NCBI GenBank assembly: GCA_021784595.1
Contig: JAJYHT010000062.1
Span: 1 to 64,000, forward strand
Length of the DNA: 64,000 nt
Direction of reading: 5' to 3'
From: Bacillota bacterium
GTDB lineage: Bacteria > Bacillota > Sulfobacillia > Sulfobacillales > Sulfobacillaceae
Shown piece by piece: positions 1 to 64,000 of the stretch. Made by a program: the position numbers and the translations under genes. Positions within the stretch are counted from its first letter, which is position 1. Every line of letters begins with the position of its first letter. The notes under the pieces are model-generated. The model did no database searches. It had not been told where the DNA came from and was given only the letters and a program-made list of their open reading frames with translations.

Positions 1-336
1 CCGATCTACGATATCCTCAAATCTTGCAGAAATTTATGTTCCTATCAAGAGTACCTTGTGCTGAACCCCCCAGCAAGAGATTTTTGACGTGTGAGCTACC
101 ATGGGAACAGGCTAAAAAGTCATAGGTGTCGTAGACCGACGTCTCAATACACGACGCGCTTATTGAGGTGACATAATGTTAGGTCTTTGAACATGGCCCC
201 GATGCTCATGAGATAGGCGTTCCCTCATGCCAACACCACAAAAAATGTTGCGGAAATATTTCGTGGTGCAACGGCATCATTGCAAGAAGAACATGTTGGT
301 ATCACGGCTCATTTATTTGATTAGGTTGGGCGAATA
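1..336. other. Non-coding leader, no gene seen
   Basis: No reading frame with a credible ribosome site is visible on either strand. The stretch is the upstream region of the GGDEF gene and may carry its promoter, but I could not find a well-spaced -35/-10 pair. A gene to the left of the window might end near the first bases. Confidence 0.4.
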
Positions 337-1407
337 ATGCAATATGAAGACAAGGTTGAACGCATGGGAGACGGTTTGATGGAAAATCACCTTAGAGTGC
401 ATGAAGACATCGGTTCAGTGGTGACGATGGTAATGGAGACTTCCCGTGCTTGGGCTTGGGCGGAAAGAGGCCAGGACCTGTTCGAGCAGGTAGCGCGTTT
501 GTTTCAGCATCGTCTTAACGTGGATAGTGGGTACGTTGTATATCGTAAGACGGCGCTTTGGCGTGAACCCAACGATGAATTGCCCCAAATATACGCACCA
601 TGGGGCAATGTCGTCCCGGTTTTAAGCACTATTTCCGATCGGTTGAAAAAGCAGTTGAGTCATGCCGACCCTTTGCAGTATCTGTCAGAACAATGGCTGA
701 CGCGTGACCAGGTGCCGGAACTGGTCCGGGCAGATTGGGAGCAATGGGGATTTTGTGCTGGGGGGTCATGGCCCTTGACTCTTGGCGGGGAGCGAGTGGG
801 TGCCCTGATTTTGCGCCGGTCGAGAGTGCTGGCTAAAGATGACAGCATGGTAATGCATTTGGTTGCCCTGCAAATGTCCCTGGTGCTGGACTTGCTAAGG
901 TTGAGGAGAGTGGCCGAAGAGAGCAGCCAAAGGGATATATTGACCGGAGCTTATAACCGGCGGGGTATGATGGCTCGGCTTCCCAACATCCTCAATGAAG
1001 CTGAGACTCGGCAGCAACAAGTAATATTAGGAATCTTTGACGTGGACGACTTCAAGCAAATTAATGACCAGTTGGGCCACCCGCAAGGGGATCATGTCTT
1101 GCGGGCAGTCGCTGATGCGTTGCGCAGCCATGTTCACCCTGAAGATTTGGTGGCTCGCTGGGGAGGCGATGAGTTTGCGGTGGTTATAGTGGAGGATCCG
1201 CATGTCGTTATGTCTGAAGTTGTAAAAAGGGTCAGCGATGGGTTGAAATCCCTCGCGCAAGGGGTCTCGGTTAGTGCGGGTTGGGCTTGCTGGGGCCGCG
1301 ACGGACAAACGTGGGAGTCGGTTTACTCGGCCGCCGATCAGCGACTGTATCTGAATAAACGTCCAGGAATTGCGTCAAAACGGGAACAGCATAAAAAGTA
1401 TTGTTGA
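337..1407 (+). CDS. GAF-GGDEF diguanylate cyclase
   Basis: Predicted cytoplasmic cyclase making cyclic di-GMP from two GTP. Residues about 45-200 look like a GAF-type sensory domain. The GGDEF domain follows from about residue 205 (DxLTGAYNRRG) and has an intact active site, GGDEF at 276-280 preceded by RW. The usual inhibitory I-site RxxD five residues upstream is HPED here, so product inhibition through that site is probably lost. No membrane segment is seen. The ATG at 337 has only a weak ribosome site; an internal ATG at 379 with GGGAG eight bases upstream is an alternative start. The 3' end overlaps the next gene, so the receiver protein and the cyclase may be made together. The family call is secure; the signal sensed is unknown. 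Confidence 0.88.
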   Translation: MQYEDKVERMGDGLMENHLRVHEDIGSVVTMVMETSRAWAWAERGQDLFEQVARLFQHRLNVDSGYVVYRKTALWREPNDELPQIYAPWGNVVPVLSTISDRLKKQLSHADPLQYLSEQWLTRDQVPELVRADWEQWGFCAGGSWPLTLGGERVGALILRRSRVLAKDDSMVMHLVALQMSLVLDLLRLRRVAEESSQRDILTGAYNRRGMMARLPNILNEAETRQQQVILGIFDVDDFKQINDQLGHPQGDHVLRAVADALRSHVHPEDLVARWGGDEFAVVIVEDPHVVMSEVVKRVSDGLKSLAQGVSVSAGWACWGRDGQTWESVYSAADQRLYLNKRPGIASKREQHKKYC

Positions 1408-1858
1408 AGAAGAGGAAATGGCTATCGTTGCACGAATACGTTGGCAATTGGGACAAAAGGCTCCAATTAATTACGAAAGGGAGGGCCCTCAATCGAACAG
1501 ACAAACCCGCACGTGCACGATAGTCATACTGGAGCCCCAGACAAGTTTTTTGGACTGGCTCTACAATATGTTGCAGACCACTCCCGAATTTGATGTGGTA
1601 GGGTCGGCAAACACGTTCGCAGACGGACTCGAACAAGTCAAGCAGTTAAAGCCTGACCTGGTTTTAAGCGATGTGTGGCTGCCAGGGGCACAAGGCTTAG
1701 ACTTCCTTTACGTGTTGCAGTCTTTGGAGATGCCCCCGCGGATTGTGGTCATGGCTATGGATCCCGAAGTCGGTCCTTTGGTGGAAAAACTCGGGTTGGG
1801 TTTTGTCCTAAAAACCCAACTTTCGGTCGAACTACTCCGAGCGTGGTGTTTGCCCTAA
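1370..1858 (+). CDS. Receiver-domain-only response regulator, partly degenerate
   Basis: Residues about 49-162 form a CheY-like receiver fold. The phosphoacceptor aspartate is D101 in DLVLSDVWLPG and the conserved lysine is K148 in GFVLK. The acidic pair that normally binds Mg2+ near the first strand is Glu-Pro (55-56), and the usual Ser/Thr switch position appears to be Ala, so phosphorylation chemistry may be weak. No output domain follows; the protein stops right after the receiver fold. The start is uncertain: TTG at 1370 lies inside the preceding gene, and an ATG at 1418 with GAGG very close upstream is possible. The stop shares 4 bp with the convergent kinase gene. It could be the partner of that kinase. 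Confidence 0.7.
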   Translation: MRQNGNSIKSIVEEEEMAIVARIRWQLGQKAPINYEREGPQSNRQTRTCTIVILEPQTSFLDWLYNMLQTTPEFDVVGSANTFADGLEQVKQLKPDLVLSDVWLPGAQGLDFLYVLQSLEMPPRIVVMAMDPEVGPLVEKLGLGFVLKTQLSVELLRAWCLP

Positions 1859-3039
1859 ACCGTCTTCAACAGTGTAGCCTCAGATGACAAGGGTATCTCA
1901 CACATCATCCGCGTACCATGTGGAAACACTGATTCGAACTTTAGAAATCCCCCCGCCTGTTCGGCTCTCGCCATCATGGTCAAGACCCCCAATTGCGGGT
2001 CGGACGCCTCAGCCCAGCCGCGGCCATTGTCCTCCATCTCAATGACCAAGTCCTCTTTGCTGGTGACCGTCAATGCCAGGCTGACTGCGGTAGCTCCAGC
2101 ATGGTGGACAACATTGTTCAGCGCTTCTTCCAGGATGCGATAAGCTGCTAGACGGGTTTTTTCCGGGAACCGACTGTCCACTAAAGGGTCCCATTGCCGC
2201 AGATTGGAATCAATACGCACCTTAAGCTCCAATACATTATGGTAGCGGTAGGCAAGCTGTTCGACTGCGGGTATGAATGCTAACCGAATGATTGCGGGGT
2301 GGAGCTGGTGGCTAAGTTGCCGGATATCTTGATCGCGGACCGTATCGATGAGTGCCATGGTTTGATTTAATAAGTCTTCCGCATAGTGGGGATTGTCCAT
2401 GAGGCAACTTTTGCATTGTTGCAGTTGGTGCCACGCTACTAATAAATGGCTTTGAACTCGACCGTGCAAATGCTCGGCAATTTGCTGAGCGGTTCTGTCC
2501 TGCACGTCGGCAATCCGAGCAACCAGGGACAAAAGACGCCGATGTTCTTCCCGGTACCGATGTTCAGTTCGTCCCATCCGTTCCAATGCAGATGCTTCGT
2601 GGGCATAGGCGGTTAACAGTCGCACTTGGTCTTCGGTCAAGGGGCATTCGTGGGAGATAATCAACGCGGCTCGGACTCGGCCGCTGAGCGACACGGGGCA
2701 AATGACGAAATGATCCAAGCCCATGGAATGGGCTTGGATTGATGTGGCGGCATATTCATCGGTGGCGGACCATTGGCCTCTTTGCACGCGATTTTCATGA
2801 AATGCTCGGCGCCATAGTGCAGGGATAGCGGGAGAGTGACCTGGGGAATGGCGAAGCTTTTTGCATACTCCAGCCAGTTCACAGAGTGCTTCGCACGCTC
2901 TAGAATTTAATGGCGAGTGGATACATTCGGTTATCTCAACAGATTTTGGGGTAAATCGTAAATATTGCACCCATTGCCATCCGTTTTCCTTGTGGATGCG
3001 TTCCACGAATTCCTTAAAAACCTTAGAATATTGGTCCAT
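1855..3039 (-). CDS. GAF sensor histidine kinase, NarL/DesK type
   Basis: Soluble two-component kinase. Residues about 30-155 form a GAF-like domain. The dimerisation helix carries the phospho-accepting H192 in EHLHGRVQSHL, where the acidic residue that often follows the histidine is Gly; LHGxVQ variants exist in this family. The catalytic domain has an N box (EEALNN, N309), a G1 box DNGRG (337-341) and a G2-like segment (LGVLTMMARAE, about 350-360). No transmembrane helix is seen, so the signal is cytoplasmic. ATG at 3039 has AGGAGAACTGTCCC just upstream. It converges on the receiver-only gene with a 4 bp overlap and lies downstream of a paralogous pseudokinase. Confidence 0.85.
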   Translation of the reverse strand: MDQYSKVFKEFVERIHKENGWQWVQYLRFTPKSVEITECIHSPLNSRACEALCELAGVCKKLRHSPGHSPAIPALWRRAFHENRVQRGQWSATDEYAATSIQAHSMGLDHFVICPVSLSGRVRAALIISHECPLTEDQVRLLTAYAHEASALERMGRTEHRYREEHRRLLSLVARIADVQDRTAQQIAEHLHGRVQSHLLVAWHQLQQCKSCLMDNPHYAEDLLNQTMALIDTVRDQDIRQLSHQLHPAIIRLAFIPAVEQLAYRYHNVLELKVRIDSNLRQWDPLVDSRFPEKTRLAAYRILEEALNNVVHHAGATAVSLALTVTSKEDLVIEMEDNGRGWAEASDPQLGVLTMMARAEQAGGFLKFESVFPHGTRMMCEIPLSSEATLLKTV

Positions 3040-3307
3040 GGGACAGTTCTCCTTAAATTATAAGTGTTTTCACTCCGAAGGTTGAAATTTAGCAATATTG
3101 GTTATGAGAATTATCAGGAATAATTTGTCAGAGGCGATTTCGCCGTATCTTGTTGAAGTTCCTGCTATCCGTAAACTAGGAAAGGATAAATCGTTCGTCG
3201 CAATTCTGTAAATTCCGACGGTAATTGTAAACAATAATGTCGAAAAGGAATCAGTAATAGAGCCTATTGTCGGGGACTGGCGATAACATTGGAAAACCCG
3301 TGGGACC

Positions 3308-4477
3308 TTAGGTAGTCTCGGCACGGTCTAAAGCGACTGTTGTCATAGGTATGATAGCAATAAGCGACCAGCCATCGTGTGACCATATGGCTTGCCCGGT
3401 TAAGAGACGAACATGCTGGTCGATAAGGTCGCGAGACTGGGGCATTTGGTCTTTGCTAGGAGGAGAAACTAGTATGTGTAGCCACAATGCTTCTCTTGCC
3501 ACGGCCAATTTAACCTGGACCCGACGAGGAGACTGAAGCGTGTCCAAGGCTTGCAGGTGGGTTTGGGCAATGGTATATAGACCTAGGCGAACGCCTAGCG
3601 AGATTTGGTTGTGGGTTGGGTAATCCCATTGGATGACCGTGTCATCTATGAAAATCGTCATCTGGTGAGCGCTGTGACTTTGATTGATTAGAGAGTTGAG
3701 GGCTGGTACTAAACCTAAACGCAGAATTGGCGGGTACATGTTGTGACTTAATTGTTCGAGGTCATCTTGGGCGATCCCTGATAGTCGTTCTCGAATATCT
3801 AATAGAGTATCGCCAAGCGTCGAAGTGGATGACAACGATTCGAGAATGTCGTCAAGGCGCCACATCAAGGCCAAAAGCCTGGTTTGAATTTGACTAGCCA
3901 CCATATCCCCATATTGATAACGGTGTTGTGCACCTGTTGCCAGCCAACGTCTGCTGGCGCTCTGCAATGCTTCCAAATCCCTTCTTGTTGCGTGGGCATC
4001 CATCTCACTGCACCACAACAATGATCCCAGCGTTGCTAAAACGGTCAGCAAAGGTTGATTGGCAGCGGGTACCCCGTAAGCAATGATGGCGCCGGCGACC
4101 TGTCCTTGATACCATAAGGGGACCGCACAGATGTCTTGCAGAGCGGGGTAGGAGGCCAGGCTGTCACATAGCTCGGGGGATAGAATGTTGCTGAAAAACT
4201 CCTTTAGGGGAGCCTTTGTGGGCTCACCACGGAGGTACAGCTGATCCATCTTGGGGTTGGCAGTGGGACTATGGGTTCGATGAAATGGATCCACGGTGGA
4301 TACCAAGGTTTGCGTCACTAGAAGCAGACGATTGAGTTCAGGAGGCGTAAACTGGGATACGCCTATTACCTGCACCATCGCATGCGATGCATCATATTGG
4401 GTGATTTGCAACCAGCCAGACTGCAAAATTTCTCGCCATGCTTCTGCGACTGGTGACCATATCCGGGTGATGTCCAT
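3308..4477 (-). CDS. Degenerate GAF histidine-kinase paralog (pseudokinase)
   Basis: This 389-residue protein aligns along its length with the kinase encoded just downstream: a GAF-like half (about 20-165), then a helical segment with the shared signature QLSHxxxPxIxRLxxxPA. At the position of the phospho-accepting histidine the sequence reads VASQIQTRLL, with Ala (A194) in place of His. The N box asparagine and the DNGRG box are missing (IAQTHLQALD and LVSPPSKDQ stand there). The frame is open and the length is kept, so it looks like a maintained non-catalytic paralog rather than a pseudogene. Such proteins may act as heterodimer partners or ligand sensors for the active kinase; that role is inference. 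Confidence 0.72.
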   Translation of the reverse strand: MDITRIWSPVAEAWREILQSGWLQITQYDASHAMVQVIGVSQFTPPELNRLLLVTQTLVSTVDPFHRTHSPTANPKMDQLYLRGEPTKAPLKEFFSNILSPELCDSLASYPALQDICAVPLWYQGQVAGAIIAYGVPAANQPLLTVLATLGSLLWCSEMDAHATRRDLEALQSASRRWLATGAQHRYQYGDMVASQIQTRLLALMWRLDDILESLSSTSTLGDTLLDIRERLSGIAQDDLEQLSHNMYPPILRLGLVPALNSLINQSHSAHQMTIFIDDTVIQWDYPTHNQISLGVRLGLYTIAQTHLQALDTLQSPRRVQVKLAVAREALWLHILVSPPSKDQMPQSRDLIDQHVRLLTGQAIWSHDGWSLIAIIPMTTVALDRAETT

Positions 4478-4615
4478 CGACCTGTCCTAGCTACGGCTTA
4501 TTGTGTGACACTTTATACCGTAATGGGTGGATGTAAGGTTGCCAATCGCACTTGCGGGGTGAGATGGGAATTCACCCTCAGTCCCTCACGCAAGGACATA
4601 GAAAACCTATTGGGA

Positions 4616-4624
4616 TGGTATGAT
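4616..4624 (+). promoter_or_regulatory. Extended -10 promoter candidate
   Basis: TGGTATGAT matches an extended -10 element (TGnTATAAT with one change), 29 bases before the acetyltransferase start codon. No good -35 hexamer is present 16-18 bases upstream, which is common for extended -10 promoters. Confidence 0.35.
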
Positions 4625-4652
4625 GAGAAGTAAATGAATAGAAGGGATGTCG

Positions 4653-5534
4653 ATGTTGGACTTTCAAATAGCGAGGCATCGGGAACCTCAGCGATTTTTG
4701 GATGAGACTGGTGACTATCTGGTGGCGCAGGAAGCCTCCCATAATTTGATGCTTGGATTGCTGTTGGCGTTGTGTGAACAGCAAAATTCGATCCAGCCGC
4801 GCTACATGGCCACCATCCGCAGTGCAAAGGGAGGGATGGTTGGGGCAGCTCTTCGCACAGACCAGCACAATTTAATTTTGTCCGTGATCCCCGATGAGGC
4901 AGCAATCACGGCACTGGCAGCGGATGTACTGGCGGAAGACCCGGAGTTGCCGGGGATATTGGGTCCTAAAGAGAGTGCGGCACTGTTTGTTGCCAAGTGG
5001 CACGCTTTCACTGAGGACTTGGCCGTTTGTGAGGTGAAAGAGCGGATTTACGAGTTAACTGCCGTAAACCCTGGTCCAACCGGCAACGGCAGCGTCCGTC
5101 GTGTTGGGCTTGAGGACGTCTCGTGGCTTGTCCCATGGGTGGCTGACTTTATGGAGGAAGCACTGCCAGAAGTGGACGATGTCTCAAATCGCGCCAAACA
5201 AGCGGTCGAGCAGCGACTCGCTCGGGACCCTAAGCAGGGGGGATTCATGGTCTTAGAAGAGAATCATGAACCGTGCTGCATTGTGGGATATACTGGTCCG
5301 ACATCGACCGGAATTCGAGTTGCTCCTGTTTATACGCCTAAGAATTTGCGCGGCCGCGGGTATGCCACCGGGTTGGTCCGGCAAGTGAGCCAACAACTGC
5401 TCGATTGGGGCTATCAACGCGTATTTCTATTTACCGACCTGTCGAATCCGGTCTCTAACCAGATTTATCTGAATGTCGGTTATCGCCCGGTTCTCGACGT
5501 CGACCAATACCGCTTTCAACGGAGAAATTCGTGA
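4653..5534 (+). CDS. GNAT family N-acetyltransferase
   Basis: Two-part protein of 293 residues. The C-terminal half holds a typical GNAT fold with the acetyl-CoA loop LRGRGYATGLV and the later NQIYLNVGYRPV segment; the N-terminal half is a more divergent, GNAT-like or accessory region. The acceptor substrate is not evident. I chose ATG 4653 because GAAGGG lies 6 bases upstream; ATG 4647 would leave no spacing. The stop overlaps the GTG start of the potassium-channel gene by 4 bp (GTGA), so the two are translationally coupled. Confidence 0.8.
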   Translation: MLDFQIARHREPQRFLDETGDYLVAQEASHNLMLGLLLALCEQQNSIQPRYMATIRSAKGGMVGAALRTDQHNLILSVIPDEAAITALAADVLAEDPELPGILGPKESAALFVAKWHAFTEDLAVCEVKERIYELTAVNPGPTGNGSVRRVGLEDVSWLVPWVADFMEEALPEVDDVSNRAKQAVEQRLARDPKQGGFMVLEENHEPCCIVGYTGPTSTGIRVAPVYTPKNLRGRGYATGLVRQVSQQLLDWGYQRVFLFTDLSNPVSNQIYLNVGYRPVLDVDQYRFQRRNS

Positions 5535-6484
5535 CATTTCTAATTGGGATCTTATGGGAACGGGTGAAAAGGCACCAAATATGGTTCTTGATAGTGCTTT
5601 CTCTTACCACACTGGTCTTAGGGGCCGTGCTATTCGCGTGGACAGAGGGAGTGAATTTTTTTACAGCCCTTTATTGGGCGGTAACCACCGCTACCACGGT
5701 AGGCTACGGTGATGTCACTCCGCATAATTCCGCTGGACGTCTGGTGGCTATGGGAGTGATGCTGACGACTATTCCACTGGTGGGCGCGATATTTGCGACA
5801 TGGGCTGCTATCTTAGCGTCGGTCCAAATAAGGAGGATTTTGGGCATGGAGCACCGACTGAATGTGAGCAATCACCTTGTGGTCTATGGCTATAACGACA
5901 CGATAGCCCATTTGTTGACAGAATTAGTGGATGAAAAACAGGATGTGGTACTGGTTGCCGATGTGGATCCTGCCTCAGTTCCAGCGCGCATTCACCTACT
6001 GGTTGGCGACCCAACGAAAGTGGAAATGGTAAAAAAGGCCAACCCAGAAAAAGCTCGGCAAGCTCTGATTGCGGGAAACTCCGATGGGGACATCCTCATG
6101 ACGGCGGTCTTGGTCAAGCATGCGGCACCGCAATTGCCGCAAATGGCGATGGTGCAATCGGCCAAGGTAGCTTTAGCCCTGCAGGATTTGGGAGTAAACC
6201 ACACGATTGCGGCAGACGACTTGATGGGCCGTACCCTGGCCAAGAGTCTAGAAACGGCTCATGCCGCCGACTTGTTGCTCGGGCTTATCGGATCTGACAA
6301 ATATCAATTGAGAGAGCGTCCAGTCCAACCCACCTGGGTCGGCCAGACTCTGAGCCAAGTGCGAATGAGCTATGCGGGGCTGTTGCTGGGGTTGGTTCAG
6401 GACAATCAAGTGCTGATCGGCATAGGTCATGACCCGGTGGTTGGGGCTCACGATGCAGTTTTACTATTGGTGCCGGAACCTTAG
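5531..6484 (+). CDS. Two-TM potassium channel with RCK/TrkA-N domain
   Basis: Membrane channel for K+. TM1 spans about 18-37, the pore helix about 43-55, the selectivity filter is TVGYGD (56-61), and TM2 spans about 71-93. The cytoplasmic C-terminal part (about 110-317) is a Rossmann-type TrkA-N domain (HLVVYGYNDTIAHLL, where the glycine-rich loop is degenerate) followed by a TrkA-C-like end (VGQTLSQVR...LLVPEP). This is the classical MthK/Kch layout, in which ligand binding to the RCK ring gates the pore. GTG start overlaps the acetyltransferase stop. Role in K+ or membrane-potential homeostasis, useful at low external pH, is inference. Confidence 0.9.
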   Translation: MTFLIGILWERVKRHQIWFLIVLSLTTLVLGAVLFAWTEGVNFFTALYWAVTTATTVGYGDVTPHNSAGRLVAMGVMLTTIPLVGAIFATWAAILASVQIRRILGMEHRLNVSNHLVVYGYNDTIAHLLTELVDEKQDVVLVADVDPASVPARIHLLVGDPTKVEMVKKANPEKARQALIAGNSDGDILMTAVLVKHAAPQLPQMAMVQSAKVALALQDLGVNHTIAADDLMGRTLAKSLETAHAADLLLGLIGSDKYQLRERPVQPTWVGQTLSQVRMSYAGLLLGLVQDNQVLIGIGHDPVVGAHDAVLLLVPEP

Positions 6485-6546
6485 GGTGCATTGATTGAAT
6501 ATAGATAGGGAGATGAAGGAAATTAAGGAGACACGAGGGGGTCCTT

Positions 6547-7422
6547 ATGATGGGGTTTGCTTTAGCGTTATCGGGGGGAGGGTTGTTGGGCGCAGCCCAC
6601 ATCGGTGTGCTAAAAGCGCTTGAGGAGGAAGGCCTGAGACCGCAAGCGATGGCCGGCACTTCTGCTGGCGGGCTGGTGGGCGCTCTGTATGCTTTGGGCG
6701 TTTCGATGCAACGTCTGCAAGAGGTAGGCGCCTTAGTGACGGCCGCACCCACCGATTATTTTCATTTCAATGATCAGTTGTTGTCCGAATTTTGGCCATG
6801 GGATTCATCGCCTGCAACGGGGCTCATAAATCCCTCGCGATTTCTGAGCAGCTTGCTGGATTTGGCGCCGACAGCGGTGACGACCGCTGATTTCAAGATG
6901 CCGACCGTGATCACCGCAATGGATGTGGTCAATCTTGAGTCGGTGGCCTTTAGTAATTTCCCAGGTGTAGCACCTATGCGTGGGCACTGGACGGTTTATC
7001 AAAATGCTCCACTCGATTTGGCCCTCGGCGCCACAATGGCCTTGCCTGGCTTGTTTGACGCCCCGCGATGGGGCAATCGTGTTTTGATTGATGGAGGGAC
7101 GGCTGATACGCTACCGGCGGATTGGGCGGCCGCACTCTACCCAGGTCCGGTGGTGGCGGTCAATGTTGCGGTGCCTCCCGTTTTGCATGCCGACAAAGTA
7201 GGCATTGAAGAAATATTGTCGCGTGCAGAGCAATATGCCACACAAACCTTGTCACAACTGCGGATGTGGGGAAAACGCGTGTTTGTTATTGCGCCCCAGA
7301 CCCAGAACGTCCCGTTTTTCGGATTCAAGGATTACGATATGTTGGTTGACAGGGGTTTTCTCGCTGCCAAGCAAGCCATGTCACAATTGAAAAAGTTTAT
7401 TGCTGAAGAAGAATCCGGTTGA
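6547..7422 (+). CDS. Patatin-like phospholipase, RssA type
   Basis: Ser-Asp dyad lipid acyl hydrolase. The oxyanion loop is GGGLLGAAHIG (10-20), the nucleophile elbow GTSAG has Ser39, and the catalytic Asp182 sits in DGG. The 291-residue length matches compact bacterial RssA/YchK proteins without extra domains. No signal peptide is present, so it probably acts at the inner face of the membrane. ATG 6547 is preceded by GAGGGGG at proper spacing; the next ATG (6550) is equally possible. It stands alone, convergent with YjbQ. Confidence 0.88.
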   Translation: MMGFALALSGGGLLGAAHIGVLKALEEEGLRPQAMAGTSAGGLVGALYALGVSMQRLQEVGALVTAAPTDYFHFNDQLLSEFWPWDSSPATGLINPSRFLSSLLDLAPTAVTTADFKMPTVITAMDVVNLESVAFSNFPGVAPMRGHWTVYQNAPLDLALGATMALPGLFDAPRWGNRVLIDGGTADTLPADWAAALYPGPVVAVNVAVPPVLHADKVGIEEILSRAEQYATQTLSQLRMWGKRVFVIAPQTQNVPFFGFKDYDMLVDRGFLAAKQAMSQLKKFIAEEESG

Positions 7423-7431
7423 AGTGCCCCA

Positions 7432-7833
7432 CTAACCCTCAAGTGTTTGAATCCAAAGACTTCGATGTCGGGGACCATCAAATTCGCACAAATAGATTCC
7501 TTGCCATTGGCCTAGAACAAGCTGGCCCTGGTCCACAATGATGGTTGTACTAGGACCTACCAAAGAGGTCAGGATGTGGCTGTCGGAATTTCCCTCGCAA
7601 TGATGAAAACCAGCGAATGAGCGTGGTATACTCTGCTGCAGATATAGCAGAAAGTCGTCAATGACGTCGGGGTCCCAATTTTCGTTAATCGTGACAGCGG
7701 CCGTGGTGTGGGGAGAAAATATGGTCACCAACCCGTGTTCCAGCGGATGATCTGCGATGAGTTGGCGAATGTGGCTGGTAATGTCGATAAACTCCCGTGG
7801 CATTGTGGTGACGATCGAGATCTGTTGCAACAA
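7432..7833 (-). CDS. yjbQ: YjbQ/UPF0047 family protein
   Basis: Full-length 133-residue member of the YjbQ family, annotated in other genomes as secondary thiamine-phosphate synthase enzyme; the physiological role is not settled. Family hallmarks are FSPHTTAAVTINEN, the CEGNSDSHI block and LGQWQGIYLCEFDGPR near the C terminus. TTG start at 7833 follows AAAGGAG by about 11 bases. It is transcribed in the same direction as the creatininase-family gene 43 bp upstream and could share its transcript. Confidence 0.85.
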   Translation of the reverse strand: MLQQISIVTTMPREFIDITSHIRQLIADHPLEHGLVTIFSPHTTAAVTINENWDPDVIDDFLLYLQQSIPRSFAGFHHCEGNSDSHILTSLVGPSTTIIVDQGQLVLGQWQGIYLCEFDGPRHRSLWIQTLEG

Positions 7834-7876
7834 GTTTCTACGCTCTCCTTTCCCTGCCTGGAGGAAAGATTTCGAT

Positions 7877-8692
7877 TTACGGAGATAATGGTAGCAAGTG
7901 CTCTATGCTTAAGCGTTCAAACACATCTTCACCTCGACAATAATCGCGTAAGATATTGCCAAACATCTCGCCGTAACGTGCAAACCAGAGGGTGCCGAAA
8001 TGAGCTTGGGCTTCGGCAGGATATCCAGTATATCCTTGCCCTAGTGCAAAATTCTTTAAAGACCGCAGCTGCGCCATGACCTCAAATGTCATCGGCTGCG
8101 GTTCGAGATGAGGGAGCAACTGAGTTTTGACTAAATCCGGCCGTATCAGGAGGGTGTTCGAAGTTTCCATCAAACCTGCATGCACGTCGCCTGGCTTTTC
8201 ATACCCAAACACTGCTTGTGTGCGGTTATACGTGATGTCTTCCAAGGGGAATCTCTCATAACCACTGATATATCGGGTGCCATATTTTTGATTAATTTCC
8301 TGGCAAACTCTTTGGGTGGTTAAGACAAACGGAGGGTCTATATGAGAAGACACTAAAACCGCTTGATGAAGACCGTTGTCGGCATATGAAGTCAATACAT
8401 CACTTAAGAACGCCCGATAATGGTGTTTGCGGATGGATACAGACCCGGGAAATTCGCGTGACAACACAGCGGGTGTGAAGTAGAGAGGAGGAGCTTCAAC
8501 GACAATCTGGCCGCACTCGTCCTCCATAATTTCAGCCATTCTACGGCTCATTTCATTTGCTGCAAAGATGTCGGTGCCCAGCGGGAGATGGGGCCCGTGC
8601 TGTTCAGTAGGCCCTAAGACCATGAGTAAAATTCTGCGGGCGGGGTCCAACGCGTCAATGTCGGTCCAACTGCAAGATAATAGGTTAAGCAT
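7877..8692 (-). CDS. Creatininase/creatinine amidohydrolase family protein
   Basis: Predicted metal-dependent amidohydrolase. The N-terminal metal motif GPTEQHGPHLPLGTD is intact (E, H and D ligands). The second motif, NGHGGN in many relatives, reads SSHIDPP here, which keeps the histidine, and the later HAGExETS motif reads HAGLMETS. The changes point to a distinct subfamily, so creatinine is unlikely to be the substrate. Length (271) is normal. ATG 8692 has AAAGGA rather far upstream. The neighbour YjbQ gives no clue to substrate. Confidence 0.72.
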   Translation of the reverse strand: MLNLLSCSWTDIDALDPARRILLMVLGPTEQHGPHLPLGTDIFAANEMSRRMAEIMEDECGQIVVEAPPLYFTPAVLSREFPGSVSIRKHHYRAFLSDVLTSYADNGLHQAVLVSSHIDPPFVLTTQRVCQEINQKYGTRYISGYERFPLEDITYNRTQAVFGYEKPGDVHAGLMETSNTLLIRPDLVKTQLLPHLEPQPMTFEVMAQLRSLKNFALGQGYTGYPAEAQAHFGTLWFARYGEMFGNILRDYCRGEDVFERLSIEHLLPLSP

Positions 8693-9331
8693 AGAGTAAA
8701 GTCACGTCCTTTTAATGAGGATCTCTTGATAAAGTAGCACATTATGGTGGCAACGTCGCCAATGCCCGTCAAATGACAAATCTTGTATGTGTGGTATGAA
8801 AAACTCCGGGTTGCTTTCAAGATGGTGGAACGACACGGATATTGGGACCGAAATGTGATGGAAGCCCAGAGAAAGAATATGAGTGCCATCGACATCTGGT
8901 CAGAGCTGGAGTAGAGGCAAGAGCACATTTCCCGCATTGAGCAGGGGTTTGTCAAGAATTCGGGGCCCCGAGTAAGGGCGGCGATGCTTGTCAAACACCC
9001 ATGGCCTATCGAAAAGCTGGACTAAACGGTCTTATCGAGTTCGCCGTAAAACCCCTAGCTTTGGTTATGGGAATATAAGGCGCTCGCCGTCTGGCGAACG
9101 GTTGAACCCGATTACACAGTGGCTTGGGGGACTTTTGGGCAACCCTTGCGAGTAAAGCGTGGCTTGCATAGTCCACGCTCAACCACAATTTTGCACCGTC
9201 CATGCCCTCATCTGTCTGTACTCCGGGCGTCATTGCCCACTGGCTTTAATGTACCGTTTTGCGGCCCTTTTTGGAATGGGCCGTAAAACGGCAAACAATT
9301 TTGGAAAGTTTTTCTGAAGGGTTTGAACAGG
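8693..9331. other. Gene-poor stretch with possible IS-end remnant
   Basis: No coding region could be supported. A segment at about 9137-9160 reads GGGCAACCCTTGCGAGTAAAGC and resembles a sequence at about 50706-50727, which suggests a shared mobile-element end. The stem-loop at 9254-9291 is listed separately. Confidence 0.4.
9254..9291 (-). terminator. Stem-loop downstream of glutamate decarboxylase
   Basis: Arms CCGTTTTGCGGCCC and GGGCCGTAAAACGG pair over 14 bases with one mismatch and enclose a 10-base loop. It lies about 40 bp after the decarboxylase stop. The following T-tract is poor on either strand, so termination is likely but not certain. Confidence 0.5.
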
Positions 9332-10735
9332 TCAATGGTGAAATGCTTTGGCTTTTCCTTTGGGATGAGGCCACGGATGAGATAAATTATCCAGATAGGT
9401 TATCGCACGGGTCAAATCATCTAAAAATAATTGGGCTAGATCCATGGAAAAGCTGTTGCGAACCACCACGCGCATAATGATCACGTCGGTCATTGAGGCG
9501 GGCAGAGGATAAGCAGGAACTTGCCATCCTCGTTCGCGGAGCACATGCGAGAGGTCGTGCAGATCCCACTTAAGACTGGCCTGAGGTTTGATGCGCCACG
9601 CAAACACCGGAATGTCGGAACCGTCTGTCAGTAGTTCAAACATCGGCATGGCTTTAATCTTATAAGCGAGGAAATGGGCGACATCCTGGCAGGTCTTTTG
9701 CACTTTATAATATCCTTCTTTTCCCAATCGCAAGAAGTTGTAATATTGCAGCAGAACTTGAGCGCCCGGTCGAGAGAAGTTAAGAGCAAAGGTGGGCATG
9801 TTGCCTCCTAAGTAGGACACTTCAAATATCAGATCTTCTGGCAGCGCGTCTTGTTGCCGCCACAGCACCCAACCCAGACCGGGATACACTAAACCGTATT
9901 TATGGCCCGAGGTATTGATGGAATGCACTCGCGGCAGGCGAAAGTCCCATAACAAGTCAGGTTGCAGGAACGGGGCAATGAATCCGCCTGAAGCGGCATC
10001 TACATGAATAGGGATATCTAGACCCGTCTGTTGCTGCAAGTCATCTAAGGCCTGGGCAATGGTGGCAACTGGTTCATAGATTCCGGTATAGGTGACGCCT
10101 AGCACCGGAACCACCCCAATAGTGTTTTCGTCAACAGCTCCGAGAACCCCTTCTGGCGTAAGGTAAGGACGCTCCGGCGTAACTTCTACATAACGGGGTT
10201 CGACCTCAAAGTAGTTGGCGAATTTTTCCCAAACGACCTGGACGGCAGAACTAAACACAATATTGGGTCGGTCTGTCGGCTTTCCCATTTGTTTGCGGGC
10301 AGTTTGCCAGCGCCGTTTTAGTACCAAGCCGGCGAGCATGCACGCCTCAGACGAACCGGTAGTCGATACGCCAATGCTATTGTGGGGATCTGGCGCATGC
10401 CATAGGTCAGCCAAAATATGGATGCAACGATCTTCTATGGCAGCGGTTTGGGGGTACTCATCCTTATCAATCATGTTCTTGTCGGCAGCTTCGGCGTACA
10501 GCACTCGGGCTTGGGGCTCCATCCAGGTACCTACAAAGGTAGCCAAGTTGAGCCGTGCGTTGCCATCTAGCGCTAACTCGTCATGCACGATTTGATAAGC
10601 GGTCTCGGGGAGCAGCCCCCTATCGGACAATTTGAAACGGGGTACCGATTCCTCTCCCTGTCTAGAAAACAACGGATTAATACTGATTTCATCGCGCATT
10701 ATGTTGTTTTGTCTATGGGAGTGCCATTGCGGCAT
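9332..10735 (-). CDS. gadB: Glutamate decarboxylase (PLP)
   Basis: Converts glutamate to GABA and CO2 and consumes a proton, a common acid-resistance device. The PLP lysine is in NTSGHKYG (K279 with the start chosen here), the substrate/PLP segments VSTTGSSEACMLAG and HVDAASGGFIAPF are intact, and the N-terminal region contains the family's FxLPxxGxxxxxAYQIVHDEL-like block. The ATG at 10735 has AAGGA ten bases upstream and gives 467 residues, the same size as enterobacterial GadB (466); a longer frame begins at 10795. No glutamate/GABA antiporter lies next to it. The aminotransferase and aldehyde dehydrogenase at 16-19 kb could consume GABA-related compounds. Confidence 0.92.
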   Translation of the reverse strand: MPQWHSHRQNNIMRDEISINPLFSRQGEESVPRFKLSDRGLLPETAYQIVHDELALDGNARLNLATFVGTWMEPQARVLYAEAADKNMIDKDEYPQTAAIEDRCIHILADLWHAPDPHNSIGVSTTGSSEACMLAGLVLKRRWQTARKQMGKPTDRPNIVFSSAVQVVWEKFANYFEVEPRYVEVTPERPYLTPEGVLGAVDENTIGVVPVLGVTYTGIYEPVATIAQALDDLQQQTGLDIPIHVDAASGGFIAPFLQPDLLWDFRLPRVHSINTSGHKYGLVYPGLGWVLWRQQDALPEDLIFEVSYLGGNMPTFALNFSRPGAQVLLQYYNFLRLGKEGYYKVQKTCQDVAHFLAYKIKAMPMFELLTDGSDIPVFAWRIKPQASLKWDLHDLSHVLRERGWQVPAYPLPASMTDVIIMRVVVRNSFSMDLAQLFLDDLTRAITYLDNLSHPWPHPKGKAKAFHH

Positions 10736-11087
10736 AACATCATCGTCCTTTCCTAATGAATAAAATTTACATACGCAGTCTGCTACAAACAGCAAGCTAA
10801 TTGCTGCTCATTCGTGTCTTGAGTATCGTTTTAGTGACAGCTGGCAGGCCACATAATCTAGTGACTGATTTGCTCATGTTCGGTCCTATCTTAGATTACC
10901 ATATGCATCCAATTCTTGCTTGGCTGGCGCGCGGCGCATAGATTATTGGTATACTGGCCAAGAAGTTTAGAAGACATGGAATTTCGACAGGAAACATACC
11001 GCATAGTCGTCTATCAAGGGGCAATAGCCTGAAGGAGACATTTTACTCGGATTGGGCACTAGTAGAGGAATACGAGAGGGTGGATTA

Positions 11088-11675
11088 ATGGATCGCGAAA
11101 CCAAACGATTTTGGCGAGAGCGGCGCCGAGAAATGCTACGCAGAGACCGCCGGCTCAATGGGGGATGGGCGCAGGGGAATCCCATCACCGTAGCACTAGT
11201 GCTTTTGATGATAGCGGGCTGGTTGGCAGAAACCTTTTTACCAAATCTACTAGGCCAGATTATCTTCTTGCCGGGAGGCCGGTGGATTTCAGCATTGCTG
11301 TCGGTAATCTTGCCCGGGGGAATTTTGGGCTTGTTATTCTCAGGACTTTTTGTCTGGATTATTGGCACTGCTATTGAAGGGATCGCAAAGCCTTTTCAAT
11401 ATCTGATTATATTTTTTGGATCGGGATTTGTGGGGGCCCTGGTGATTGGAATTATGGGAGGGGGCGGTGCGGCCTTGGCCGCATTTGGACTGGCAGGTGG
11501 CTATGTGCATAGCATGGCTCACATCAGCAAAGGGGGGGCCGTGCAATGGGCGCTGGTGCTCTTGGGCATCAACGCCGTGTTGTCGGGATTCCAAGTGACT
11601 CTATTGGCGGGGGAGGCCAGTGCTTTTGTAGCGGGGCTGGCAATCGCGTCTTTGGTGCGTCTGGGCGCACGCTAA
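11088..11675 (+). CDS. Rhomboid-like membrane protein, catalytic residues absent
   Basis: 195 residues with a basic N terminus (RERRREMLRRDRR) and about six hydrophobic helices. The order of features resembles rhomboids: a PGGRWISALLS loop, then SGLFVWIIGTAIEG, which corresponds to the NxxxLxxxGxxlE helix, then GGGGAALAAFGLAGG where active rhomboids have GxSGAxxGL, and a last helix SAFVAGLAIASL where they have AHxGG. Serine and histidine are therefore replaced, pointing to a pseudoprotease or an unrelated look-alike. ATG 11088 follows GAGGGTGG closely. Function unknown. Confidence 0.55.
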   Translation: MDRETKRFWRERRREMLRRDRRLNGGWAQGNPITVALVLLMIAGWLAETFLPNLLGQIIFLPGGRWISALLSVILPGGILGLLFSGLFVWIIGTAIEGIAKPFQYLIIFFGSGFVGALVIGIMGGGGAALAAFGLAGGYVHSMAHISKGGAVQWALVLLGINAVLSGFQVTLLAGEASAFVAGLAIASLVRLGAR

Positions 11676-11795
11676 CCGGGCTGAGATCTTTAGGTGACGG
11701 TGTGGGAAGTCTGGAGACACAGGTTTCAATGATCTATGGTTAAGTCACTAACGTATTTTTAGATTTCATGTTACCATCAGGAGGGAGGTGCGACA

Positions 11796-12218
11796 ATGGT
11801 TCAGCACCCATCGAACACGGTGGACTATTTGATTGCGTTGCAAGATGCCCTAGGAGGCCATTATGGCGATTTATCGCGGCCTCAGCTTCGTTTAATGATG
11901 AAACTGCCTCACGAAGCGCCCACAATTTCTGAGTTGGCGGATCAACTGCACATTTCTTCTCCAGGAGTAACCCAAATGATTGACAAATTGCAAGTGCGGG
12001 GGTACGTGGCGCGTTACAGTCCTGAAAAGGACCAACGGATAGTACGCGTAGCGATCACGGACCTCGGCGCGGAAATCTTGCAAGAAGCCAAGAAGCAATT
12101 CGCGCGCCGCGTGGATGAAGTGCTGTCGTCATTGTCTGACTCGGACCGGACCACATTAGAACGCTTGTTGCGCAGTCTATTTGCGCGCAACGCCGCAGAA
12201 ACGAAGATGGTCGAATGA
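11796..12218 (+). CDS. MarR family transcriptional regulator
   Basis: 140-residue winged-helix dimer-type regulator. The recognition region reads TISELADQLHISSPGVTQMIDKLQVRGYVAR, followed by the wing SPEKDQRIVRVAITDLG, both typical of MarR. AGGAGGGAGGTG precedes ATG 11796. Its stop overlaps the MFS start by 4 bp (ATGA), so it very likely controls that exporter and its own synthesis, being released by a small-molecule ligand. Confidence 0.9.
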   Translation: MVQHPSNTVDYLIALQDALGGHYGDLSRPQLRLMMKLPHEAPTISELADQLHISSPGVTQMIDKLQVRGYVARYSPEKDQRIVRVAITDLGAEILQEAKKQFARRVDEVLSSLSDSDRTTLERLLRSLFARNAAETKMVE

Positions 12219-13507
12219 CCAAGGCTCCTGCGCCGTATACCGCCGCGGGTTGGAAATCCTTAGATCGGGTGGCCCGTCAATTGATCGCGGCCCGATTTTT
12301 GCGGAGCATTGCCCAAGGCGCGCTGGGCGTTGACTTTACTTTATATTTGAAAATAAGGCATTGGAGCGCTCCAGAAGTAGGCTTGCTGTTAATGGCAGGA
12401 GGGTTGGCAGGAGCTGCATTGAGCCTTCTGGTGGGGATAGCTAGCGACCGCATAGGGCGGCGCTTGTTTCTGCTGATTTATGAGGCAGGCCTTGTGCTGG
12501 GTACCCTGGCTATCATTCTTTTTCCTAGTGCCTGGCTTTTGGTCCTGACCGCCGCATTGTTCGGATTCGGACGAGGGGCTAATGGTGCTTCCGGCCCTTT
12601 TGCGCCCGCAGAGCAGGCTTGGTTGGCGCAGTCTATTCCGAACCACCGCAGGGGTAGTGTATTTAGCTTTAACGCTGGTCTGCAGTTTTGGGGGATGGGT
12701 GTAGGTTCCCTATTAGCCGCCATTTTGCCGCATATGTTGCCCGGGGCAACCGGGCCGGCAGCCTACGTGCCCTTGTTTATTCTAAACTTCGTGATCGCGA
12801 TAATCAATTTAGGCCAGATTTGGACGCTACGGGAAACACCTCGTCGGACATCCAGGGGAAATGACCCCAAAAACTCTGCAAAGGCCATGGACGACGCGTC
12901 AGTCACCAAACAGGAAAATCGTGCGTTGGCTTGGCTTGCTCTTGTCAACATGGTTAATTCTTTGGGTGTGGGATTAGTGGCTCCTCTGCTGCCGTATTGG
13001 TTCAACTTGAAGTTCGGCGTAGGTCCTGGCGCGATTGGACCCGTCTTTGCGTTATCGTTTTTTCTCACTGGAATTTCTTCCCTGATTGTAGGTAAAATGT
13101 CGGAGCGCTTCGGTCTCGTACGCTCTATTGTGGTTCCCAGACTGTTAGGAGTGGTGTTGCTCGTAGCGATTCCCTTCATGCCGGCATTTTCGTATGCGGC
13201 AGTCCTCTACGTAGCGCGTTCAATTGTCAACCGGGGTTCAGTTGGGGCTAGGCAGGCGTTTAGTGTGGGTTTGGTGCGCGATCAAAGACGAGGTTTGGCC
13301 AGTAGCTTGAACGCGGTCTCCTGGAGCATTCCCGCGGCTTTGGGACCTGCCTTGGGGGGATATCTGATCGGTATGGGTTCGTTGGTCTGGCCATTTGTGG
13401 CCGCGTCTGGATTGCAACTGGGGTATGTCATTTTGTTCCCGGCCATTATGGGAAAGTACGACGGTTCGCGACCTAAGACGGCATCGCAAAGTCAAGCTGG
13501 AGGATAA
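12215..13507 (+). CDS. MFS transporter, multidrug-efflux type
   Basis: 430 residues with about 12 membrane helices in two halves split by a charged loop near residues 205-235. The motif A region after TM2 is present (GIASDRIGRRLFLLIY), with a second copy in the C half (GKMSERFGLVRSI). Translationally coupled to the MarR regulator, a layout typical of ligand-induced efflux pumps. Substrate cannot be read from the sequence. Confidence 0.88.
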   Translation: MTKAPAPYTAAGWKSLDRVARQLIAARFLRSIAQGALGVDFTLYLKIRHWSAPEVGLLLMAGGLAGAALSLLVGIASDRIGRRLFLLIYEAGLVLGTLAIILFPSAWLLVLTAALFGFGRGANGASGPFAPAEQAWLAQSIPNHRRGSVFSFNAGLQFWGMGVGSLLAAILPHMLPGATGPAAYVPLFILNFVIAIINLGQIWTLRETPRRTSRGNDPKNSAKAMDDASVTKQENRALAWLALVNMVNSLGVGLVAPLLPYWFNLKFGVGPGAIGPVFALSFFLTGISSLIVGKMSERFGLVRSIVVPRLLGVVLLVAIPFMPAFSYAAVLYVARSIVNRGSVGARQAFSVGLVRDQRRGLASSLNAVSWSIPAALGPALGGYLIGMGSLVWPFVAASGLQLGYVILFPAIMGKYDGSRPKTASQSQAGG

Positions 13508-13659
13508 CTAGCATGTCGCTTTTGGCATTTAATCCACGCATATGGATGCATCTTTGCCACCGATCTGCAGGTGCGATAAAGTTGACCAGGCTGTAACAAA
13601 GAATTTCTCAAGTCCGCATATGTCATCAAAGGCTATGTCCGGGCGAGCGCTATGGCGAA

Positions 13660-13707
13660 AACCTATACCAGCTGAGCTGACAAGCATGCTCAGGACTGCC
13701 ATAGGTT
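13660..13707. terminator. Long imperfect stem-loop between MFS and membrane protein
   Basis: Outer arms AACCTAT and ATAGGTT and inner arms CTGAGC and GCTCAG can form one interrupted hairpin. It lies between convergent genes, so a bidirectional terminator or transcript-end structure is plausible, although no T-tract follows. Confidence 0.3.
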
Positions 13708-13739
13708 GACTATCCCTGAGGAACCTATTGTTTCACTCG

Positions 13740-14195
13740 TTAGATGACTGCATTATCGGAACCAGGATTTTTGGCAAACAGTGAGCCTAACCACGCAAAC
13801 AGCAAACCCATTATGACGGAAATTACCATATTTGTTGCTAGAGCGCCGATCCGTGCAGGCATTGTCGCCGAAATAGCCACCAAATGGGCCAGTTCAGCGC
13901 TGGACAAGGCTGGCAGCTCTTTGTGCATCAAATGGGTCATTACGGCGGCATTAGGCACATAGAGCACGCTGCCAACAGCGGATAAAAAACCGTATATGAG
14001 GCCCATCATAGCACCTCGTCCCACAGGTTTTTTCCTATTGTGTTTGGCATCAATTCCCGCTAATACCAACAACACGATTAAGGCGATGTAAAGTAAGTCG
14101 GCAATGACCGACGCACTCGCGGATATCGAGAGCACGAAATGTAGGATTAGAGCAATGGCTCCTAGTACGCCCGCATATCCATACCATTTATTCAC
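13740..14195 (-). CDS. Small four-helix membrane protein, unknown function
   Basis: 151 residues. Hydrophobic segments lie near residues 5-25, 28-48, 60-82 and 120-142, with a basic loop DAKHNRKKPVGRG after the second. GTG at 14195 has GCGGAGG seven bases upstream and was preferred over frames extending to 14336, whose extra residues look non-coding. I do not recognise the family. It follows the PucR gene on the same strand, 143 bp downstream of where that gene ends on the other side of the intergenic gap, and could be co-transcribed with it. Confidence 0.6.
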   Translation of the reverse strand: MNKWYGYAGVLGAIALILHFVLSISASASVIADLLYIALIVLLVLAGIDAKHNRKKPVGRGAMMGLIYGFLSAVGSVLYVPNAAVMTHLMHKELPALSSAELAHLVAISATMPARIGALATNMVISVIMGLLFAWLGSLFAKNPGSDNAVI

Positions 14196-14338
14196 CACAA
14201 TACCTCCGCTCGTTAATCTAACTCTGCTCATAATAACAAATTGCCGACGATATTGACTGAGATAACCTAAATCATCAATTGTGTTTGGTCGTCTACTGTA
14301 ATTTACCAGGAGGTGAGACGGGAGTGAATACAGCAACC

Positions 14339-15802
14339 CTACATTTTAGTGTCGGGCAGTTGGCGGGTTTTACCCCAGGTCCAGGCCAAGGCCAGTTCGT
14401 TTAGAAAGTCGGGTGTCAGAGGACGCTGAAGAATGTGTTCGATTTGCTCTATTCGGTGGCGAAGCGTATTGCGGTGTATCCCAAGCTGTAAAGCCGCTTC
14501 TTGGATATGGCCATGGTGCTTGGTCAATGTGGCCAATGAATCTCGCAATGAAGCTGAGGTTAATCTGCCCCAAGTAGCAGCCCAATAAGACGCCATGAGC
14601 GAGTCAGGTAAAGATGCGACAATTTGTGGGAATATCAAATGCGTGAGCGGACTGATTTGGCCTTTAGGCGCCAACGGTAATAAACTCTCCACCACATCAT
14701 ACATTCCGGCCAACTCTTTGGTGGCAATAGCCTCTGTGAGAATACCCGAACTGCGGGGGAAATCATGGAAAAATTTTTGCAGTCCGGATTTGCAATGATC
14801 TACATCTCTTGAGGCCAAGGGTCCTAACACGGTGACTAAGCTGTTGTGGCGGGTGGTAGTAAGCGGGGAAAAATCTTTGAGGCCTGCAGCTAGCAGCTGC
14901 TCGGCATGAGTGACATTATCTACCCATTGCCGACTCGACTCCTGATCGGTTGGGGGCTTGGGCAAATCAAGAACTAAAAGCGCGTGAGGGGATTCGGTAT
15001 GGAACCCTAAAAGCCGAGCTCGTTGCAACAATTCGGGATCGTCTAGCGCCTCATGGCGCAATAGGGCATTCACTAAGGAACTTTGCAGTTTAGCTTCGGT
15101 GCGCGCAGCAACCTGTTCTCGCAGGAGATAAAGGCCTAGGACAAGTGCAGCATATTCGGCCAAGGGAGACACGGTGCCTCTATCTTCCACCCGCAGAGTA
15201 TAATGCACGCCCCGCTCCAGGGGTACCGAAATAGCTTTAAGTGGTTCGAGTAAATGAGGTTGTCCGGCAACCAAGGTATGGGTTTCGTCATACAATGCCA
15301 TTTTAATGAGGCCTAGACGCGAGAGACGAACGATTAGGTCGGTTATGGTGCGCGATGATAACGCCGCGCGAGCCATCTGAGTTTGAATTTGCTCTATGCT
15401 GACAACCACTTCGGTGTGTTCCTCGATGATAAGACGGTGAACTGCCTCACTGACACGGATGAAAGGCAATGACCAAGGCAACTTAACAATTGGCAATCCT
15501 CTGTGGTCAGCTTCTATCAATACCGTCTCAGGCAATTGGTTAACGTAGCGCCCGAACGCAATGAAGATACCGGCAACTTGCTGTTGATCTAATTCTTTGA
15601 TTAGTTGAATCCAGTCTTCGGCATCCTCGCCCCTGCCGTGCCCAGTAGTCAACAACAGCAGTTCGGGGCAGATCCATGGTCCGACCTCAGGAATATCTAC
15701 TACATGAGCCATCCGCACCGGTCGGTCAAGCCCTGCCGATCCGGCTAATATTACCGCATCTTGCAACTCCGCAAGCGCCAGGCAACGACGTACTGTACTC
15801 AT
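14339..15802 (-). CDS. PucR family transcriptional regulator
   Basis: N-terminal PucR sensory domain (TVRRCLALAELQDAVILAG... IPEVGPWI...ELLLTTG) and C-terminal PucR helix-turn-helix (HIQEAALQLGIHRNTLRHRI). These proteins activate catabolic genes for purines, amines or amino acids. The start at 15802 (488 residues) was chosen because the family begins with this TVRxxL block; an upstream ATG at 15880 would add 26 residues without a better ribosome site. It is divergent from the aminotransferase/aldehyde dehydrogenase pair, its likely target. Confidence 0.85.
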   Translation of the reverse strand: MSTVRRCLALAELQDAVILAGSAGLDRPVRMAHVVDIPEVGPWICPELLLLTTGHGRGEDAEDWIQLIKELDQQQVAGIFIAFGRYVNQLPETVLIEADHRGLPIVKLPWSLPFIRVSEAVHRLIIEEHTEVVVSIEQIQTQMARAALSSRTITDLIVRLSRLGLIKMALYDETHTLVAGQPHLLEPLKAISVPLERGVHYTLRVEDRGTVSPLAEYAALVLGLYLLREQVAARTEAKLQSSLVNALLRHEALDDPELLQRARLLGFHTESPHALLVLDLPKPPTDQESSRQWVDNVTHAEQLLAAGLKDFSPLTTTRHNSLVTVLGPLASRDVDHCKSGLQKFFHDFPRSSGILTEAIATKELAGMYDVVESLLPLAPKGQISPLTHLIFPQIVASLPDSLMASYWAATWGRLTSASLRDSLATLTKHHGHIQEAALQLGIHRNTLRHRIEQIEHILQRPLTPDFLNELALAWTWGKTRQLPDTKM

Positions 15803-15963
15803 ATCCACTTCACCCGCCAACGTATTCGCGATGAAAGGTGAAAATTCCTGCGGATCAACCATCAGCATGCACAATTTCATCGGGAAAAACAGTGCGCCTT
15901 GGGCAAGGAATGCCCGTTTTTGAGAGCGAATATTGTGAGGATTTTTGAAAGGAGTGCCGATGA

Positions 15964-17280
15964 ATGAGTGTTGCTAAACGCTGGGGACCCTATACTCAGA
16001 TGAGTTCGCTGAAGGAAACTGGTCCCATGATTATTGATAGGGCGCAAGGTGTTTATGTATGGGATGAGGCGGGTCGCCGCTATTTGGACGCGCATGCCGG
16101 CCTTTGGCTAGCCAATATAGGATATGGGCGGTCTGAAATCATTGACGCCGTGGCTCTCCAAGCGCAAAAGCTAAGTTGGTTTTCCTCTTTTGGGGGATTC
16201 TCCAATCGTCCGTCAATGGCGTTGGCCGAACGTCTGATTAATCTATTGGAGCCCGATGGCATGGGCAGCGTGTTCTTTAGCAATGATGGCTCGGAAGCTG
16301 TGGAAACTGCACTAAAGATTAGTCGGCAGTATTGGAAAGCAAGAGGAATGGCGCAGAAATTCAAATTGATTGGACGCCATCACGCCTATCACGGGGTAAC
16401 TATGGGGGCATTGTCAGTGGCGGGAATCACCCTAAACCGTCAGGCTTTCGAACCGCTTTTAACTGGTGTGCGGCATGCGCCCGCTCCATATCGGCAACAC
16501 TGCACCTTTCACCCCAATGACAGTATCTGTAGTTTGGCGTGCGCCCGAGAAGTCGAGCGAATCATTCAGTTTGAAGGTTCTGGCACTGTGGCTGCGTTCA
16601 TTGCAGAACCCATTCAAGCGGCTGGTGGCGTGATTATTCCTTCAAGAGACTACTTGCGCCAGGTCCGGGATATTTGCCGTCGATATGATGTCCTTTTTAT
16701 CGCTGATGAGGTGGTCACTGGTTTTGGCCGTCTTGGAGACTGGACAGGAAGCCGGTATTACGGAATTCAGCCTGACTTGATGACATTTGCCAAAGGCATA
16801 ACATCAGGATATTTGCCGCTAGGAGCCACCGCTGTGGCCCCGCATATCATGGAAACATTTATAGCCCAATCCCAAGATGGCCCGGAATTCAGGCACGGAA
16901 ACACCTACAGCGGGCATCCTTTGGCCAGTGCGGCTGCCTTGGCTAATATTGACATTATCGAAAACGAAGGGTTGCTGGAGCACGCAGCGCAGATGGGCGA
17001 CTATCTTCATCGCCAATTGCTATCCCTATCCTCACAATTTTCCGCATTAGTTACTGATGCCGACTGTGTAGGCCTTTTGGGCCGAGTAGAGATCATAAGC
17101 AGTTCAGAAGGAGCCGGCAAAAGGGGTGCTAAAATGGCCCGTCATATGCTCGATAATGGAGTCATCGTGAGGCCGGTCGGCGATGTCATTACGTTGTCTC
17201 CCCCCTTAATCATTACCGAACCCGAAATTGATTTCCTTATCGATGCGCTGCGAGAGGCGTTACAAGCTGTAGGGGACTGA
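15964..17280 (+). CDS. Class III aminotransferase (putrescine/omega-amino acid type)
   Basis: PLP enzyme moving an omega-amino group to pyruvate or 2-oxoglutarate. Motifs: SNDGSEAVETALK (phosphate binding), FIADEVVTGFGRLG (Asp to PLP nitrogen), and the Schiff-base lysine in MTFAKGITSGYLPLGA. The overall look is close to SpuC/taurine-pyruvate aminotransferases. GAAAGGAGTG precedes ATG 15964. With the downstream dehydrogenase it would take an amine through an aldehyde to an acid, for example putrescine to GABA; the exact substrate is inference. Divergent PucR gene upstream is the likely regulator. Confidence 0.85.
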   Translation: MSVAKRWGPYTQMSSLKETGPMIIDRAQGVYVWDEAGRRYLDAHAGLWLANIGYGRSEIIDAVALQAQKLSWFSSFGGFSNRPSMALAERLINLLEPDGMGSVFFSNDGSEAVETALKISRQYWKARGMAQKFKLIGRHHAYHGVTMGALSVAGITLNRQAFEPLLTGVRHAPAPYRQHCTFHPNDSICSLACAREVERIIQFEGSGTVAAFIAEPIQAAGGVIIPSRDYLRQVRDICRRYDVLFIADEVVTGFGRLGDWTGSRYYGIQPDLMTFAKGITSGYLPLGATAVAPHIMETFIAQSQDGPEFRHGNTYSGHPLASAAALANIDIIENEGLLEHAAQMGDYLHRQLLSLSSQFSALVTDADCVGLLGRVEIISSSEGAGKRGAKMARHMLDNGVIVRPVGDVITLSPPLIITEPEIDFLIDALREALQAVGD

Positions 17281-17430
17281 TAAATCATAGAGCGAGAGGC
17301 AACGGGGTCTATTATTGTGTTGGGAATGTTGGTGCATCATTTGTCGTCGAAGGCGAAATGGATGGATGCGCGCGCTCGATCAAGAGTCGTCACCGACTCG
17401 CAGATGTGAAATTACTAGGAGGGAATTGCC

Positions 17431-18918
17431 TTGGCATATGCGCAATGGATCAACGGAGAACCGGTTGCCTGTCCAACAACGTTTGTGGTGGAAAACCCGG
17501 CCACTCAAAAGCCGATCGCGGAAGTGTGTTCCGCCACTGAACAGGATGTGGACCGAGCTGTACAGGCTGCTAAAGAAGCCTTTGACGATGGCCGCTGGTC
17601 GCGTTTGCCGCTGGCGGAAAGGAGCTTGCGGCTGTTTCGCTTTGCTGACATTCTTGAATCGCATCAAGCAGAAATCGAAAAGGCAGAGTCGCTTCAAACC
17701 GGAAAACCGCTTAAACTCATACGATATTCGGATTTTCCTTTTGCTGTCGATAACATACGATTCTATGCGGCGGCGGCTAGGTTTTTAGAAGGCAATGCAG
17801 CGGGAGAATACAACGGAGCCCATAGTTCGTGGCTTCGTCGCGAGCCGCTTGGTGTGGTGGCCGGGATTGCACCTTGGAACTATCCCTTTATGATGGCGAT
17901 GTGGAAACTGGGCCCCGCACTAGCCGCAGGAAACTCGATGATTTTAAAGCCCGCCACATTAACGCCGTTAACGGCATTAATGCTGGGACAGTATGCCAAG
18001 GAAGCTGGCATCCCCGATGGGGTGTTAAATGTGTTGGCTGGCCCCGGGCGTACTGTGGGGGATTATCTGGTGCGGCATCGGGATGTGCAAATGATTTCCT
18101 TAACCGGAGATACCGAAACCGGAAGAAAAATTATGGCGGCCGGATCGGCTCGCGTTAAGCGGCTCCATTTGGAGTTAGGCGGCAAAGCGCCGTTTATTGT
18201 GTTTCATGATGCTGACCTAGACGCTGCAGTCGAGGGCGCGGCGGTGGGATCGTTGGTTAATACCGGTCAGGACTGTACTGCAGCGACCAGGGTATATGTG
18301 GAAGAGCAAATTTACGAAGATTTCGTCGAACGGCTGCAGGCACGGTTTGAGGGGGTGCGCCTGGGAGATCCGATGGATATGCACACCGATCTCGGTCCAT
18401 TAATCTCACGGCCACATAGAGATAAAGTCTCGGCGTACGTGGACCAGGCGGTGGCTCGAGGGGCCCGTTTGGTAACGGGAGGCAGAACGCCTGAGCAACT
18501 CGCGCAAGGATATTACTATTTACCCACCATCCTGGCCAATGTCGGTCAGGATTGGCCGGTGGTCCAAGAAGAAATATTTGGACCAGTGGTCGTGGTCTTG
18601 CCCTTCAACGGAGAAACCGAAGCTATCATTAAAGGCAACGATGTGGATTATGGACTAGCATCATCCGTATGGACCCAAGATGTGGCGAAAGCCCTGAGGA
18701 TGTCGGCAGCTCTGCGATTTGGCGAGGTGTGGATCAATGAACATTTACCACTCACATCCGAAATGCCCCATGGAGGAGTGGCTCAAAGCGGATTTGGCCA
18801 CGATTTGTCACGATATTCACTGGACGAGTACACGATGGTCAAACATGTCATGGCTGACACCGGTTTAGGGACGGTTAAACCGTGGCACTTCACTGTCTTG
18901 GGTGACGTGCCCGAATAG
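17431..18918 (+). CDS. Aldehyde dehydrogenase, gamma-aminobutyraldehyde/betaine type
   Basis: 495-residue NAD(P)-dependent dehydrogenase. Motifs: [20 protein letters not shown], the general base Glu in [11 protein letters not shown], the catalytic Cys in [11 protein letters not shown], and EEIFGPVV. The C-terminal block [29 protein letters not shown] resembles PatD-type gamma-aminobutyraldehyde dehydrogenases. Start is TTG 17431 with AGGAGGG at good spacing. Lies 150 bp after the aminotransferase; together they form a two-step amine-to-acid route. Confidence 0.88.
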
Positions 18919-18955
18919 CCAGGGAACGTTGATAGCATGAAATTGGGGAGATATA

Positions 18956-18995
18956 TGAGGGACTGGGACCAGACCAGGCGGGGCTCCGTCCCTCA
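18956..18995 (+). terminator. Stem-loop after aldehyde dehydrogenase
   Basis: Arms TGAGGGAC and GTCCCTCA are perfect over 8 bases with a GC-rich interior. No T-tract follows, so it may end or protect the upstream transcript. Confidence 0.4.
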
Positions 18996-19124
18996 GCTAT
19001 CTTGCGGAAGTGAAACTTTTTTCTAATGTGAAAGGAAATCGGACCGAGATCGGGAATATGTTAAAGAGTCGGTGGTTCCTTTGGGAGTCACGTCTGTGAC
19101 TTATTGCTAATAGGAGGTAATGTT

Positions 19125-20474
19125 GTGGCTGCCAAATTAAGCGAGGCACGTGCCTTAACCCCGGAATTGTTGACACAGTATCAAGCGGGATTTAGGGAAA
19201 AACCTGAACATAAAACGATTATGAATGCTATTGTTAAAAATGGCATTGGAGCGGTGGCTATCGATCATCAAGCAGCGTATCGGATGACGCACTCGTTTTC
19301 CCACGAAATTGAAACCGGACCGATAACCAACCAAAAGCAAAGTGGGCGGTGCTGGCTGTTTGCAGGGTTAAACGTGTTGCGTGTCGACATTGCGCAAAAG
19401 CTTGGCGTTAAGGAGTTTGAGTTGTCTCAAAGCCATCTGATGTTTTGGGATAAGCTGGAGAAAGCAAATTATTTTCTGGAAAGCATTTTAGACACATTGG
19501 GAGAACCCACCGAAGGTCGACTTGTAGCATGGCTTTTAGCTAATCCCATGCAAGACGGCGGACAATGGGACATGTTCGTAAACTTAGTAGAAAAGTACGG
19601 CGTACTGCCCAAGAGCGCGATGCCGGAATCTTTCCATTCGTCTCAATCGATGATGATGAACCGCATCTTAACAGCCAAACTGCGAGAAAATGCAGCTCGC
19701 CTTCGTGCCGCGCATCAAGCCGGACGTCCAGAATCTGCTCTCCGAGGGGACAAAGAGACGATGATGGCAGAGTTTTACCGTATGTTGTGTCACTTTTTGG
19801 GTGAGCCTCCTGAGCAGTTTGACTTCGAATACCGGGATGCGGACAAGGTTTTTCACGCAGAGCGGAATTTGACCTCAAAGACCTTTTATCAGCGCTACGT
19901 CGATCGCAGTTTGAAAGACTACGTCAGCGTGATTAATGCACCAACAGACGATAAGCCGTTTAATCATACGTATACGGTGCAATATTTGGGCAATGTCGTA
20001 GGGGGCAGAGAGGTATTGTATTTGAATGTGGCGGTCGATGTGTTGAGCGATTTGGCGGTGGCCCAGATCACCGACAACGAACCGGTGTGGTTTGGATGCG
20101 ATGTCGGCAAGATGATGGAACGAGAACGGGGAAGTTTGGATCCGGCCCAGTTTGATCTGGCAGCAGCGTTGGATGTAGAGTTTTCCATGAGTAAAGCGGA
20201 ACGTCTCGATTATGGCGAGAGCCAAATGACGCATGCGATGGTGTTTACGGGAGTCAACTTGGTGCAGGGGCAACCCAATCGGTGGAAGGTCGAAAACAGT
20301 TGGGGCACCGAGACTGGCAACAAAGGGTTTTATGTGATGAGTCAATCGTGGTTCGAGGACTACATGTACCAAATTGTGGTCCACAAAAAGTATTTATCGG
20401 CAGACCTGGCACGGGTCTTGAGTGAAACCCCCAAAGAGCTGGCGCCTTGGGATCCGATGGGTTCTTTGGCATAA
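19125..20474 (+). CDS. pepC: Aminopeptidase C / bleomycin hydrolase (peptidase C1B)
   Basis: Cytoplasmic papain-fold aminopeptidase that trims peptides. Catalytic Cys in QSGRCWLFAGLN (C76), His in MTHAMVFTGV and Asn in KVENSWG are all present. GTG 19125 has AGGAGG seven bases upstream; this gives 449 residues, the usual size (about 440-455). The family forms hexameric barrels and ends in a C-terminal arm, here DPMGSLA. Monocistronic by spacing, followed by a terminator. It fits the amino-acid-scavenging theme of the region. Confidence 0.93.
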   Translation: MAAKLSEARALTPELLTQYQAGFREKPEHKTIMNAIVKNGIGAVAIDHQAAYRMTHSFSHEIETGPITNQKQSGRCWLFAGLNVLRVDIAQKLGVKEFELSQSHLMFWDKLEKANYFLESILDTLGEPTEGRLVAWLLANPMQDGGQWDMFVNLVEKYGVLPKSAMPESFHSSQSMMMNRILTAKLRENAARLRAAHQAGRPESALRGDKETMMAEFYRMLCHFLGEPPEQFDFEYRDADKVFHAERNLTSKTFYQRYVDRSLKDYVSVINAPTDDKPFNHTYTVQYLGNVVGGREVLYLNVAVDVLSDLAVAQITDNEPVWFGCDVGKMMERERGSLDPAQFDLAAALDVEFSMSKAERLDYGESQMTHAMVFTGVNLVQGQPNRWKVENSWGTETGNKGFYVMSQSWFEDYMYQIVVHKKYLSADLARVLSETPKELAPWDPMGSLA

Positions 20475-20499
20475 TCCCAACACGTATTTTGAGCGCGGG

Positions 20500-20560
20500 C
20501 CGAGGAGCAACCAGACTGATACGGCGAACAACGACGGCTGCTTCTCGGTCTATAGTTTTT
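20500..20560 (+). terminator. Rho-independent terminator after pepC
   Basis: Arms CCGAGGAGCA (20500-20509) and TGCTTCTCGG (20539-20548) pair with one G-U, followed by a T-run at 20555-20560. It lies between the convergent pepC and ornithine-cyclodeaminase-family genes. Confidence 0.6.
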
Positions 20561-20596
20561 CATGAACAGAACAATATTGCTGAATTAAAGCAGTCA

Positions 20597-21529
20597 TTAG
20601 CGTCTTGTTGTCAGGAGAGCGGCTACGGATAAATCAAACACTGCGGAACCGACGCTTTTCATAATCGTTCTGCCGGGTGCTGGTCCATCTACCCTACCTG
20701 CAGCCAACGGGCGAATTGATTGGGGTTCTACAACTCCTTCACTTATGGGAATCAGGTAATCGCCCGCTTCCTTAAGGCAAGCTGGCAAATAATCTGCAAA
20801 GAGCCGGGCGGACTCCACGACATTTGAGGCCAATTCCCGGGATTCAGGCAAATAAGCGCCCATAGCATTGATCAAGACGGTAGGGGGTAGCATGTCTTCC
20901 CATAAAATAGGCTCTGAAGATGTTGTCACTAAGGTGACTCCGTCGGCATTGCGGATGGTCTGTTCCAGGCTGTCCATTGGAATCAACTGAATATGGTTAA
21001 AGACTGGAAGCATGGAGAGCCGCGCTGTGAGTCTTCTGACATGATCGGGCGAACGGCTCCAGATTCTTATTTCTTCCACGCCAGGCACGGCGGCGAGAGC
21101 CCAGGCATGGTAGTATGCTTGAAAACCGGAACCTATGATGGATTGCCGAGCTCGGCTGACTGCAAGCCACTCGGTAGATAGCGCTGCGATCGCCGCCGTG
21201 CGGATGCCGGTAAAAACAGCCCCGCTAGCCATAGCCACAATTTCCCCTGTATGATCATAGAGTCCAATGCTGCCATTCAGTGTAGGTCTGGGAGGTATAT
21301 GCTGATTGTTGGCGCCTCGTTCAAACAATACTTTTACTACGGAGTAGGATGCATTGGCCCATTTGGCTTCCATGACAATAGTGGAACCTAATGGGTCAGA
21401 GCGTACGATGCGAATCGGGTCGTCAGCTAACTCGCGGTCAATATTTTTGGCCAATTGTTCCCGTACTTTTTGAGGTTCAAGTAACCATTCCAATTCTTCG
21501 TCATCTATCCATCGTGTAAAACGCATCAT
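20597..21529 (-). CDS. Ornithine cyclodeaminase / mu-crystallin family protein
   Basis: NAD(P)-binding enzyme of the OCD/mu-crystallin family, which includes ornithine cyclodeaminase, alanine dehydrogenase and ketimine reductases. Visible: substrate region FERGANNQHIPPRPTLNG and ATGEIVAMASGAVFTGIRTAA-like block with the Arg-Thr-Ala signature, Rossmann segment SIIGSGFQAYYHAWAL, and NAMGAYLPESREL near the C-terminal side. The reaction cannot be fixed from sequence. The ribosome site GGAGG sits 5 bases before ATG 21529 (or 8 before ATG 21526). Neighbouring FAD amine oxidase suggests imine/amino-acid chemistry. Confidence 0.8.
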   Translation of the reverse strand: MMRFTRWIDDEELEWLLEPQKVREQLAKNIDRELADDPIRIVRSDPLGSTIVMEAKWANASYSVVKVLFERGANNQHIPPRPTLNGSIGLYDHTGEIVAMASGAVFTGIRTAAIAALSTEWLAVSRARQSIIGSGFQAYYHAWALAAVPGVEEIRIWSRSPDHVRRLTARLSMLPVFNHIQLIPMDSLEQTIRNADGVTLVTTSSEPILWEDMLPPTVLINAMGAYLPESRELASNVVESARLFADYLPACLKEAGDYLIPISEGVVEPQSIRPLAAGRVDGPAPGRTIMKSVGSAVFDLSVAALLTTRR

Positions 21530-21836
21530 TTCGACCTCCAACTGCTTAAATCAAGTCAGAATCTCTGTCAACCCATAGAAATGTCGGCATAAATTTCGTT
21601 AACCGCAGTATCACAGGGAAGGAATTACTTCTTAGAAGATTCGATGCCGTTGCGCGAAATTCCTTTTCGCGGCAGGTTCAGGGTATTAGTGATAAATTCG
21701 ACAGGGTGCCTGAGTTTCATTTGGCGGCGTGCGGTCCTGTTTTGGTATATTAGAATGGACGGCGACAAGACATCTGTGCGAACGGATGCTGTTTTACAGA
21801 ATTGCTGTTGACGGTGGTCATAAGGGAGGGTGTGCC
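21530..21836. other. Divergent intergenic region
   Basis: Separates the cyclodeaminase-family gene and the FAD oxidoreductase, so it should carry both promoters. I see no convincing paired hexamers and no gene. Confidence 0.35.
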
Positions 21837-22985
21837 ATGGCCGAGAAGGCGGATGTCGTTATCATTGGCGCAGGACTCATCGGTTTGTCTGTCGCCTATC
21901 ATTTGGCGGCCAAAGGTGTTCGCAACATTATGGTGCTTGAAAAGGAAGCGAGTTGGGGTCAAGGTTCGTCGGGCCGCAGCGCGGGGGGCGTTCGGCTTCA
22001 GTTTGGTCATCCCAGCAACATTAAGTTGTCGCAATATGGTTTGGATATGTATCTTCATTTTGAGGAATTGTTTGGTATTTCGGCATCGGTGGACCAGTGT
22101 GGCTATCTATTTTTGACTCGGGACCCCACGCGCTGGGAGAAGCTTTTGCAAATAGTCGCCATCCAACAATCGCTCGGTGTGCCCGTTGAAACCTTATCAT
22201 CCCAGGAGGTCCACTATCGGTTTCCCTATGTCCAAATGGATGCGCTAGTTGGAGCAACCTTTTGTGCTACCGATGGCACGGCTGACCCAGGAGCGGTGGC
22301 GTATGGATTTGCTCGATCTTGCACCGCTTTAGGAGTGCAGATACGCAACAATGAGGAAGCCACAGCCATTTTAACAAACGGCGGGCGGGTTGTGGCCGTA
22401 AAAACATCTGACGGTGCGATTTCCACGCCGATAGTGGTTAATGCAGCCGGTCCCTATGCACGCGTCGTGGGTCGCATGATAGGGCTCGAGATCCCGGTGG
22501 ATCCCTACCGACGCCAAATTTATGTGACAACACCTACAGACGCATTGCCGTCGCGCATGCCGATGACATTGGAATTTGAAACGACTTCGTATCTTCGCCG
22601 TGAGGGAGCCTCCATTTTGTTTGGAATGTCGGATCCTGACGAGCCGTCTAGTTTTAACACCAATACCGATCAATCATCACTGGCCAAACTGGTCGATGCG
22701 CTTGTACAGTGGGTTCCTGCGATGAGCCAAGCATCGTTGATGCGCGGGTGGGCGGGATTGTATGAAATCACCCCGGACGATTCGCCCATCATTGGTACGG
22801 TGCCAGGCATAGAAGGAATTTACTTGGCCAACGGATTCAGCGGACACGGATTCATGCACGCCCCAGGAGCCGGTAGGGCGCTAGCCGAGCTTATTATTGG
22901 CCAATCACCTTTCGTAGACCTTAGTCCTTTTGCATTTGAGAGGTTTACCGGACGGCGCCAAATAGAGGAACCATTCATCATTTAG
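21837..22985 (+). CDS. FAD-dependent amine/D-amino-acid oxidase (DAO family)
   Basis: 382-residue DAO-fold oxidoreductase. N-terminal dinucleotide motif VVIIGAGLIGLSVAYHL and GRSAGGVRLQFG, and the C-terminal block RGWAGLYEITPDDSPIIG...GFSGHGFMHAPGAG, match glycine/sarcosine-oxidase and SoxB-like proteins. It oxidises a secondary or D-amino acid, passing electrons to oxygen or a carrier. GGGAGGG precedes ATG 21837. A second member of the family lies at 38.8 kb. Confidence 0.87.
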   Translation: MAEKADVVIIGAGLIGLSVAYHLAAKGVRNIMVLEKEASWGQGSSGRSAGGVRLQFGHPSNIKLSQYGLDMYLHFEELFGISASVDQCGYLFLTRDPTRWEKLLQIVAIQQSLGVPVETLSSQEVHYRFPYVQMDALVGATFCATDGTADPGAVAYGFARSCTALGVQIRNNEEATAILTNGGRVVAVKTSDGAISTPIVVNAAGPYARVVGRMIGLEIPVDPYRRQIYVTTPTDALPSRMPMTLEFETTSYLRREGASILFGMSDPDEPSSFNTNTDQSSLAKLVDALVQWVPAMSQASLMRGWAGLYEITPDDSPIIGTVPGIEGIYLANGFSGHGFMHAPGAGRALAELIIGQSPFVDLSPFAFERFTGRRQIEEPFII

Positions 22986-23315
22986 CAAAGAATGACTTTC
23001 ATGATGGGCTATCGACACCGTGCGACAACTTATGCTCTACAAACACCAGCAGAGTATTTGGATACGGGCCGGTGTTGCGGGTGTACCTTGCAAGGCAGGC
23101 CAATGGTTAACTTTAGGAGATCGAAATACATGGCATACTTCTTCCCACTTGTGACGAACATTCAATGAATTGATGTGAATTCTCCAATCTAAGGGAGACT
23201 TGTGGAAGGGGTCTTATAAGGTTGGCTGGCTGTTGCTGTGAAAAGTTCGGAAAAACCATCAAGCCCATGGAACACTTCTCGCTCGATGATAAATAGTAGT
23301 GACAGACGGCAACGC
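22986..23315. other. Intergenic region, nothing recognised
   Basis: Lies between two convergent genes. Contains a weak pair AACACC/GGTGTT around 23040-23075 but no clear terminator, gene or repeat. Confidence 0.35.
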
Positions 23316-24311
23316 CTAGAGCAAGTCTGGGTAAGAATTTTCTATTGGACTAACTAATCGGTGGTTTTGTACAACAAGTGGGTAAAGTGTTTCTTCAGGG
23401 TCTACGAAAATGACATCTTCGACATAGTCGGGGGGGATGGGAGGAAGCAATTCCTTGTTCTCCGCTATGTCGTCTGTCCACCAAAATGCGTCAAGTTGGA
23501 TCAGCCTTCCATGGGATGTGGTATAAGCCAATAGAGATACTAGTGGATATGCTAATTGAGGCCAAATGGCATGCGTGGTGATAGTAAGTTGAGTCGCCTT
23601 GTCGGGCGTAAGCCGTGGACCAACCAATGGCAATGATTCCATCCAGTTGTTTTCAATGCGGGGCAATTGCGAGGCTATTGGGCTCCAATCATCCTGCGAG
23701 GTCAACTGGTGTTGAGATAGCAACGGGGTTACTAACTTGGGTTCTGCCCGATGAAAGGCTACGACCACGTCATAAAAATTGGCTATGCTGGCGTATTCCT
23801 CTGTTTGACGCAGCACTTCGATGAAGCTTTCGTCGGTGGCGCTGGGATGGCGATGAAACCAGTCAGTAATTCCATAGGTCATCAAGTCCAGACGAGCGAA
23901 ATTATTGGCAGCGCGAAATTGCTCAAATTGCGCCCAAGTGGTAGGCCGTATCCACCCAACATCGCCAAGATCCTGATCCCGCCATGGAGAGTGCCGTGGT
24001 CCCGGATAACAAAGCACCACATCAACCTCCCCGCATTGTTCAATAACGTCGTATACTGGTGAGACCCGCCGACGGGTATGGCTGGTCGGAATTGAGAGCC
24101 ATCGCAATTGGGCGAACTCGGTAAGATCTTGGTCGTGGGTATCTAGCGGAAACAATAACGATTGAACTTGGTGGTCCGGTGTTAGACAAATTGTCATCGA
24201 GAGTTCGCGAGATTCAACAAAACTAGGAAGTTCCACGTCATATTGTTCCACATGAGAAGCAGGGAATCGCTCAAGGGCAATACAGTCCTGATACTGAATG
24301 GTTTGGATCAT
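23316..24311 (-). CDS. Hypothetical protein, unknown family
   Basis: 331 residues if started at ATG 24311, which has AAAGGA 12 bases upstream; the frame stays open to 24515 but the extra residues look like decayed sequence. No membrane segment or signal peptide. The protein is acidic and rich in aromatic residues (PRHSPWRDQDLGDVGW, YGITDWFHRHP, DAFWWTDD). I recognise no motif. Genes on both sides are unrelated, and the neighbouring 2 kb upstream is decayed, so this may be an accessory gene. Confidence 0.5.
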   Translation of the reverse strand: MIQTIQYQDCIALERFPASHVEQYDVELPSFVESRELSMTICLTPDHQVQSLLFPLDTHDQDLTEFAQLRWLSIPTSHTRRRVSPVYDVIEQCGEVDVVLCYPGPRHSPWRDQDLGDVGWIRPTTWAQFEQFRAANNFARLDLMTYGITDWFHRHPSATDESFIEVLRQTEEYASIANFYDVVVAFHRAEPKLVTPLLSQHQLTSQDDWSPIASQLPRIENNWMESLPLVGPRLTPDKATQLTITTHAIWPQLAYPLVSLLAYTTSHGRLIQLDAFWWTDDIAENKELLPPIPPDYVEDVIFVDPEETLYPLVVQNHRLVSPIENSYPDLL

Positions 24312-24689
24312 GGCTATGGAGTGTCCTTTCTCGCCTAACACCTCTATTATAATCCGTAGGAAGTGCTCGAGTCCAGATGACGGAGAGCATGAACTCTCTG
24401 GTCCACCTACCGACGTCCGGTTGAGCTGGGGTTGCCCGGCATCACTTGCGGACGTTTTCGGCCCGTCGACGGCTAGCGCCAACTGTTGCTTGATGATATA
24501 TACGGTGGTCGCCAAGTGGCCGCAGACTGTTACGGTCCTTCGCCCCGATAACTCTGCGGGTTTTTAGGCTTCTTCGTGAGCAGCCGCCGGATGATGCGTT
24601 CTTGATGCCGCATCGCCCGACGAGCCATGACGAAGCGTTTATAGGCAAAGTCAAAGAATAACCAGCATGAATGTTAGGATGCGATTTTA

Positions 24690-24835
24690 TTACTTTGCAT
24701 GTAATTGCAATCTTACATCCCATTTGAGAACTTTTTCCCTAGGATTTTTTGGCAGGCTTTCCACGACGATCACCTGCTTGGGTACCTTATAGGGTGCCAA
24801 AGGTCGGCTACAAGAAGAAATAATGCGTTCTGGGT
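24690..24835 (-). pseudogene. C-terminal remnant of an acyl-CoA synthetase
   Basis: Minus-strand translation reads ERIISSCSRPLAPYKVPKQ and then VIVVESLPKNPREKVLKWDVR, which matches the end of AMP-binding_C domains (C...LAPYKxPxxxxxxxxLPKNxxGKVLKxxLR). The Gly before the catalytic-lysine region is Glu, giving REKVLK where GKVLK is usual. Nothing upstream in any frame looks like the rest of the enzyme, so only about 45 residues survive. Confidence 0.65.
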
Positions 24836-25235
24836 CAGGATGGCCACCCTCTTGGGCACCCCGGAGCAGTGGGATGTTCATGGTCTTTTTTGTATCATTG
24901 GCGGAATGTCGCTGGGTGGGCGATGGAAAACGCGGGCAAACCCCGCGACCGGATGGTGACCGATCACCGGATACATGCGCGATGGCGGTTGGGCCATTGG
25001 GGGTTAGAACAACATGAGTTGGTCTGGCGACCCCTTTCTGATCCCCTCCATCCATAATTCATCGCTGCAGGGGCAGGTGCGGATTTGATGGCCTAGTCTC
25101 AAAAGAGACGCTTGCCATAAGCAAAGCGAAACGAGACCATTATACTTTCGAATATTGCTTCAAATCGCGGGATTTTTAGCGATAGGAAGTTCACAATAGA
25201 GACCAATAATCCGATGGATTATCAGATAAAAAGTT

Positions 25236-25269
25236 GTACAGGGCAGACAGCGGACGGTCTGCCCTGTAC
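25236..25269 (-). terminator. Strong orphan terminator hairpin
   Basis: Arms GTACAGGGCAGAC and GTCTGCCCTGTAC are perfect over 13 bases with an 8-base loop. On the minus strand the stem is followed by AACTTTTTATC, so it reads as a rho-independent terminator for a minus-strand unit to its right, where no intact gene remains. Confidence 0.6.
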
Positions 25270-25867
25270 CTCATCAAGCGGGCGGAAGATTACCAAAACT
25301 AGTCTTTCATGCAATTGGGTGACACAACCGCGTTGGCTCCGCGTTATCCTAGTCTCTCATTTTTGCCAGTTGACGTCATGCGTGGCCGTCGCAGTGTGCT
25401 CAGAAATGCCCCCAAAGGAAATCCCACGGTCGCCGCTATCGGGACCTCAGGTGGATCCGGACCTTTTCCCCATTTTAGATGATATCGGCCTGCCCAAAAT
25501 CGACCATAGACTAGGATGCCTTCCTTTCATTTGTCCCTTCCTGTTTTGTTGATATCGGCATTTGGGGGCGGTGAATGCGAATGTGAACGCGAAAGACTAT
25601 CCGCGATCTCACTGCAAGTCCTGTCCATAACCTGAGATCATGGTGCAGAGCATCCGGGCATCAGCTCAATCCGAGGATACGTGGATGTCTCGGACATAGT
25701 GTTTGACGATAATCAACGCCGCAGTCACTGCGATGTCGTATGGTTTGCAGGCGGTTTTGCAAAAACCGAAGTAATGTTGATCTGAGCGATATAAGCGAAA
25801 CGTCTCGTGGGAGCAATCGCCATCACAGGAGCGTGCCTGAAGCACAGCGCCAGCAAACCATGGTCCG

Positions 25868-26131
25868 TTGACCGCCACTGCGGCATTGCTGTGCCATGGC
25901 ACGCTGGGTCCTACGCGTTACCAATCACAACGGATTTTTTGTGGCAGGACCACGGTTTGGGGTGTGCTTTCGGGTTCCCGGACTCGGCGTTCCGGAGCGT
26001 CCCTGCGGCGGTCTCGGGAGTTCTGGCAGGTGAGAGTCCCGCGAACGCCACGCTCCTGGGAAAAGCGCACCGGACCGGAATTACGGATCCATGGCTTTGG
26101 TCACACAGCGGATCGGGTCCACGTCGTATAG
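25868..26131 (+). pseudogene. Possible zinc-ribbon transposase remnant
   Basis: Combining two frames gives CxxC-like, WHG, RYxSxRIFCGRTT and RxxG patterns that recall the N-terminal zinc ribbon of ISL3 or related transposases, disrupted by a frameshift near 25895. No catalytic domain follows. This is a weak, motif-level reading and could be chance. Confidence 0.25.
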
Positions 26132-26324
26132 AGAAGATAAAGCAGCCATGTTCGCGCTCAGGTTCGGTGGGGCGGGAGTCATTCCTTGAAATGGGCCAAT
26201 GACGTACAATGAATAGAACGAACGGACGACCATCTGTGTAAGATCCGGATAAACTTCAAGTGACTTCGGCACATCCGGCCTTAGATCAGAAAGACAATCG
26301 ACAAATAGTCAGGGAGCTGATTTT

Positions 26325-26930
26325 ATGACTGGGGTTCTATTAATTCGCCATGGAGAAAGCGAAGCCAATAAACAAAACACATTAGTTTCGTATCGGGGAG
26401 ACCCGGGATTGACGGAGCAAGGGCGGCGAGAGGCCAAAGATGTGGCCAAGGCATGGCAGCGCCATCCGCTTGTCGCATTATATGCCAGTCCACTACGCCG
26501 AACGTTAGAGACTGCGTCAGCGTTTGTGCGTCCTGATCTGCCGGTCCAAGTGGACAGCCGCCTCCACGAGATTGCGCTGGGTGTATGGGATGGCATGACC
26601 ATCCCGGATATTGAGCGTACTGACGCAGATAGATATCACAATTGGAAACAGGATCCCGAAAGCGGGGCACCTGATGGAGGGGAACCGCTAAGCGCCGTCG
26701 GGAAACGCATGCACGAGTTTTTGAATGATATGAGAAATCGTCACCCAACCGGCTTGGTTGTTGCGGTAACTCATTCCGACTGTCTCAAAGCCACCGTGCT
26801 AGCTACATTGGAATCTCCCTGGAAGGCTGCCCAATGGTTTCACGTTACCAATACGGCGGGCATCTATCTGGAATGGCGGGATGGCCATTGGCAGATGATG
26901 GCATATCCGATTATACCTGCGATTCTTTGA
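26325..26930 (+). CDS. Histidine phosphatase (phosphoglycerate-mutase-like)
   Basis: 201-residue branch-1 histidine phosphatase. The phosphohistidine motif is LIRHGESEANKQN at the N terminus, the second arginine/base region SPLRRTLETA and the later His in VVAVTHSDCLKA are present. GGGAG precedes ATG 26325. Members dephosphorylate small molecules such as alpha-ribazole phosphate, sugars or proteins; the substrate cannot be inferred. It stands alone, following the decayed region. Confidence 0.88.
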   Translation: MTGVLLIRHGESEANKQNTLVSYRGDPGLTEQGRREAKDVAKAWQRHPLVALYASPLRRTLETASAFVRPDLPVQVDSRLHEIALGVWDGMTIPDIERTDADRYHNWKQDPESGAPDGGEPLSAVGKRMHEFLNDMRNRHPTGLVVAVTHSDCLKATVLATLESPWKAAQWFHVTNTAGIYLEWRDGHWQMMAYPIIPAIL

Positions 26931-27163
26931 TACTCTCTACGGCCTGAGTCATCTCGATTTTTGCTCGTAAGATGGTCAGGATTGGTTGCGAAGAAAATGG
27001 TGGCCGCTCTGTCGAGGAAGTAGATACGACTAAACTAATTGCCAGATAGGCCGAAGGAATTGCACCTTCTGCCTGTGCGATGAGCAAACACGATCTCGAA
27101 TACCAGCGGGCTTAAAAAATTTTCGTCTGACGGCGAACGCCCGTAAATCCTGATCGTATAACG

Positions 27164-27179
27164 TGTGCGTTGGCACACA
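27164..27179. promoter_or_regulatory. CRP/FNR-like palindrome upstream of cox
   Basis: GTGTGCGTTGGCACAC is a perfect palindrome with 6-base arms, containing TGTG-N6-CACA. It lies about 200 bp before coxS. A CRP/FNR-family regulator could bind; position is rather far for direct control. Confidence 0.35.
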
Positions 27180-27259
27180 AGACTGCATTGTTTTTTCGAA
27201 GGCGGGACGGTCTCCTCTTCGCATTACGTGCCGATACGGGCACCCAAAAAATGAGCCGT

Positions 27260-27288
27260 GAAAATAGATGCACTCTGGATCTATTTTC
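27260..27288. promoter_or_regulatory. Inverted repeat near cox promoter
   Basis: Arms GAAAATAGAT and ATCTATTTTC are perfect over 10 bases around a 9-base centre, 89 bp before coxS. There is no T-tract, so an operator is more likely than a terminator. Confidence 0.45.
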
Positions 27289-27376
27289 CATGATTGTCCA
27301 TGCGGCTTCATTATGATAGGATCCAGTTAAGTTTAATTGTCAAACGATTGTGAATGATGAGATGGAGGCGGTCTCA

Positions 27377-27886
27377 GTGGGGGAACTTCAAACCACCGTA
27401 ACCATGACAGTAAACGGGGAACGGGTAACACGAACGATTGAATCGAGAGTTCTGCTAGTGCACTTTTTAAGGGAAGAGTTAGGACTGACAGGAACCCATG
27501 TTGGATGCGATACGTCGCAATGCGGGGCCTGTACGGTTTTGCTGGATGGGGAGGCCGTAAAATCGTGCACCGTGCTCGCGGTGCAGGCTATGGGCAAAGC
27601 AGTGACAACGATTGAGGGGCTGGAAACGGATCGGTTGCATCCAATTCAAGAAGGTTTTTGGGCTAAGCATGGCCTGCAATGTGGGTTCTGCACACCGGGA
27701 GCGATGATGGCGACTACCTACCTGTTAAGCCAAAATCCCAACCCTACTGAAGAACAAATTCGCGTAGGTTTGGATGGTATCGTGTGTCGCTGTACCGGAT
27801 ATGAAACGATTGTGCGCGCTGTGCAACATGCGGCTCAACTGATGAATAGCTCGACGCAAACAGAACGATCGACTGAAGTGGGCTAA
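27377..27886 (+). CDS. coxS: CO/xanthine-dehydrogenase-type small subunit, 2Fe-2S
   Basis: Iron-sulfur subunit of a molybdenum hydroxylase. N-terminal plant-type cluster ligands GCDTSQCGACTVLLDG...C, and C-terminal helical cluster CGFCTPGAMM...CRCTGYETIV. GTG 27377 has GGAGG eight bases upstream, giving 169 residues; an ATG at 27350 is in frame but poorly placed. It passes electrons from the Mo site toward FAD in CoxM. First gene of the S-L-M-D-E operon. Confidence 0.9.
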   Translation: MGELQTTVTMTVNGERVTRTIESRVLLVHFLREELGLTGTHVGCDTSQCGACTVLLDGEAVKSCTVLAVQAMGKAVTTIEGLETDRLHPIQEGFWAKHGLQCGFCTPGAMMATTYLLSQNPNPTEEQIRVGLDGIVCRCTGYETIVRAVQHAAQLMNSSTQTERSTEVG

Positions 27887-28020
27887 ATGGAGGCATATTC
27901 GGGTTTTCCCATATGGGGCGATCGGACCAAAACCCCTTCGCCGACCATGGAGGAGAACTCAATCCCCCTTAGAATGGGGACAGAGCATTAAAAAATTCAT
28001 TTTTCCAAGGGAGTGGAAAT

Positions 28021-30375
28021 ATGCCGCAGGTTATGGGTCAAGCTCTCAAACGCCATGAAGACATTCGTTTGATTAGAGGTCGTGGTCAATACACGGACGA
28101 CATGAAATTGCCGGGCATGGTATATGCCAAGATGGTGCGAAGTCCCTATGCGCACGCTAAAATTGCGGCGGTACATGTCGCGCAGGCGATCAATTTGCCG
28201 GGAGTGCTGGCCGTATTTACGGGAAATGATCTGAAAGATGAATTGGGACTCATTCCAACTGCCTGGATACCACCGAACTCAGATTTGAAGATGACTCCGC
28301 ATCCGGCCTTGGCTTATGATACCGTGCGATATGTAGGAGACGCGGTGGCGGTTGTCATTGCAGAAAACCCATATATTGCTCAAGACGCAGCGGATTTAGT
28401 GCAAGTGGACTATGAGCCGTTGCGCGCAGTGACCAATCCACGGGATGCGGTGGGTCCCGGAATGCCTTTAGTGCATCAGGAAATCGATCGCAACATCGCG
28501 TTTCATTGGTCGGTGGGACCTAATTTGGATGATGTCTTCAATCAGGCAGATGTGGTGGTAAAACAGGAATTTAGACAACAGCGCCTAATCCCCAATGCTA
28601 TGGAACCGCGGGCGGCAGTGGCGCAGTATAATCAGGCTACCGACGAATTAACCCTTTGGGTGACCACTCAAAATCCTCATATTCACCGATTGTTGATGTC
28701 AGGCATCTTAGGTATACCCGAACACAAGTTGCGTGTGGTAGCCATCGATGTTGGGGGAGGGTTTGGAAGCAAGATTGCGTGTTATCCGGACGAAGTCGTA
28801 GTCTCCTGGGCCGCTCGCCGATTGCGCCGCCCAGTAAAGTGGACTGAGACCCGTCAGGAGAACTTTATGGTGACTAGTCATGGTCGCGATCATGTGCAAG
28901 AGGTGGAATTGGCTGGAACCAAAGACGGACATATTCAAGCCGTACGGGTTAAGGCGTTTTCTAATTTAGGCGCGTATTTGTCCACTGCTGGTCCGGGCGT
29001 TCCTACAATCTTGTTTGGCCTCATCGTTAATGGCGCCTACCATATTCCGCAAGCCTCCGCTGACGTTTATGGCGTTGTCACCCATACTACGCCGGTCGAT
29101 GCCTACCGTGGGGCTGGTCGTCCCGAGGCTACCTACCTGATTGAGCGGATGGTCGATCGGTTTGCTGCTACGATTGGAATGGATCCGGTCGCAGTAAGAG
29201 AATTGAACTTAATTGAGGCCAAGGCTTTTCCGTATACTAACCCGTTTGGGCTGCAATATGACAGTGGCAACTACCAAGAGACCTTGAAGATAGCACTCGA
29301 TATGGTTGACTATGCCAACTTGCGTCAGGAACAAGTCCAATTGCGCAAGGACGGGAAATATATTGGGATTGGATTTAGCACTTATGTGGAGATGTGTGGG
29401 CTAGGACCCTCAGAGGTGGCGGGTGCGGTAGGGTTCCAAGGCGGCTTATGGGAAAGTGCCACCGTTCGAGTGCATCCCACGGGAAAGGTCACCGTATTTA
29501 CGGGGGCATCGCCTCATGGTCAGGGCGAAGAAACCACGTTTGCGCAGATAGTGGCTGAGGAATTGGGAATGCCTGTCGATGACATAGAAATTGTTCATGG
29601 GGATACTGCGCGAATCTCCATGGGCTGGGGTACTTACGGGTCCAGGACCACGGCGGTTGGTGGTGGGGCGATACACTTAGCAACCCAGAAAATCATCCAA
29701 AAAGCCAAGAAAATTGCCGCTCATAAGTTAGAGGTGAGCGAATCCGACGTGGTATTTCACGATGGCGTGTTTGAAGTGCAAGGTTTGCCCGAACTGCGTC
29801 AATTGACATTTCAAGCCGTGGCACTCGACGCCTATCTTGCTTGGAGTCTACCGGAAGGGATAGAACCTGCTCTCGAAGGCACCGCATTTTATGATCCCAA
29901 AAACTTTACCTATCCGTTCGGTGCTCATGTTGCCGTGGTGTCGGTTGACACTGCGACTGGTGATGTACGTCTGATGCGGTATATTGCGGTAGACGATATT
30001 GGGAACATCATCAACCCGATGATCGTCGAAGGGCAAATTCATGGAGGATTGGTGCAAGGTATTGGCCAAGCGTTATACGAAGGGGCAGAGTTTGACGATC
30101 AAGGGCAGTTGCTAACTGGCTCATTATTGGACTACGCCGTGCCCAAAGCGCGATTCTTCCCGCGATTTGAAACTGCCCACACTGTAACTCCTTCGCCCCA
30201 CAACCCATTGGGAGTAAAGGGAGTGGGAGAGACGGGCGCCATTGCTTCCACGCCTGCGATTGTGAATGCAGTGATGGATGCGCTCAGTCCGTTTGGGATT
30301 GAAGACCTGCCGATGCCGCTAACTCCAGAGAAGGTTTGGCAGGCTGTACAGCAAGCGAAGGGAGGGCGTGCCTAA
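28021..30375 (+). CDS. coxL: Aerobic CO-dehydrogenase-type large subunit, form II
   Basis: 784-residue Mo-pterin catalytic subunit. The active-site loop reads AYRGAGR (about 361-367), the mark of form II; form I CO dehydrogenases have AYxCSFR. Other family blocks: GRGQYTDDMKLPGM, DVGGGFGSK, and the C-terminal VKGVGETGAIASTPAI with the catalytic Glu. Whether form II enzymes oxidise CO physiologically is disputed; other hydroxylase substrates are possible. Preceded by GGGAGTGG and followed by coxM with overlapping stop/start. 134 bp separate it from coxS. Confidence 0.92.
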   Translation: MPQVMGQALKRHEDIRLIRGRGQYTDDMKLPGMVYAKMVRSPYAHAKIAAVHVAQAINLPGVLAVFTGNDLKDELGLIPTAWIPPNSDLKMTPHPALAYDTVRYVGDAVAVVIAENPYIAQDAADLVQVDYEPLRAVTNPRDAVGPGMPLVHQEIDRNIAFHWSVGPNLDDVFNQADVVVKQEFRQQRLIPNAMEPRAAVAQYNQATDELTLWVTTQNPHIHRLLMSGILGIPEHKLRVVAIDVGGGFGSKIACYPDEVVVSWAARRLRRPVKWTETRQENFMVTSHGRDHVQEVELAGTKDGHIQAVRVKAFSNLGAYLSTAGPGVPTILFGLIVNGAYHIPQASADVYGVVTHTTPVDAYRGAGRPEATYLIERMVDRFAATIGMDPVAVRELNLIEAKAFPYTNPFGLQYDSGNYQETLKIALDMVDYANLRQEQVQLRKDGKYIGIGFSTYVEMCGLGPSEVAGAVGFQGGLWESATVRVHPTGKVTVFTGASPHGQGEETTFAQIVAEELGMPVDDIEIVHGDTARISMGWGTYGSRTTAVGGGAIHLATQKIIQKAKKIAAHKLEVSESDVVFHDGVFEVQGLPELRQLTFQAVALDAYLAWSLPEGIEPALEGTAFYDPKNFTYPFGAHVAVVSVDTATGDVRLMRYIAVDDIGNIINPMIVEGQIHGGLVQGIGQALYEGAEFDDQGQLLTGSLLDYAVPKARFFPRFETAHTVTPSPHNPLGVKGVGETGAIASTPAIVNAVMDALSPFGIEDLPMPLTPEKVWQAVQQAKGGRA

Positions 30376-31235
30376 TGTTAACGGCGCCGTTTGAATATCG
30401 TCGAGCGGAACGGGTCGAAGATGTTATTGAATGGCTTAGTGATGAGACGCGCGAAACCAAGATCCTTGCGGGCGGACATAGTTTGCTTCCACTCATGAAG
30501 TTGCGGTTAGCCACACCGGCAATTTTAGTGGATGTCAGCGCCTTACGGGAATTGCAGGGTGTGCAGGAAGACGGCGAAGTATTGCGGGTTGGGGCTTTTA
30601 CCCGTTACGTGGAGCTGGCTAGACATTCCCTAATCAACCAAAAAGCTTCTCTGTTAAGTCAAGCTGCCAATGTGGTAGGCGACCTACAAGTCAGAAATCG
30701 GGGGACCATTGGCGGCAGCCTATGCCATGCGGACCCAGCAGCTGACTTGCCTGCGGCAGTACTGGCCTTGGAAGCGCAACTGGTGATCTTAGGGCCAAAC
30801 GGCACCCGCAGAGAATCGGCAGAGGCGTTTTTTATGGCACCTTTTGTCACCACATTGGGTCGCCAGGAAATTTTAGCAGCCATCGAGATTCCTCTAAGCA
30901 CGCAAAATGCACGTAGCACGTATCTAAAGAGGCCGCATCCTGCTTCGGGATATCCGGTGATCGGGGTGGCCTGTCTCATCGATGCCATCCATAACCAAAC
31001 AATTGGCACAGCGCGGCTTGCTATTACCGGTATTGCCTCCACTGCATTTCGGGCTAGTGCCGCGGAAGCGCAATTGGTGGGCGGGCGGTTGGATGCCGAA
31101 ACCATTGCCAAAGCCGCCTCGACTGCGGCTATCAATGCGCCTTTGGACGATGATGAGCATACCGAGTACAAGCAGCAACTGGTTCAGGTTTATGTAAGCC
31201 GCGCATTGCAACAAGTGGCCGCTCAGGAAGACTGA
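30375..31235 (+). CDS. coxM: CO-dehydrogenase-type medium subunit, FAD
   Basis: 286-residue FAD subunit. FAD loops AGGHSLLPLMKLR and TIGGSLCHADPAADLPAA are intact, followed by the CO_deh_flav_C domain. It takes electrons from the CoxS clusters to quinone or another acceptor. ATG 30375 overlaps the coxL stop (TAATG) and has GGGAGGG upstream; a longer frame from 30336 lies inside coxL. The order S-L-M differs from the M-S-L order of well-known form I operons. Confidence 0.9.
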   Translation: MLTAPFEYRRAERVEDVIEWLSDETRETKILAGGHSLLPLMKLRLATPAILVDVSALRELQGVQEDGEVLRVGAFTRYVELARHSLINQKASLLSQAANVVGDLQVRNRGTIGGSLCHADPAADLPAAVLALEAQLVILGPNGTRRESAEAFFMAPFVTTLGRQEILAAIEIPLSTQNARSTYLKRPHPASGYPVIGVACLIDAIHNQTIGTARLAITGIASTAFRASAAEAQLVGGRLDAETIAKAASTAAINAPLDDDEHTEYKQQLVQVYVSRALQQVAAQED

Positions 31236-31239
31236 GTTT

Positions 31240-32172
31240 ATGCAGGTGTCTTGGGAAAAGCCGTCTGACGTTTTAGTAGACCTGCGGTCACAAGGATATT
31301 TAGCGGATACGGCACTGTCGACGGCCGTGTATTTGAGTGCGAAGATGAACGTTCCACTGTTTTTAGAGGGTGAGCCGGGCGTTGGCAAAACAGCATTGGC
31401 CTTGTCGGTGGCCAATGCTGTTCACCGTCCGTTAATCCGCTTGCAGTGCTACGAAGGGATCGACCGGGAAAGTGCCCTATACGATTGGAATTATCCCCGC
31501 CAATTGATGCATGTGCGTTTGGCGGAGTCCTTTGGTCGATCTGCAAGCGCAGATTTGGAGGATGAGTTGTACAGCGAGCGCTTCCTAATTGCCCGGCCAT
31601 TGTTGCAGGCCATCATGCCAAAAGGTCCGGCCCCAGTGCTGTTGATTGACGAGATTGACCGCAGCGATGACGAGTTTGAGGCGTTTTTGTTGGAGGTTTT
31701 ATCAGAATTTCAAGTCACCATACCGGAGATCGGCTCGATTCGCGCGAAAGAGTCTCCTTTAGTTTTTCTAACTTCTAACCGGACGCGAGAAGTGCATGAA
31801 GCGTTAAAGCGTCGTTGCCTATATCAATGGCTAGGATATCCTAGTTTCGAAAGAGAACTGGCTATTGTGTCACAAGTTAGTCAAACGCTCTCGGGCACTC
31901 TGGCGCAAAGTTTGGTGAGATTAGTGCAGCGCTTGCGGCAAGAACCTTTGCATAAGGCTCCGGGAGTTGCTGAAACCCTGAACTGGGCCCGCGCAGTAGA
32001 AATATTGTCTACAACAAGGTTGTCTATTGATTCCGTAGAAGAGACCTTGGGGTGCGTGTTAAAATACCATGAGGACATTGAAAGGCTCTTGGCATCAGGC
32101 ACTGACGGTGCAACCAAATTGCAACGAATCTTAACTGAGATTGGTATAGTCGATGAATCCCACCCTGTATAA
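31240..32172 (+). CDS. coxD: MoxR-family AAA+ ATPase, CoxD-like
   Basis: 310 residues. Walker A GEPGVGKTA (44-52), Walker B LLIDEIDRSDDEFEAFLLEVL, sensor TSNRTREVHEALKRR with arginine finger. MoxR ATPases beside CoxE-like VWA proteins mature the Cu/S or Mo active site of CO dehydrogenase. Starts 4 bp after coxM and overlaps the next gene by 20 bp. Confidence 0.87.
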   Translation: MQVSWEKPSDVLVDLRSQGYLADTALSTAVYLSAKMNVPLFLEGEPGVGKTALALSVANAVHRPLIRLQCYEGIDRESALYDWNYPRQLMHVRLAESFGRSASADLEDELYSERFLIARPLLQAIMPKGPAPVLLIDEIDRSDDEFEAFLLEVLSEFQVTIPEIGSIRAKESPLVFLTSNRTREVHEALKRRCLYQWLGYPSFERELAIVSQVSQTLSGTLAQSLVRLVQRLRQEPLHKAPGVAETLNWARAVEILSTTRLSIDSVEETLGCVLKYHEDIERLLASGTDGATKLQRILTEIGIVDESHPV

Positions 32173-33250
32173 TTTGTGGTTGTTTGGGCGTACATTGCGT
32201 ACCCATGGCTTTAGTGTCGGGATTGACGATATGCAGCGAATTATGATCGCTTTAAACTTGGCCGAACCGCGGACTTGGAAGGAACTTTATGAGACATTGC
32301 AGCCGTGTGTGGTGCGCTCGCACATGGAGCAAAAGTTATTTGGTCCGTTATTCGCCGCATTTTTTGGATTGTTAGCTGGTGTGGAACTAGACGAAGCTAA
32401 GGGTGGTCCGTGGCTACTTGGACTCGCTCCTGCGGATCCTCGTACCCAGCAAGTAACCTGGCTTTCCCTATCGTCTGCATCTCGTCTCGTCGAAACGCCG
32501 GCAACCGTGTTTTCCCATGCCGGGCGTGCTAGCCAGGAGGAGCGGCATGGGAAACTAAGGCCTCCAGATGATATTGGGCAGTACGCGGCTATGAACCTTT
32601 TGCCGCATTGGTTTCGTAGCCCTCGAAGGAAACGGACTTTGCGCGGCCCTTATTGGGATATCTCAAAGACGTTGCGCAAGGGATTGGAGCAAGGAGAGCT
32701 TATACGCATATGGCATCGCCGTCGCACGATGCGAGAGCGTCGCACTGTCATATTGTGGGATACCAGTCGATCGATGGAAAGCATCACGCCGATGCTTTTC
32801 AACTTTCTGCACAACTTGGTTAAACAACGTCAGGTAAAGGTGTTAAGTTTTAGCACACAGCTTACTGTCGTTACTCCCCAGTTATTGAACAGCAGCCCTG
32901 AATACGCGCTAAATGCGTTGTACGAAGCAGCTCAAGATATCCACGGCGGTACTCGGCTACAGAATGCGGTGGACATAGCCGTTCGGAAGTACTCACGTTG
33001 GTTGGGTCAGAGGACCGATGTCATTTTGCTAACTGACGGATTTGAAAGCGGTGATATAAAAACTTTGTCTGCCAGCATAAAGGCATTGCGTCGTCGATGC
33101 GGACGCGTCGTGTGGTGGAATCCTTGGGCTTCACGCCCGGGTTATTCTTACGACACGCATTCTGGTCAGGTTATCAAGCGACACGTTGATTTGATTTGCT
33201 CAGCGGGAAATTTTGGCGAACTGAGGGATGCCTGGAACGTTCTAGGATAA
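32153..33250 (+). CDS. coxE: VWA-domain protein, CoxE-like
   Basis: 365 residues. The C-terminal half is a von Willebrand A domain with the metal site ILWDTSRSMESI and the later LLTDGFESGD segment. The N-terminal half is helical and typical of CoxE (FxxxLRxxGxxVGxDDxxR). Partner of the MoxR ATPase in maturing the hydroxylase. Start lies within the coxD end. Last gene of the operon as seen; coxF, coxG and coxI are not in the window. Confidence 0.85.
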   Translation: MNPTLYNLWLFGRTLRTHGFSVGIDDMQRIMIALNLAEPRTWKELYETLQPCVVRSHMEQKLFGPLFAAFFGLLAGVELDEAKGGPWLLGLAPADPRTQQVTWLSLSSASRLVETPATVFSHAGRASQEERHGKLRPPDDIGQYAAMNLLPHWFRSPRRKRTLRGPYWDISKTLRKGLEQGELIRIWHRRRTMRERRTVILWDTSRSMESITPMLFNFLHNLVKQRQVKVLSFSTQLTVVTPQLLNSSPEYALNALYEAAQDIHGGTRLQNAVDIAVRKYSRWLGQRTDVILLTDGFESGDIKTLSASIKALRRRCGRVVWWNPWASRPGYSYDTHSGQVIKRHVDLICSAGNFGELRDAWNVLG

Positions 33251-33422
33251 AACCCGGGCTAAAACGGCTTTAGATGTATAGTGCTTATGCGCACGTCAGT
33301 CCAGATATTAAGCGAGATCAGCGAGCTGCTGATTGAGAAATGGTCGTTCTGGCAACTATAATAATTGAAGTTCTCTTACGAATTTGGATGGTTAATGAGG
33401 GCTTGGGGGAGTGTAGGCGTCG

Positions 33423-34565
33423 ATGAAAAAATGGCTAGGGATTTTGAGCGTACTAGTTTTGGTCATCATAGCGGTGACGGTTGGGTTTTCCGTGGGCAAC
33501 AGGCCAGCACCTCAACCGACACCGATCATTGCCACGGCTACTCCTTTGTCGACCAACCCCGATGTAGACCCCGGTACATCTTTGGGTGGGCGACCTGCTC
33601 CCAATTTTAAGTTGACCAACCAGTTTGGACAGCGAATGTCGTTGGCGCAATTCCGAGGCAAGGTGGTGGTATTAGCCTTCACCGACAGCCAGTGTACCAC
33701 CATATGTCCGATTACTACTGAAACATTAGTAGAAGCCGTGCGAATGCTGGGTTCCGCGGGATCGTCAGTGCAGCTTTTAGGCGTGGATGCCAATCCTAAT
33801 GCGACTTCGGTGGCAGATGTAAAGGCATATTCCGTAGATCATGGACTTTTGACCTCATGGGACTTCCTGACTGGCTCGCCCGCGCAATTGGCCGCGGTCT
33901 GGAAACAATATGGGATTTACGTCGCGGTTGTGCACGGAGCCATAGACCATACACCCGCCGTCTACCTTATCAATCAAAGAGGTCAAGAAGAGGATATTTA
34001 CGATTCGCAAATGGCGTATGCCAGCATAGGCCAACAGGCTCACGTGTTAGCTTCTGCCATTGCTCGTTTGCTGCCGCACTCACCACCGTTGCCCAATATG
34101 TCGTACCAATATATTCCTGGCATTTCTCCGACAAGCGACATTACAATGCCCACGACCAGCCATCAATCCGTGAATTTAGGACCTGGCCATGCGCATCTTC
34201 TTGTGTTTTTTGCGACTTGGGTTCGTCAAACCAGTGACTTGGCAAAAAATCTTGAAGCACTGAATCAATACCAAGTTGCTGCCCGACAAAATGGTTGGCC
34301 GTCCGCGGTTGCCATTGATGACGCTCCCACGGAACCGTCGTCAGACGCATTGCGAAACTATTTAGCTGGATTGCCGACACCTTTAGGGTACCCTATTGCC
34401 ATTGACACTACAGGGCAAGTGGCCGACGGCTATAACGTGCAGGATCAACCATGGCTTGAATTAACGGCTCCCTCTGGGAAAATTGTATGGACTCATGACG
34501 GTTGGCTAAGTTTAACAATGCTCGAAGCCAAAGTCGGGCAACTCGTTAAAGCAGGGCGTATTTAA
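33423..34565 (+). CDS. SCO-family protein fused to a cysteine-less thioredoxin-like domain
   Basis: Membrane-anchored, extracytoplasmic. N-terminal anchor about 4-25. Domain 1 (about 55-200) is SCO1/SenC: CTTICP with Cys91 and Cys95 and copper-ligand His176 in DHTPAVYLI, used to deliver copper to oxidases. Domain 2 (about 215-380) has a thioredoxin/TlpA-like run (HLLVFFATWVRQT ... TAPSGKIVWTHDGWL) in which the CxxC position reads VRQT, so it cannot do thiol chemistry. ATG 33423 has GGGGGAG 11 bases upstream. No oxidase gene is adjacent. Confidence 0.8.
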   Translation: MKKWLGILSVLVLVIIAVTVGFSVGNRPAPQPTPIIATATPLSTNPDVDPGTSLGGRPAPNFKLTNQFGQRMSLAQFRGKVVVLAFTDSQCTTICPITTETLVEAVRMLGSAGSSVQLLGVDANPNATSVADVKAYSVDHGLLTSWDFLTGSPAQLAAVWKQYGIYVAVVHGAIDHTPAVYLINQRGQEEDIYDSQMAYASIGQQAHVLASAIARLLPHSPPLPNMSYQYIPGISPTSDITMPTTSHQSVNLGPGHAHLLVFFATWVRQTSDLAKNLEALNQYQVAARQNGWPSAVAIDDAPTEPSSDALRNYLAGLPTPLGYPIAIDTTGQVADGYNVQDQPWLELTAPSGKIVWTHDGWLSLTMLEAKVGQLVKAGRI

Positions 34566-34581
34566 AGAATCCACGCCCTGC
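34551..34581. terminator. Hairpin overlapping SCO stop codon
   Basis: Perfect 9-base arms GCAGGGCGT and ACGCCCTGC around a 13-base loop, spanning the stop codon and placed between convergent genes. No strong T-run, so possibly a bidirectional terminator. Confidence 0.4.
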
Positions 34582-34602
34582 TCTAGCCAGCACAAAAGCA
34601 CC

Positions 34603-35580
34603 CTAGAATGGATCAGCGTGGTAGTCGGTAGCGGGGCTTGTACCCATCCGGCCTTCTTGATAGTCTTGGAAGGCTTGAACAATTTCCGCGTGGGTATTCA
34701 TTACAAATGGACCATAGCTGGCGATCGGCTCATGAAGAGGTTTGCCCCCCAGCAACAAGAGTTCCAACACGGCGCTAGGACCTGAGGGATTGGAGCTCGC
34801 ACTAAAAGTCAAAACATCACCTGATCCAAATTGCATTCCCTGTCCCTCATGGATCAAAATGTCGGTTGGGCCTGCGGTGCCCGATCCTGCCATGACGTAG
34901 GCCAACGCGTTGAAGAACTTAGGCCACGGCAGTCGGAGGCGAGCACCGGGGGCAAGCGTTGCGTGAATCACTGTCACCGGAGTTCGGGTGGAGCCCGGCC
35001 CTTGATGACCGTCAAGCTCCCCGGCGATAATCCGCAACAAGGTATCTCCGTATTCGGATGTCACAAGCGTCACCAGTTGAGATTCTAGGCTCTGGTATCG
35101 TGGAGGGGTCCACTTTAATTGGCTAGGCAAGTTAACCCACAGTTGAATGCCGTGAAAGAGTCCGCCTGTCCGAACCAAGTCGTCTGGCGGCAGTTCGTCA
35201 TGCAATATGCCGGAACCTGCGGTCATCCATTGAGTGGCCCCATCAGTAATAATGCCGCCCCCTCCCTGTGAATCGCGGTGTTGCATCACGCCATCAATGA
35301 TATAGGTTACCGTTTCAAAGCCTCGGTGGGGATGCCAGGGCGCACCTTTGGCTTCTCCCGGTGCATATTCTACGGCGCCCATGTGATCGAGCAACAAAAA
35401 TGGATCGGCGTCTCGAAAGGTAATTTCCCGGCTTGGGAATGGGCGGCGTACTGGGAATCCAGCACCCTCCAAGAGACTTGGAGCGGTAACCACATGCGCC
35501 ACGGGACGGGCTTGGGCTTGCAAAGGCGGAGCGGACACTCGAGGTAATAAAAGCCAATTAGGGTGAGTTATTGCGGGCAT
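34603..35580 (-). CDS. Pirin family protein
   Basis: Bicupin metal protein, 325 residues. Conserved N-terminal cupin blocks: DPFLLLDHMGAVEYAPGEAKGAPWHPHRGFETVTYIIDG, broken here to its parts HPHRGFETVTY and QHRDSQGG, and MTAGSGILHDE. Some pirins are quercetinases or redox sensors; others modulate enzymes. ATG 35580 follows GAGGAGG by 8 bases; the longer frame only translates the ribosome site. Divergent from an HxlR regulator across a palindrome-bearing gap, a frequent arrangement for quinone or aldehyde stress. Confidence 0.88.
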   Translation of the reverse strand: MPAITHPNWLLLPRVSAPPLQAQARPVAHVVTAPSLLEGAGFPVRRPFPSREITFRDADPFLLLDHMGAVEYAPGEAKGAPWHPHRGFETVTYIIDGVMQHRDSQGGGGIITDGATQWMTAGSGILHDELPPDDLVRTGGLFHGIQLWVNLPSQLKWTPPRYQSLESQLVTLVTSEYGDTLLRIIAGELDGHQGPGSTRTPVTVIHATLAPGARLRLPWPKFFNALAYVMAGSGTAGPTDILIHEGQGMQFGSGDVLTFSASSNPSGPSAVLELLLLGGKPLHEPIASYGPFVMNTHAEIVQAFQDYQEGRMGTSPATDYHADPF

Positions 35581-35613
35581 ATTTTGGTCCTCCTCTTCTT
35601 TACTATACAACTC

Positions 35614-35631
35614 ACAATAGGGTTATATTGT
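35614..35631. promoter_or_regulatory. Operator-like inverted repeat 1
   Basis: ACAATA and TATTGT (6-base arms, 6-base centre), extended by AGT on one side, 34 bases upstream of the pirin start. Suits a dimeric HxlR-type repressor. Confidence 0.4.
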
Positions 35632-35681
35632 AAGTGCGGGAATACAGGTTCTTAACTACCGAAAAGGAAGAAGCTTCTGTA

Positions 35682-35695
35682 ATGTAAAGTTACAT
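35682..35695. promoter_or_regulatory. Operator-like inverted repeat 2
   Basis: Perfect palindrome ATGTAA-AG-TTACAT, followed at 35725-35730 by a consensus -10 TATAAT for the HxlR gene. A direct repeat AGCTTCTGTA (35672 and 35717) brackets it. Confidence 0.5.
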
Positions 35696-35753
35696 AGTTC
35701 CTTTTAATTTGTCAATAGCTTCTGTATAATAATTGCCAGTGGAGGGATTATAA

Positions 35754-36092
35754 ATGGATGATGGGCGTTTATGTCCCAAATTCGAAGCAACTTTTGCCTT
35801 GTTGGGACGACGTTGGGTTGGTCTGATTTGGGAAGTGCTATTATCCGGTCCCAAACGCTTTGGACAATTGCACGATCGGATTCCCCAGGTAAGTGACCGC
35901 ATGCTTGCCGAACGACTACGAGAATTGGAGGCATTCGGGATAGTGACCCGCACCGTAGTACCTACGGTCCCGGTCCAGGTCACTTATACACTCACTCCAA
36001 AGGGCGAAGCTTTCCGGCCGGTTCTCGATGCCGTGCATAAGTGGTCTGATGATTGGATTGAAACGGTCATACCCAACCACGAGACACTATAA
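35754..36092 (+). CDS. HxlR family transcriptional regulator
   Basis: 112-residue winged-helix protein with the family layout CPKFEATFALLGRRWVGLIWEVL, RFGQLHDRIPQVSDRMLAERLRELE, and the wing VTYTLTPKGE. One Cys near the N terminus (C7) could sense electrophiles, as in YodB/HypR. GGAGGG precedes ATG 35754. It probably represses itself and the divergent pirin gene through the palindromes between them. Confidence 0.88.
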   Translation: MDDGRLCPKFEATFALLGRRWVGLIWEVLLSGPKRFGQLHDRIPQVSDRMLAERLRELEAFGIVTRTVVPTVPVQVTYTLTPKGEAFRPVLDAVHKWSDDWIETVIPNHETL

Positions 36093-36271
36093 TCCTCATC
36101 CGAACTGGTGAACAGCCGGCCCGCGATGATGGGTAAAGCGGTGTCGCGCTTCAGATTAAGATTCGTGTGTTTAGGACCATTTGGCCCATGGATGATAGTA
36201 CCGATGGCCCTATTGCCTGATTATCGCATCGCCTATCCTATTATTAGAAAATGCTTTGGGAGGCGATGGCG

Positions 36272-36370
36272 ATGAGCTGGTGGACCGTGAACGGTGGTAA
36301 TGTGGTAGCATTTCTGGCTTTAGTAGGATTTTTTACGGGCGCACTTTTCTTGCAAGCACGTCACCACTAA
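36272..36370 (+). CDS. 32-residue single-helix membrane peptide
   Basis: Starts MSWWTVNGGNVVAFLALV, spans the membrane once (about residues 9-27) and ends QARHH. ATG 36272 has GGGAGG eight bases upstream, a strong site. Two tryptophans and the terminal His pair would sit at the two membrane faces. It lies 170 bp before cytochrome b6 on the same strand and may be a small subunit of that complex, like the single-helix subunits of b6f; this is inference. Confidence 0.55.
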   Translation: MSWWTVNGGNVVAFLALVGFFTGALFLQARHH

Positions 36371-36377
36371 GTGGTGA
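36361..36377 (+). repeat. Hairpin spanning stop codon of small membrane peptide
   Basis: TCACCAC-TAA-GTGGTGA, perfect 7-base arms with the stop codon as the loop. No T-run. May stabilise the short message end or be a protein site. Confidence 0.4.
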
Positions 36378-36539
36378 TGTACTTGTCCAAAGAGGTGCCT
36401 AATTTTTAGGTGTAATCCATGCGTAAGTCGCAAGTAACGAGATGAAAATTCTTGGATAAACTTGTTATAGATTGGTAAACGGTATACACTGTCCCTACTA
36501 CGGCATACGGAGCATTCGCCGGCTTGTAGGAGGGATTCC

Positions 36540-37181
36540 ATGAATTGGACTGTGTATGTGCGGGAAAAAACTCAGTTGCTGTTTTCGTTGGACACATGGC
36601 TACCTACGGAATTGCCCGAGTACGCCACCGGCATTATGTATACGTTGGGCTCTTTGACCGCGTCTAGCTTTGTTGTACTGGTTGTCTCTGGAATTTTGAT
36701 GGCTGCCAATGGTCCTCAATGGTGGACCATTTCATCAATAGGGTTTTACCTGCGGGGCATACACTTTTGGTCAGTGCAAGCCTTCTTTTTTTTCATGGTG
36801 TTGCATTTGTTGCGAGTTTTTTTCTCCGGGGCTTGGCGCGGAGGAAGAGAAAAAACTTGGCTGCTGGGTACGCTCGCTCTCTTGATCTCGGTCCCTACGG
36901 CATTTACGGGATATTTGATGCGGGGAGACTTTTATTCTCAATGGAATGCGGTACAAGCTAAAGATGGTTTGAATGCGTTAGGGCTGGCTTGGTTCAACAC
37001 TCTTAATGCGGGCCAAATGTATGGGCTGCATGTTGTGGTTTTCCCCGTGATTTTGGCATTTATCATCGCCATTCATCTAGCCATGGTGCGCATCAAGGGC
37101 GTGGTTCCTCCCTATCCTGGTCCCGATGAACCCCATGACACCGAAGAGGGGGTCAACCAAAATGTACCATCCGCGCACTGA
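36540..37181 (+). CDS. Cytochrome b6-type protein
   Basis: 213-residue diheme cytochrome b with four membrane helices. Heme ligands H75 and H89 (HFWSVQAFFFFMVLH, 13 residues between) and H164 and H179 (14 between); the H-x14-H spacing is that of cytochrome b6, not of mitochondrial-type cytochrome b. FxGYLMRGDFYSQW and the amphipathic N terminus match the family. GGAGG lies 6 bases before ATG 36540. Overlaps the next gene by 20 bp. No Rieske or cytochrome c gene is in the window. Confidence 0.9.
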   Translation: MNWTVYVREKTQLLFSLDTWLPTELPEYATGIMYTLGSLTASSFVVLVVSGILMAANGPQWWTISSIGFYLRGIHFWSVQAFFFFMVLHLLRVFFSGAWRGGREKTWLLGTLALLISVPTAFTGYLMRGDFYSQWNAVQAKDGLNALGLAWFNTLNAGQMYGLHVVVFPVILAFIIAIHLAMVRIKGVVPPYPGPDEPHDTEEGVNQNVPSAH

Positions 37182-38121
37182 TGTCACGCATCGATATCGT
37201 TATGTTTCGACCGATTTTGTCAAACATCTGCTGGGCACCACGCTAGTCGTGACCGTTGTGACCATGGCGCTGTCGGCGATTTTTCATGAACCGGTGCGGC
37301 CCGCCCTTAAAATTGACACCTATGCCAATCAGCATCCCCGTACCTTTATGTCCGTTGCTCTTAATGCCTTGAACGGTCAGGGAGAAATCGCGGATTATGG
37401 CCCGCCTTACAATAACGGAACGGGTTCGGTACAGGATGTTGTCCAGAAATGGGTGGGCATTATTCATCCTGTGTATCCTAAGACGGATTTTATATTGAAT
37501 CCGTTAAAACAGGCATCTCACTTAGACCCGCAACTAACACCTGCGCTCGATGCCTTTGAAGCAGCCGCACCAGCCCAGCAGACAAAATGGGAAGCTGCCT
37601 TTGCTACGGCATTGGCTCATGCGCGGGTGGTATCTGGTCAGGTGCTTCTGCCGCCCGGGCCTTACGGACCAGTCGGACCAATGATGCAGGACATGTTGAA
37701 GTTGGGGCAGAGCGGTTTGTTGACGGGAGCATTGAATCGCAGTCCGGCCGACTATCAGTTTGACAATCAAAATTCATTGCTGTTTTTACAGGGCAGACCG
37801 CTTCAAGATGCTGCGTCCAAATTAGAGCTGCAAGGGAATCAATGGGGTATTATTCACGAAGAAAACGCTCCCTATCCTGGACCGTGGTGGATGACGATCG
37901 TGACAGCCATTTATCAAATTCCCTTCATTGCCAACGCTAGCGCAGCGGATGCCTTAGCATTGGGTTCCGGAATGTTTCTCTTCATTCTCTTGATGGTAGC
38001 TCCATGGCTGCCCGGGGTGAATCGGTTACCCCGGTTTTTGGGCATTCATCGTTTGATTTGGGCCTCATATTACCGTAAATATCAAAGTGCCAGTTCTAAA
38101 CCACCCGAACAGACGCCATGA
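37162..38121 (+). CDS. Membrane protein partner of cytochrome b6, not a normal subunit IV
   Basis: 320 residues. One helix near residues 17-39, a soluble part of about 200 residues rich in Pro, Ala and Gln, then one or two helices near the C terminus (WWMTIVTAIYQIPF and ALGSGMFLFILLMVAPWL) and a basic tail. Subunit IV of b6f has three helices, about 160 residues and a PEWY motif in the quinol site; none of this is seen, although a PGPWW sequence precedes the second helix. ATG 37162 follows AGGGGG by 9 bases. Overlaps of 20 and 4 bp with both neighbours show it is part of the complex operon. Confidence 0.65.
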   Translation: MYHPRTDVTHRYRYVSTDFVKHLLGTTLVVTVVTMALSAIFHEPVRPALKIDTYANQHPRTFMSVALNALNGQGEIADYGPPYNNGTGSVQDVVQKWVGIIHPVYPKTDFILNPLKQASHLDPQLTPALDAFEAAAPAQQTKWEAAFATALAHARVVSGQVLLPPGPYGPVGPMMQDMLKLGQSGLLTGALNRSPADYQFDNQNSLLFLQGRPLQDAASKLELQGNQWGIIHEENAPYPGPWWMTIVTAIYQIPFIANASAADALALGSGMFLFILLMVAPWLPGVNRLPRFLGIHRLIWASYYRKYQSASSKPPEQTP

Positions 38122-38303
38122 AGCGGTGGACTGGCCCAGCACGTTTCGCTGTCGGTAGTGCCATAGGTATTGGGGGATTAGGCCTGATGGGGCGCTCGGT
38201 GTTTCCTTGGCACGCCAACGCGTTGATTACCGGGGTCGTGATGCTGTTGGTCGGTGTTTTTCTGGCCTTGGGCACTTTTACCCGCCGTCCTAAACGAAAG
38301 TAG
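38118..38303 (+). CDS. 61-residue two-helix membrane protein
   Basis: Hydrophobic segments about 9-28 and 34-54, ending in a basic TRRPKRK tail, so the C terminus is probably cytoplasmic. Its ATG overlaps the upstream stop by 4 bp (ATGA), which ties it to the cytochrome b6 operon. No family recognised. Followed at once by a terminator. Confidence 0.65.
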   Translation: MKRWTGPARFAVGSAIGIGGLGLMGRSVFPWHANALITGVVMLLVGVFLALGTFTRRPKRK

Positions 38304-38310
38304 GAGACTA

Positions 38311-38349
38311 AAAAGTCGGTATCGGACATAACCTGCCGTGCCGACTTTT
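38311..38349 (+). terminator. Terminator of the cytochrome b6 operon
   Basis: Arms AAAAGTCGG and CCGACTTTT are perfect over 9 bases, 8 bp after the last stop; A-tract and T-tract at the two ends make it work on both strands. Confidence 0.65.
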
Positions 38350-38456
38350 GTGCGTTCCCCGAACGAGATAGTCGTCGTTAAACCAGATCTACTCCGACAA
38401 GTCGCACAAATGTCACAATTTATTTATTTCTATGTGCATAAGTGATATGATTGATC

Positions 38457-38477
38457 TATAATGTGAATGGATTCACA
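38457..38477 (+). promoter_or_regulatory. Promoter -10 with overlapping CRP/FNR-type operator
   Basis: TATAAT at 38457-38462 is a perfect -10, with no good -35. The perfect palindrome TGTGAATGGATTCACA (38462-38477) contains TGTGA-N6-TCACA, the CRP consensus, and covers the transcription start. Bound there, a regulator would repress. Confidence 0.6.
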
Positions 38478-38497
38478 AAACAAGGAGGAGTGCTACG

Positions 38498-38671
38498 ATG
38501 AACAATCGTGTAGAAATTTGCCCACAGTGCCGACGTTATCCACTAGAATATCGGACCTTGCAAATTACGGGCGACATGTACGCGTTTTGTGAAAATTATC
38601 CGGAGTGCGGGTATGTGAGCCACATGAAGACGGCTGACCCGTTAGTGAAAAAGATCAGCCATACTGCGTAA
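38498..38671 (+). CDS. 57-residue zinc-ribbon protein
   Basis: Four cysteines, CPQC at 8-11 and CENYPEC at 31-37, form a CxxC...Cx5C metal knuckle. Between them are LEYRTLQITGDMYAF. It resembles topoisomerase-type or rubrerythrin-like zinc ribbons that bind nucleic acid or protein. AAGGAGGAG precedes ATG 38498 at good spacing. The last codons form the left arm of the terminator. Too short to place in a family. Confidence 0.7.
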   Translation: MNNRVEICPQCRRYPLEYRTLQITGDMYAFCENYPECGYVSHMKTADPLVKKISHTA

Positions 38672-38693
38672 TATTGGTATGGCTGATCTTTTT
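38648..38693 (+). terminator. Terminator overlapping the zinc-ribbon stop
   Basis: Perfect 17-base arms AAAAAGATCAGCCATAC and GTATGGCTGATCTTTTT with a 12-base loop. The left arm lies inside the coding sequence, the T-run follows the stem directly. Confidence 0.85.
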
Positions 38694-38775
38694 ACCACCG
38701 TCTAGCGGTGTGTTAAGCACGTTCTAAATAGGGCATCGCAGTGCGCGGGGTTTGCGGTGCGTGTCATGCACGAAC

Positions 38776-39918
38776 TCATTTTGTAAAAGTTCCTCCGCTG
38801 CCTGGATGAAGCGGGAAGTCAGTGGGTGGATAGCGGTGAGGGTCCAAGTGAGGAGCATCGACTTCTCCCATCGCAATTTGAACCGCCAGTTCACCAATAG
38901 CCGGGCCTCGCTTGATGCCAAAACCATTGTCGCCACAAGCTATGTAGAGTCGGTCCATGACCTTTCCAATGAGCGGGCGCCGATCGGGGGTCGCGCCGCA
39001 GAGCCCAGCCCATGAACGTCTCAACTGAGCCGTGTGGGCCCGGGAAATAAGGCGCATAACGCCTGTTGCGATTTCTGCCTCGAACTGCTCATCCCCGGAA
39101 GTCTGGTAATTGTCGGGGTCGTGTTCCCACAGGCGGGTGCCATCGCCAGCCAAGAGATTGTGGGACCCATCTGGGACAAGATACATATCAGTAGACATTT
39201 CGCGTACTATGGGCAGCTGATAACCGCTAGGAAAGTCCAGCGAAGCGAGTTGAGCACGATATGGTCGCAATGCAATGTCCTGCCCAGTGGTTTGCACTAA
39301 TTTGCGAGTCCAGGTACCTGCCGCAATGAGAACTTGGGCAGCTTCTAAGGATGTCCCTGGCCCTTTGATGCTCACCTGGTGGTCCTCCACCTTTATGCTT
39401 TGCACGCGGTACCCTAGATGCACAACTAAATTTTTTGCTTTAGCCATGGCTAACGTGGTCTGAGCATATGCGGTAGGATTGACATGCCAATCCTGGGGCG
39501 TCCAGAATCCGACAATGTTTGCGTCCACTCGATCCAGGTCGGGGTAGTGGGCGATGATCTGACGTTTATTCCAGACCTCTATTGCAATATTGCGGGCTTT
39601 TAGTTCTGCTACTTGAGCCATTAACTGGTCAGCCTCTTTGGGATTGCATAGGCTGAGCATTCCGTCGTGCGCGATCATGGTTGTATCGCCACTTGCTTGC
39701 TGTGCTTGGCGAAATAGCTGGCGGCTACGGGCGACCCACTTTCGATCGTCGGGATGGGCAACGAAGTCTGAGACAATGCCACCTGCTTTGCCGCTGCTTT
39801 CTCCCGCAACATAGGGATTGGCTTCAACCAGCAAAATGCTGCCGAAACCGTGTTCAACGGCATAGAGCGCGGCGGCTGTTCCCCACACTCCGCCACCAAT
39901 AATTATCAAATCATACAT
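38776..39918 (-). CDS. FAD-dependent oxidoreductase (DAO family)
   Basis: 380 residues. Dinucleotide motif DLIIIGGGVWGTAAALYA, SSGKAGGIVSDF, and the C-terminal SWAGLCGATPDRRPLIG...GDNGFGIKRGPAIG of sarcosine/glycine-oxidase-like proteins. AAGGAGCGG precedes ATG 39918; the longer frame to 40008 lacks support. It lies downstream of an amino-acid permease on the same strand, beyond a hairpin, and probably oxidises what the permease brings in. Confidence 0.85.
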   Translation of the reverse strand: MYDLIIIGGGVWGTAAALYAVEHGFGSILLVEANPYVAGESSGKAGGIVSDFVAHPDDRKWVARSRQLFRQAQQASGDTTMIAHDGMLSLCNPKEADQLMAQVAELKARNIAIEVWNKRQIIAHYPDLDRVDANIVGFWTPQDWHVNPTAYAQTTLAMAKAKNLVVHLGYRVQSIKVEDHQVSIKGPGTSLEAAQVLIAAGTWTRKLVQTTGQDIALRPYRAQLASLDFPSGYQLPIVREMSTDMYLVPDGSHNLLAGDGTRLWEHDPDNYQTSGDEQFEAEIATGVMRLISRAHTAQLRRSWAGLCGATPDRRPLIGKVMDRLYIACGDNGFGIKRGPAIGELAVQIAMGEVDAPHLDPHRYPPTDFPLHPGSGGTFTK

Positions 39919-39977
39919 TTGTGCCGCTCCTTTGCATAATCTTGCTCGTGGGGCCGGTCTAAGGAGAGTCCCAAAAT

Positions 39978-40009
39978 GATGGGGAGCCCCTAGTAATGGA
40001 CTCCCCATC
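39978..40009 (-). terminator. Stem-loop between permease and oxidoreductase
   Basis: Perfect 9-base arms GATGGGGAG and CTCCCCATC; on the minus strand an ATTTTG stretch follows. It may terminate the permease message or weaken read-through into the oxidoreductase. Confidence 0.5.
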
Positions 40010-40078
40010 GCTGGTCGTCAATAAGCGCCTGCTGGTTATCGACTTTAGGCCAATCCACTCTGTATGGTTGCGTTGGTG

Positions 40079-41680
40079 CTACAAGGAAAGCTCGTCGGCT
40101 TCTTTGGCGACCACATGAGCTTCGGCCAGGGATTCTGTGGTTCGGCCTGATGCCACCGCCCAGTAGTAAAACGGAATGGACACAGCGACTACTGTCAGTT
40201 CATCCCACGGTGCGGGGATGAGTTTAGAACCGCCGAAAGTCCCAATTTTAGTCCACAAAATCATAAACGCCATATACACAATCAACCACGCGGCACTCTT
40301 TACGTCAGCCCATTGCCGATTTGGGTCGCGAAGGAAATATATCGCATAAATTATGAGCCCGACCAGGGTCATGAGACCCAATTCTCCGTTGGTGGGCCAG
40401 CCTGTCCAGAAAAAGATCAAGCTGCCCACCACAAAGCCTAGCGGGCCAAGCCAAGGCAGTCCGCCCATTTTATAGCGACGCCGCATGTTTCCTGCGATTT
40501 TTCTAAGAACGGTGGCGCTGACCGGTCCCATCATATAAGTCAAGATGGTAGCACTTGATAACACACCTACTAATTTCTGCCAACTAGGGAACGGCAGTAA
40601 AAAGGCAATGCCAGCAATGAACGCGATGAGAATAGCGAAGCTAGGAGTACCCTGCCGACTTAAAGCCTGAAATGGGCGGGGGAAATAGCCGTTGCGCGAG
40701 AACGCCATAATCCCGCGCGGAGTACCGGCCGCATAAACCAGTCCAGTGCCAAAAGGAGAAATAATGGCGTCTCCATATAGAATAATGGCCACCCAACTGA
40801 GGTTTAGCGCTACCGCTAAATTGGCATAAGGGGACGCATAATTCAAAGCATCCCACCCTTTAGCTAGGGCAGAACCAGGCACGGCGCCAATAAATACGAC
40901 TTGCAACAGCATGTACAGAATGCCCACCGCAACCATCGCGAGAATAAAGGCTCGAGGGATGTCGTGTTGGGGATTTTTTGCTTCTCCGGCCAAATCCATC
41001 ATCGGACGAAACCCTGTGAAGGCAAAGATAATGCCTCCCAGTGAAATGGCAGAAAAAACGCCACCCCATCCATAGGGCATGAAGCCACCATATCGATGAA
41101 AGTTGGTTGGGTGAAATCCAACGATTAAAAAGGCAATGATAGTTAAGAGGGGAGCGGCAAACTTAATAAAGGTCAACGGAGTATTGATTTTGGCGTAAAT
41201 CTTGACCCCTAGGTAATTTACCATAAAGAAAAAGGCGACTAGGACTACTGCAACTCCGAATCCAGTGTTTGTCAGAGAACCTGAGGTCGTGTTGTAAAGG
41301 CCATGGATATAACTGGACGAATACTGCAACACAGCTTCTGCCTCGATTGGGGCAACTCCGGCCCAAGAGATGATGGCCGCCCAGCCTATCAGATAACTAA
41401 CTAAAAGCCCGTGCGTGTATCGAGGATAACGGATGATTCCGCCGGCTTCTGGAAGCATGCCTGCCAACTCCGCAAAGGTTAGGCCTAAGACAATGACGCC
41501 GATGCCACCGATGACCCATGATAGGATGGCAGCTGGTCCGGCAATGGTGCCAGCCGTCATTGCCGCAAATAGCCATCCAGAACCTACTAACCCCCCTACT
41601 GCTGTCATCGTTAAATCTAATAGGGTAAGTTCTCGGCGAAGCGATGGACCGGGTCTTATCATCTGTGCGGGAGCACTCAT
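40079..41680 (-). CDS. APC-family amino-acid permease
   Basis: 533 residues with about 12 membrane helices. The TM1 signature LTMTAVGGLVGSGWLFAA and the TM6 block GGIIFAFTGFRPMMDLAGEAKNPQHDIPRA are those of the APC superfamily. AGGAGGTC precedes ATG 41680. Substrate not readable; the downstream FAD oxidase and divergent M20 hydrolase suggest amino acids, amines or N-acyl derivatives. Confidence 0.88.
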   Translation of the reverse strand: MSAPAQMIRPGPSLRRELTLLDLTMTAVGGLVGSGWLFAAMTAGTIAGPAAILSWVIGGIGVIVLGLTFAELAGMLPEAGGIIRYPRYTHGLLVSYLIGWAAIISWAGVAPIEAEAVLQYSSSYIHGLYNTTSGSLTNTGFGVAVVLVAFFFMVNYLGVKIYAKINTPLTFIKFAAPLLTIIAFLIVGFHPTNFHRYGGFMPYGWGGVFSAISLGGIIFAFTGFRPMMDLAGEAKNPQHDIPRAFILAMVAVGILYMLLQVVFIGAVPGSALAKGWDALNYASPYANLAVALNLSWVAIILYGDAIISPFGTGLVYAAGTPRGIMAFSRNGYFPRPFQALSRQGTPSFAILIAFIAGIAFLLPFPSWQKLVGVLSSATILTYMMGPVSATVLRKIAGNMRRRYKMGGLPWLGPLGFVVGSLIFFWTGWPTNGELGLMTLVGLIIYAIYFLRDPNRQWADVKSAAWLIVYMAFMILWTKIGTFGGSKLIPAPWDELTVVAVSIPFYYWAVASGRTTESLAEAHVVAKEADELSL

Positions 41681-42048
41681 CTACGTGTGACCTCCTATAA
41701 TTACGGAATAGTATGCTAGTGACAAGTCGGTGTTCGGAACAAAATGTCTATCTTTTCCATCAGGGAAATTCTGGGGAGGGCATTCGATTACAGAGTACGA
41801 CATATAAGTCGAAAATTCCTGCTATCGTGATAAACGGACTATTATTTGACGTCCCGATCTTTTAGGCTGCAGGGAATTGGTTTAGTATAGTGAAGTGGCA
41901 CCACCTAGCGATTCATTCGACAGATTAAGGCAATCTCTTGCTAGGATAAAATGTTTGCCGTTTAACGCAGGATCTGTAAAGCCGTCGTCGAATGCAGATT
42001 ATTGACTGGTTTTCGAACACCAAATTTGTAATTCGTGAGGAGACCGGG
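41681..42048. other. Divergent intergenic region
   Basis: Separates the permease and the M20 hydrolase and should hold both promoters. A TATAGT hexamer near 41886 is a possible -10 for the hydrolase. No gene or clear operator seen. Confidence 0.35.
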
Positions 42049-43206
42049 ATGATTATTCAGGATTCGCTGTGGGACGAAATAGAACCATGGATGTTAGAGA
42101 CGCGTCGAAACATTCACCGATTCCCTGAATTGGGATTAAATACCACAAAAACACAGCAGTTGGTTGAAGAGGCATTAGACAGCATGGGCATAGTCCACAC
42201 GAGACCCATAGCTTATGGAGTTAAGGCGCTGATCGGACCTGCTGGCGGCAATGCTCTCTTATTGCGGGGCGACATGGATGCACTGCCCATTTCCGAGGCG
42301 ACGGGGTTGCCCTTTGCTTCGGCGATTCCGGGTGCGATGCACGCCTGTGGTCATGATTGTCACACCGCGATGTTGTTGGGCGCGGCCCGATATATTAAGG
42401 CGCATGAAGATCAATTGTCACGACCTATTGTGTTGATGTTTCAACCGGGGGAAGAAGGACCGGGCGGGGCACTGCCGATGATTGAAGCCGGTATCCTAGA
42501 GAACCCGCCGGTAACCCAGGCCGCGATGATTCATATTACAGACGAGCTGTCCACAGGAATAATTGGGCTGAAGGAAGGGCCCGCGATGGGGGGATGCGAT
42601 GACTTTACGATTACCGTGAGGGGAAAAGGAGGACATGGATCTGCTCCCCATACGGGGGTGGACGCCATTATGGTTAGTGTAGCCATGATTTCAGCACTCC
42701 AAGTGATCGTAAGTCGTGAGCAGGATCCTCTGGATTCCTGTGTTATCAGCGTGGGGACCATCCACGGGGGATACCGGGAAAACGTGATTGCCGATCAGGT
42801 GGTGATGACAGGAACTATTAGGACACTGCAGTCGACCACCAGAAACCGTGCGTTGCAACGTGTTCGAGAGGTTGTTGACCATGTCGCTGGCATGTATCGG
42901 GCCCGGGTTGACCTGGTGGTCGAGGCCGGGTATCCCCCGACGGTAACCGATGTGGCATGGACGCGCGGAGCGAAAAACATTTTGGCCCAACAATTAGGGC
43001 CTGACTACGTGGTGGATATCGCGCAGCCTACGCTAGGTGTCGAAGACTTCGCCTACGTAGCAGAGCGGGTTCCTTCAGCGGTGTTGAATGTGGGCATCGT
43101 CGGCGAGGGGTTTACGACGGGGCTTCACTCGGCAGGACTGCTGGTAGATGAAAAAGCGCTAAAATTTGGCGCCGCAGCGTTTGCGGCTCTGGCGTTGCAG
43201 AAATAG
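42049..43206 (+). CDS. M20 family amidohydrolase (N-acyl-amino-acid hydrolase type)
   Basis: 385-residue dinuclear metallo-enzyme splitting N-acyl or conjugated amino acids (hippurate, IAA-conjugates, N-acetyl-diaminopimelate relatives). Motifs: RRNIHRFPELG, LLRGDMDALPI, MHACGHDCHTAMLL, PGEEGPGGALPMI, and the dimerisation region GKGGHGSAPHTGVDAI. GAGGAG lies 6 bases before ATG 42049; the longer frame from 41992 is less likely. Divergent from the permease. Confidence 0.9.
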   Translation: MIIQDSLWDEIEPWMLETRRNIHRFPELGLNTTKTQQLVEEALDSMGIVHTRPIAYGVKALIGPAGGNALLLRGDMDALPISEATGLPFASAIPGAMHACGHDCHTAMLLGAARYIKAHEDQLSRPIVLMFQPGEEGPGGALPMIEAGILENPPVTQAAMIHITDELSTGIIGLKEGPAMGGCDDFTITVRGKGGHGSAPHTGVDAIMVSVAMISALQVIVSREQDPLDSCVISVGTIHGGYRENVIADQVVMTGTIRTLQSTTRNRALQRVREVVDHVAGMYRARVDLVVEAGYPPTVTDVAWTRGAKNILAQQLGPDYVVDIAQPTLGVEDFAYVAERVPSAVLNVGIVGEGFTTGLHSAGLLVDEKALKFGAAAFAALALQK

Positions 43207-43680
43207 CATCACTCATTGGGATATGCAATGCGCCCGGTTCCTGGTGGAGCCGGGTTCCCGTTCTATTTGCCGGAAAAACCCCTCGCAATCCTACCCCAAG
43301 ATTTTAATCGCAAATGGAGAAAGAATTATTGGGGTTTGTTCCCCCAGACTTGGAATAGTGAGACGGCCTAGTCGTCAAGACGTAGCGAGCCCGTATTAAA
43401 AACTCGACGTGTGGTGACGATGGCTAGTATTGTTGGCCCGACAACGGACAGTTCGACTGACCGGAGGTTGCATAACCTGGTCAAAGGCAGAGGAGACAGA
43501 TTCTAAACGTAAGACCGCTTATCGATTACCCGGAGACCCAGGGCATGGTGTGTGTAAGAAAGGGCGCGGCAGTTATGCCTTCGCGCAAGTCGAGGAGTGG
43601 GATGATTCACTCTCTCAGCAATCCAAGGGATGCCACAAGCACATCGCCTCATGGCACCCAGGTTTTTCACAAAGGTCAAT
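43207..43680. other. Intergenic region with weak stem-loop
   Basis: CCCGG/CCGGG at 43233-43254, shortly after the hydrolase, could be a weak terminator. The rest has no credible gene. Confidence 0.35.
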
Positions 43681-43971
43681 CTAAAATCCACGGTGGGGAT
43701 CGTTGACCATTTCAATACGGCCGCAATGGGAGCAGACAAATACATGCACCATCACGTTGCGCTCGGTCATTTGATCAAAAAACGTTTCGTCGCGAGCCCC
43801 CAGCAGTACATCCGCGGCTACACCCCAGCCTCGATTCATGCCGCCAGTTCTGATGGCGTGGGGCCCTCGGTAATCCATTGCTGTCTGACAGGCATTGCAT
43901 TGATGGTCAGGCATTTGGGCGGGCTGCTGTCCACCGTCAACCATATTTTGCAGGGATTTAAAAAAGCTCAT
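43681..43971 (-). CDS. Small double-CxxC zinc protein
   Basis: 96 residues with CNAC near residue 25-28 and CSHC near 80-83, separated by a middle segment RTGGMNRGWGVAADVLLGARDETFFDQM cut here as its parts GGMNRGWG and DETFFDQ. The two knuckles probably make one zinc site. GGGGAG sits 6 bases before ATG 43971. Similar small proteins are annotated as nucleic-acid-binding, without known role. Stands alone. Confidence 0.62.
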   Translation of the reverse strand: MSFFKSLQNMVDGGQQPAQMPDHQCNACQTAMDYRGPHAIRTGGMNRGWGVAADVLLGARDETFFDQMTERNVMVHVFVCSHCGRIEMVNDPHRGF

Positions 43972-44202
43972 CGTCTACTCCCCTTAATATAATATTTGCA
44001 CGCTAGTTTAGATAAGATGAGTCTTCTGCACGTAAAATGCAACAAACAAAAATGCCAATTATAGCCAAATTACGAATAATATTATAGCATAGTTGAACAG
44101 GTTGGAACGATTGATGTTCCTGGGGACTGCTGCAATGGCTTAATGATTTTTATCGCTCGTTTCCCGAAGCGTTATACTAGAAAAAACTCTAGGAGAAACG
44201 TG

Positions 44203-45204
44203 ATGAGTACAGCCACTCGAGAAATTTACTTTGTCAAACGTCCTGTCGGAATGGTCGGTGTAGATAGTTTTCGAATAGAAAGCTCCAGACTGTCGGATCT
44301 GTCCCAAGGTGACGTGCTGGTTCAGATCCGGTATTTGTCTGTGGATCCATATATGCGAGGTCGAATGAACGATAATCGTTCTTATGTTGCCCCTTTTGCT
44401 TTGAACACCGTGATGACTGGCGGAGCCGTAGGTCAGGTGATACAAAGCAGGGACCCTGCGATTCATGAAGGAGATTGGGTTTTTGGGCAACTTCCCTGGG
44501 CTGATTATGCTCTGGTCCAGGGCGATGGGCTTAAGGTTTTGGATTCTCATCTCCCTCCTACGACCGCCTTACATGTCCTGGGACTAACAGGGCTGACGGC
44601 ATATTTTGGACTGCTATCGGTTGGAGCCGCTAAATCGGGTGATACGGTGGTGGTTTCTGGAGCCGCAGGTGCTGTGGGTTCAGTAGTGGGGCAAATCGCA
44701 AAAATCAATGGATGTCATGTCATTGGGATCGCCGGTTCAGACGATAAATTGCGCATGTTGCTGGATGATTATGGGTTTGACGGGGCCATCAACTACAAGT
44801 ATCAAAATGTCGCCGCAACCCTTGGTCAGATCACGAAAGGCGTGGATGTCTATTTTGACAATGTGGGCGGACCGATATCGGACGCAGTAATTAGCCACAT
44901 CAATGATTTTGGCCGGATAGCTATCTGCGGACAAATTGCCCTTTACAATAACGTCGCGCCGGACTTGGCGCCTCGCATTATTCTTCCCTTGTTGCTGACT
45001 CGAAGGGCAACCGCTCAAGGCTTTATCGTCAGTGATTATTCCAGAGATTTTAAGCTCGCTTTGTCGCAGTTAGGCCATTGGTACAGTGAGGGACGCCTCA
45101 AAATTCGAGAAGATATTGTACAAGGGTTGGAGTATGCTCCCCAAGCGTTCTTGCGTCTGTTTGAGGGCGCTAACCTTGGAAAGCAATTGGTTTATTTGCC
45201 CTAA
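44203..45204 (+). CDS. Zinc-independent NADPH-dependent oxidoreductase (CurA/PTGR type)
   Basis: 333-residue medium-chain dehydrogenase of the prostaglandin-reductase/curcumin-reductase group. Marks: YLSVDPYMRGRMND near the N terminus, nucleotide loop VVSGAAGAVGSVVGQIAK, GVDVYFDNVGG, and the absence of the zinc-ligand residues. Members reduce the C=C bond of alpha,beta-unsaturated carbonyls, a detox step. AGGAGAAACG precedes ATG 44203. Confidence 0.9.
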   Translation: MSTATREIYFVKRPVGMVGVDSFRIESSRLSDLSQGDVLVQIRYLSVDPYMRGRMNDNRSYVAPFALNTVMTGGAVGQVIQSRDPAIHEGDWVFGQLPWADYALVQGDGLKVLDSHLPPTTALHVLGLTGLTAYFGLLSVGAAKSGDTVVVSGAAGAVGSVVGQIAKINGCHVIGIAGSDDKLRMLLDDYGFDGAINYKYQNVAATLGQITKGVDVYFDNVGGPISDAVISHINDFGRIAICGQIALYNNVAPDLAPRIILPLLLTRRATAQGFIVSDYSRDFKLALSQLGHWYSEGRLKIREDIVQGLEYAPQAFLRLFEGANLGKQLVYLP

Positions 45205-45719
45205 GGACGACACTGAAAGGGCGTCAGTTGTTATTTACCATATAAGCTAGGAGCTGTTCGCGGGCGCGGCGGTGTTTGAGTGCCCAGTGGCAACATTGGC
45301 ATTCTGCGCTTCTAAGAGTGTTAAACACGTGTTGTATCTAAAAGGCGTTACCGCCAAGCTTTTTCCTCTGTAATCTCGCCCAAAGCGTATTTTCTCAGAC
45401 CGCAGTTCAGGAACAAACCAAAGCGTGCAGGAAATTTTCCCTATAAAGATGTTTTTTATGCCATGGGACACATGTGCAATCTGACCGCCAACCGTCCCCA
45501 GCCCGAGAACCGGTCTTAAGTGCACTAGATTTTGGTTATCACGAGTTTAAAAGGCGACTGGGTAGATTAGAATGAAATATTTAATTCCGCGAGCGATTTT
45601 TAGCCAACCTTCAGGACAGTTTTAGGATGTGTTCAGCCAAAACACAGGCCACCTCAAGCTTGGTGGCTTATTCTGACTCACGAGACTTCATAAGCGGAAA
45701 GTGGGTGTGGGTCGACAAG
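45205..45719. other. Intergenic region, nothing firm
   Basis: Minus-strand frame at 45247-45525 has no ribosome site or family look. The last 90 bases may belong to the next gene if it starts at 45627. Confidence 0.35.
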
Positions 45720-47090
45720 ATGGCTATGATGAATTTAGAACGCATCGACAACCTCAAAATCAATCGAAGACTGTGGTTTTGGTTGGCGCTTGCGGCCGCT
45801 GCCTGGTTGATGGAATCCTACGACATTGGGCTGATAGGCGTCGTATTGGTGCCGTTGCATCAAATGTGGCACTTGTCGGCGTCAACCACGGGTCTGATGG
45901 TTGCATCGGGGACGGTTGGAGTGGCATTGGGAGTAGCGCCCGCCGGAAGACTCGCCGATCGCTTCGGACGCAAGCGAGTCATGGTGATTGCGTTGGTAGA
46001 ATATTCCTTGGCTACCTTAGCGACGGCCTGGTCGCCAGACTGGCAATGGTTTGCACTTCTGCGATTTGTCGCTGGTTGGGGTCTGGGCGCCATGTTTCCC
46101 CTACCATACACGTTACTGACCGAACTTGGTCCCAAGCACGCTCGGGGCCGTTTGGCGGGGATTTTGGATGGCTTTTTGTCCTTTGGATATTTTTTGGCGC
46201 CCTTGGCTGCCTCGGTAACCATCGCGCTATGGGGGCCGTCGTTCGGTTGGCGGGCGTTGTTTATGGGTGGAGGTCTGGGGCTGGTACTCGCTGCGTGTTT
46301 GGCTCGATATCTGCCCGAGTCTCCGCGGTGGCTGGCGCTTCATGGGCGCACCGCTGCAGCTGAAGACATCTTGCAGCGCTTGGAAAGCGGAATAGCGTCA
46401 GGCATCTCCACTCGTCAGGAAACAATGGAGTCCATGCCATTGGAGAAGAAGATTCGGCCAAATGTGCTGGGGCCAACCATGCGCCGGCGGACCATTATGT
46501 TGTGGATTAGTTTTCCTGCCATTCTTCTCATGTTCTACACTATTATGACCTTTATGCCGACCATCTTGCGTAGTGAAGGGGTGCCAGCAAAACGCGTGGA
46601 CTTTTTGACGGCTCTGATTATGGCGGCTTCGATTCCCGGTAAATGGGTGGAAGCTTGGCTGGTTGAGAAAATCGGCCGCAAATCGGTAATCGTGGGATTT
46701 TCCTTGGTGGCAGCAGTAGCAGCTGTGTTGTTTCCAATGATGCATTCGGTGTCTTTGTGGGTGGCGATGGGCTTGATCTTTGCCTTTTTTGGAATCGCGG
46801 TCGATCCTGCTATGAAAGTGTTTGCGGCTGAACAATATCCTACTGAAATGCGTGCCGCTGGGGTTGGATATGCGGAGGGATGGGCTCGTCTGCTAGGAGG
46901 AGCGCTCGCCCCTTATATCATGGCGCTGTGGTTAGAACAGGGCGGTGTTGCGGTCAGCTTTGACTTTGTCGCGGCGATAGCGGTAGCGGGAGCGCTGGTG
47001 GTGGCCTGGCTTGGACAAGAAACCCGAGGCCGCGTGTTGGAGGCGCCCCGAACTTGGGTAGCCCGTTCGGTGGAACCCAGCAAACTGTAA
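45720..47090 (+). CDS. MFS transporter, sugar/aromatic-acid symporter type
   Basis: About 456 residues, 12 helices. Motif A GRLADRFGRKRVMVIAL after TM2 and PESPRWLALHGR before the central loop are typical of the SP/AAHS branches that import aromatic acids or sugars. The start is uncertain: ATG 45627 has AGGA at 10 bases, ATG 45720 or 45729 gives an N terminus closer to the family. 38 bp before the acyl-CoA ligase start, hence one operon; substrate likely a carboxylic acid activated by that ligase. Confidence 0.82.
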   Translation: MAMMNLERIDNLKINRRLWFWLALAAAAWLMESYDIGLIGVVLVPLHQMWHLSASTTGLMVASGTVGVALGVAPAGRLADRFGRKRVMVIALVEYSLATLATAWSPDWQWFALLRFVAGWGLGAMFPLPYTLLTELGPKHARGRLAGILDGFLSFGYFLAPLAASVTIALWGPSFGWRALFMGGGLGLVLAACLARYLPESPRWLALHGRTAAAEDILQRLESGIASGISTRQETMESMPLEKKIRPNVLGPTMRRRTIMLWISFPAILLMFYTIMTFMPTILRSEGVPAKRVDFLTALIMAASIPGKWVEAWLVEKIGRKSVIVGFSLVAAVAAVLFPMMHSVSLWVAMGLIFAFFGIAVDPAMKVFAAEQYPTEMRAAGVGYAEGWARLLGGALAPYIMALWLEQGGVAVSFDFVAAIAVAGALVVAWLGQETRGRVLEAPRTWVARSVEPSKL

Positions 47091-47127
47091 CTGGAAATAA
47101 ATGCACAGCCAAAGGGGGTCAGACTAC

Positions 47128-48588
47128 ATGATTGCAAAAGAACTCATCGATATCTTGGAGGAACGGGCAAAAGTCTACGGCGATAAGGTGTTTTTGATTA
47201 ATCCTGCGCAGCCGGAAAATCGGCTAACCTATCAGTCGCTGTTTGCTATGGTTTTGAAGCGCGGCCAAGAGTTGGCCCAGTTAGGCGTGAAGGAAGGTGA
47301 TCGCGTAGGGTTGCCGGTTTTGGGAGCGGACCAATTTGTGCCGCAATGGCTCGCCCTGTTAAGTATCAAAGCTGTCGTCGTACCCATGCCTGGTCAAGCG
47401 CCAATGTCGGATTGGCAGAGGGCCTTGGATGCCGTGGGCGCACGGTGGGCCCTGACATGCAACGAGCAAAAATGGCATCTTTCCTCGAGGAACACCAGCA
47501 TTTTGGGTCCTAGACTTCCGCACGGATCGTATCGCGGTGGCGGCGTTGTGCTATGGACTTCGGGAACAACGGGTGAACCGAAGCCGGTAGGGGTTGGCAC
47601 TGATGCGCTCTTGCATACAGCCGCACAAGTTGGCCATGTACATCGCTTGACGCCCGAGGATGTGGGATATTCCCCGTTGCCCTTGTTTCATATCAATGGT
47701 GAAGTGGTGGCCGTCTTGGCCAGTCTGGTGGCGGGGAGTACTATTGTGATTCCTGATCGGTTTCGCCGCACCAAGTTTTGGACCCAGGTCAATGATTTTG
47801 GCGCCACCTGGATCAACGCGGTGCCTTCCATTCTGGCCATTCTGGCCACGGACGATAGTCAATTGTCCAATGCTCGATTATTGCGTTTTGTACGCTCGGC
47901 ATCCATGGCGCTGCCGGAAGTGGTGGCGGAGCGCTGGCAGAAACGTTGGGACATACCCATTGTAGAAACCTACGGACTCTCGGAAGCAGCAAGTCAAGTG
48001 ACGGCTAATGGCCTGGATTCCAAAGACCGAAGGGCGGGCTCAGTGGGGCGGCCTCAGGGCATTGCGCTTCGTATCGTGAATGAAAATGGCGTGGTGCTTC
48101 AGCCCAATCACCGCGGCCTGGTCGAAATAAAAGGACCATCGGTGATTGATCCGCAGTGGGGACCGAACCAGTGGGCGCACAGCACAACGCGCCATGGTTG
48201 GTATGGAACTGGCGATGTCGGATTTGTAGATGAGGATGGTTTTGTATATCTAAAAGGGCGTAACCGAGAGGTCATCAACCGGGGAGGAGAAAAAATATTT
48301 CCGCGAGAAGTGGAAGAAGTCATCCGGCGGTTTCCCGGCGTGGTGGACTGCGCGGTGGTAGGGGCTCCCCACGCTATTTTAGGCGAGGAAGTGGTGGCTT
48401 TTGTGGTGGTCGAGATGGCAGACCCCGAGTCCACGGCTAGGCGCGTACGAGAATATGTGACAGGGTTGCTGGCGGCCCATAAGGTGCCGTCGAGAATTAT
48501 CCCCGTTACCTCTTTGCCTACGGGTTCCACCGGGAAAGTCGCGCGCAGAATCCTACAGCAGGTGGCTGGAGCGGAGATAATATCATGA
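47128..48588 (+). CDS. AMP-forming acyl-CoA synthetase / ligase
   Basis: 486 residues. ATP loop VLWTSGTTGEPKPVGVG, adenylate region VETYGLSEAASQV, YGTGDVGFVDEDGFVYLKGRNREVINRGGEKIFP split here into YGTGDVGF and GRNREVINRGGEKI, and the C-terminal catalytic Lys in TGSTGKVARR. Activates a carboxylic acid as acyl-AMP then CoA thioester. The ATG 47128 was chosen for AGGGGG nine bases upstream. Between an acid-type MFS transporter and a membrane acyltransferase. Confidence 0.88.
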   Translation: MIAKELIDILEERAKVYGDKVFLINPAQPENRLTYQSLFAMVLKRGQELAQLGVKEGDRVGLPVLGADQFVPQWLALLSIKAVVVPMPGQAPMSDWQRALDAVGARWALTCNEQKWHLSSRNTSILGPRLPHGSYRGGGVVLWTSGTTGEPKPVGVGTDALLHTAAQVGHVHRLTPEDVGYSPLPLFHINGEVVAVLASLVAGSTIVIPDRFRRTKFWTQVNDFGATWINAVPSILAILATDDSQLSNARLLRFVRSASMALPEVVAERWQKRWDIPIVETYGLSEAASQVTANGLDSKDRRAGSVGRPQGIALRIVNENGVVLQPNHRGLVEIKGPSVIDPQWGPNQWAHSTTRHGWYGTGDVGFVDEDGFVYLKGRNREVINRGGEKIFPREVEEVIRRFPGVVDCAVVGAPHAILGEEVVAFVVVEMADPESTARRVREYVTGLLAAHKVPSRIIPVTSLPTGSTGKVARRILQQVAGAEIIS

Positions 48589-49727
48589 ACCAACCGACCC
48601 GTTCTCACATTAAAGCGATGGATTTAGTGAGAGCAATCACCATTGTCTCCGTGGTGGCGGTCCACTCCACTTGGTTCACCGCACAGGGGGCAAGCTCCGT
48701 CACTGCGGGTCTGCTGCTGAACTGGCTACATTTCACGCGCGAAGGCTTCATGGCGCTGACTGGGTTTGTGTTGACCTATTCCGTTATTACGCGACCGCCC
48801 CGTTGGCTCCAGTTTTGGAAAAAGCGCTATCGGTTGGTCTTATTTCCTTATTTGATTTGGAGTGCTCTGTACATGGCACTAAAAGTCCCCGTCTGGCCAC
48901 CATTAGCATATTTGGCCCACTGGCTTCAATCCTTGCCCACGGGATCGGCCTGGTTTCACCTCTACTATTTATTAATAACGATGCAGTTTTATCTGGTGTT
49001 TCCCTTGTTTATGATCCTTATGCACTGGGCGAGGAAGTTTCCGTGGCGGGTTTTAGGGACCAGCCTGTTGTTTGAAGTATTGCTGATTACCTATGATCAG
49101 TATGTGGTGCATGGCTCGGGTTCAGGCATCAATGCCTATACCGGAGTCGAGGTGTGGACCTATGCATGGTACTTTGTGCTGGGCGGGGTGATGGCGGTCC
49201 ATTGGCCGCGTGTCTCGCTTTGGATTGAAAAGAATGTCAAACTTTTAGCCAAGTTGTTAATGGGCGCTCTCATGGTATCGGCTGGGACATATCTAGTGCA
49301 ATGGCGTCTGACTGGCAGTGTGGATTTTGCCGACTCGGTATTGCAACCCACCACCATCCTGTTTTCTACCGTGTTGTTTTTGAATCTTGCCGGCTGGGGA
49401 TTGATAGTTGAAAAAAACATGTCCGCATGGCTGGCGCGGGGCAGTCTAATCGAACGCATTTCTGACCGTTCTTTTGGAATTTACCTCTTGCACCCGATGA
49501 TTCTGGCGGTGTTGATGTATGGATGGGGAAGCTTGCATACGGCAATGAATCCATGGATACTCGATGCACTCACGATTACGTTAGTTGTGACCATCAGCTA
49601 TCAAATCATAGGATTGCTCGGGCGAACGCATCTTAGCCCATGGCTTATTGGACGGGCCGCTTATCTGGTCCAAGAAGAGGTCAGAATTCCGCGGCCGTCG
49701 CCAAGCCAAGTTTCCTTATCTGAGTGA
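48585..49727 (+). CDS. Membrane acyltransferase, acyltransferase-3 family
   Basis: 380 residues, about 10 helices. The N terminus has the family pattern AMDLVRAITIVSVVAVHSTWF with catalytic-type His, then GFMALTGFVLTYS and KKRYRLVLFPYLIWSALY. Members transfer acetyl or other acyl groups onto sugars, peptidoglycan, lipids or antibiotics at the outer membrane face. Its ATG overlaps the ligase stop by 4 bp, so the ligase and acyltransferase are coupled, suggesting the activated acid is used to decorate something at the surface. Confidence 0.83.
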   Translation: MNQPTRSHIKAMDLVRAITIVSVVAVHSTWFTAQGASSVTAGLLLNWLHFTREGFMALTGFVLTYSVITRPPRWLQFWKKRYRLVLFPYLIWSALYMALKVPVWPPLAYLAHWLQSLPTGSAWFHLYYLLITMQFYLVFPLFMILMHWARKFPWRVLGTSLLFEVLLITYDQYVVHGSGSGINAYTGVEVWTYAWYFVLGGVMAVHWPRVSLWIEKNVKLLAKLLMGALMVSAGTYLVQWRLTGSVDFADSVLQPTTILFSTVLFLNLAGWGLIVEKNMSAWLARGSLIERISDRSFGIYLLHPMILAVLMYGWGSLHTAMNPWILDALTITLVVTISYQIIGLLGRTHLSPWLIGRAAYLVQEEVRIPRPSPSQVSLSE

Positions 49728-49740
49728 GCAGGCACAAGGT

Positions 49741-50538
49741 TTAAAGTTCATTAAGAAATGGCCCTAGGTGGTGCCACACCTGTGCTGGCTGCTCGATGTG
49801 CGGATAGTGGCCGCACTCCGTAATGACATGACGCGCATGATTCGGAATTGCAGTCAAAGGGTCGGGATCTTCGTGCAGCATGGGGTCAAGATCTCCGCGA
49901 AAAATGAGGACCGGAGGTTTTAGGCGAGGCAGCCAGTTGGTGATGTCAGTATCCAATATGGTGTGCAATGTGGCTCGGATGGCGTGTTTTTCGGCTAATT
50001 CGGCTGCAGCCTGTTGTGATTTTCGAATTGATAAGCTGGGTTCTATGGCGAAAGCCTGGCGCCATATCCTCATCAACAAGCGGTTAAGCCGTTCGGGGGT
50101 GGTCCGTTCTACCAATTCGAGAATGCTGGCGAACTGTTTTCTGGTGCGGGGATCTATGGCTGGCGAAGCAGCGCCGGGGATGGTGTCAAACACTACCACC
50201 CGATGCACTAAATGGGGTAGGCGGGCCGCCAGATATAGGGCTCCAGTGCCCCCAAAAGAATGACCAATCACCGTGGTTTTGCCTATGCCCAATTTTCGCA
50301 AGAGACGGACTCCGTCACGCATGTAGTCATCAATATGATATCCTTCGAGAGGTTTACCAGATCGCCCAAATCCCCGAACGTGGGGTAACAAGAGCCGATA
50401 TCGGGACAAATCAAAATACGGAATCAAAGCGTCCCAACTGTCAGATGACATAGCCCAACCATGAAAAAACAATAGCGGATGTGGACCGTGGCCAATGTCT
50501 CGTATGAAAAGTGGCAGTCCTTTAAGTTGTATAATCAT
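49741..50538 (-). CDS. Alpha/beta hydrolase
   Basis: 265-residue single-domain hydrolase. Oxyanion region FFHGWAMSSDSWD, nucleophile elbow GHSFGGTG, acid in FRGDLDPML, catalytic His in ECGHYPHIEQP. AGGAGGAGG precedes ATG 50538; the longer frame to 50667 lies in repeat-like DNA. Resembles esterases, haloperoxidase-like and lactonase-like members; substrate unknown. Confidence 0.85.
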   Translation of the reverse strand: MIIQLKGLPLFIRDIGHGPHPLLFFHGWAMSSDSWDALIPYFDLSRYRLLLPHVRGFGRSGKPLEGYHIDDYMRDGVRLLRKLGIGKTTVIGHSFGGTGALYLAARLPHLVHRVVVFDTIPGAASPAIDPRTRKQFASILELVERTTPERLNRLLMRIWRQAFAIEPSLSIRKSQQAAAELAEKHAIRATLHTILDTDITNWLPRLKPPVLIFRGDLDPMLHEDPDPLTAIPNHARHVITECGHYPHIEQPAQVWHHLGPFLNEL

Positions 50539-50635
50539 CCTAGCCGCCTCCTCCTTGTACCATACAATTATTGACATTATCAAGCGCGCGGGAAAGCCTC
50601 TCGGTAAAAGAGTTGCACAATGTATCCACAGAAAG

Positions 50636-50735
50636 AAGGGGCTGCTGGTGAACTTGACACAAAGCAATCAAATGCAGCTTAAAGAAAACTGAAAATAGGG
50701 GCTGTTGGCGAACCTTTTGCGAGTAAAGCTGACGC
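50636..50735. repeat. Imperfect direct repeat, possible IS end
   Basis: AGGGGCTGCTGGTGAACTTG at about 50637 is followed about 60 bp later by AGGGGCTGTTGGCGAACCTT. The second copy continues TTGCGAGTAAAGC, also found near 9144-9158. Looks like leftover ends of a mobile element, but no transposase is present. Confidence 0.35.
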
Positions 50736-50817
50736 AAGGCGGAGCCTCTGGCTGTGGGTAGTATCAAAGTGATATATGATGACGTGTCAGATTTGCTGAG
50801 AGGATGGGTAACATATA

Positions 50818-52083
50818 GTGAAAAAAACTCTATTGCGCAATGTGACCTTGATTGATGGCAATGGTCAAGAACCTCTGCCCTCTGCGGCTGTCATTTGGGA
50901 CCAAGGAAAAATCGTGGAAGTCGGATTGGAGTCACAGATTGCAGTCCCTCCGGGAGCGGACATCTTAGATGGCGGCGGGGGATACCTGATGCCAGGGTTT
51001 ATCGATTCCCATGTGCACTTTTTTGCCAATGGGATCGGATTGGAGGCCGCGCTAATGACGCCTCCCTCGCTTGTAGTCATCCACGCGGTGCACAACGCGG
51101 AAAAAACTCTGCACGCCGGCATTACGTCAGTCCGTGACGCGGGAGGCACTGACGCAGGATTTAAACGGGCACAAGTGGAAGGGTTGATCCAAGCTCCACG
51201 AATGAAGATCGCGATTAAAATTCTATCTATCACTGGCGGCCATGGTGATGAGTACTTTCCCGCATTAGGACAGGTAACACCGTTGATGCCGATGGGCTTG
51301 GTGTGCGACGGTCCGGATGAAGTGCTAAAGGCGGTCCGTGAAGTACTGAGGGCAGGAGCGGATGTGATTAAGGTGGCCACCACAGGGGGCGTACTGTCTA
51401 CTGCGGATCATCCGTCGCACACTCAATTTTCCCCTGAGGAATTGAACATTATCGTGCGCGAAGCCGGATACCGGGGTGCCGTGCCAGCCATGGCCCATGC
51501 CCAGGGCGCCGAAGGCATTAAGAATGCTATACGTGCAGGCTTTGCATCGATAGAACACGGAATATATCTAGACGACGAGGCTATTGACATGATGTTGACG
51601 CATGGCACTTATCTTGTGCCCACCTTGCATGCGCCGTTGTCGGTTATCGAATTGGCAGAATCAGAACGAATGATAGGGTCTTTCGTCAAAAAGGCTCATG
51701 AAGTGGTGGAGATCCATCAACAAAGCATCGCCCGCGCCTACCAGGCGGGAGTTAAAATTGCTATGGGAACCGATTGTGGAGTAGGCATCCATGGAACTAA
51801 CCTACGGGAATTGGAACTGATGTGTCAAATCGGGATGAGCCCTATGCAAGCTATTGTGGCATCAACCAAGACGGCGGCGGAGTGTATTGGATGGGCAGGG
51901 GAAACTGGTACGTTAGTACCCGGCAAGTGGGCTGATCTGGTGGTGACACGAGAAAATCCCCTGACCAGGATTGCGTCGTTAAAAGAACCGTCGAATATTG
52001 CTTTGGTAGTCCAAGCAGGGAAAGTGGTGAAACGGACTGAACATATTGCCAGCGGTGCCATCGGCGACCAGCATGCAGGTTAA
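50818..52083 (+). CDS. Amidohydrolase, prolidase/imidazolonepropionase-like
   Basis: 421 residues of the metal-dependent amidohydrolase fold. HxH motif in PGFIDSHVHFFA, ligand region DVIKVATTGGV with the lysine, AHAQGAEGIKNAI and SIEHGIYLD (His ligands), and GTDCGVG (Asp). Close relatives hydrolyse Xaa-Pro or Xaa-Arg dipeptides or related amides. GTG 50818 has GAGGATGGG upstream. A strong terminator follows, so it is monocistronic. Confidence 0.88.
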   Translation: MKKTLLRNVTLIDGNGQEPLPSAAVIWDQGKIVEVGLESQIAVPPGADILDGGGGYLMPGFIDSHVHFFANGIGLEAALMTPPSLVVIHAVHNAEKTLHAGITSVRDAGGTDAGFKRAQVEGLIQAPRMKIAIKILSITGGHGDEYFPALGQVTPLMPMGLVCDGPDEVLKAVREVLRAGADVIKVATTGGVLSTADHPSHTQFSPEELNIIVREAGYRGAVPAMAHAQGAEGIKNAIRAGFASIEHGIYLDDEAIDMMLTHGTYLVPTLHAPLSVIELAESERMIGSFVKKAHEVVEIHQQSIARAYQAGVKIAMGTDCGVGIHGTNLRELELMCQIGMSPMQAIVASTKTAAECIGWAGETGTLVPGKWADLVVTRENPLTRIASLKEPSNIALVVQAGKVVKRTEHIASGAIGDQHAG

Positions 52084-52140
52084 CGGCTGATAAGCAGCCG
52101 TGCGGTTTAAAGGCGATAACGCAGACCTTCATTGTTAAAA

Positions 52141-52184
52141 GCAAAAATCCCTCACCCCGGGAACTAGGATGAAGGGATTTTTGC
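52141..52184. terminator. Bidirectional terminator
   Basis: GCAAAAATCCCT and AGGGATTTTTGC pair over 12 bases; A and T runs serve both the plus-strand amidohydrolase and the minus-strand ABC operon. Confidence 0.8.
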
Positions 52185-52254
52185 CAACCCTCCATCATGG
52201 TTGAGCGGTCAGGTGTCCCGGTGACTGATGCCTACCACTCATCGTCTGGCAGTT

Positions 52255-54051
52255 TCATGCGAATTGTTGGGCGGTGGCTAATGATGATTTGTGGACCATG
52301 TCGGCATACCGTCCATTCAATGCCATCAATTGGGGGTGGGTGCCAGATTCTGCTATCTGACCATGCTCCATCACATAAATCCAGTTCGCATGGCGGATAG
52401 TGGACAGGCGATGGGCAATAACAATGGTGGTGCGATTCTGGGCAATTTGCATTAATCCGGCCTGCACCGCCAACTCGGTGACCGCGTCAATATTTGCTGT
52501 GGCTTCGTCCAATACTAAAATTTTGGGATTCAGCACAAGGGTGCGAGCGAAGGCTAGCAGTTGTCGTTGCCCAGTGGACAGGTTAGCTCCGCCAGGGGTC
52601 AGCCAGGTATTATACCCTTCGGGCAACCGACGGATGAATCGGGCCGCCCCGGTAGACTCGGCGGCTTCCTGGATAGCCTCGGCGGTGACCTCAGGCCGGA
52701 ACAGCCGTATATTATCGGCGATAGTGCCGGAATAGAGGTGAACTTCCTGTTGCACCACAGCGATGAGACGATGAAGGTCAGCTTGTCGAATGTCACGGAT
52801 GTCGATGCCGTCGACTTGAATTCGGCCACTATTCACATCGTAGAAACGGCCCAATAGGCTGATTAATGTGCTTTTGCCCGCTCCTGTTTCGCCGGCGATG
52901 CCCACAAATTGTCCTGGCTTAACTGAAAATGAGACGTCTTGGAGTATGGGTTGCAAGGGATCATAACTGAAGCTTACCCGATCAAATACAATGGATCCTG
53001 GGGAATCGGAATTCAGTGCAACGGGCAGTGTGGGGTCTGTCAGGTCAGATTTGGTTGCCAACACAGCATTGACGCGTTCTGCAGAAATCATTGATGATTG
53101 CAGGGTGTTCCAGTTTTGGGTAAGGGAGTTGATAGGGGCAAAAAATTGTTGGATGTACGAAATGAAGGCATACAACACGCCGAGTTTGATCGCGTGATGC
53201 AATACGGCCATGCCGCCGATCCAAGCCATGAAGGCGACAGCGAGATTTCCTAGGAGGTCAAAACTGCGGTTAAACAATACATCCCATTTGAATTCGGACA
53301 CGCTGGCGTTTTGATAGGGCACATTAAGATTGTCAAAAGCTCGCAATTGTTTTTGTTCTTGATGAAATACTTGGATAATGCGCATCCCAGTAAGGTTTTC
53401 GGCAATGAATCCAATCAACCGCGAAAGTCGGGAACGCGTTGCATTATAACGTTGTTTCAGGAATGGGCGAAAGACCAGGGAGATGGCCATGATAAAGGGA
53501 ATGAGGGTCGCCGACAATAAGCCGAGCTTCCAGTTCAGCATAAGCATCGCACCCATTACCAAGACGATGGTCAGCCCGTCTCGGATGACGCTCAACAAAA
53601 ACTGTGTGAAAAATTGGCTAATGCGAGTGGTGTCACTGGAGACGTTGGTGAGCAGGCGGCCAGTGTCATGGGTTTCGAAATATTTCATGGAAAGGGACTC
53701 GATATGGGTAAATAAATCAATGCGTATGCGGCGAACGATCTGTTGGCCTGCGGCCGCCACCAAGCGGGTTTGGAAGAGATTGGCCACAAGACCAATGAGG
53801 GTGATGGCCAAATATGCCAAGCCTATTTCGAAAATAGGTCCCAATGATGCATGGGAAACCAGTAGATAGCGGTCAATGGCTATCTTTACCAAATAAGGTT
53901 GGCTGACTTGGGTCAAGTTGTAGATAACTACCAAGCCGACCACCCCGGCGAATAAGCCACGGTAAGGCTTGGCATATATGAGGAGTTCACGCATGGTATG
54001 GCTAGCTGGCTCTCTAAGAGATTTTGGTTTTTTATGTTCAGCTCTGCGCAC
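52255..54051 (-). CDS. ABC exporter half-transporter, catalytic-site subunit
   Basis: 598 residues: six membrane helices (to about 330) fused to an ATPase domain. Walker A GETGAGKST (387), signature LSTGQRQ (about 491, where LSGGQ is usual), Walker B ILVLDE with catalytic Glu516, switch His547. GTG 54051 lies in the end of the upstream gene with AAGGAGGAG 8 bases before, and overlaps it by 14 bp. Partner of that gene product in a heterodimer of LmrCD/BmrCD/TM287-288 type, exporting drugs, lipids or peptides. Confidence 0.9.
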   Translation of the reverse strand: MRRAEHKKPKSLREPASHTMRELLIYAKPYRGLFAGVVGLVVIYNLTQVSQPYLVKIAIDRYLLVSHASLGPIFEIGLAYLAITLIGLVANLFQTRLVAAAGQQIVRRIRIDLFTHIESLSMKYFETHDTGRLLTNVSSDTTRISQFFTQFLLSVIRDGLTIVLVMGAMLMLNWKLGLLSATLIPFIMAISLVFRPFLKQRYNATRSRLSRLIGFIAENLTGMRIIQVFHQEQKQLRAFDNLNVPYQNASVSEFKWDVLFNRSFDLLGNLAVAFMAWIGGMAVLHHAIKLGVLYAFISYIQQFFAPINSLTQNWNTLQSSMISAERVNAVLATKSDLTDPTLPVALNSDSPGSIVFDRVSFSYDPLQPILQDVSFSVKPGQFVGIAGETGAGKSTLISLLGRFYDVNSGRIQVDGIDIRDIRQADLHRLIAVVQQEVHLYSGTIADNIRLFRPEVTAEAIQEAAESTGAARFIRRLPEGYNTWLTPGGANLSTGQRQLLAFARTLVLNPKILVLDEATANIDAVTELAVQAGLMQIAQNRTTIVIAHRLSTIRHANWIYVMEHGQIAESGTHPQLMALNGRYADMVHKSSLATAQQFA

Positions 54052-55804
54052 CGGTTACTCCTCCTTCTGATTGAATGGCATGCAGTTCGGCATAAATGCC
54101 ATTCAAACGCAACAACTCGGACGGCGTGCCATATTCGGCAACGTGTCCTTGGTCAAGCACCAAAACGTGGTCAGCGTCACGCAGGGAGGATAATCGATGA
54201 CTCACGATAATGGTCGTGGTGCCTCCATTTATGCGCATTTCCGACAGCGCATCCAAGATGGATGATTCCGTGCGGCTGTCAACGGCGCTCAAACTATCGT
54301 CTAGAATAAGCAATTTAGCATGGGTTTTGACCAGTGCCCGGGCAATCGCCACACGTTGGCGTTGGCCGCCAGATAGATTAATACCGCGTTCTCCCACTAT
54401 GGTGGCAAATCCCTTGGGCATGTTTTGAATGGTTCCCATAATGTGGGCTTTGGTTGCTGCGTTGGCTACCAGCACTTCATTGACTTCGGGAAGTGGGAAC
54501 GCAATGTTGTGGCCCACGGGGAAGGAAAATAAGAATCCGTCTTGGGGTACGTAGGCAATCGTTTCGCGCAGTTCTGACCGATTTACGTCTCGAATGTCCA
54601 CACCGCCTATAAAAATAGTTTCTGGCGCAGGATCTATTTCCCGCAAAAGCAGACTGCACAAGGTGGTCTTGCCAGACCCGGTATGTCCTACAACGCCGAG
54701 AGTCGTGCCCGGTGGTATGGATAAGGATAGATGTTCCAGTGCTGGGTGGTCCGTGCCAGGATAGGCAAACGTCAGATCACGAATCACGATCGGCAAAGCG
54801 TGGGGCATGGCCGTCGGCGTTTGGGGATCAGTAATTGTCGGTTCCGCACTGAGTAAGGTTTCGATCCGTTTTAAGGAAGCCGAGGAATTCTGGAATATGT
54901 TAATAACGTTACCAAATTGCATGAGTGGGCGCACCAGCATACTGAGATATACGGTAAAGGCGACAAAAGCTCCCAGCGAAATTTGGTGGGTGAGCGCTAA
55001 ATCTCCTCCATAAACCAGTGCGATCGCGAAACTGACCCCGGTTAAGAGCGGGATTAGGGCTTGAAAGGTCGTATTCAAACGCACGAGATTAATGGACCGA
55101 TCATAAATTACGTCGGTGGTCTTGGTAAAGCGTGTGGATTCAACCGGTTCGTTGGCTGTCGATTTGATCAGTCGGATGCTTTCTAAGCTTTCTTCGGCCA
55201 TATCCGACATTTGAGATAATGATTCTTGCACTAGCCGCGATTGGCCTCGGATTTTAGGACCTAAGTGGACTACGACAATCGGAATCAGAAGCAAGGGCAA
55301 CAGACTGGCTAGTGTCAACTTTAGATTGATCTTGGATATGGTCATAAAGAGAGTGGCAGCGAATAAGAAAACTGCCTGCAGAATTTGACTAATGCCACCA
55401 GCCATTGCTTGCCGTACCGCGGGCACATCGTTTAACACGTGCGACAGCAGGTCTCCCACAGTGTGGCGCTGAAAATATTGGGACTCCAGTATTTCCCAGT
55501 GAGAAAAGAGGCGCTGACGGAGATAAGCCTCAAATAGGCGTGCCAACTTGCCCACGGTGAACTGCCCGAGACCAAACAACACTACGTACCCAAGTGATAT
55601 GACCGCTAGTTCCGCCGCGTATTTTTCAATGAGGAGTAAAGTTATTCCCAGCCGGAATTGATTGATAAAGTTTCCGATGACATGAGGGATTTGTACTTGA
55701 ATAACTTTGGAAATTCCAACCGATGCGACCGCCATTAAATATTGACTCTTATGTTTTTTAAAAAACGTCGTCACAAGGTTTTGTTGCGATGCCAGGCGAT
55801 CCAC
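54038..55804 (-). CDS. ABC exporter half-transporter, degenerate-site subunit
   Basis: 588 residues, same membrane-ATPase layout. Walker A GHTGSGKTT (373), normal signature LSGGQRQ (about 477), Walker B LLILDD with Asp503 where the catalytic Glu belongs, His536 present. Its degenerate Walker B pairs in the dimer with the off-consensus LSTGQ of the partner, while its good LSGGQ completes the active site. GTG 55804 has a poor ribosome site; the start may be a little further in. Confidence 0.9.
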   Translation of the reverse strand: MDRLASQQNLVTTFFKKHKSQYLMAVASVGISKVIQVQIPHVIGNFINQFRLGITLLLIEKYAAELAVISLGYVVLFGLGQFTVGKLARLFEAYLRQRLFSHWEILESQYFQRHTVGDLLSHVLNDVPAVRQAMAGGISQILQAVFLFAATLFMTISKINLKLTLASLLPLLLIPIVVVHLGPKIRGQSRLVQESLSQMSDMAEESLESIRLIKSTANEPVESTRFTKTTDVIYDRSINLVRLNTTFQALIPLLTGVSFAIALVYGGDLALTHQISLGAFVAFTVYLSMLVRPLMQFGNVINIFQNSSASLKRIETLLSAEPTITDPQTPTAMPHALPIVIRDLTFAYPGTDHPALEHLSLSIPPGTTLGVVGHTGSGKTTLCSLLLREIDPAPETIFIGGVDIRDVNRSELRETIAYVPQDGFLFSFPVGHNIAFPLPEVNEVLVANAATKAHIMGTIQNMPKGFATIVGERGINLSGGQRQRVAIARALVKTHAKLLILDDSLSAVDSRTESSILDALSEMRINGGTTTIIVSHRLSSLRDADHVLVLDQGHVAEYGTPSELLRLNGIYAELHAIQSEGGVTGAQS

Positions 55805-56154
55805 CTCAATTCACAAAGCACTCCCCGCTCTCCGAATATCAGGTCAGGCGCGGGGAATTGTATTTTTGCAAAGCTTATTTGACTTAAATGAGCCGTCCCA
55901 AAGAAGTCAAAAGATCTCTTATAGCTATATTTAATATTATAACCGTTTTATTGGCAGATAGAGCTGTCTGCTGTGCATGCGACACCAGCGCGGCAGTGCT
56001 TATGAAAGAAAAGAAAGCGAGAATTCGCGCTGCAGAATCGCCTCAAAATGTGGAATATGTAATGAAGATTGGCCCATCTTTGGATACAATTGTAATGATA
56101 GACGAGTCGGCGAAAACGGCGATATCGGCGGGCCAATGAGGGGGATAATCAACC
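55805..56154. other. Divergent intergenic region
   Basis: Lies between the ABC operon and the deacylase-lut operon. AT-rich around 55920-55955, a likely promoter area. A plus-strand frame at 55888-56139 has no ribosome site. Confidence 0.4.
55822..55856 (-). promoter_or_regulatory. Leader hairpin before ABC operon
   Basis: TCCCCGC and GCGGGGA (7-base arms, 21-base loop) lie about 20-50 bases before the ABC start codon; could be an attenuator-like element or a terminator of neither side. Confidence 0.3.
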
Positions 56155-57087
56155 ATGAATGTTGCCGACATTGATCGCGGCACAAAATGCCGAGACATTT
56201 TGACGGTCCCGGGAACGGACATTGTGTTGCCGATCACGAGAATCTGTGGGAACTTGCCGGGTCAAACCTTATTGGTTACCGGTGGGGTGCATGGCGGTGA
56301 ATACCCAGGAATTGAGGCGGCCATTCGTTTCGCTGCCGGTTTGGACGCGGAGCGCCTGCGCGGTGCGGTGGTGGTTGTCCATTTAAGCAATCCATTGGCC
56401 TTTTTTGCGAAATCGCAATATGTAGTGCCACAAGACGGAAAAAACTTGAATCGGGTTTTTCCTGGCAAGGCGACAGGCACCATGGCTGAACGCATTGCTT
56501 ATGCGATTGCCACGATGGCACAAGAGGCCGACTACTGGGTGGATTTGCATGGAGGAGATCTCCATGAGGCTTTGGTACCATTTGCCATCTATTCAGACCA
56601 GGGAGGATCCGAGGTTGTGGAACAAGCGCGCGCGATGGCTGAAGCATACGGAATTCCTTACATTCTCGAATCATCGGCCATAGGCGGGGGCACCTATACC
56701 TCGGCTGCTCGAATGGGGATTCCCGCGATTTTGACTGAAGCAGGGCAAGTCGGTCAACTCGATGAGGAAGCGGTGCAAATTCATTTGGATGGACTGGAAA
56801 ATATCTTGCGGGCATTGGGTTTTGTGCCCGAGGCGTTGGCCGCCCAGGCACCTAGTCAAATTTTTCGTCAGTTTATGTGGACCAACGCTCCCGAAACGGG
56901 CTTATTTTACCGGGCCATTACAGCGGGGCAATGGATTAAAAAAGGCGACAAGGCTGGCCAAATCTGTAATCCCTATGGAGATAAAGTGGCCGAAATTCAG
57001 GCATCGCAAGATGGGGTGGTATTGTTTGTGGCTACATCGTTAGCGATCAACCAGGGAGATCCCTTATTTGCGGTGGCTGCCCCATGA
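56155..57087 (+). CDS. AstE/AspA-family deacylase
   Basis: 310-residue zinc carboxypeptidase-fold protein of the succinylglutamate desuccinylase/aspartoacylase family. Zinc ligands in GGVHGGEYPG (His, Glu) and DLHGGD (His), catalytic Glu in ILTEAGQVGQ, and the C-terminal beta domain with GLFYRAITAGQWIKKGDK. Splits an N-acyl or related amide. AGGGGG precedes ATG 56155. The stop overlaps the lutA start (ATGA), so it is coupled to lactate oxidation genes, an unusual pairing. Confidence 0.85.
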   Translation: MNVADIDRGTKCRDILTVPGTDIVLPITRICGNLPGQTLLVTGGVHGGEYPGIEAAIRFAAGLDAERLRGAVVVVHLSNPLAFFAKSQYVVPQDGKNLNRVFPGKATGTMAERIAYAIATMAQEADYWVDLHGGDLHEALVPFAIYSDQGGSEVVEQARAMAEAYGIPYILESSAIGGGTYTSAARMGIPAILTEAGQVGQLDEEAVQIHLDGLENILRALGFVPEALAAQAPSQIFRQFMWTNAPETGLFYRAITAGQWIKKGDKAGQICNPYGDKVAEIQASQDGVVLFVATSLAINQGDPLFAVAAP

Positions 57088-57833
57088 GCGGTCGCGAAAT
57101 ATCAGACGTGGAGCTTTTTGTGACCTGCCTCGTGGATTTGGTTCGACCGCAGGCTGGAATCGCCGCCGTTGCAGCACTTGAAGAGCGGGGCTGCAGGGTG
57201 CACTTCTCTGATCAACAGACCTGTTGTGGGCAATTTGCCTATAATGCGGGCCATGTAGACCAGGCCCGCGCTATGGCGCTCAACTTTGTTCAGGCCTTTG
57301 AAGGATCGACACGACCCATCGTCGCATTGTCCGGATCGTGCGCGGCGATGGTCGTCGAAGCGTACCCGAAATTGTTGAAAGATGTCCTTAGCGAAACGGC
57401 CATCGAGCGTATCGTGAGCCGAATAGTGGAACTGACCCAATGGCTGCAATCTTCAGACCCTCTTGAAGGAGCGCATGAAGAGCGCATCAGGGTGGCCTAC
57501 CATTTAGGGTGTCATATGCGCCGATTGTTGCGCGCTGAAGACAGTGGACAAGAGGTTCTGCGGCAACAGGGATATGAAGTGGTTGAATTGGGCGATGCCG
57601 ACCAGTGTTGCGGGTTTGGAGGCACCTTTTCTATGTCTGAGCCCGAACTGTCCACGGCGATGGCAGATGCCAAAATTGCCGCATTGAAGGAAGTCAGGCA
57701 ACAGTATGGGGTCACTGCGCTGGTTGGTGCCGATATGGGATGTTTGTTGCATTTAGCAGGTCGGATGATTCGTAATGGAGATGACTTTGATGTGAAGTAT
57801 ATAAGCGAATTGCTTGCAGGAGGATCACGATGA
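57084..57833 (+). CDS. lutA: Lactate utilisation protein A
   Basis: 249 residues with two cysteine-rich CCG domains: C14 with QQTCCGQ (about 40-43) and GSCAAMV, then HLGCHMRR and DADQCCGFGG. Binds an iron-sulfur cluster and works with LutB and LutC in oxidising L-lactate to pyruvate at the membrane face. Overlaps both neighbours by 4 bp. Confidence 0.92.
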   Translation: MSGREISDVELFVTCLVDLVRPQAGIAAVAALEERGCRVHFSDQQTCCGQFAYNAGHVDQARAMALNFVQAFEGSTRPIVALSGSCAAMVVEAYPKLLKDVLSETAIERIVSRIVELTQWLQSSDPLEGAHEERIRVAYHLGCHMRRLLRAEDSGQEVLRQQGYEVVELGDADQCCGFGGTFSMSEPELSTAMADAKIAALKEVRQQYGVTALVGADMGCLLHLAGRMIRNGDDFDVKYISELLAGGSR

Positions 57834-59269
57834 GTGGTCGATTGCCTTACGATCCTCGCCCCTGGCGGGTCCGGCGCGACTCTGCTTTAGGCAATAGTTC
57901 CATGCGCGATACACTGCAACGCGTCGCGGGGCGGTTAAGCAAAGCCAAATCCACGGCCTACGGAGACTACCAAATCGCTGACAAGTGGCGCTTGGCTGGA
58001 GTGGCCGCCAAGCGAAGGGCGATTAGCCAGATTGATGAATTGGTTGTTCAAGTAATCGGAGAAATTGAGCGCCATGGCGGCAAGGTACATCGGGCGCGAG
58101 ATGCCGCTGAGGCAGTTCGGTGTGTTGTGGAGGTTGCGCAAAAAAACGGCGTAAAGTTGGCCGTCAAGTCCAAGTCTATGGTGACCGAGGAAATCGAGTT
58201 GAATAAGGGGTTGGAGGATGCCGGAGTACAGGTTGTGGAAACTGATTTAGGAGAGTATATTATCCAGTTGGCGCACGAGAAACCTTCCCATATTTTGGCG
58301 CCGGCAATACACCGCAACCGAGGTCAAGTTAAGGAACTTTTCGATGTTGAAGCAGACCGCCAGGGAATGGCTCATCTTGCCAACGCCGATATTGAGCAAT
58401 TGACGCAATTTGCCCGTCAACAATTGCGCCAAGAGTTTTTGTCTGCAGATATGGGCGTTACTGGCGGAAATTTTCTTGTGGCTGAGACGGGCACCATAGT
58501 GCTGATTACCAATGAAGGCAATGCCGATATGGTAACGTCCCTTCCACCTCTTTTGGTATCCATTGTGGGGATAGAAAAAATTGTGGGCACGTGGGATGAT
58601 TTGAGCTATTTGCTGCAACAACCAGCCCTGAGCGGTGTTGGACAACGGTTGTCGTCGTACACTACCTTTGTGTCGGGTCCTCGTGACGAATCGGCAATGG
58701 ACGGCCCCGATCAATGGCACGTGGTATTGCTGGACAATGGTCGACGAAATTTAGTGGGAACCCCAGAGGAATCGATCCTGTCCTGCATTCGGTGTGGCGC
58801 GTGTCTAAATGTGTGCCCAGTGTTTCGCCAAATCGGGGGACATGCCTACGGGTCCGTATATCCCGGACCTATCGGTATTGTGGTCTCTGCGAATTTGGAT
58901 CCATCCATGCCATCATTTTTAGATTTGGCCAGTCAGGCTTGCTCTATGTGTTACGCCTGCAGTGAGGTCTGTCCCATGGACATTCCCTTGGCAGACGAAA
59001 TCCTAACACTTCGCAACCATAGGGTTAAGACGATGGCGGAACCTTTATTGGTGCGCAGAACCTATGAGATGTGGGGCAGGCTATGGTCGACGAAGGCAGG
59101 ATACCAAAAAACCATTCGCATTGCGCGATTGGGCCAGCGTTTTTTAATTCAAAAGAAAAAACTTCGCTGGGCTCCGGGCTTGTTTGGGGGGTGGCTAAAG
59201 ACCCGAGACATGCCGCTGATACCGCCAGAAACCTTTCGAGAATGGTGGGCCAAGACACATGGGGAATAA
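57830..59269 (+). CDS. lutB: Lactate utilisation protein B
   Basis: 479 residues: LUD domain (about 70-300, with AVKSKSMVTEEIELN and GVTGGNFLVAETGTI), then two 4Fe-4S motifs CIRCGACLNVCP and CSMCYACSEVCP, then a C-terminal DUF3390-like part. Electron-transfer core of the lactate oxidase complex. ATG overlaps the lutA stop and the 3' end overlaps lutC by 11 bp. Confidence 0.93.
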   Translation: MSGRLPYDPRPWRVRRDSALGNSSMRDTLQRVAGRLSKAKSTAYGDYQIADKWRLAGVAAKRRAISQIDELVVQVIGEIERHGGKVHRARDAAEAVRCVVEVAQKNGVKLAVKSKSMVTEEIELNKGLEDAGVQVVETDLGEYIIQLAHEKPSHILAPAIHRNRGQVKELFDVEADRQGMAHLANADIEQLTQFARQQLRQEFLSADMGVTGGNFLVAETGTIVLITNEGNADMVTSLPPLLVSIVGIEKIVGTWDDLSYLLQQPALSGVGQRLSSYTTFVSGPRDESAMDGPDQWHVVLLDNGRRNLVGTPEESILSCIRCGACLNVCPVFRQIGGHAYGSVYPGPIGIVVSANLDPSMPSFLDLASQACSMCYACSEVCPMDIPLADEILTLRNHRVKTMAEPLLVRRTYEMWGRLWSTKAGYQKTIRIARLGQRFLIQKKKLRWAPGLFGGWLKTRDMPLIPPETFREWWAKTHGE

Positions 59270-59837
59270 TGTAGAAGAACGAGTAGCACAGTTCGCTATC
59301 AACTGGCAACGATTATCTGGTAAAATCATGCGTCAAGATTTGCAAGAGACTCTAGGGGAAGCCTTGTCACGGGCCCTCGAAGTGATTTGTACGGGGGTTC
59401 CAGAGCCTGCAGCAATCATTGCTTGGGAGCCTTTCGTGCAAGATTTGGCCCGGACAGTTCGCCTGGATTGCCAAGTGGAATGGATCGGGCGGAGGGCAAG
59501 CCGTGCAAATTCCATTGCGGCGATGGCGTCCGCCGACATTGGAATCAATGTGGCCCAATGGGCTGTGGCTGATACCGGAAGTGTGGCTCTCTATGTCACT
59601 CCCGAAGCGACATTGTATCCGAGCTTGTTGCCCAAACAGCATTTGGTTTTGCTCGATGTGGCGGATATCGTGCCGACGGTGCGAGAGGGACTGATGGAGT
59701 TGCGCAAACATCTTCCGCAGCTAGCCAAAATTATTACCGGTCCCAGCATGAGCGCTGATATTGAGGGGCAGTTGCAAATCGGAGTGCATGGTCCTCAATC
59801 GGTCATGGTGTTGTTATGGGCATCGGACAGAAATTGA
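59259..59837 (+). CDS. lutC: Lactate utilisation protein C
   Basis: 192 residues of the LUD fold: SADIGINVAQWAVADTGSVAL and LPKQHLVLLDVADIVPTVREG, and the ending TGPSMSADIEGQLQIGVHGPQ with conserved Gly-Pro and Asp-Ile-Glu. Third component of LutABC. ATG 59259 lies inside the lutB end. Confidence 0.9.
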   Translation: MGNNVEERVAQFAINWQRLSGKIMRQDLQETLGEALSRALEVICTGVPEPAAIIAWEPFVQDLARTVRLDCQVEWIGRRASRANSIAAMASADIGINVAQWAVADTGSVALYVTPEATLYPSLLPKQHLVLLDVADIVPTVREGLMELRKHLPQLAKIITGPSMSADIEGQLQIGVHGPQSVMVLLWASDRN

Positions 59838-59928
59838 TCTTTTGGCCGGCGGTTAGAGCCATTGGATCCTATCTTCATTATGAAACGCCTTGTAGGGCAG
59901 GCGTAAAGACACTGGGGGGGCGTATGCG

Positions 59929-60681
59929 ATGATACAAGTGGATCCAACCCTGACAGACGAAGGATTTCTGCGGCTATTTGAAAAAGGCATTAAGGGCCAA
60001 TGGACGCAGGATCAAATCGACTGGGGAGCGGTCGAAGGATTGCGCCAGGATCATAAAGAAGCCCTAGGCCAAGTGCTGACACCGGTGTATTTGGGAGAAC
60101 AGACTGCCATGCTCGGTGTCAGTGCGGTACTTCCCATGATTTTGAACCAAGGTCAGGCGGAGGCTGCTATGTATCTGTCAAGTATGGGACTTGACGAAGC
60201 ACGCCATTTTCAAAATCTGAATCGTCTCTATCGCACTTTGGGCATCGAACCTTTAGCCAGTCGCCGAGTGCCAGAGATGTGGCGTTATCAGGCACGACTG
60301 CTACAAGAACATGATCCCGTCCAATGGGTATGGGGTATTCTGATCAGTGATTTATTCGCCAAGACTTTCTACGGCGGATTTGCTAAACGATTTCCCGAAA
60401 CCGTGGTTGGCAGATTGTCTCGCCGCACGCTCCAGGATGAGGCGCGCCATCAGGCGTTCTCCGATCGTTACTTGACGCGGGTACTGCCAACGCTTGATGC
60501 TCAAGGACGTCAGAACTTGCTGGCCTTGCGCGACGACCTGTTTCGGGTGATGGAAAAGTTGGGGACACGTTTGCGAGGAGCGATGGAAACGTTGGATTGG
60601 TCTCCAGAAGCCTTTTTATCCGAGTTGTGGGATGACACCGAGGTGTGGGCAAAACGGCTAGGTTTGGTGTCAGAAGTTTAA
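59929..60681 (+). CDS. Ferritin-like diiron protein (R2/oxygenase type)
   Basis: 250 residues, all helical. Metal ligands: Glu in LGEQTAM, first LDEARHF, an acidic residue in ISDLFAKTFYGGF, second LQDEARHQAF. The E/ExxH pairs match class I RNR R2-like proteins and ligand-binding oxidases; the third-helix Glu seen in R2 appears as Asp. No tyrosyl-radical site can be assigned and no RNR large subunit is nearby, so an oxygenase/oxidase or metal-sensing role is more likely. GGGGGG precedes ATG 59929. Two small membrane protein genes follow. Confidence 0.75.
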   Translation: MIQVDPTLTDEGFLRLFEKGIKGQWTQDQIDWGAVEGLRQDHKEALGQVLTPVYLGEQTAMLGVSAVLPMILNQGQAEAAMYLSSMGLDEARHFQNLNRLYRTLGIEPLASRRVPEMWRYQARLLQEHDPVQWVWGILISDLFAKTFYGGFAKRFPETVVGRLSRRTLQDEARHQAFSDRYLTRVLPTLDAQGRQNLLALRDDLFRVMEKLGTRLRGAMETLDWSPEAFLSELWDDTEVWAKRLGLVSEV

Positions 60682-60690
60682 TTGCGCATG

Positions 60691-60730
60691 AACCCCTTCT
60701 GACCCGGGCATCCTGAGCTCAGGAGGGGTT
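60691..60730 (+). promoter_or_regulatory. Hairpin sequestering a ribosome site
   Basis: AACCCCTTCTGA pairs with TCAGGAGGGGTT (one mismatch) and buries the AGGAGGGG site of the next gene (60721-60728). It could be a terminator of the upstream gene, or control translation, for example with temperature. Confidence 0.5.
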
Positions 60731-60733
60731 GCG

Positions 60734-61000
60734 GTGTTGGCTGTCGCGTATGGAACGTACACGTTCACTCTTTTGATAGGGCTCAGTCTCTTTTTCGTCT
60801 ATGACTGGCGGCGCAGATTTTTGCCCAAACGGCTTTTGGGCATTCACGTAGGGCTCGCGGTGCTCACGTTCATTACATTTACCGCTGCGCTTTCGGACTA
60901 TTCATGGAAACCGCAAACTCCCACCTATCGCCAACAGCAACCGTTAACTAATTATCAGCGGCAACAGCAGTTGCGGCGACGCTATCATGCGCCATCCTAG
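60734..61000 (+). CDS. Small two-helix membrane protein
   Basis: 88 residues. Helices about 5-23 and 37-53 around a basic loop DWRRRFLPKRLLG, ending in a Gln/Arg/Tyr-rich tail (YRQQQPLTNYQRQQQ). GTG 60734 has AGGAGGGG right in the hairpin above. Shares layout with the next gene product, so the two may be duplicates. Function unknown. Confidence 0.65.
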   Translation: MLAVAYGTYTFTLLIGLSLFFVYDWRRRFLPKRLLGIHVGLAVLTFITFTAALSDYSWKPQTPTYRQQQPLTNYQRQQQLRRRYHAPS

Positions 61001-61046
61001 GATTTATGGCTTGGATAAATCGAGAGCTAAAGGAAGTAACGCCCGT

Positions 61047-61241
61047 ATGCCAGTCTACCAGCCGATGGTTTTTGCCACCTATGCACTGTTCTTGATATTA
61101 TGCGGATTCGGAGCCGTGATCTTTTTTTGGATTGTTCTGGGGAATGCCCGGTTCCCCGTGGTTTGGGTTTACATGCATGTCGCATTGGCCATTGCCACGT
61201 TCGTCTTGTTTAGCATGTCAGTGTTCCAAATTGGGCTGTAG
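61047..61241 (+). CDS. Small two-helix membrane protein
   Basis: 64 residues from ATG 61047; an ATG at 60987 overlapping the upstream gene would give 84. Helices about 7-28 and 35-58 with a His-containing IYMHVALAIATF-like second helix. The start choice rests on AAAGGA upstream of 61047, spaced 12 bases. Follows the gene above within 50 bp. Unknown function. Confidence 0.55.
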   Translation: MPVYQPMVFATYALFLILCGFGAVIFFWIVLGNARFPVVWVYMHVALAIATFVLFSMSVFQIGL

Positions 61242-61258
61242 ATGCACTTAAAAGAAAT

Positions 61259-61414
61259 TTAGGCGGACGTACCGCCCCTAAGAGTCATTCGCATAAAATC
61301 GGACGAAGCTACGTTGGCGAGTCCGCGGGCGGTACAGAACTGTTCCAATGTAATCCGCTGGTTCTTCAAATGACCATTGCGCACCGATTTTATAGCAGAC
61401 AGCCGAACATCCAT
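61259..61414 (-). CDS. 51-residue small protein downstream of PucR
   Basis: Reads MDVRLSAIKSVRNGHLK at the start and ends MTLRGGTSA. Its ribosome site GAGG overlaps the PucR stop codon (TGAGG) with 8 bases to ATG 61414, so it looks coupled to that gene. Basic and soluble, no motif recognised. Being short, it might be chance. Confidence 0.45.
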   Translation of the reverse strand: MDVRLSAIKSVRNGHLKNQRITLEQFCTARGLANVASSDFMRMTLRGGTSA

Positions 61415-61424
61415 CGTAAAATCC

Positions 61425-62930
61425 TCATAGCCGATTTAAATAACGCCAGGCCAGGATAGCCGCCTCGATGACCTGGCGGCGCGGTGCATTTAAGAAGTCT
61501 GGACCAAGATATGTTTCAATTTGGTGTATGCGCCCATAAAGTGTTTGGCGATGGATTCCTAAACTCTGGGCGGCCATGCTCTTGGAATCGGGGTGAGCTA
61601 CTAGGGATTCTAGTGTTGATAGTAGGGTGCTTTGCAGGGGATCGGGAAGATCTAACAAGCGCTGCAGCTCAGGGCGAACCAGAAGGCGCAATAAATCACT
61701 GGGAGTTGTGGACAAAATCCATCGGTACAGACCCAATTGATCATAGGTTGGGGCTGAGTTACCGGGATTTAGCGCATATAAAGCTATAGTCAATGCGTCT
61801 TGGGCTTCGAGCAGCGCGGCGCGAAGGTCAACGGAACTGTCATGAATAGCGGAAAATCCCATGTGGTTCAAGGTTTTGGATTCTGACACTAGAGTGCTGA
61901 TAGGGTCTAACAGAGACCCGCGTCCGATCAGGACAACCACCGAACGGTCGGACTCTTCTAGGTGCAGAATCTTCAGATCGCGAGGACATCGTCCTATTGC
62001 TCGCGAGGCCGCATCATGGTTTGCAACCAGTACTCGAAATTGGTGAGTGCGCCCAAGGCTGAAGCGCGAATCAAAGCGTTTTACTACCGCACTGGGAGAC
62101 TCAGTCGATGAGAGTAACGTGGACAACATGACGGTTTCTTCATTGTGACGGCTACGCTCTAGAGCGTCTGAGCGGATGATGTCTTGCGCCAGTGCAGCCG
62201 CAGTACGATCGCAGGCCAGATATAGCCGCTCGTCCATTGCCGTTTGAGCCCATTGGATCACTAGATCTCCCATCGGTTGGCCAAAAACCATGACGGTTTG
62301 ACGTACGTAGTGCAAACCATGTTGTGATTCCAATGACGGATTGAGACAAATGCCTGTGGGCGCCGCATTAAGAGCCGACCACGACCCCACAACGATGGGT
62401 TCACTGGGATCTGACCGGCGGTAAAATGCAACAGGGCTCTGGATAACGTCGTGCAAAGCGCGGAGTAGAGAAGAAAGTCCTTCGGTGTTAAGTAGCGCTT
62501 GACGACTTTTAAGGGCTAACGCTTCCAGGTCTTCCAATACACGATGGTGTTGGCTGATAATGAGGGTGTTGACATCGTACGAGATATCCAAGAAACGGAC
62601 GCGGTCAGGGAACACAATAACTGGGAATTGGTGTTGGTTGGCCACTTTTACAATGTCGGCCGGCGCAGCAGGGAAATATTGTCCAAGCTCCAATCCCAGC
62701 GCTGTAGCTTTGGCGTCGATTAATCCTTGAATAAATTGCCTCTGTGCCACTGGGCTAGCTAAGGCGGCGCCGGTGGCGAGAATTAATTCTCCCCCCTTGA
62801 GGAATTCTGCCAAGTTTGGAATTTCCCCAATGTGGACCCACTTGACTAAACGGTCAAGGCTCTGATGTCCTGCGGCAACTTGGGCGCTTGTAAACAGAGG
62901 ACGATTTAGAATGTCGCGAAGTGGTACCAT
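61425..62930 (-). CDS. PucR family transcriptional regulator
   Basis: 501 residues. N-terminal PucR domain (LRDILNRPLFTSAQVAAG, GEIPNLAEFLKGGELILATG), C-terminal helix-turn-helix SKSMAAQSLGIHRQTLYGRIHQIE. ATG 62930 was chosen because VPLRDIL is the usual family beginning; a frame to 62975 exists. Divergent from an aldehyde dehydrogenase, its likely target, repeating the arrangement at 14-19 kb. Confidence 0.85.
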   Translation of the reverse strand: MVPLRDILNRPLFTSAQVAAGHQSLDRLVKWVHIGEIPNLAEFLKGGELILATGAALASPVAQRQFIQGLIDAKATALGLELGQYFPAAPADIVKVANQHQFPVIVFPDRVRFLDISYDVNTLIISQHHRVLEDLEALALKSRQALLNTEGLSSLLRALHDVIQSPVAFYRRSDPSEPIVVGSWSALNAAPTGICLNPSLESQHGLHYVRQTVMVFGQPMGDLVIQWAQTAMDERLYLACDRTAAALAQDIIRSDALERSRHNEETVMLSTLLSSTESPSAVVKRFDSRFSLGRTHQFRVLVANHDAASRAIGRCPRDLKILHLEESDRSVVVLIGRGSLLDPISTLVSESKTLNHMGFSAIHDSSVDLRAALLEAQDALTIALYALNPGNSAPTYDQLGLYRWILSTTPSDLLRLLVRPELQRLLDLPDPLQSTLLSTLESLVAHPDSKSMAAQSLGIHRQTLYGRIHQIETYLGPDFLNAPRRQVIEAAILAWRYLNRL

Positions 62931-63232
62931 GAAATATCCCGTCCATTCTGTATAGCATGAATCCGACAATATCATACAGTGTGCCGCCTGTATAGTCAGC
63001 GCCTTGATGATACGCTCAATATATCTAGTCGGGACAACTACTTGCTGCTATCGAATTTTTGTTCTCACTAGGACATGGTTGAGGTGCTGGCCATGGCGTT
63101 GGTTACTCAAAGTCCTTATTAAGGCGACAGGTGCAGTAGGTGTAGAACATCGCAGAAGGTCTTGATCAAGATGATCGCATCCTGAACGGATAAGTAGTAG
63201 CAATCTGATTGTACGAGGAGATGAAAGTTGGA
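62931..63232. other. Divergent intergenic region
   Basis: Carries a perfect palindrome CTTGATCAAG at 63161-63170, 62 bases before the dehydrogenase start, a possible operator half for PucR. No gene. Confidence 0.4.
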
Positions 63233-64000
63233 TGCCAGGAGAACAACTAATGTATATAGGCGGACGTTGGATACCGAGTCAAGACGGGCTATGGCTGGAT
63301 GTATACAATCCGGCTACAGGTGCCGTGTTGGCTCGTGTGCCAAGCGCCTGTGCGCGAGATGTAGATGCAGCGTGCCAGGCTGCCCGCACAGCTTTTGATG
63401 CAGGTGTTTGGCCTGCCATGGCAGAACGCGCACGCGCGCGGATTTTGTTTGACGCTGCGAACTTGGTGAGAGAGAGACGACAACAACTAGCCATGCTGGA
63501 AGTGACCAATTCTGGAAAGCCAATGCAAGATGCGCTGGCGGACGTTGACGAAGCCGCCTATCTTTTGGAATATTACGCAGGCTGGATCACCAAGCTGTCT
63601 GGTGAAGTGCTGCCGGTTGGGCCTGACGCTATGAGTTTGGTGTTGCGCGAACCAATGGGAGTGGTGGCGGCCATTGTGCCTTGGAACTATCCATTGCTGA
63701 TGGCGATGCAAAAAGTGGCTCCGGCTTTAGCGGCAGGATGCACAGTGATTTTGAAGCCTGCTGAGCAGACGCCAATGACGGCGTTGGAACTTCCAGAAAT
63801 TTTTGAGTTGGCAGGTCTTCCCAGCGGGGTTTTCAACGTGGTCACGGGTGATGGACCTGGCGCCGGTGAACCACTGGTCCGTCATCCCATGGTCGATAAG
63901 ATTAGTTTTACCGGGTCGCTGGAGGTGGGCAAGCGGATTCAGCGAATTGCGGCAGACTCAGTAAAACGCGTCACACTAGAATTAGGTGGAAAATCTCCCA
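63233..64000 (+). CDS. Aldehyde dehydrogenase, N-terminal part (cut by window end)
   Basis: 256 codons are visible to the last base, frame open. Sequence includes YIGGRWIPS, NPATGAVLARVP, VAAIVPWNYPLLMAMQKVAP, KPAEQTPMTALELP, FTGSLEVGKRI and LELGGKSP with the general base Glu; the catalytic Cys lies beyond the window. Betaine-aldehyde-dehydrogenase-like. GAGGAG precedes ATG 63233; an ATG at 63251 in the same frame is an alternative. Divergent PucR gene upstream. Confidence 0.88.

Follow-up and report, generated by a model that had tools for sequence, protein, structure and literature searches.

A predicted Rieske-less cytochrome b6/subunit IV-like membrane complex encoded with two tiny proteins in acidophilic Gram-positive bacteria and Chloroflexota

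Results

Four membrane protein genes form a compact cassette

Four forward-strand genes lie close together at positions 36272-38303 of the window (the whole 64,000-nucleotide stretch of DNA analyzed). The first (36272..36370) encodes a single-helix micropeptide of 32 aa, MSWWTVNGGNVVAFLALVGFFTGALFLQARHH, which starts at an ATG after GGGAGG and contains one hydrophobic stretch. It is followed by the gene for a cytochrome b6-like diheme protein (36540..37181; 213 aa), identified by Pfam and PDB sequence matches, alignment, and a phylogenetic tree; by the gene for a divergent subunit IV-like partner (37162..38121; 319 aa), assigned based on hhalign alignments, a structural model, and natural fusions to b; and by the gene for a 61-aa two-helix protein (38118..38303), recognized by its recurrence 3' of partner genes. 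A first-pass annotation had listed the same four reading frames at these positions, and we refined only the start of the partner: its open reading frame comprises 331 aa from 37126, but its homologs begin at the ATG at position 37162, which corresponds to 319 aa. The overlap is 20 nt between the b and partner genes and 4 nt between the partner and two-helix genes, and these three genes are probably translated in series. A promoter and terminator scan gave matches that were no commoner than in shuffles.

None of the four translated proteins contains a cysteine. This leaves no site for a heme c or an Fe-S cluster, and the two b hemes would, therefore, be the only cofactors that can be argued for from the sequence. 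Neither a Rieske nor a cytochrome c gene is present in the cassette itself. Their absence, recorded in the first-pass annotation, holds for the locus but not genome-wide, because a canonical Rieske/b6/subunit IV-cytochrome c operon is present on contig C95 of the same genome. Contig C28 of this genome carries another complete cassette, again with a similar peptide upstream.

A gene at 38498-38671, immediately downstream of the cassette in the window, encodes a 57-aa zinc-ribbon-like protein with a Zn_ribbon_Top1 match below the curated cut-off. Elsewhere in the window, we read from the sequence a CO-dehydrogenase-type molybdenum hydroxylase cluster (27350-33250) in the order small, large (AYRGAGR), and medium subunits followed by CoxD- and CoxE-like proteins. 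A gene at 33423-34565, upstream of pirin and HxlR genes, encodes a 380-aa protein whose first half has an SCO1/SenC domain and whose second half resembles thioredoxin by eye. Neither in the Sulfobacillales lineage of the window nor among distant loci did we find broadly conserved neighbor genes, and the CO-dehydrogenase-like cluster is, therefore, probably incidental; as it does not adjoin orthologous cassettes, a link to it was rejected. Similarly, no electron-partner gene is conserved near the cassette in this lineage or at the distant loci.

The b6-like protein retains both pairs of heme ligands

The b protein matches Pfam families PF13631 (E=1e-17) and PF00033 (E=2.5e-12) as well as cytochrome b6 in the PDB (E=8e-13). 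Its heme ligands, H75/H89 and H164/H179, align exactly and column for column with those of the canonical b6 of the same genome, in agreement with its earlier description as a true b6-type diheme protein. In the same alignment, Thr35 stands opposite Cys43 of the canonical protein, which is the heme c_n cysteine; the window protein thus differs from the c_n-heme subgroup of b6-type proteins in lacking the cysteine of helix A. In the loop after helix C, D130, Q134, and D142 (window numbering) are nearly invariant in the family alignment, and the conservation of this loop points to a working outer site. A tree was built from 27 cassette b proteins and 39 canonical b6-type proteins, the latter drawn from loci that have canonical subunit IV genes; it separated the two groups fully with a support of 100/100, and all cassette b proteins formed a single clade. 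One b gene (L010; contig C145 of genome G024) is apparently frameshifted after residue ~159 next to an intact partner gene, possibly reflecting decay or an assembly error.

The partner resembles a subunit IV with an inserted domain

In the partner, helix E comprises residues 16-40 and helix F residues 262-282, and a helical domain (residues ~50-238) that is predicted to be on the outside lies between them. Nothing in Pfam, NCBIfam, or the PDB sequences matched the protein significantly, and the first-pass annotation had described it as not being subunit IV. Using hhalign to compare a partner profile with one of subunit IV derived from canonical loci, we obtained two alignments covering helices E and then F in order: in the first, the first partner helix fell on helix E and, in the second, the segment beginning directly behind PWW and ending at PWL was matched to subunit IV from PEWY up to and including helix F. 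The scores were 30.7 and 25.0; in a null of 200 local column shuffles, the 95% point was 22.5 and the highest score 28.1. This control used well-filled columns only and smaller blocks, and was free of the few impossible scores (~130) given by an earlier control. Because the probability assigned by hhalign itself was only ~20%, we base the relation to subunit IV on the shuffle control, the colinear order, and fusions between b and the partner. Specifically, the two are a single 547-aa protein in two Ktedonobacterales genomes (L164, 4260-5903; L166, 7293-8936), resembling the joined halves of cytochrome b in bc1 complexes. The ordered profile alignment and the natural fusions speak against the earlier claim and led us to reject a partner unrelated to subunit IV; the sensitive profile search, which had been named as the check that could overturn that claim, thus did so in part. 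Several further Chloroflexota-side copies are also fused or lie within frames of 500+ aa.

A third subunit IV helix (G) is missing, as the partner ends soon after helix F in the alignment as well as in its structural model. As reported in the first-pass annotation, PEWY was not found in the window protein, which has PGPWW at the corresponding place. Across the family, the position of this Qo motif reads PGPWW or PGAWW, in a distant subfamily it reads GPWY, and PEWY occurs in neither; the register given by hhalign and that given by the GPWY of the distant subfamily differ by a few residues, and with either one there is no acidic residue at the position of the glutamate. We conclude from these comparisons that the partner is a diverged form of subunit IV, in which ~175 additional residues separate E from F and helix G and PEWY are missing. 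Many Alicyclobacillaceae-like partners (L148, L152, L154, L155, L159, L160, L161, and L165) carry, in addition, a C-terminal tail with conserved cysteines (CxxCPxxxxC...C, e.g. NACEQCPLRAACTKEF...CY) that is absent from Sulfobacillus; this tail is predicted to be on the inner side and may be a metal or Fe-S site.

An AlphaFold model of the 547-aa fusion had a mean pLDDT of 68 and a pTM of 0.65. Its alignment contained fused or read-through rows only, and mixed rows of separate b and partner proteins, which MAFFT misaligned, were left out. In the PDB, the model best matched cytochrome b from bc1/bcc complexes, with E values as low as 5e-7. Its b half superimposed on cytochrome b6 with a TM of 0.71 and an rmsd of ~3.6 A. 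The whole chain gave an rmsd of ~20 A to solved structures, with a placement of E and F against b that does not superpose and, therefore, the modeled packing of the second half of the fusion is tentative. In the partner, the extra residues between E and F are predicted to be helical with a pLDDT > 90 at about residues 111-190. Y, W, G, and P predominate among the most conserved residues of this domain (YGPPY, WG), which do not form an evident metal site. Searches of the PDB by fold and by sequence with the inserted domain or with the partner alone gave no match, and the assignment of a known fold to the outer domain was abandoned.

Both tiny proteins recur with the cassette

To score the upstream peptide, we scanned up to 420 nt upstream of b for short hydrophobic frames starting with ATG and preceded by a ribosome-binding site. 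Such a frame was present at 63 of 101 distinct b genes vs 17 of 1577 control genes (1.1%). These peptides are clearly alike within lineages, e.g. MSPGSGNFIVEGLFLLTFVVGLLWPARRHH in many Sulfobacillales and MVDYANAWPNYYVGFLWLAIF... in Alicyclobacillaceae. A two-helix open reading frame was found 3' of the partner gene in 38/75 cases vs 1.95% of control genes, and the encoded proteins share a recurring core, e.g. LGIIGFGT or GVYGT. Of note, the filters for small open reading frames were strict, and some true cases will have been missed. The 32-residue single-helix and 61-residue two-helix proteins of the first-pass annotation thus both recur well above controls. We conclude, on the basis of this recurrence in sequence, that both are real and conserved members of the cassette and we consider each a probable small subunit of the complex. 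The short single-helix peptide (about 27-54 residues) is likely overlooked by annotation. We take the single-helix proteins of the cassette to be reminiscent of PetG/L/M/N.

The cassette is conserved as a unit across phyla

The partner was present in 36 of the 61 genomes searched, including the window genome; in the loci that were fetched, b is its neighbor. In a scan of named genomes, the carriers were Sulfobacillus, Sulfoacidibacillus, Ferroacidibacillus, the Alicyclobacillus species A. tolerans, A. montanus, and A. mengziensis, and Chloroflexi/Ktedonobacterales MAGs. The partner gene was found in 13/41 genomes of the family of A. mengziensis, in 57/400 genomes of the phylum of a Ktedonobacterales member, and in only 6/399 genomes drawn evenly from the phylum of the window itself. 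The first-pass annotation had suggested a possible distinct complex that oxidizes or reduces quinone, and this co-occurrence as a unit in Sulfobacillales, Alicyclobacillaceae, and Chloroflexota supports a distinct gene set. Judged by sequence, the cassette is a conserved family of its own across acidophilic Gram-positive and Chloroflexota genomes. In the distant subfamily with GPWY (L171, 7794-9423; L172-L176), several copies have their own two-helix protein, and most b proteins (L171-L174 and L176) keep a cysteine at the heme c_n position (WYCMGGLTF), which is Ala in L175. Thioredoxin-like or CcdA-like genes lie near some copies of this subfamily. In one Bacillota MAG, two different cassettes of the family are arranged tail to tail (L152, 4479-8845).

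Within the family of A. mengziensis, sulfocyanin was present in 11 of 13 cassette carriers vs 19 of 28 non-carriers. Because sulfocyanin does not separate the two groups, we rejected the cassette as a marker of iron oxidation there. Of 30 fetched loci, nearly all Chloroflexota-side, 8 (L247, L248, L251, L258, L266, L271, L273, and L275) have genes for a PAS/GAF histidine kinase and a LuxR-type response regulator no more than a few kb from the cassette. Such genes close to roughly one in four Chloroflexota-side loci and to some Alicyclobacillaceae loci would fit a cassette that encodes not a respiratory enzyme but a b-type redox sensor or proteins for regulation or assembly; however, the kinase association is not general, and the conserved diheme path across the membrane, the four-part membrane cassette, and the several copies in some genomes make such a role very improbable.

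The cassette occurs in a complete genome without a bc-type Rieske protein

The presence of a canonical Rieske gene on another contig of the window genome raises the alternative that the cassette encodes a bc complex that borrows its Rieske protein from elsewhere and runs a modified Q cycle. The complete genome of S. thermotolerans Kr1 (G025; 3,317,203 bp) contradicts this for that organism: it has three cassettes, no PF13631 protein beyond the cassette b proteins, and no bc-type Rieske protein, its sole Rieske-domain protein being a soluble ferredoxin of 104 aa. In G025 and three other genomes of 1-3 contigs each (G008, G020, and G029), cassette b proteins are the only PF13631 proteins. Completion of the set by standard bc genes encoded elsewhere, which the first-pass annotation had named as a refuting outcome, is thus ruled out for G025, and at least in this genome the complex does not depend on a bc-type Rieske protein. 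Moreover, the loss of the PEWY glutamate and the divergence of the loop after helix C from canonical proteins speak against borrowing, and we regard this alternative as very unlikely.

Discussion

Complex III-type enzymes are taken to require a Rieske protein and a high-potential acceptor. The cassette follows the core plan of these complexes, with a diheme b6 protein that has the same four histidines as b6f/bc complexes and a partner with helices E and F, yet by sequence it falls outside the Rieske/cytochrome b complexes, lacking a Rieske protein, cytochrome f/c1, helix G, and PEWY, and having the ~175-residue insertion between E and F. Sulfobacillus petB homologs in operons without cytochrome c and iron-sulfur protein have been reported by Justice et al. 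2014 (PMC4378227), where it is suggested that they 'may perform some other function', and these petB-like genes are probably the same b genes as those of the cassette. In the accessible parts of the open-licence literature, this paper included, we found no description of the partner as a modified subunit IV, of the small proteins, of the fusions, or of the spread over several phyla.

We suggest that the cassette encodes a compact membrane complex that stands on its own and descends from the b6/subunit IV core of bc complexes; its assembly as one complex, quinone as its substrate, the direction of electron flow, and the outside partner are inferred. In this complex, the b6-like protein would hold two b hemes spanning the membrane, the partner would contribute helices E and F and place its outer helical domain where a Rieske protein or cytochrome c otherwise docks, and the single-helix peptide and the two-helix protein would complete the assembly. 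With no Rieske protein, no heme c, and no Qo glutamate, a standard Q cycle should not run. Because there is no bifurcating Rieske partner, single electrons should instead be exchanged between an outside partner and the outer heme and would move through the two b hemes between this partner and menaquinone near the inner face. The outer site would be the conserved b loop (D130, Q134, and D142) under the inserted domain, which may dock or cap the outside redox partner. The reading that we favor, tentatively and with somewhat less than even confidence, is a Rieske-less b6/subunit IV-type complex that transfers electrons between an outside partner and menaquinone, with quinone reduction as the likeliest direction in iron-oxidizing hosts without a bc complex, where it would serve as the uphill branch feeding NADH synthesis.

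Two lines of evidence from the hosts bear on this direction. Fe(II)-oxidizing Sulfobacillus, according to two genome studies, mostly lack a canonical bc complex (PMC4378227, PMC6803676) and need quinone reduction for NADH formation, which favors a quinone-reducing role. In S. thermosulfidooxidans, transcripts of two annotated cytochrome b/b6 genes, which may not be those of the cassette, decrease along with sulfocyanin when Fe(II) is removed by a competitor (PMC6315122); this tie to Fe(II) availability also favors quinone reduction and speaks against the opposite direction. In that opposite direction, the same complex would be an enzyme of the quinol:ferric reductase type that oxidizes menaquinol and passes electrons outward, directly to soluble Fe(III) or to another outside acceptor. 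Among the carriers, Sulfobacillus species and Alicyclobacillus tolerans are listed as anaerobic Fe(III) reducers (PMC8790237), and an outward flow to soluble Fe(III) fits such hosts nearly as well as quinone reduction. It is also supported by the lack of an outside electron carrier encoded with the cassette and by the best NCBIfam match of b, which is to ExtP of selenite/tellurite reduction. Like the cassette, the ExtP/ExtQ pair (NF040969, NF040970) combines a b6-like protein with a membrane partner, and b matches ExtP with E=4e-21; however, the window protein scores 75.8 bits, far under the cut-off of 290, only 1 of 27 partner members matches ExtQ (E=0.1), and no Se/Te operon context was seen around the cassette. 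Given, furthermore, that there is no multiheme cytochrome, that the outer domain has no evident metal site, and that the Qo glutamate is lost, we consider the outward direction a serious but rather unlikely alternative.

Ktedonobacterales are not generally known for iron oxidation, and the frequency of the partner gene in the phylum of a Ktedonobacterales member (57/400 genomes) makes an iron-specific role doubtful; the Chloroflexota members argue for a role more general than iron. Whether the family amounts to a class of its own, made up of b6/subunit IV-type complexes that work independently of Rieske proteins and in which menaquinone would be reduced by an outside donor via two b hemes, is a bolder proposal that we consider distinctly doubtful at present. 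If true, such a class would be the missing uphill enzyme of Gram-positive acidophilic iron oxidizers and would have a more general counterpart role in Chloroflexota. The cassette offers a testable candidate for electron entry into the quinone pool of Gram-positive iron oxidizers without a bc complex, a point left open by published genome analyses, and a widespread b6/subunit IV core without a Rieske protein or a high-potential acceptor would reveal what this core does alone.
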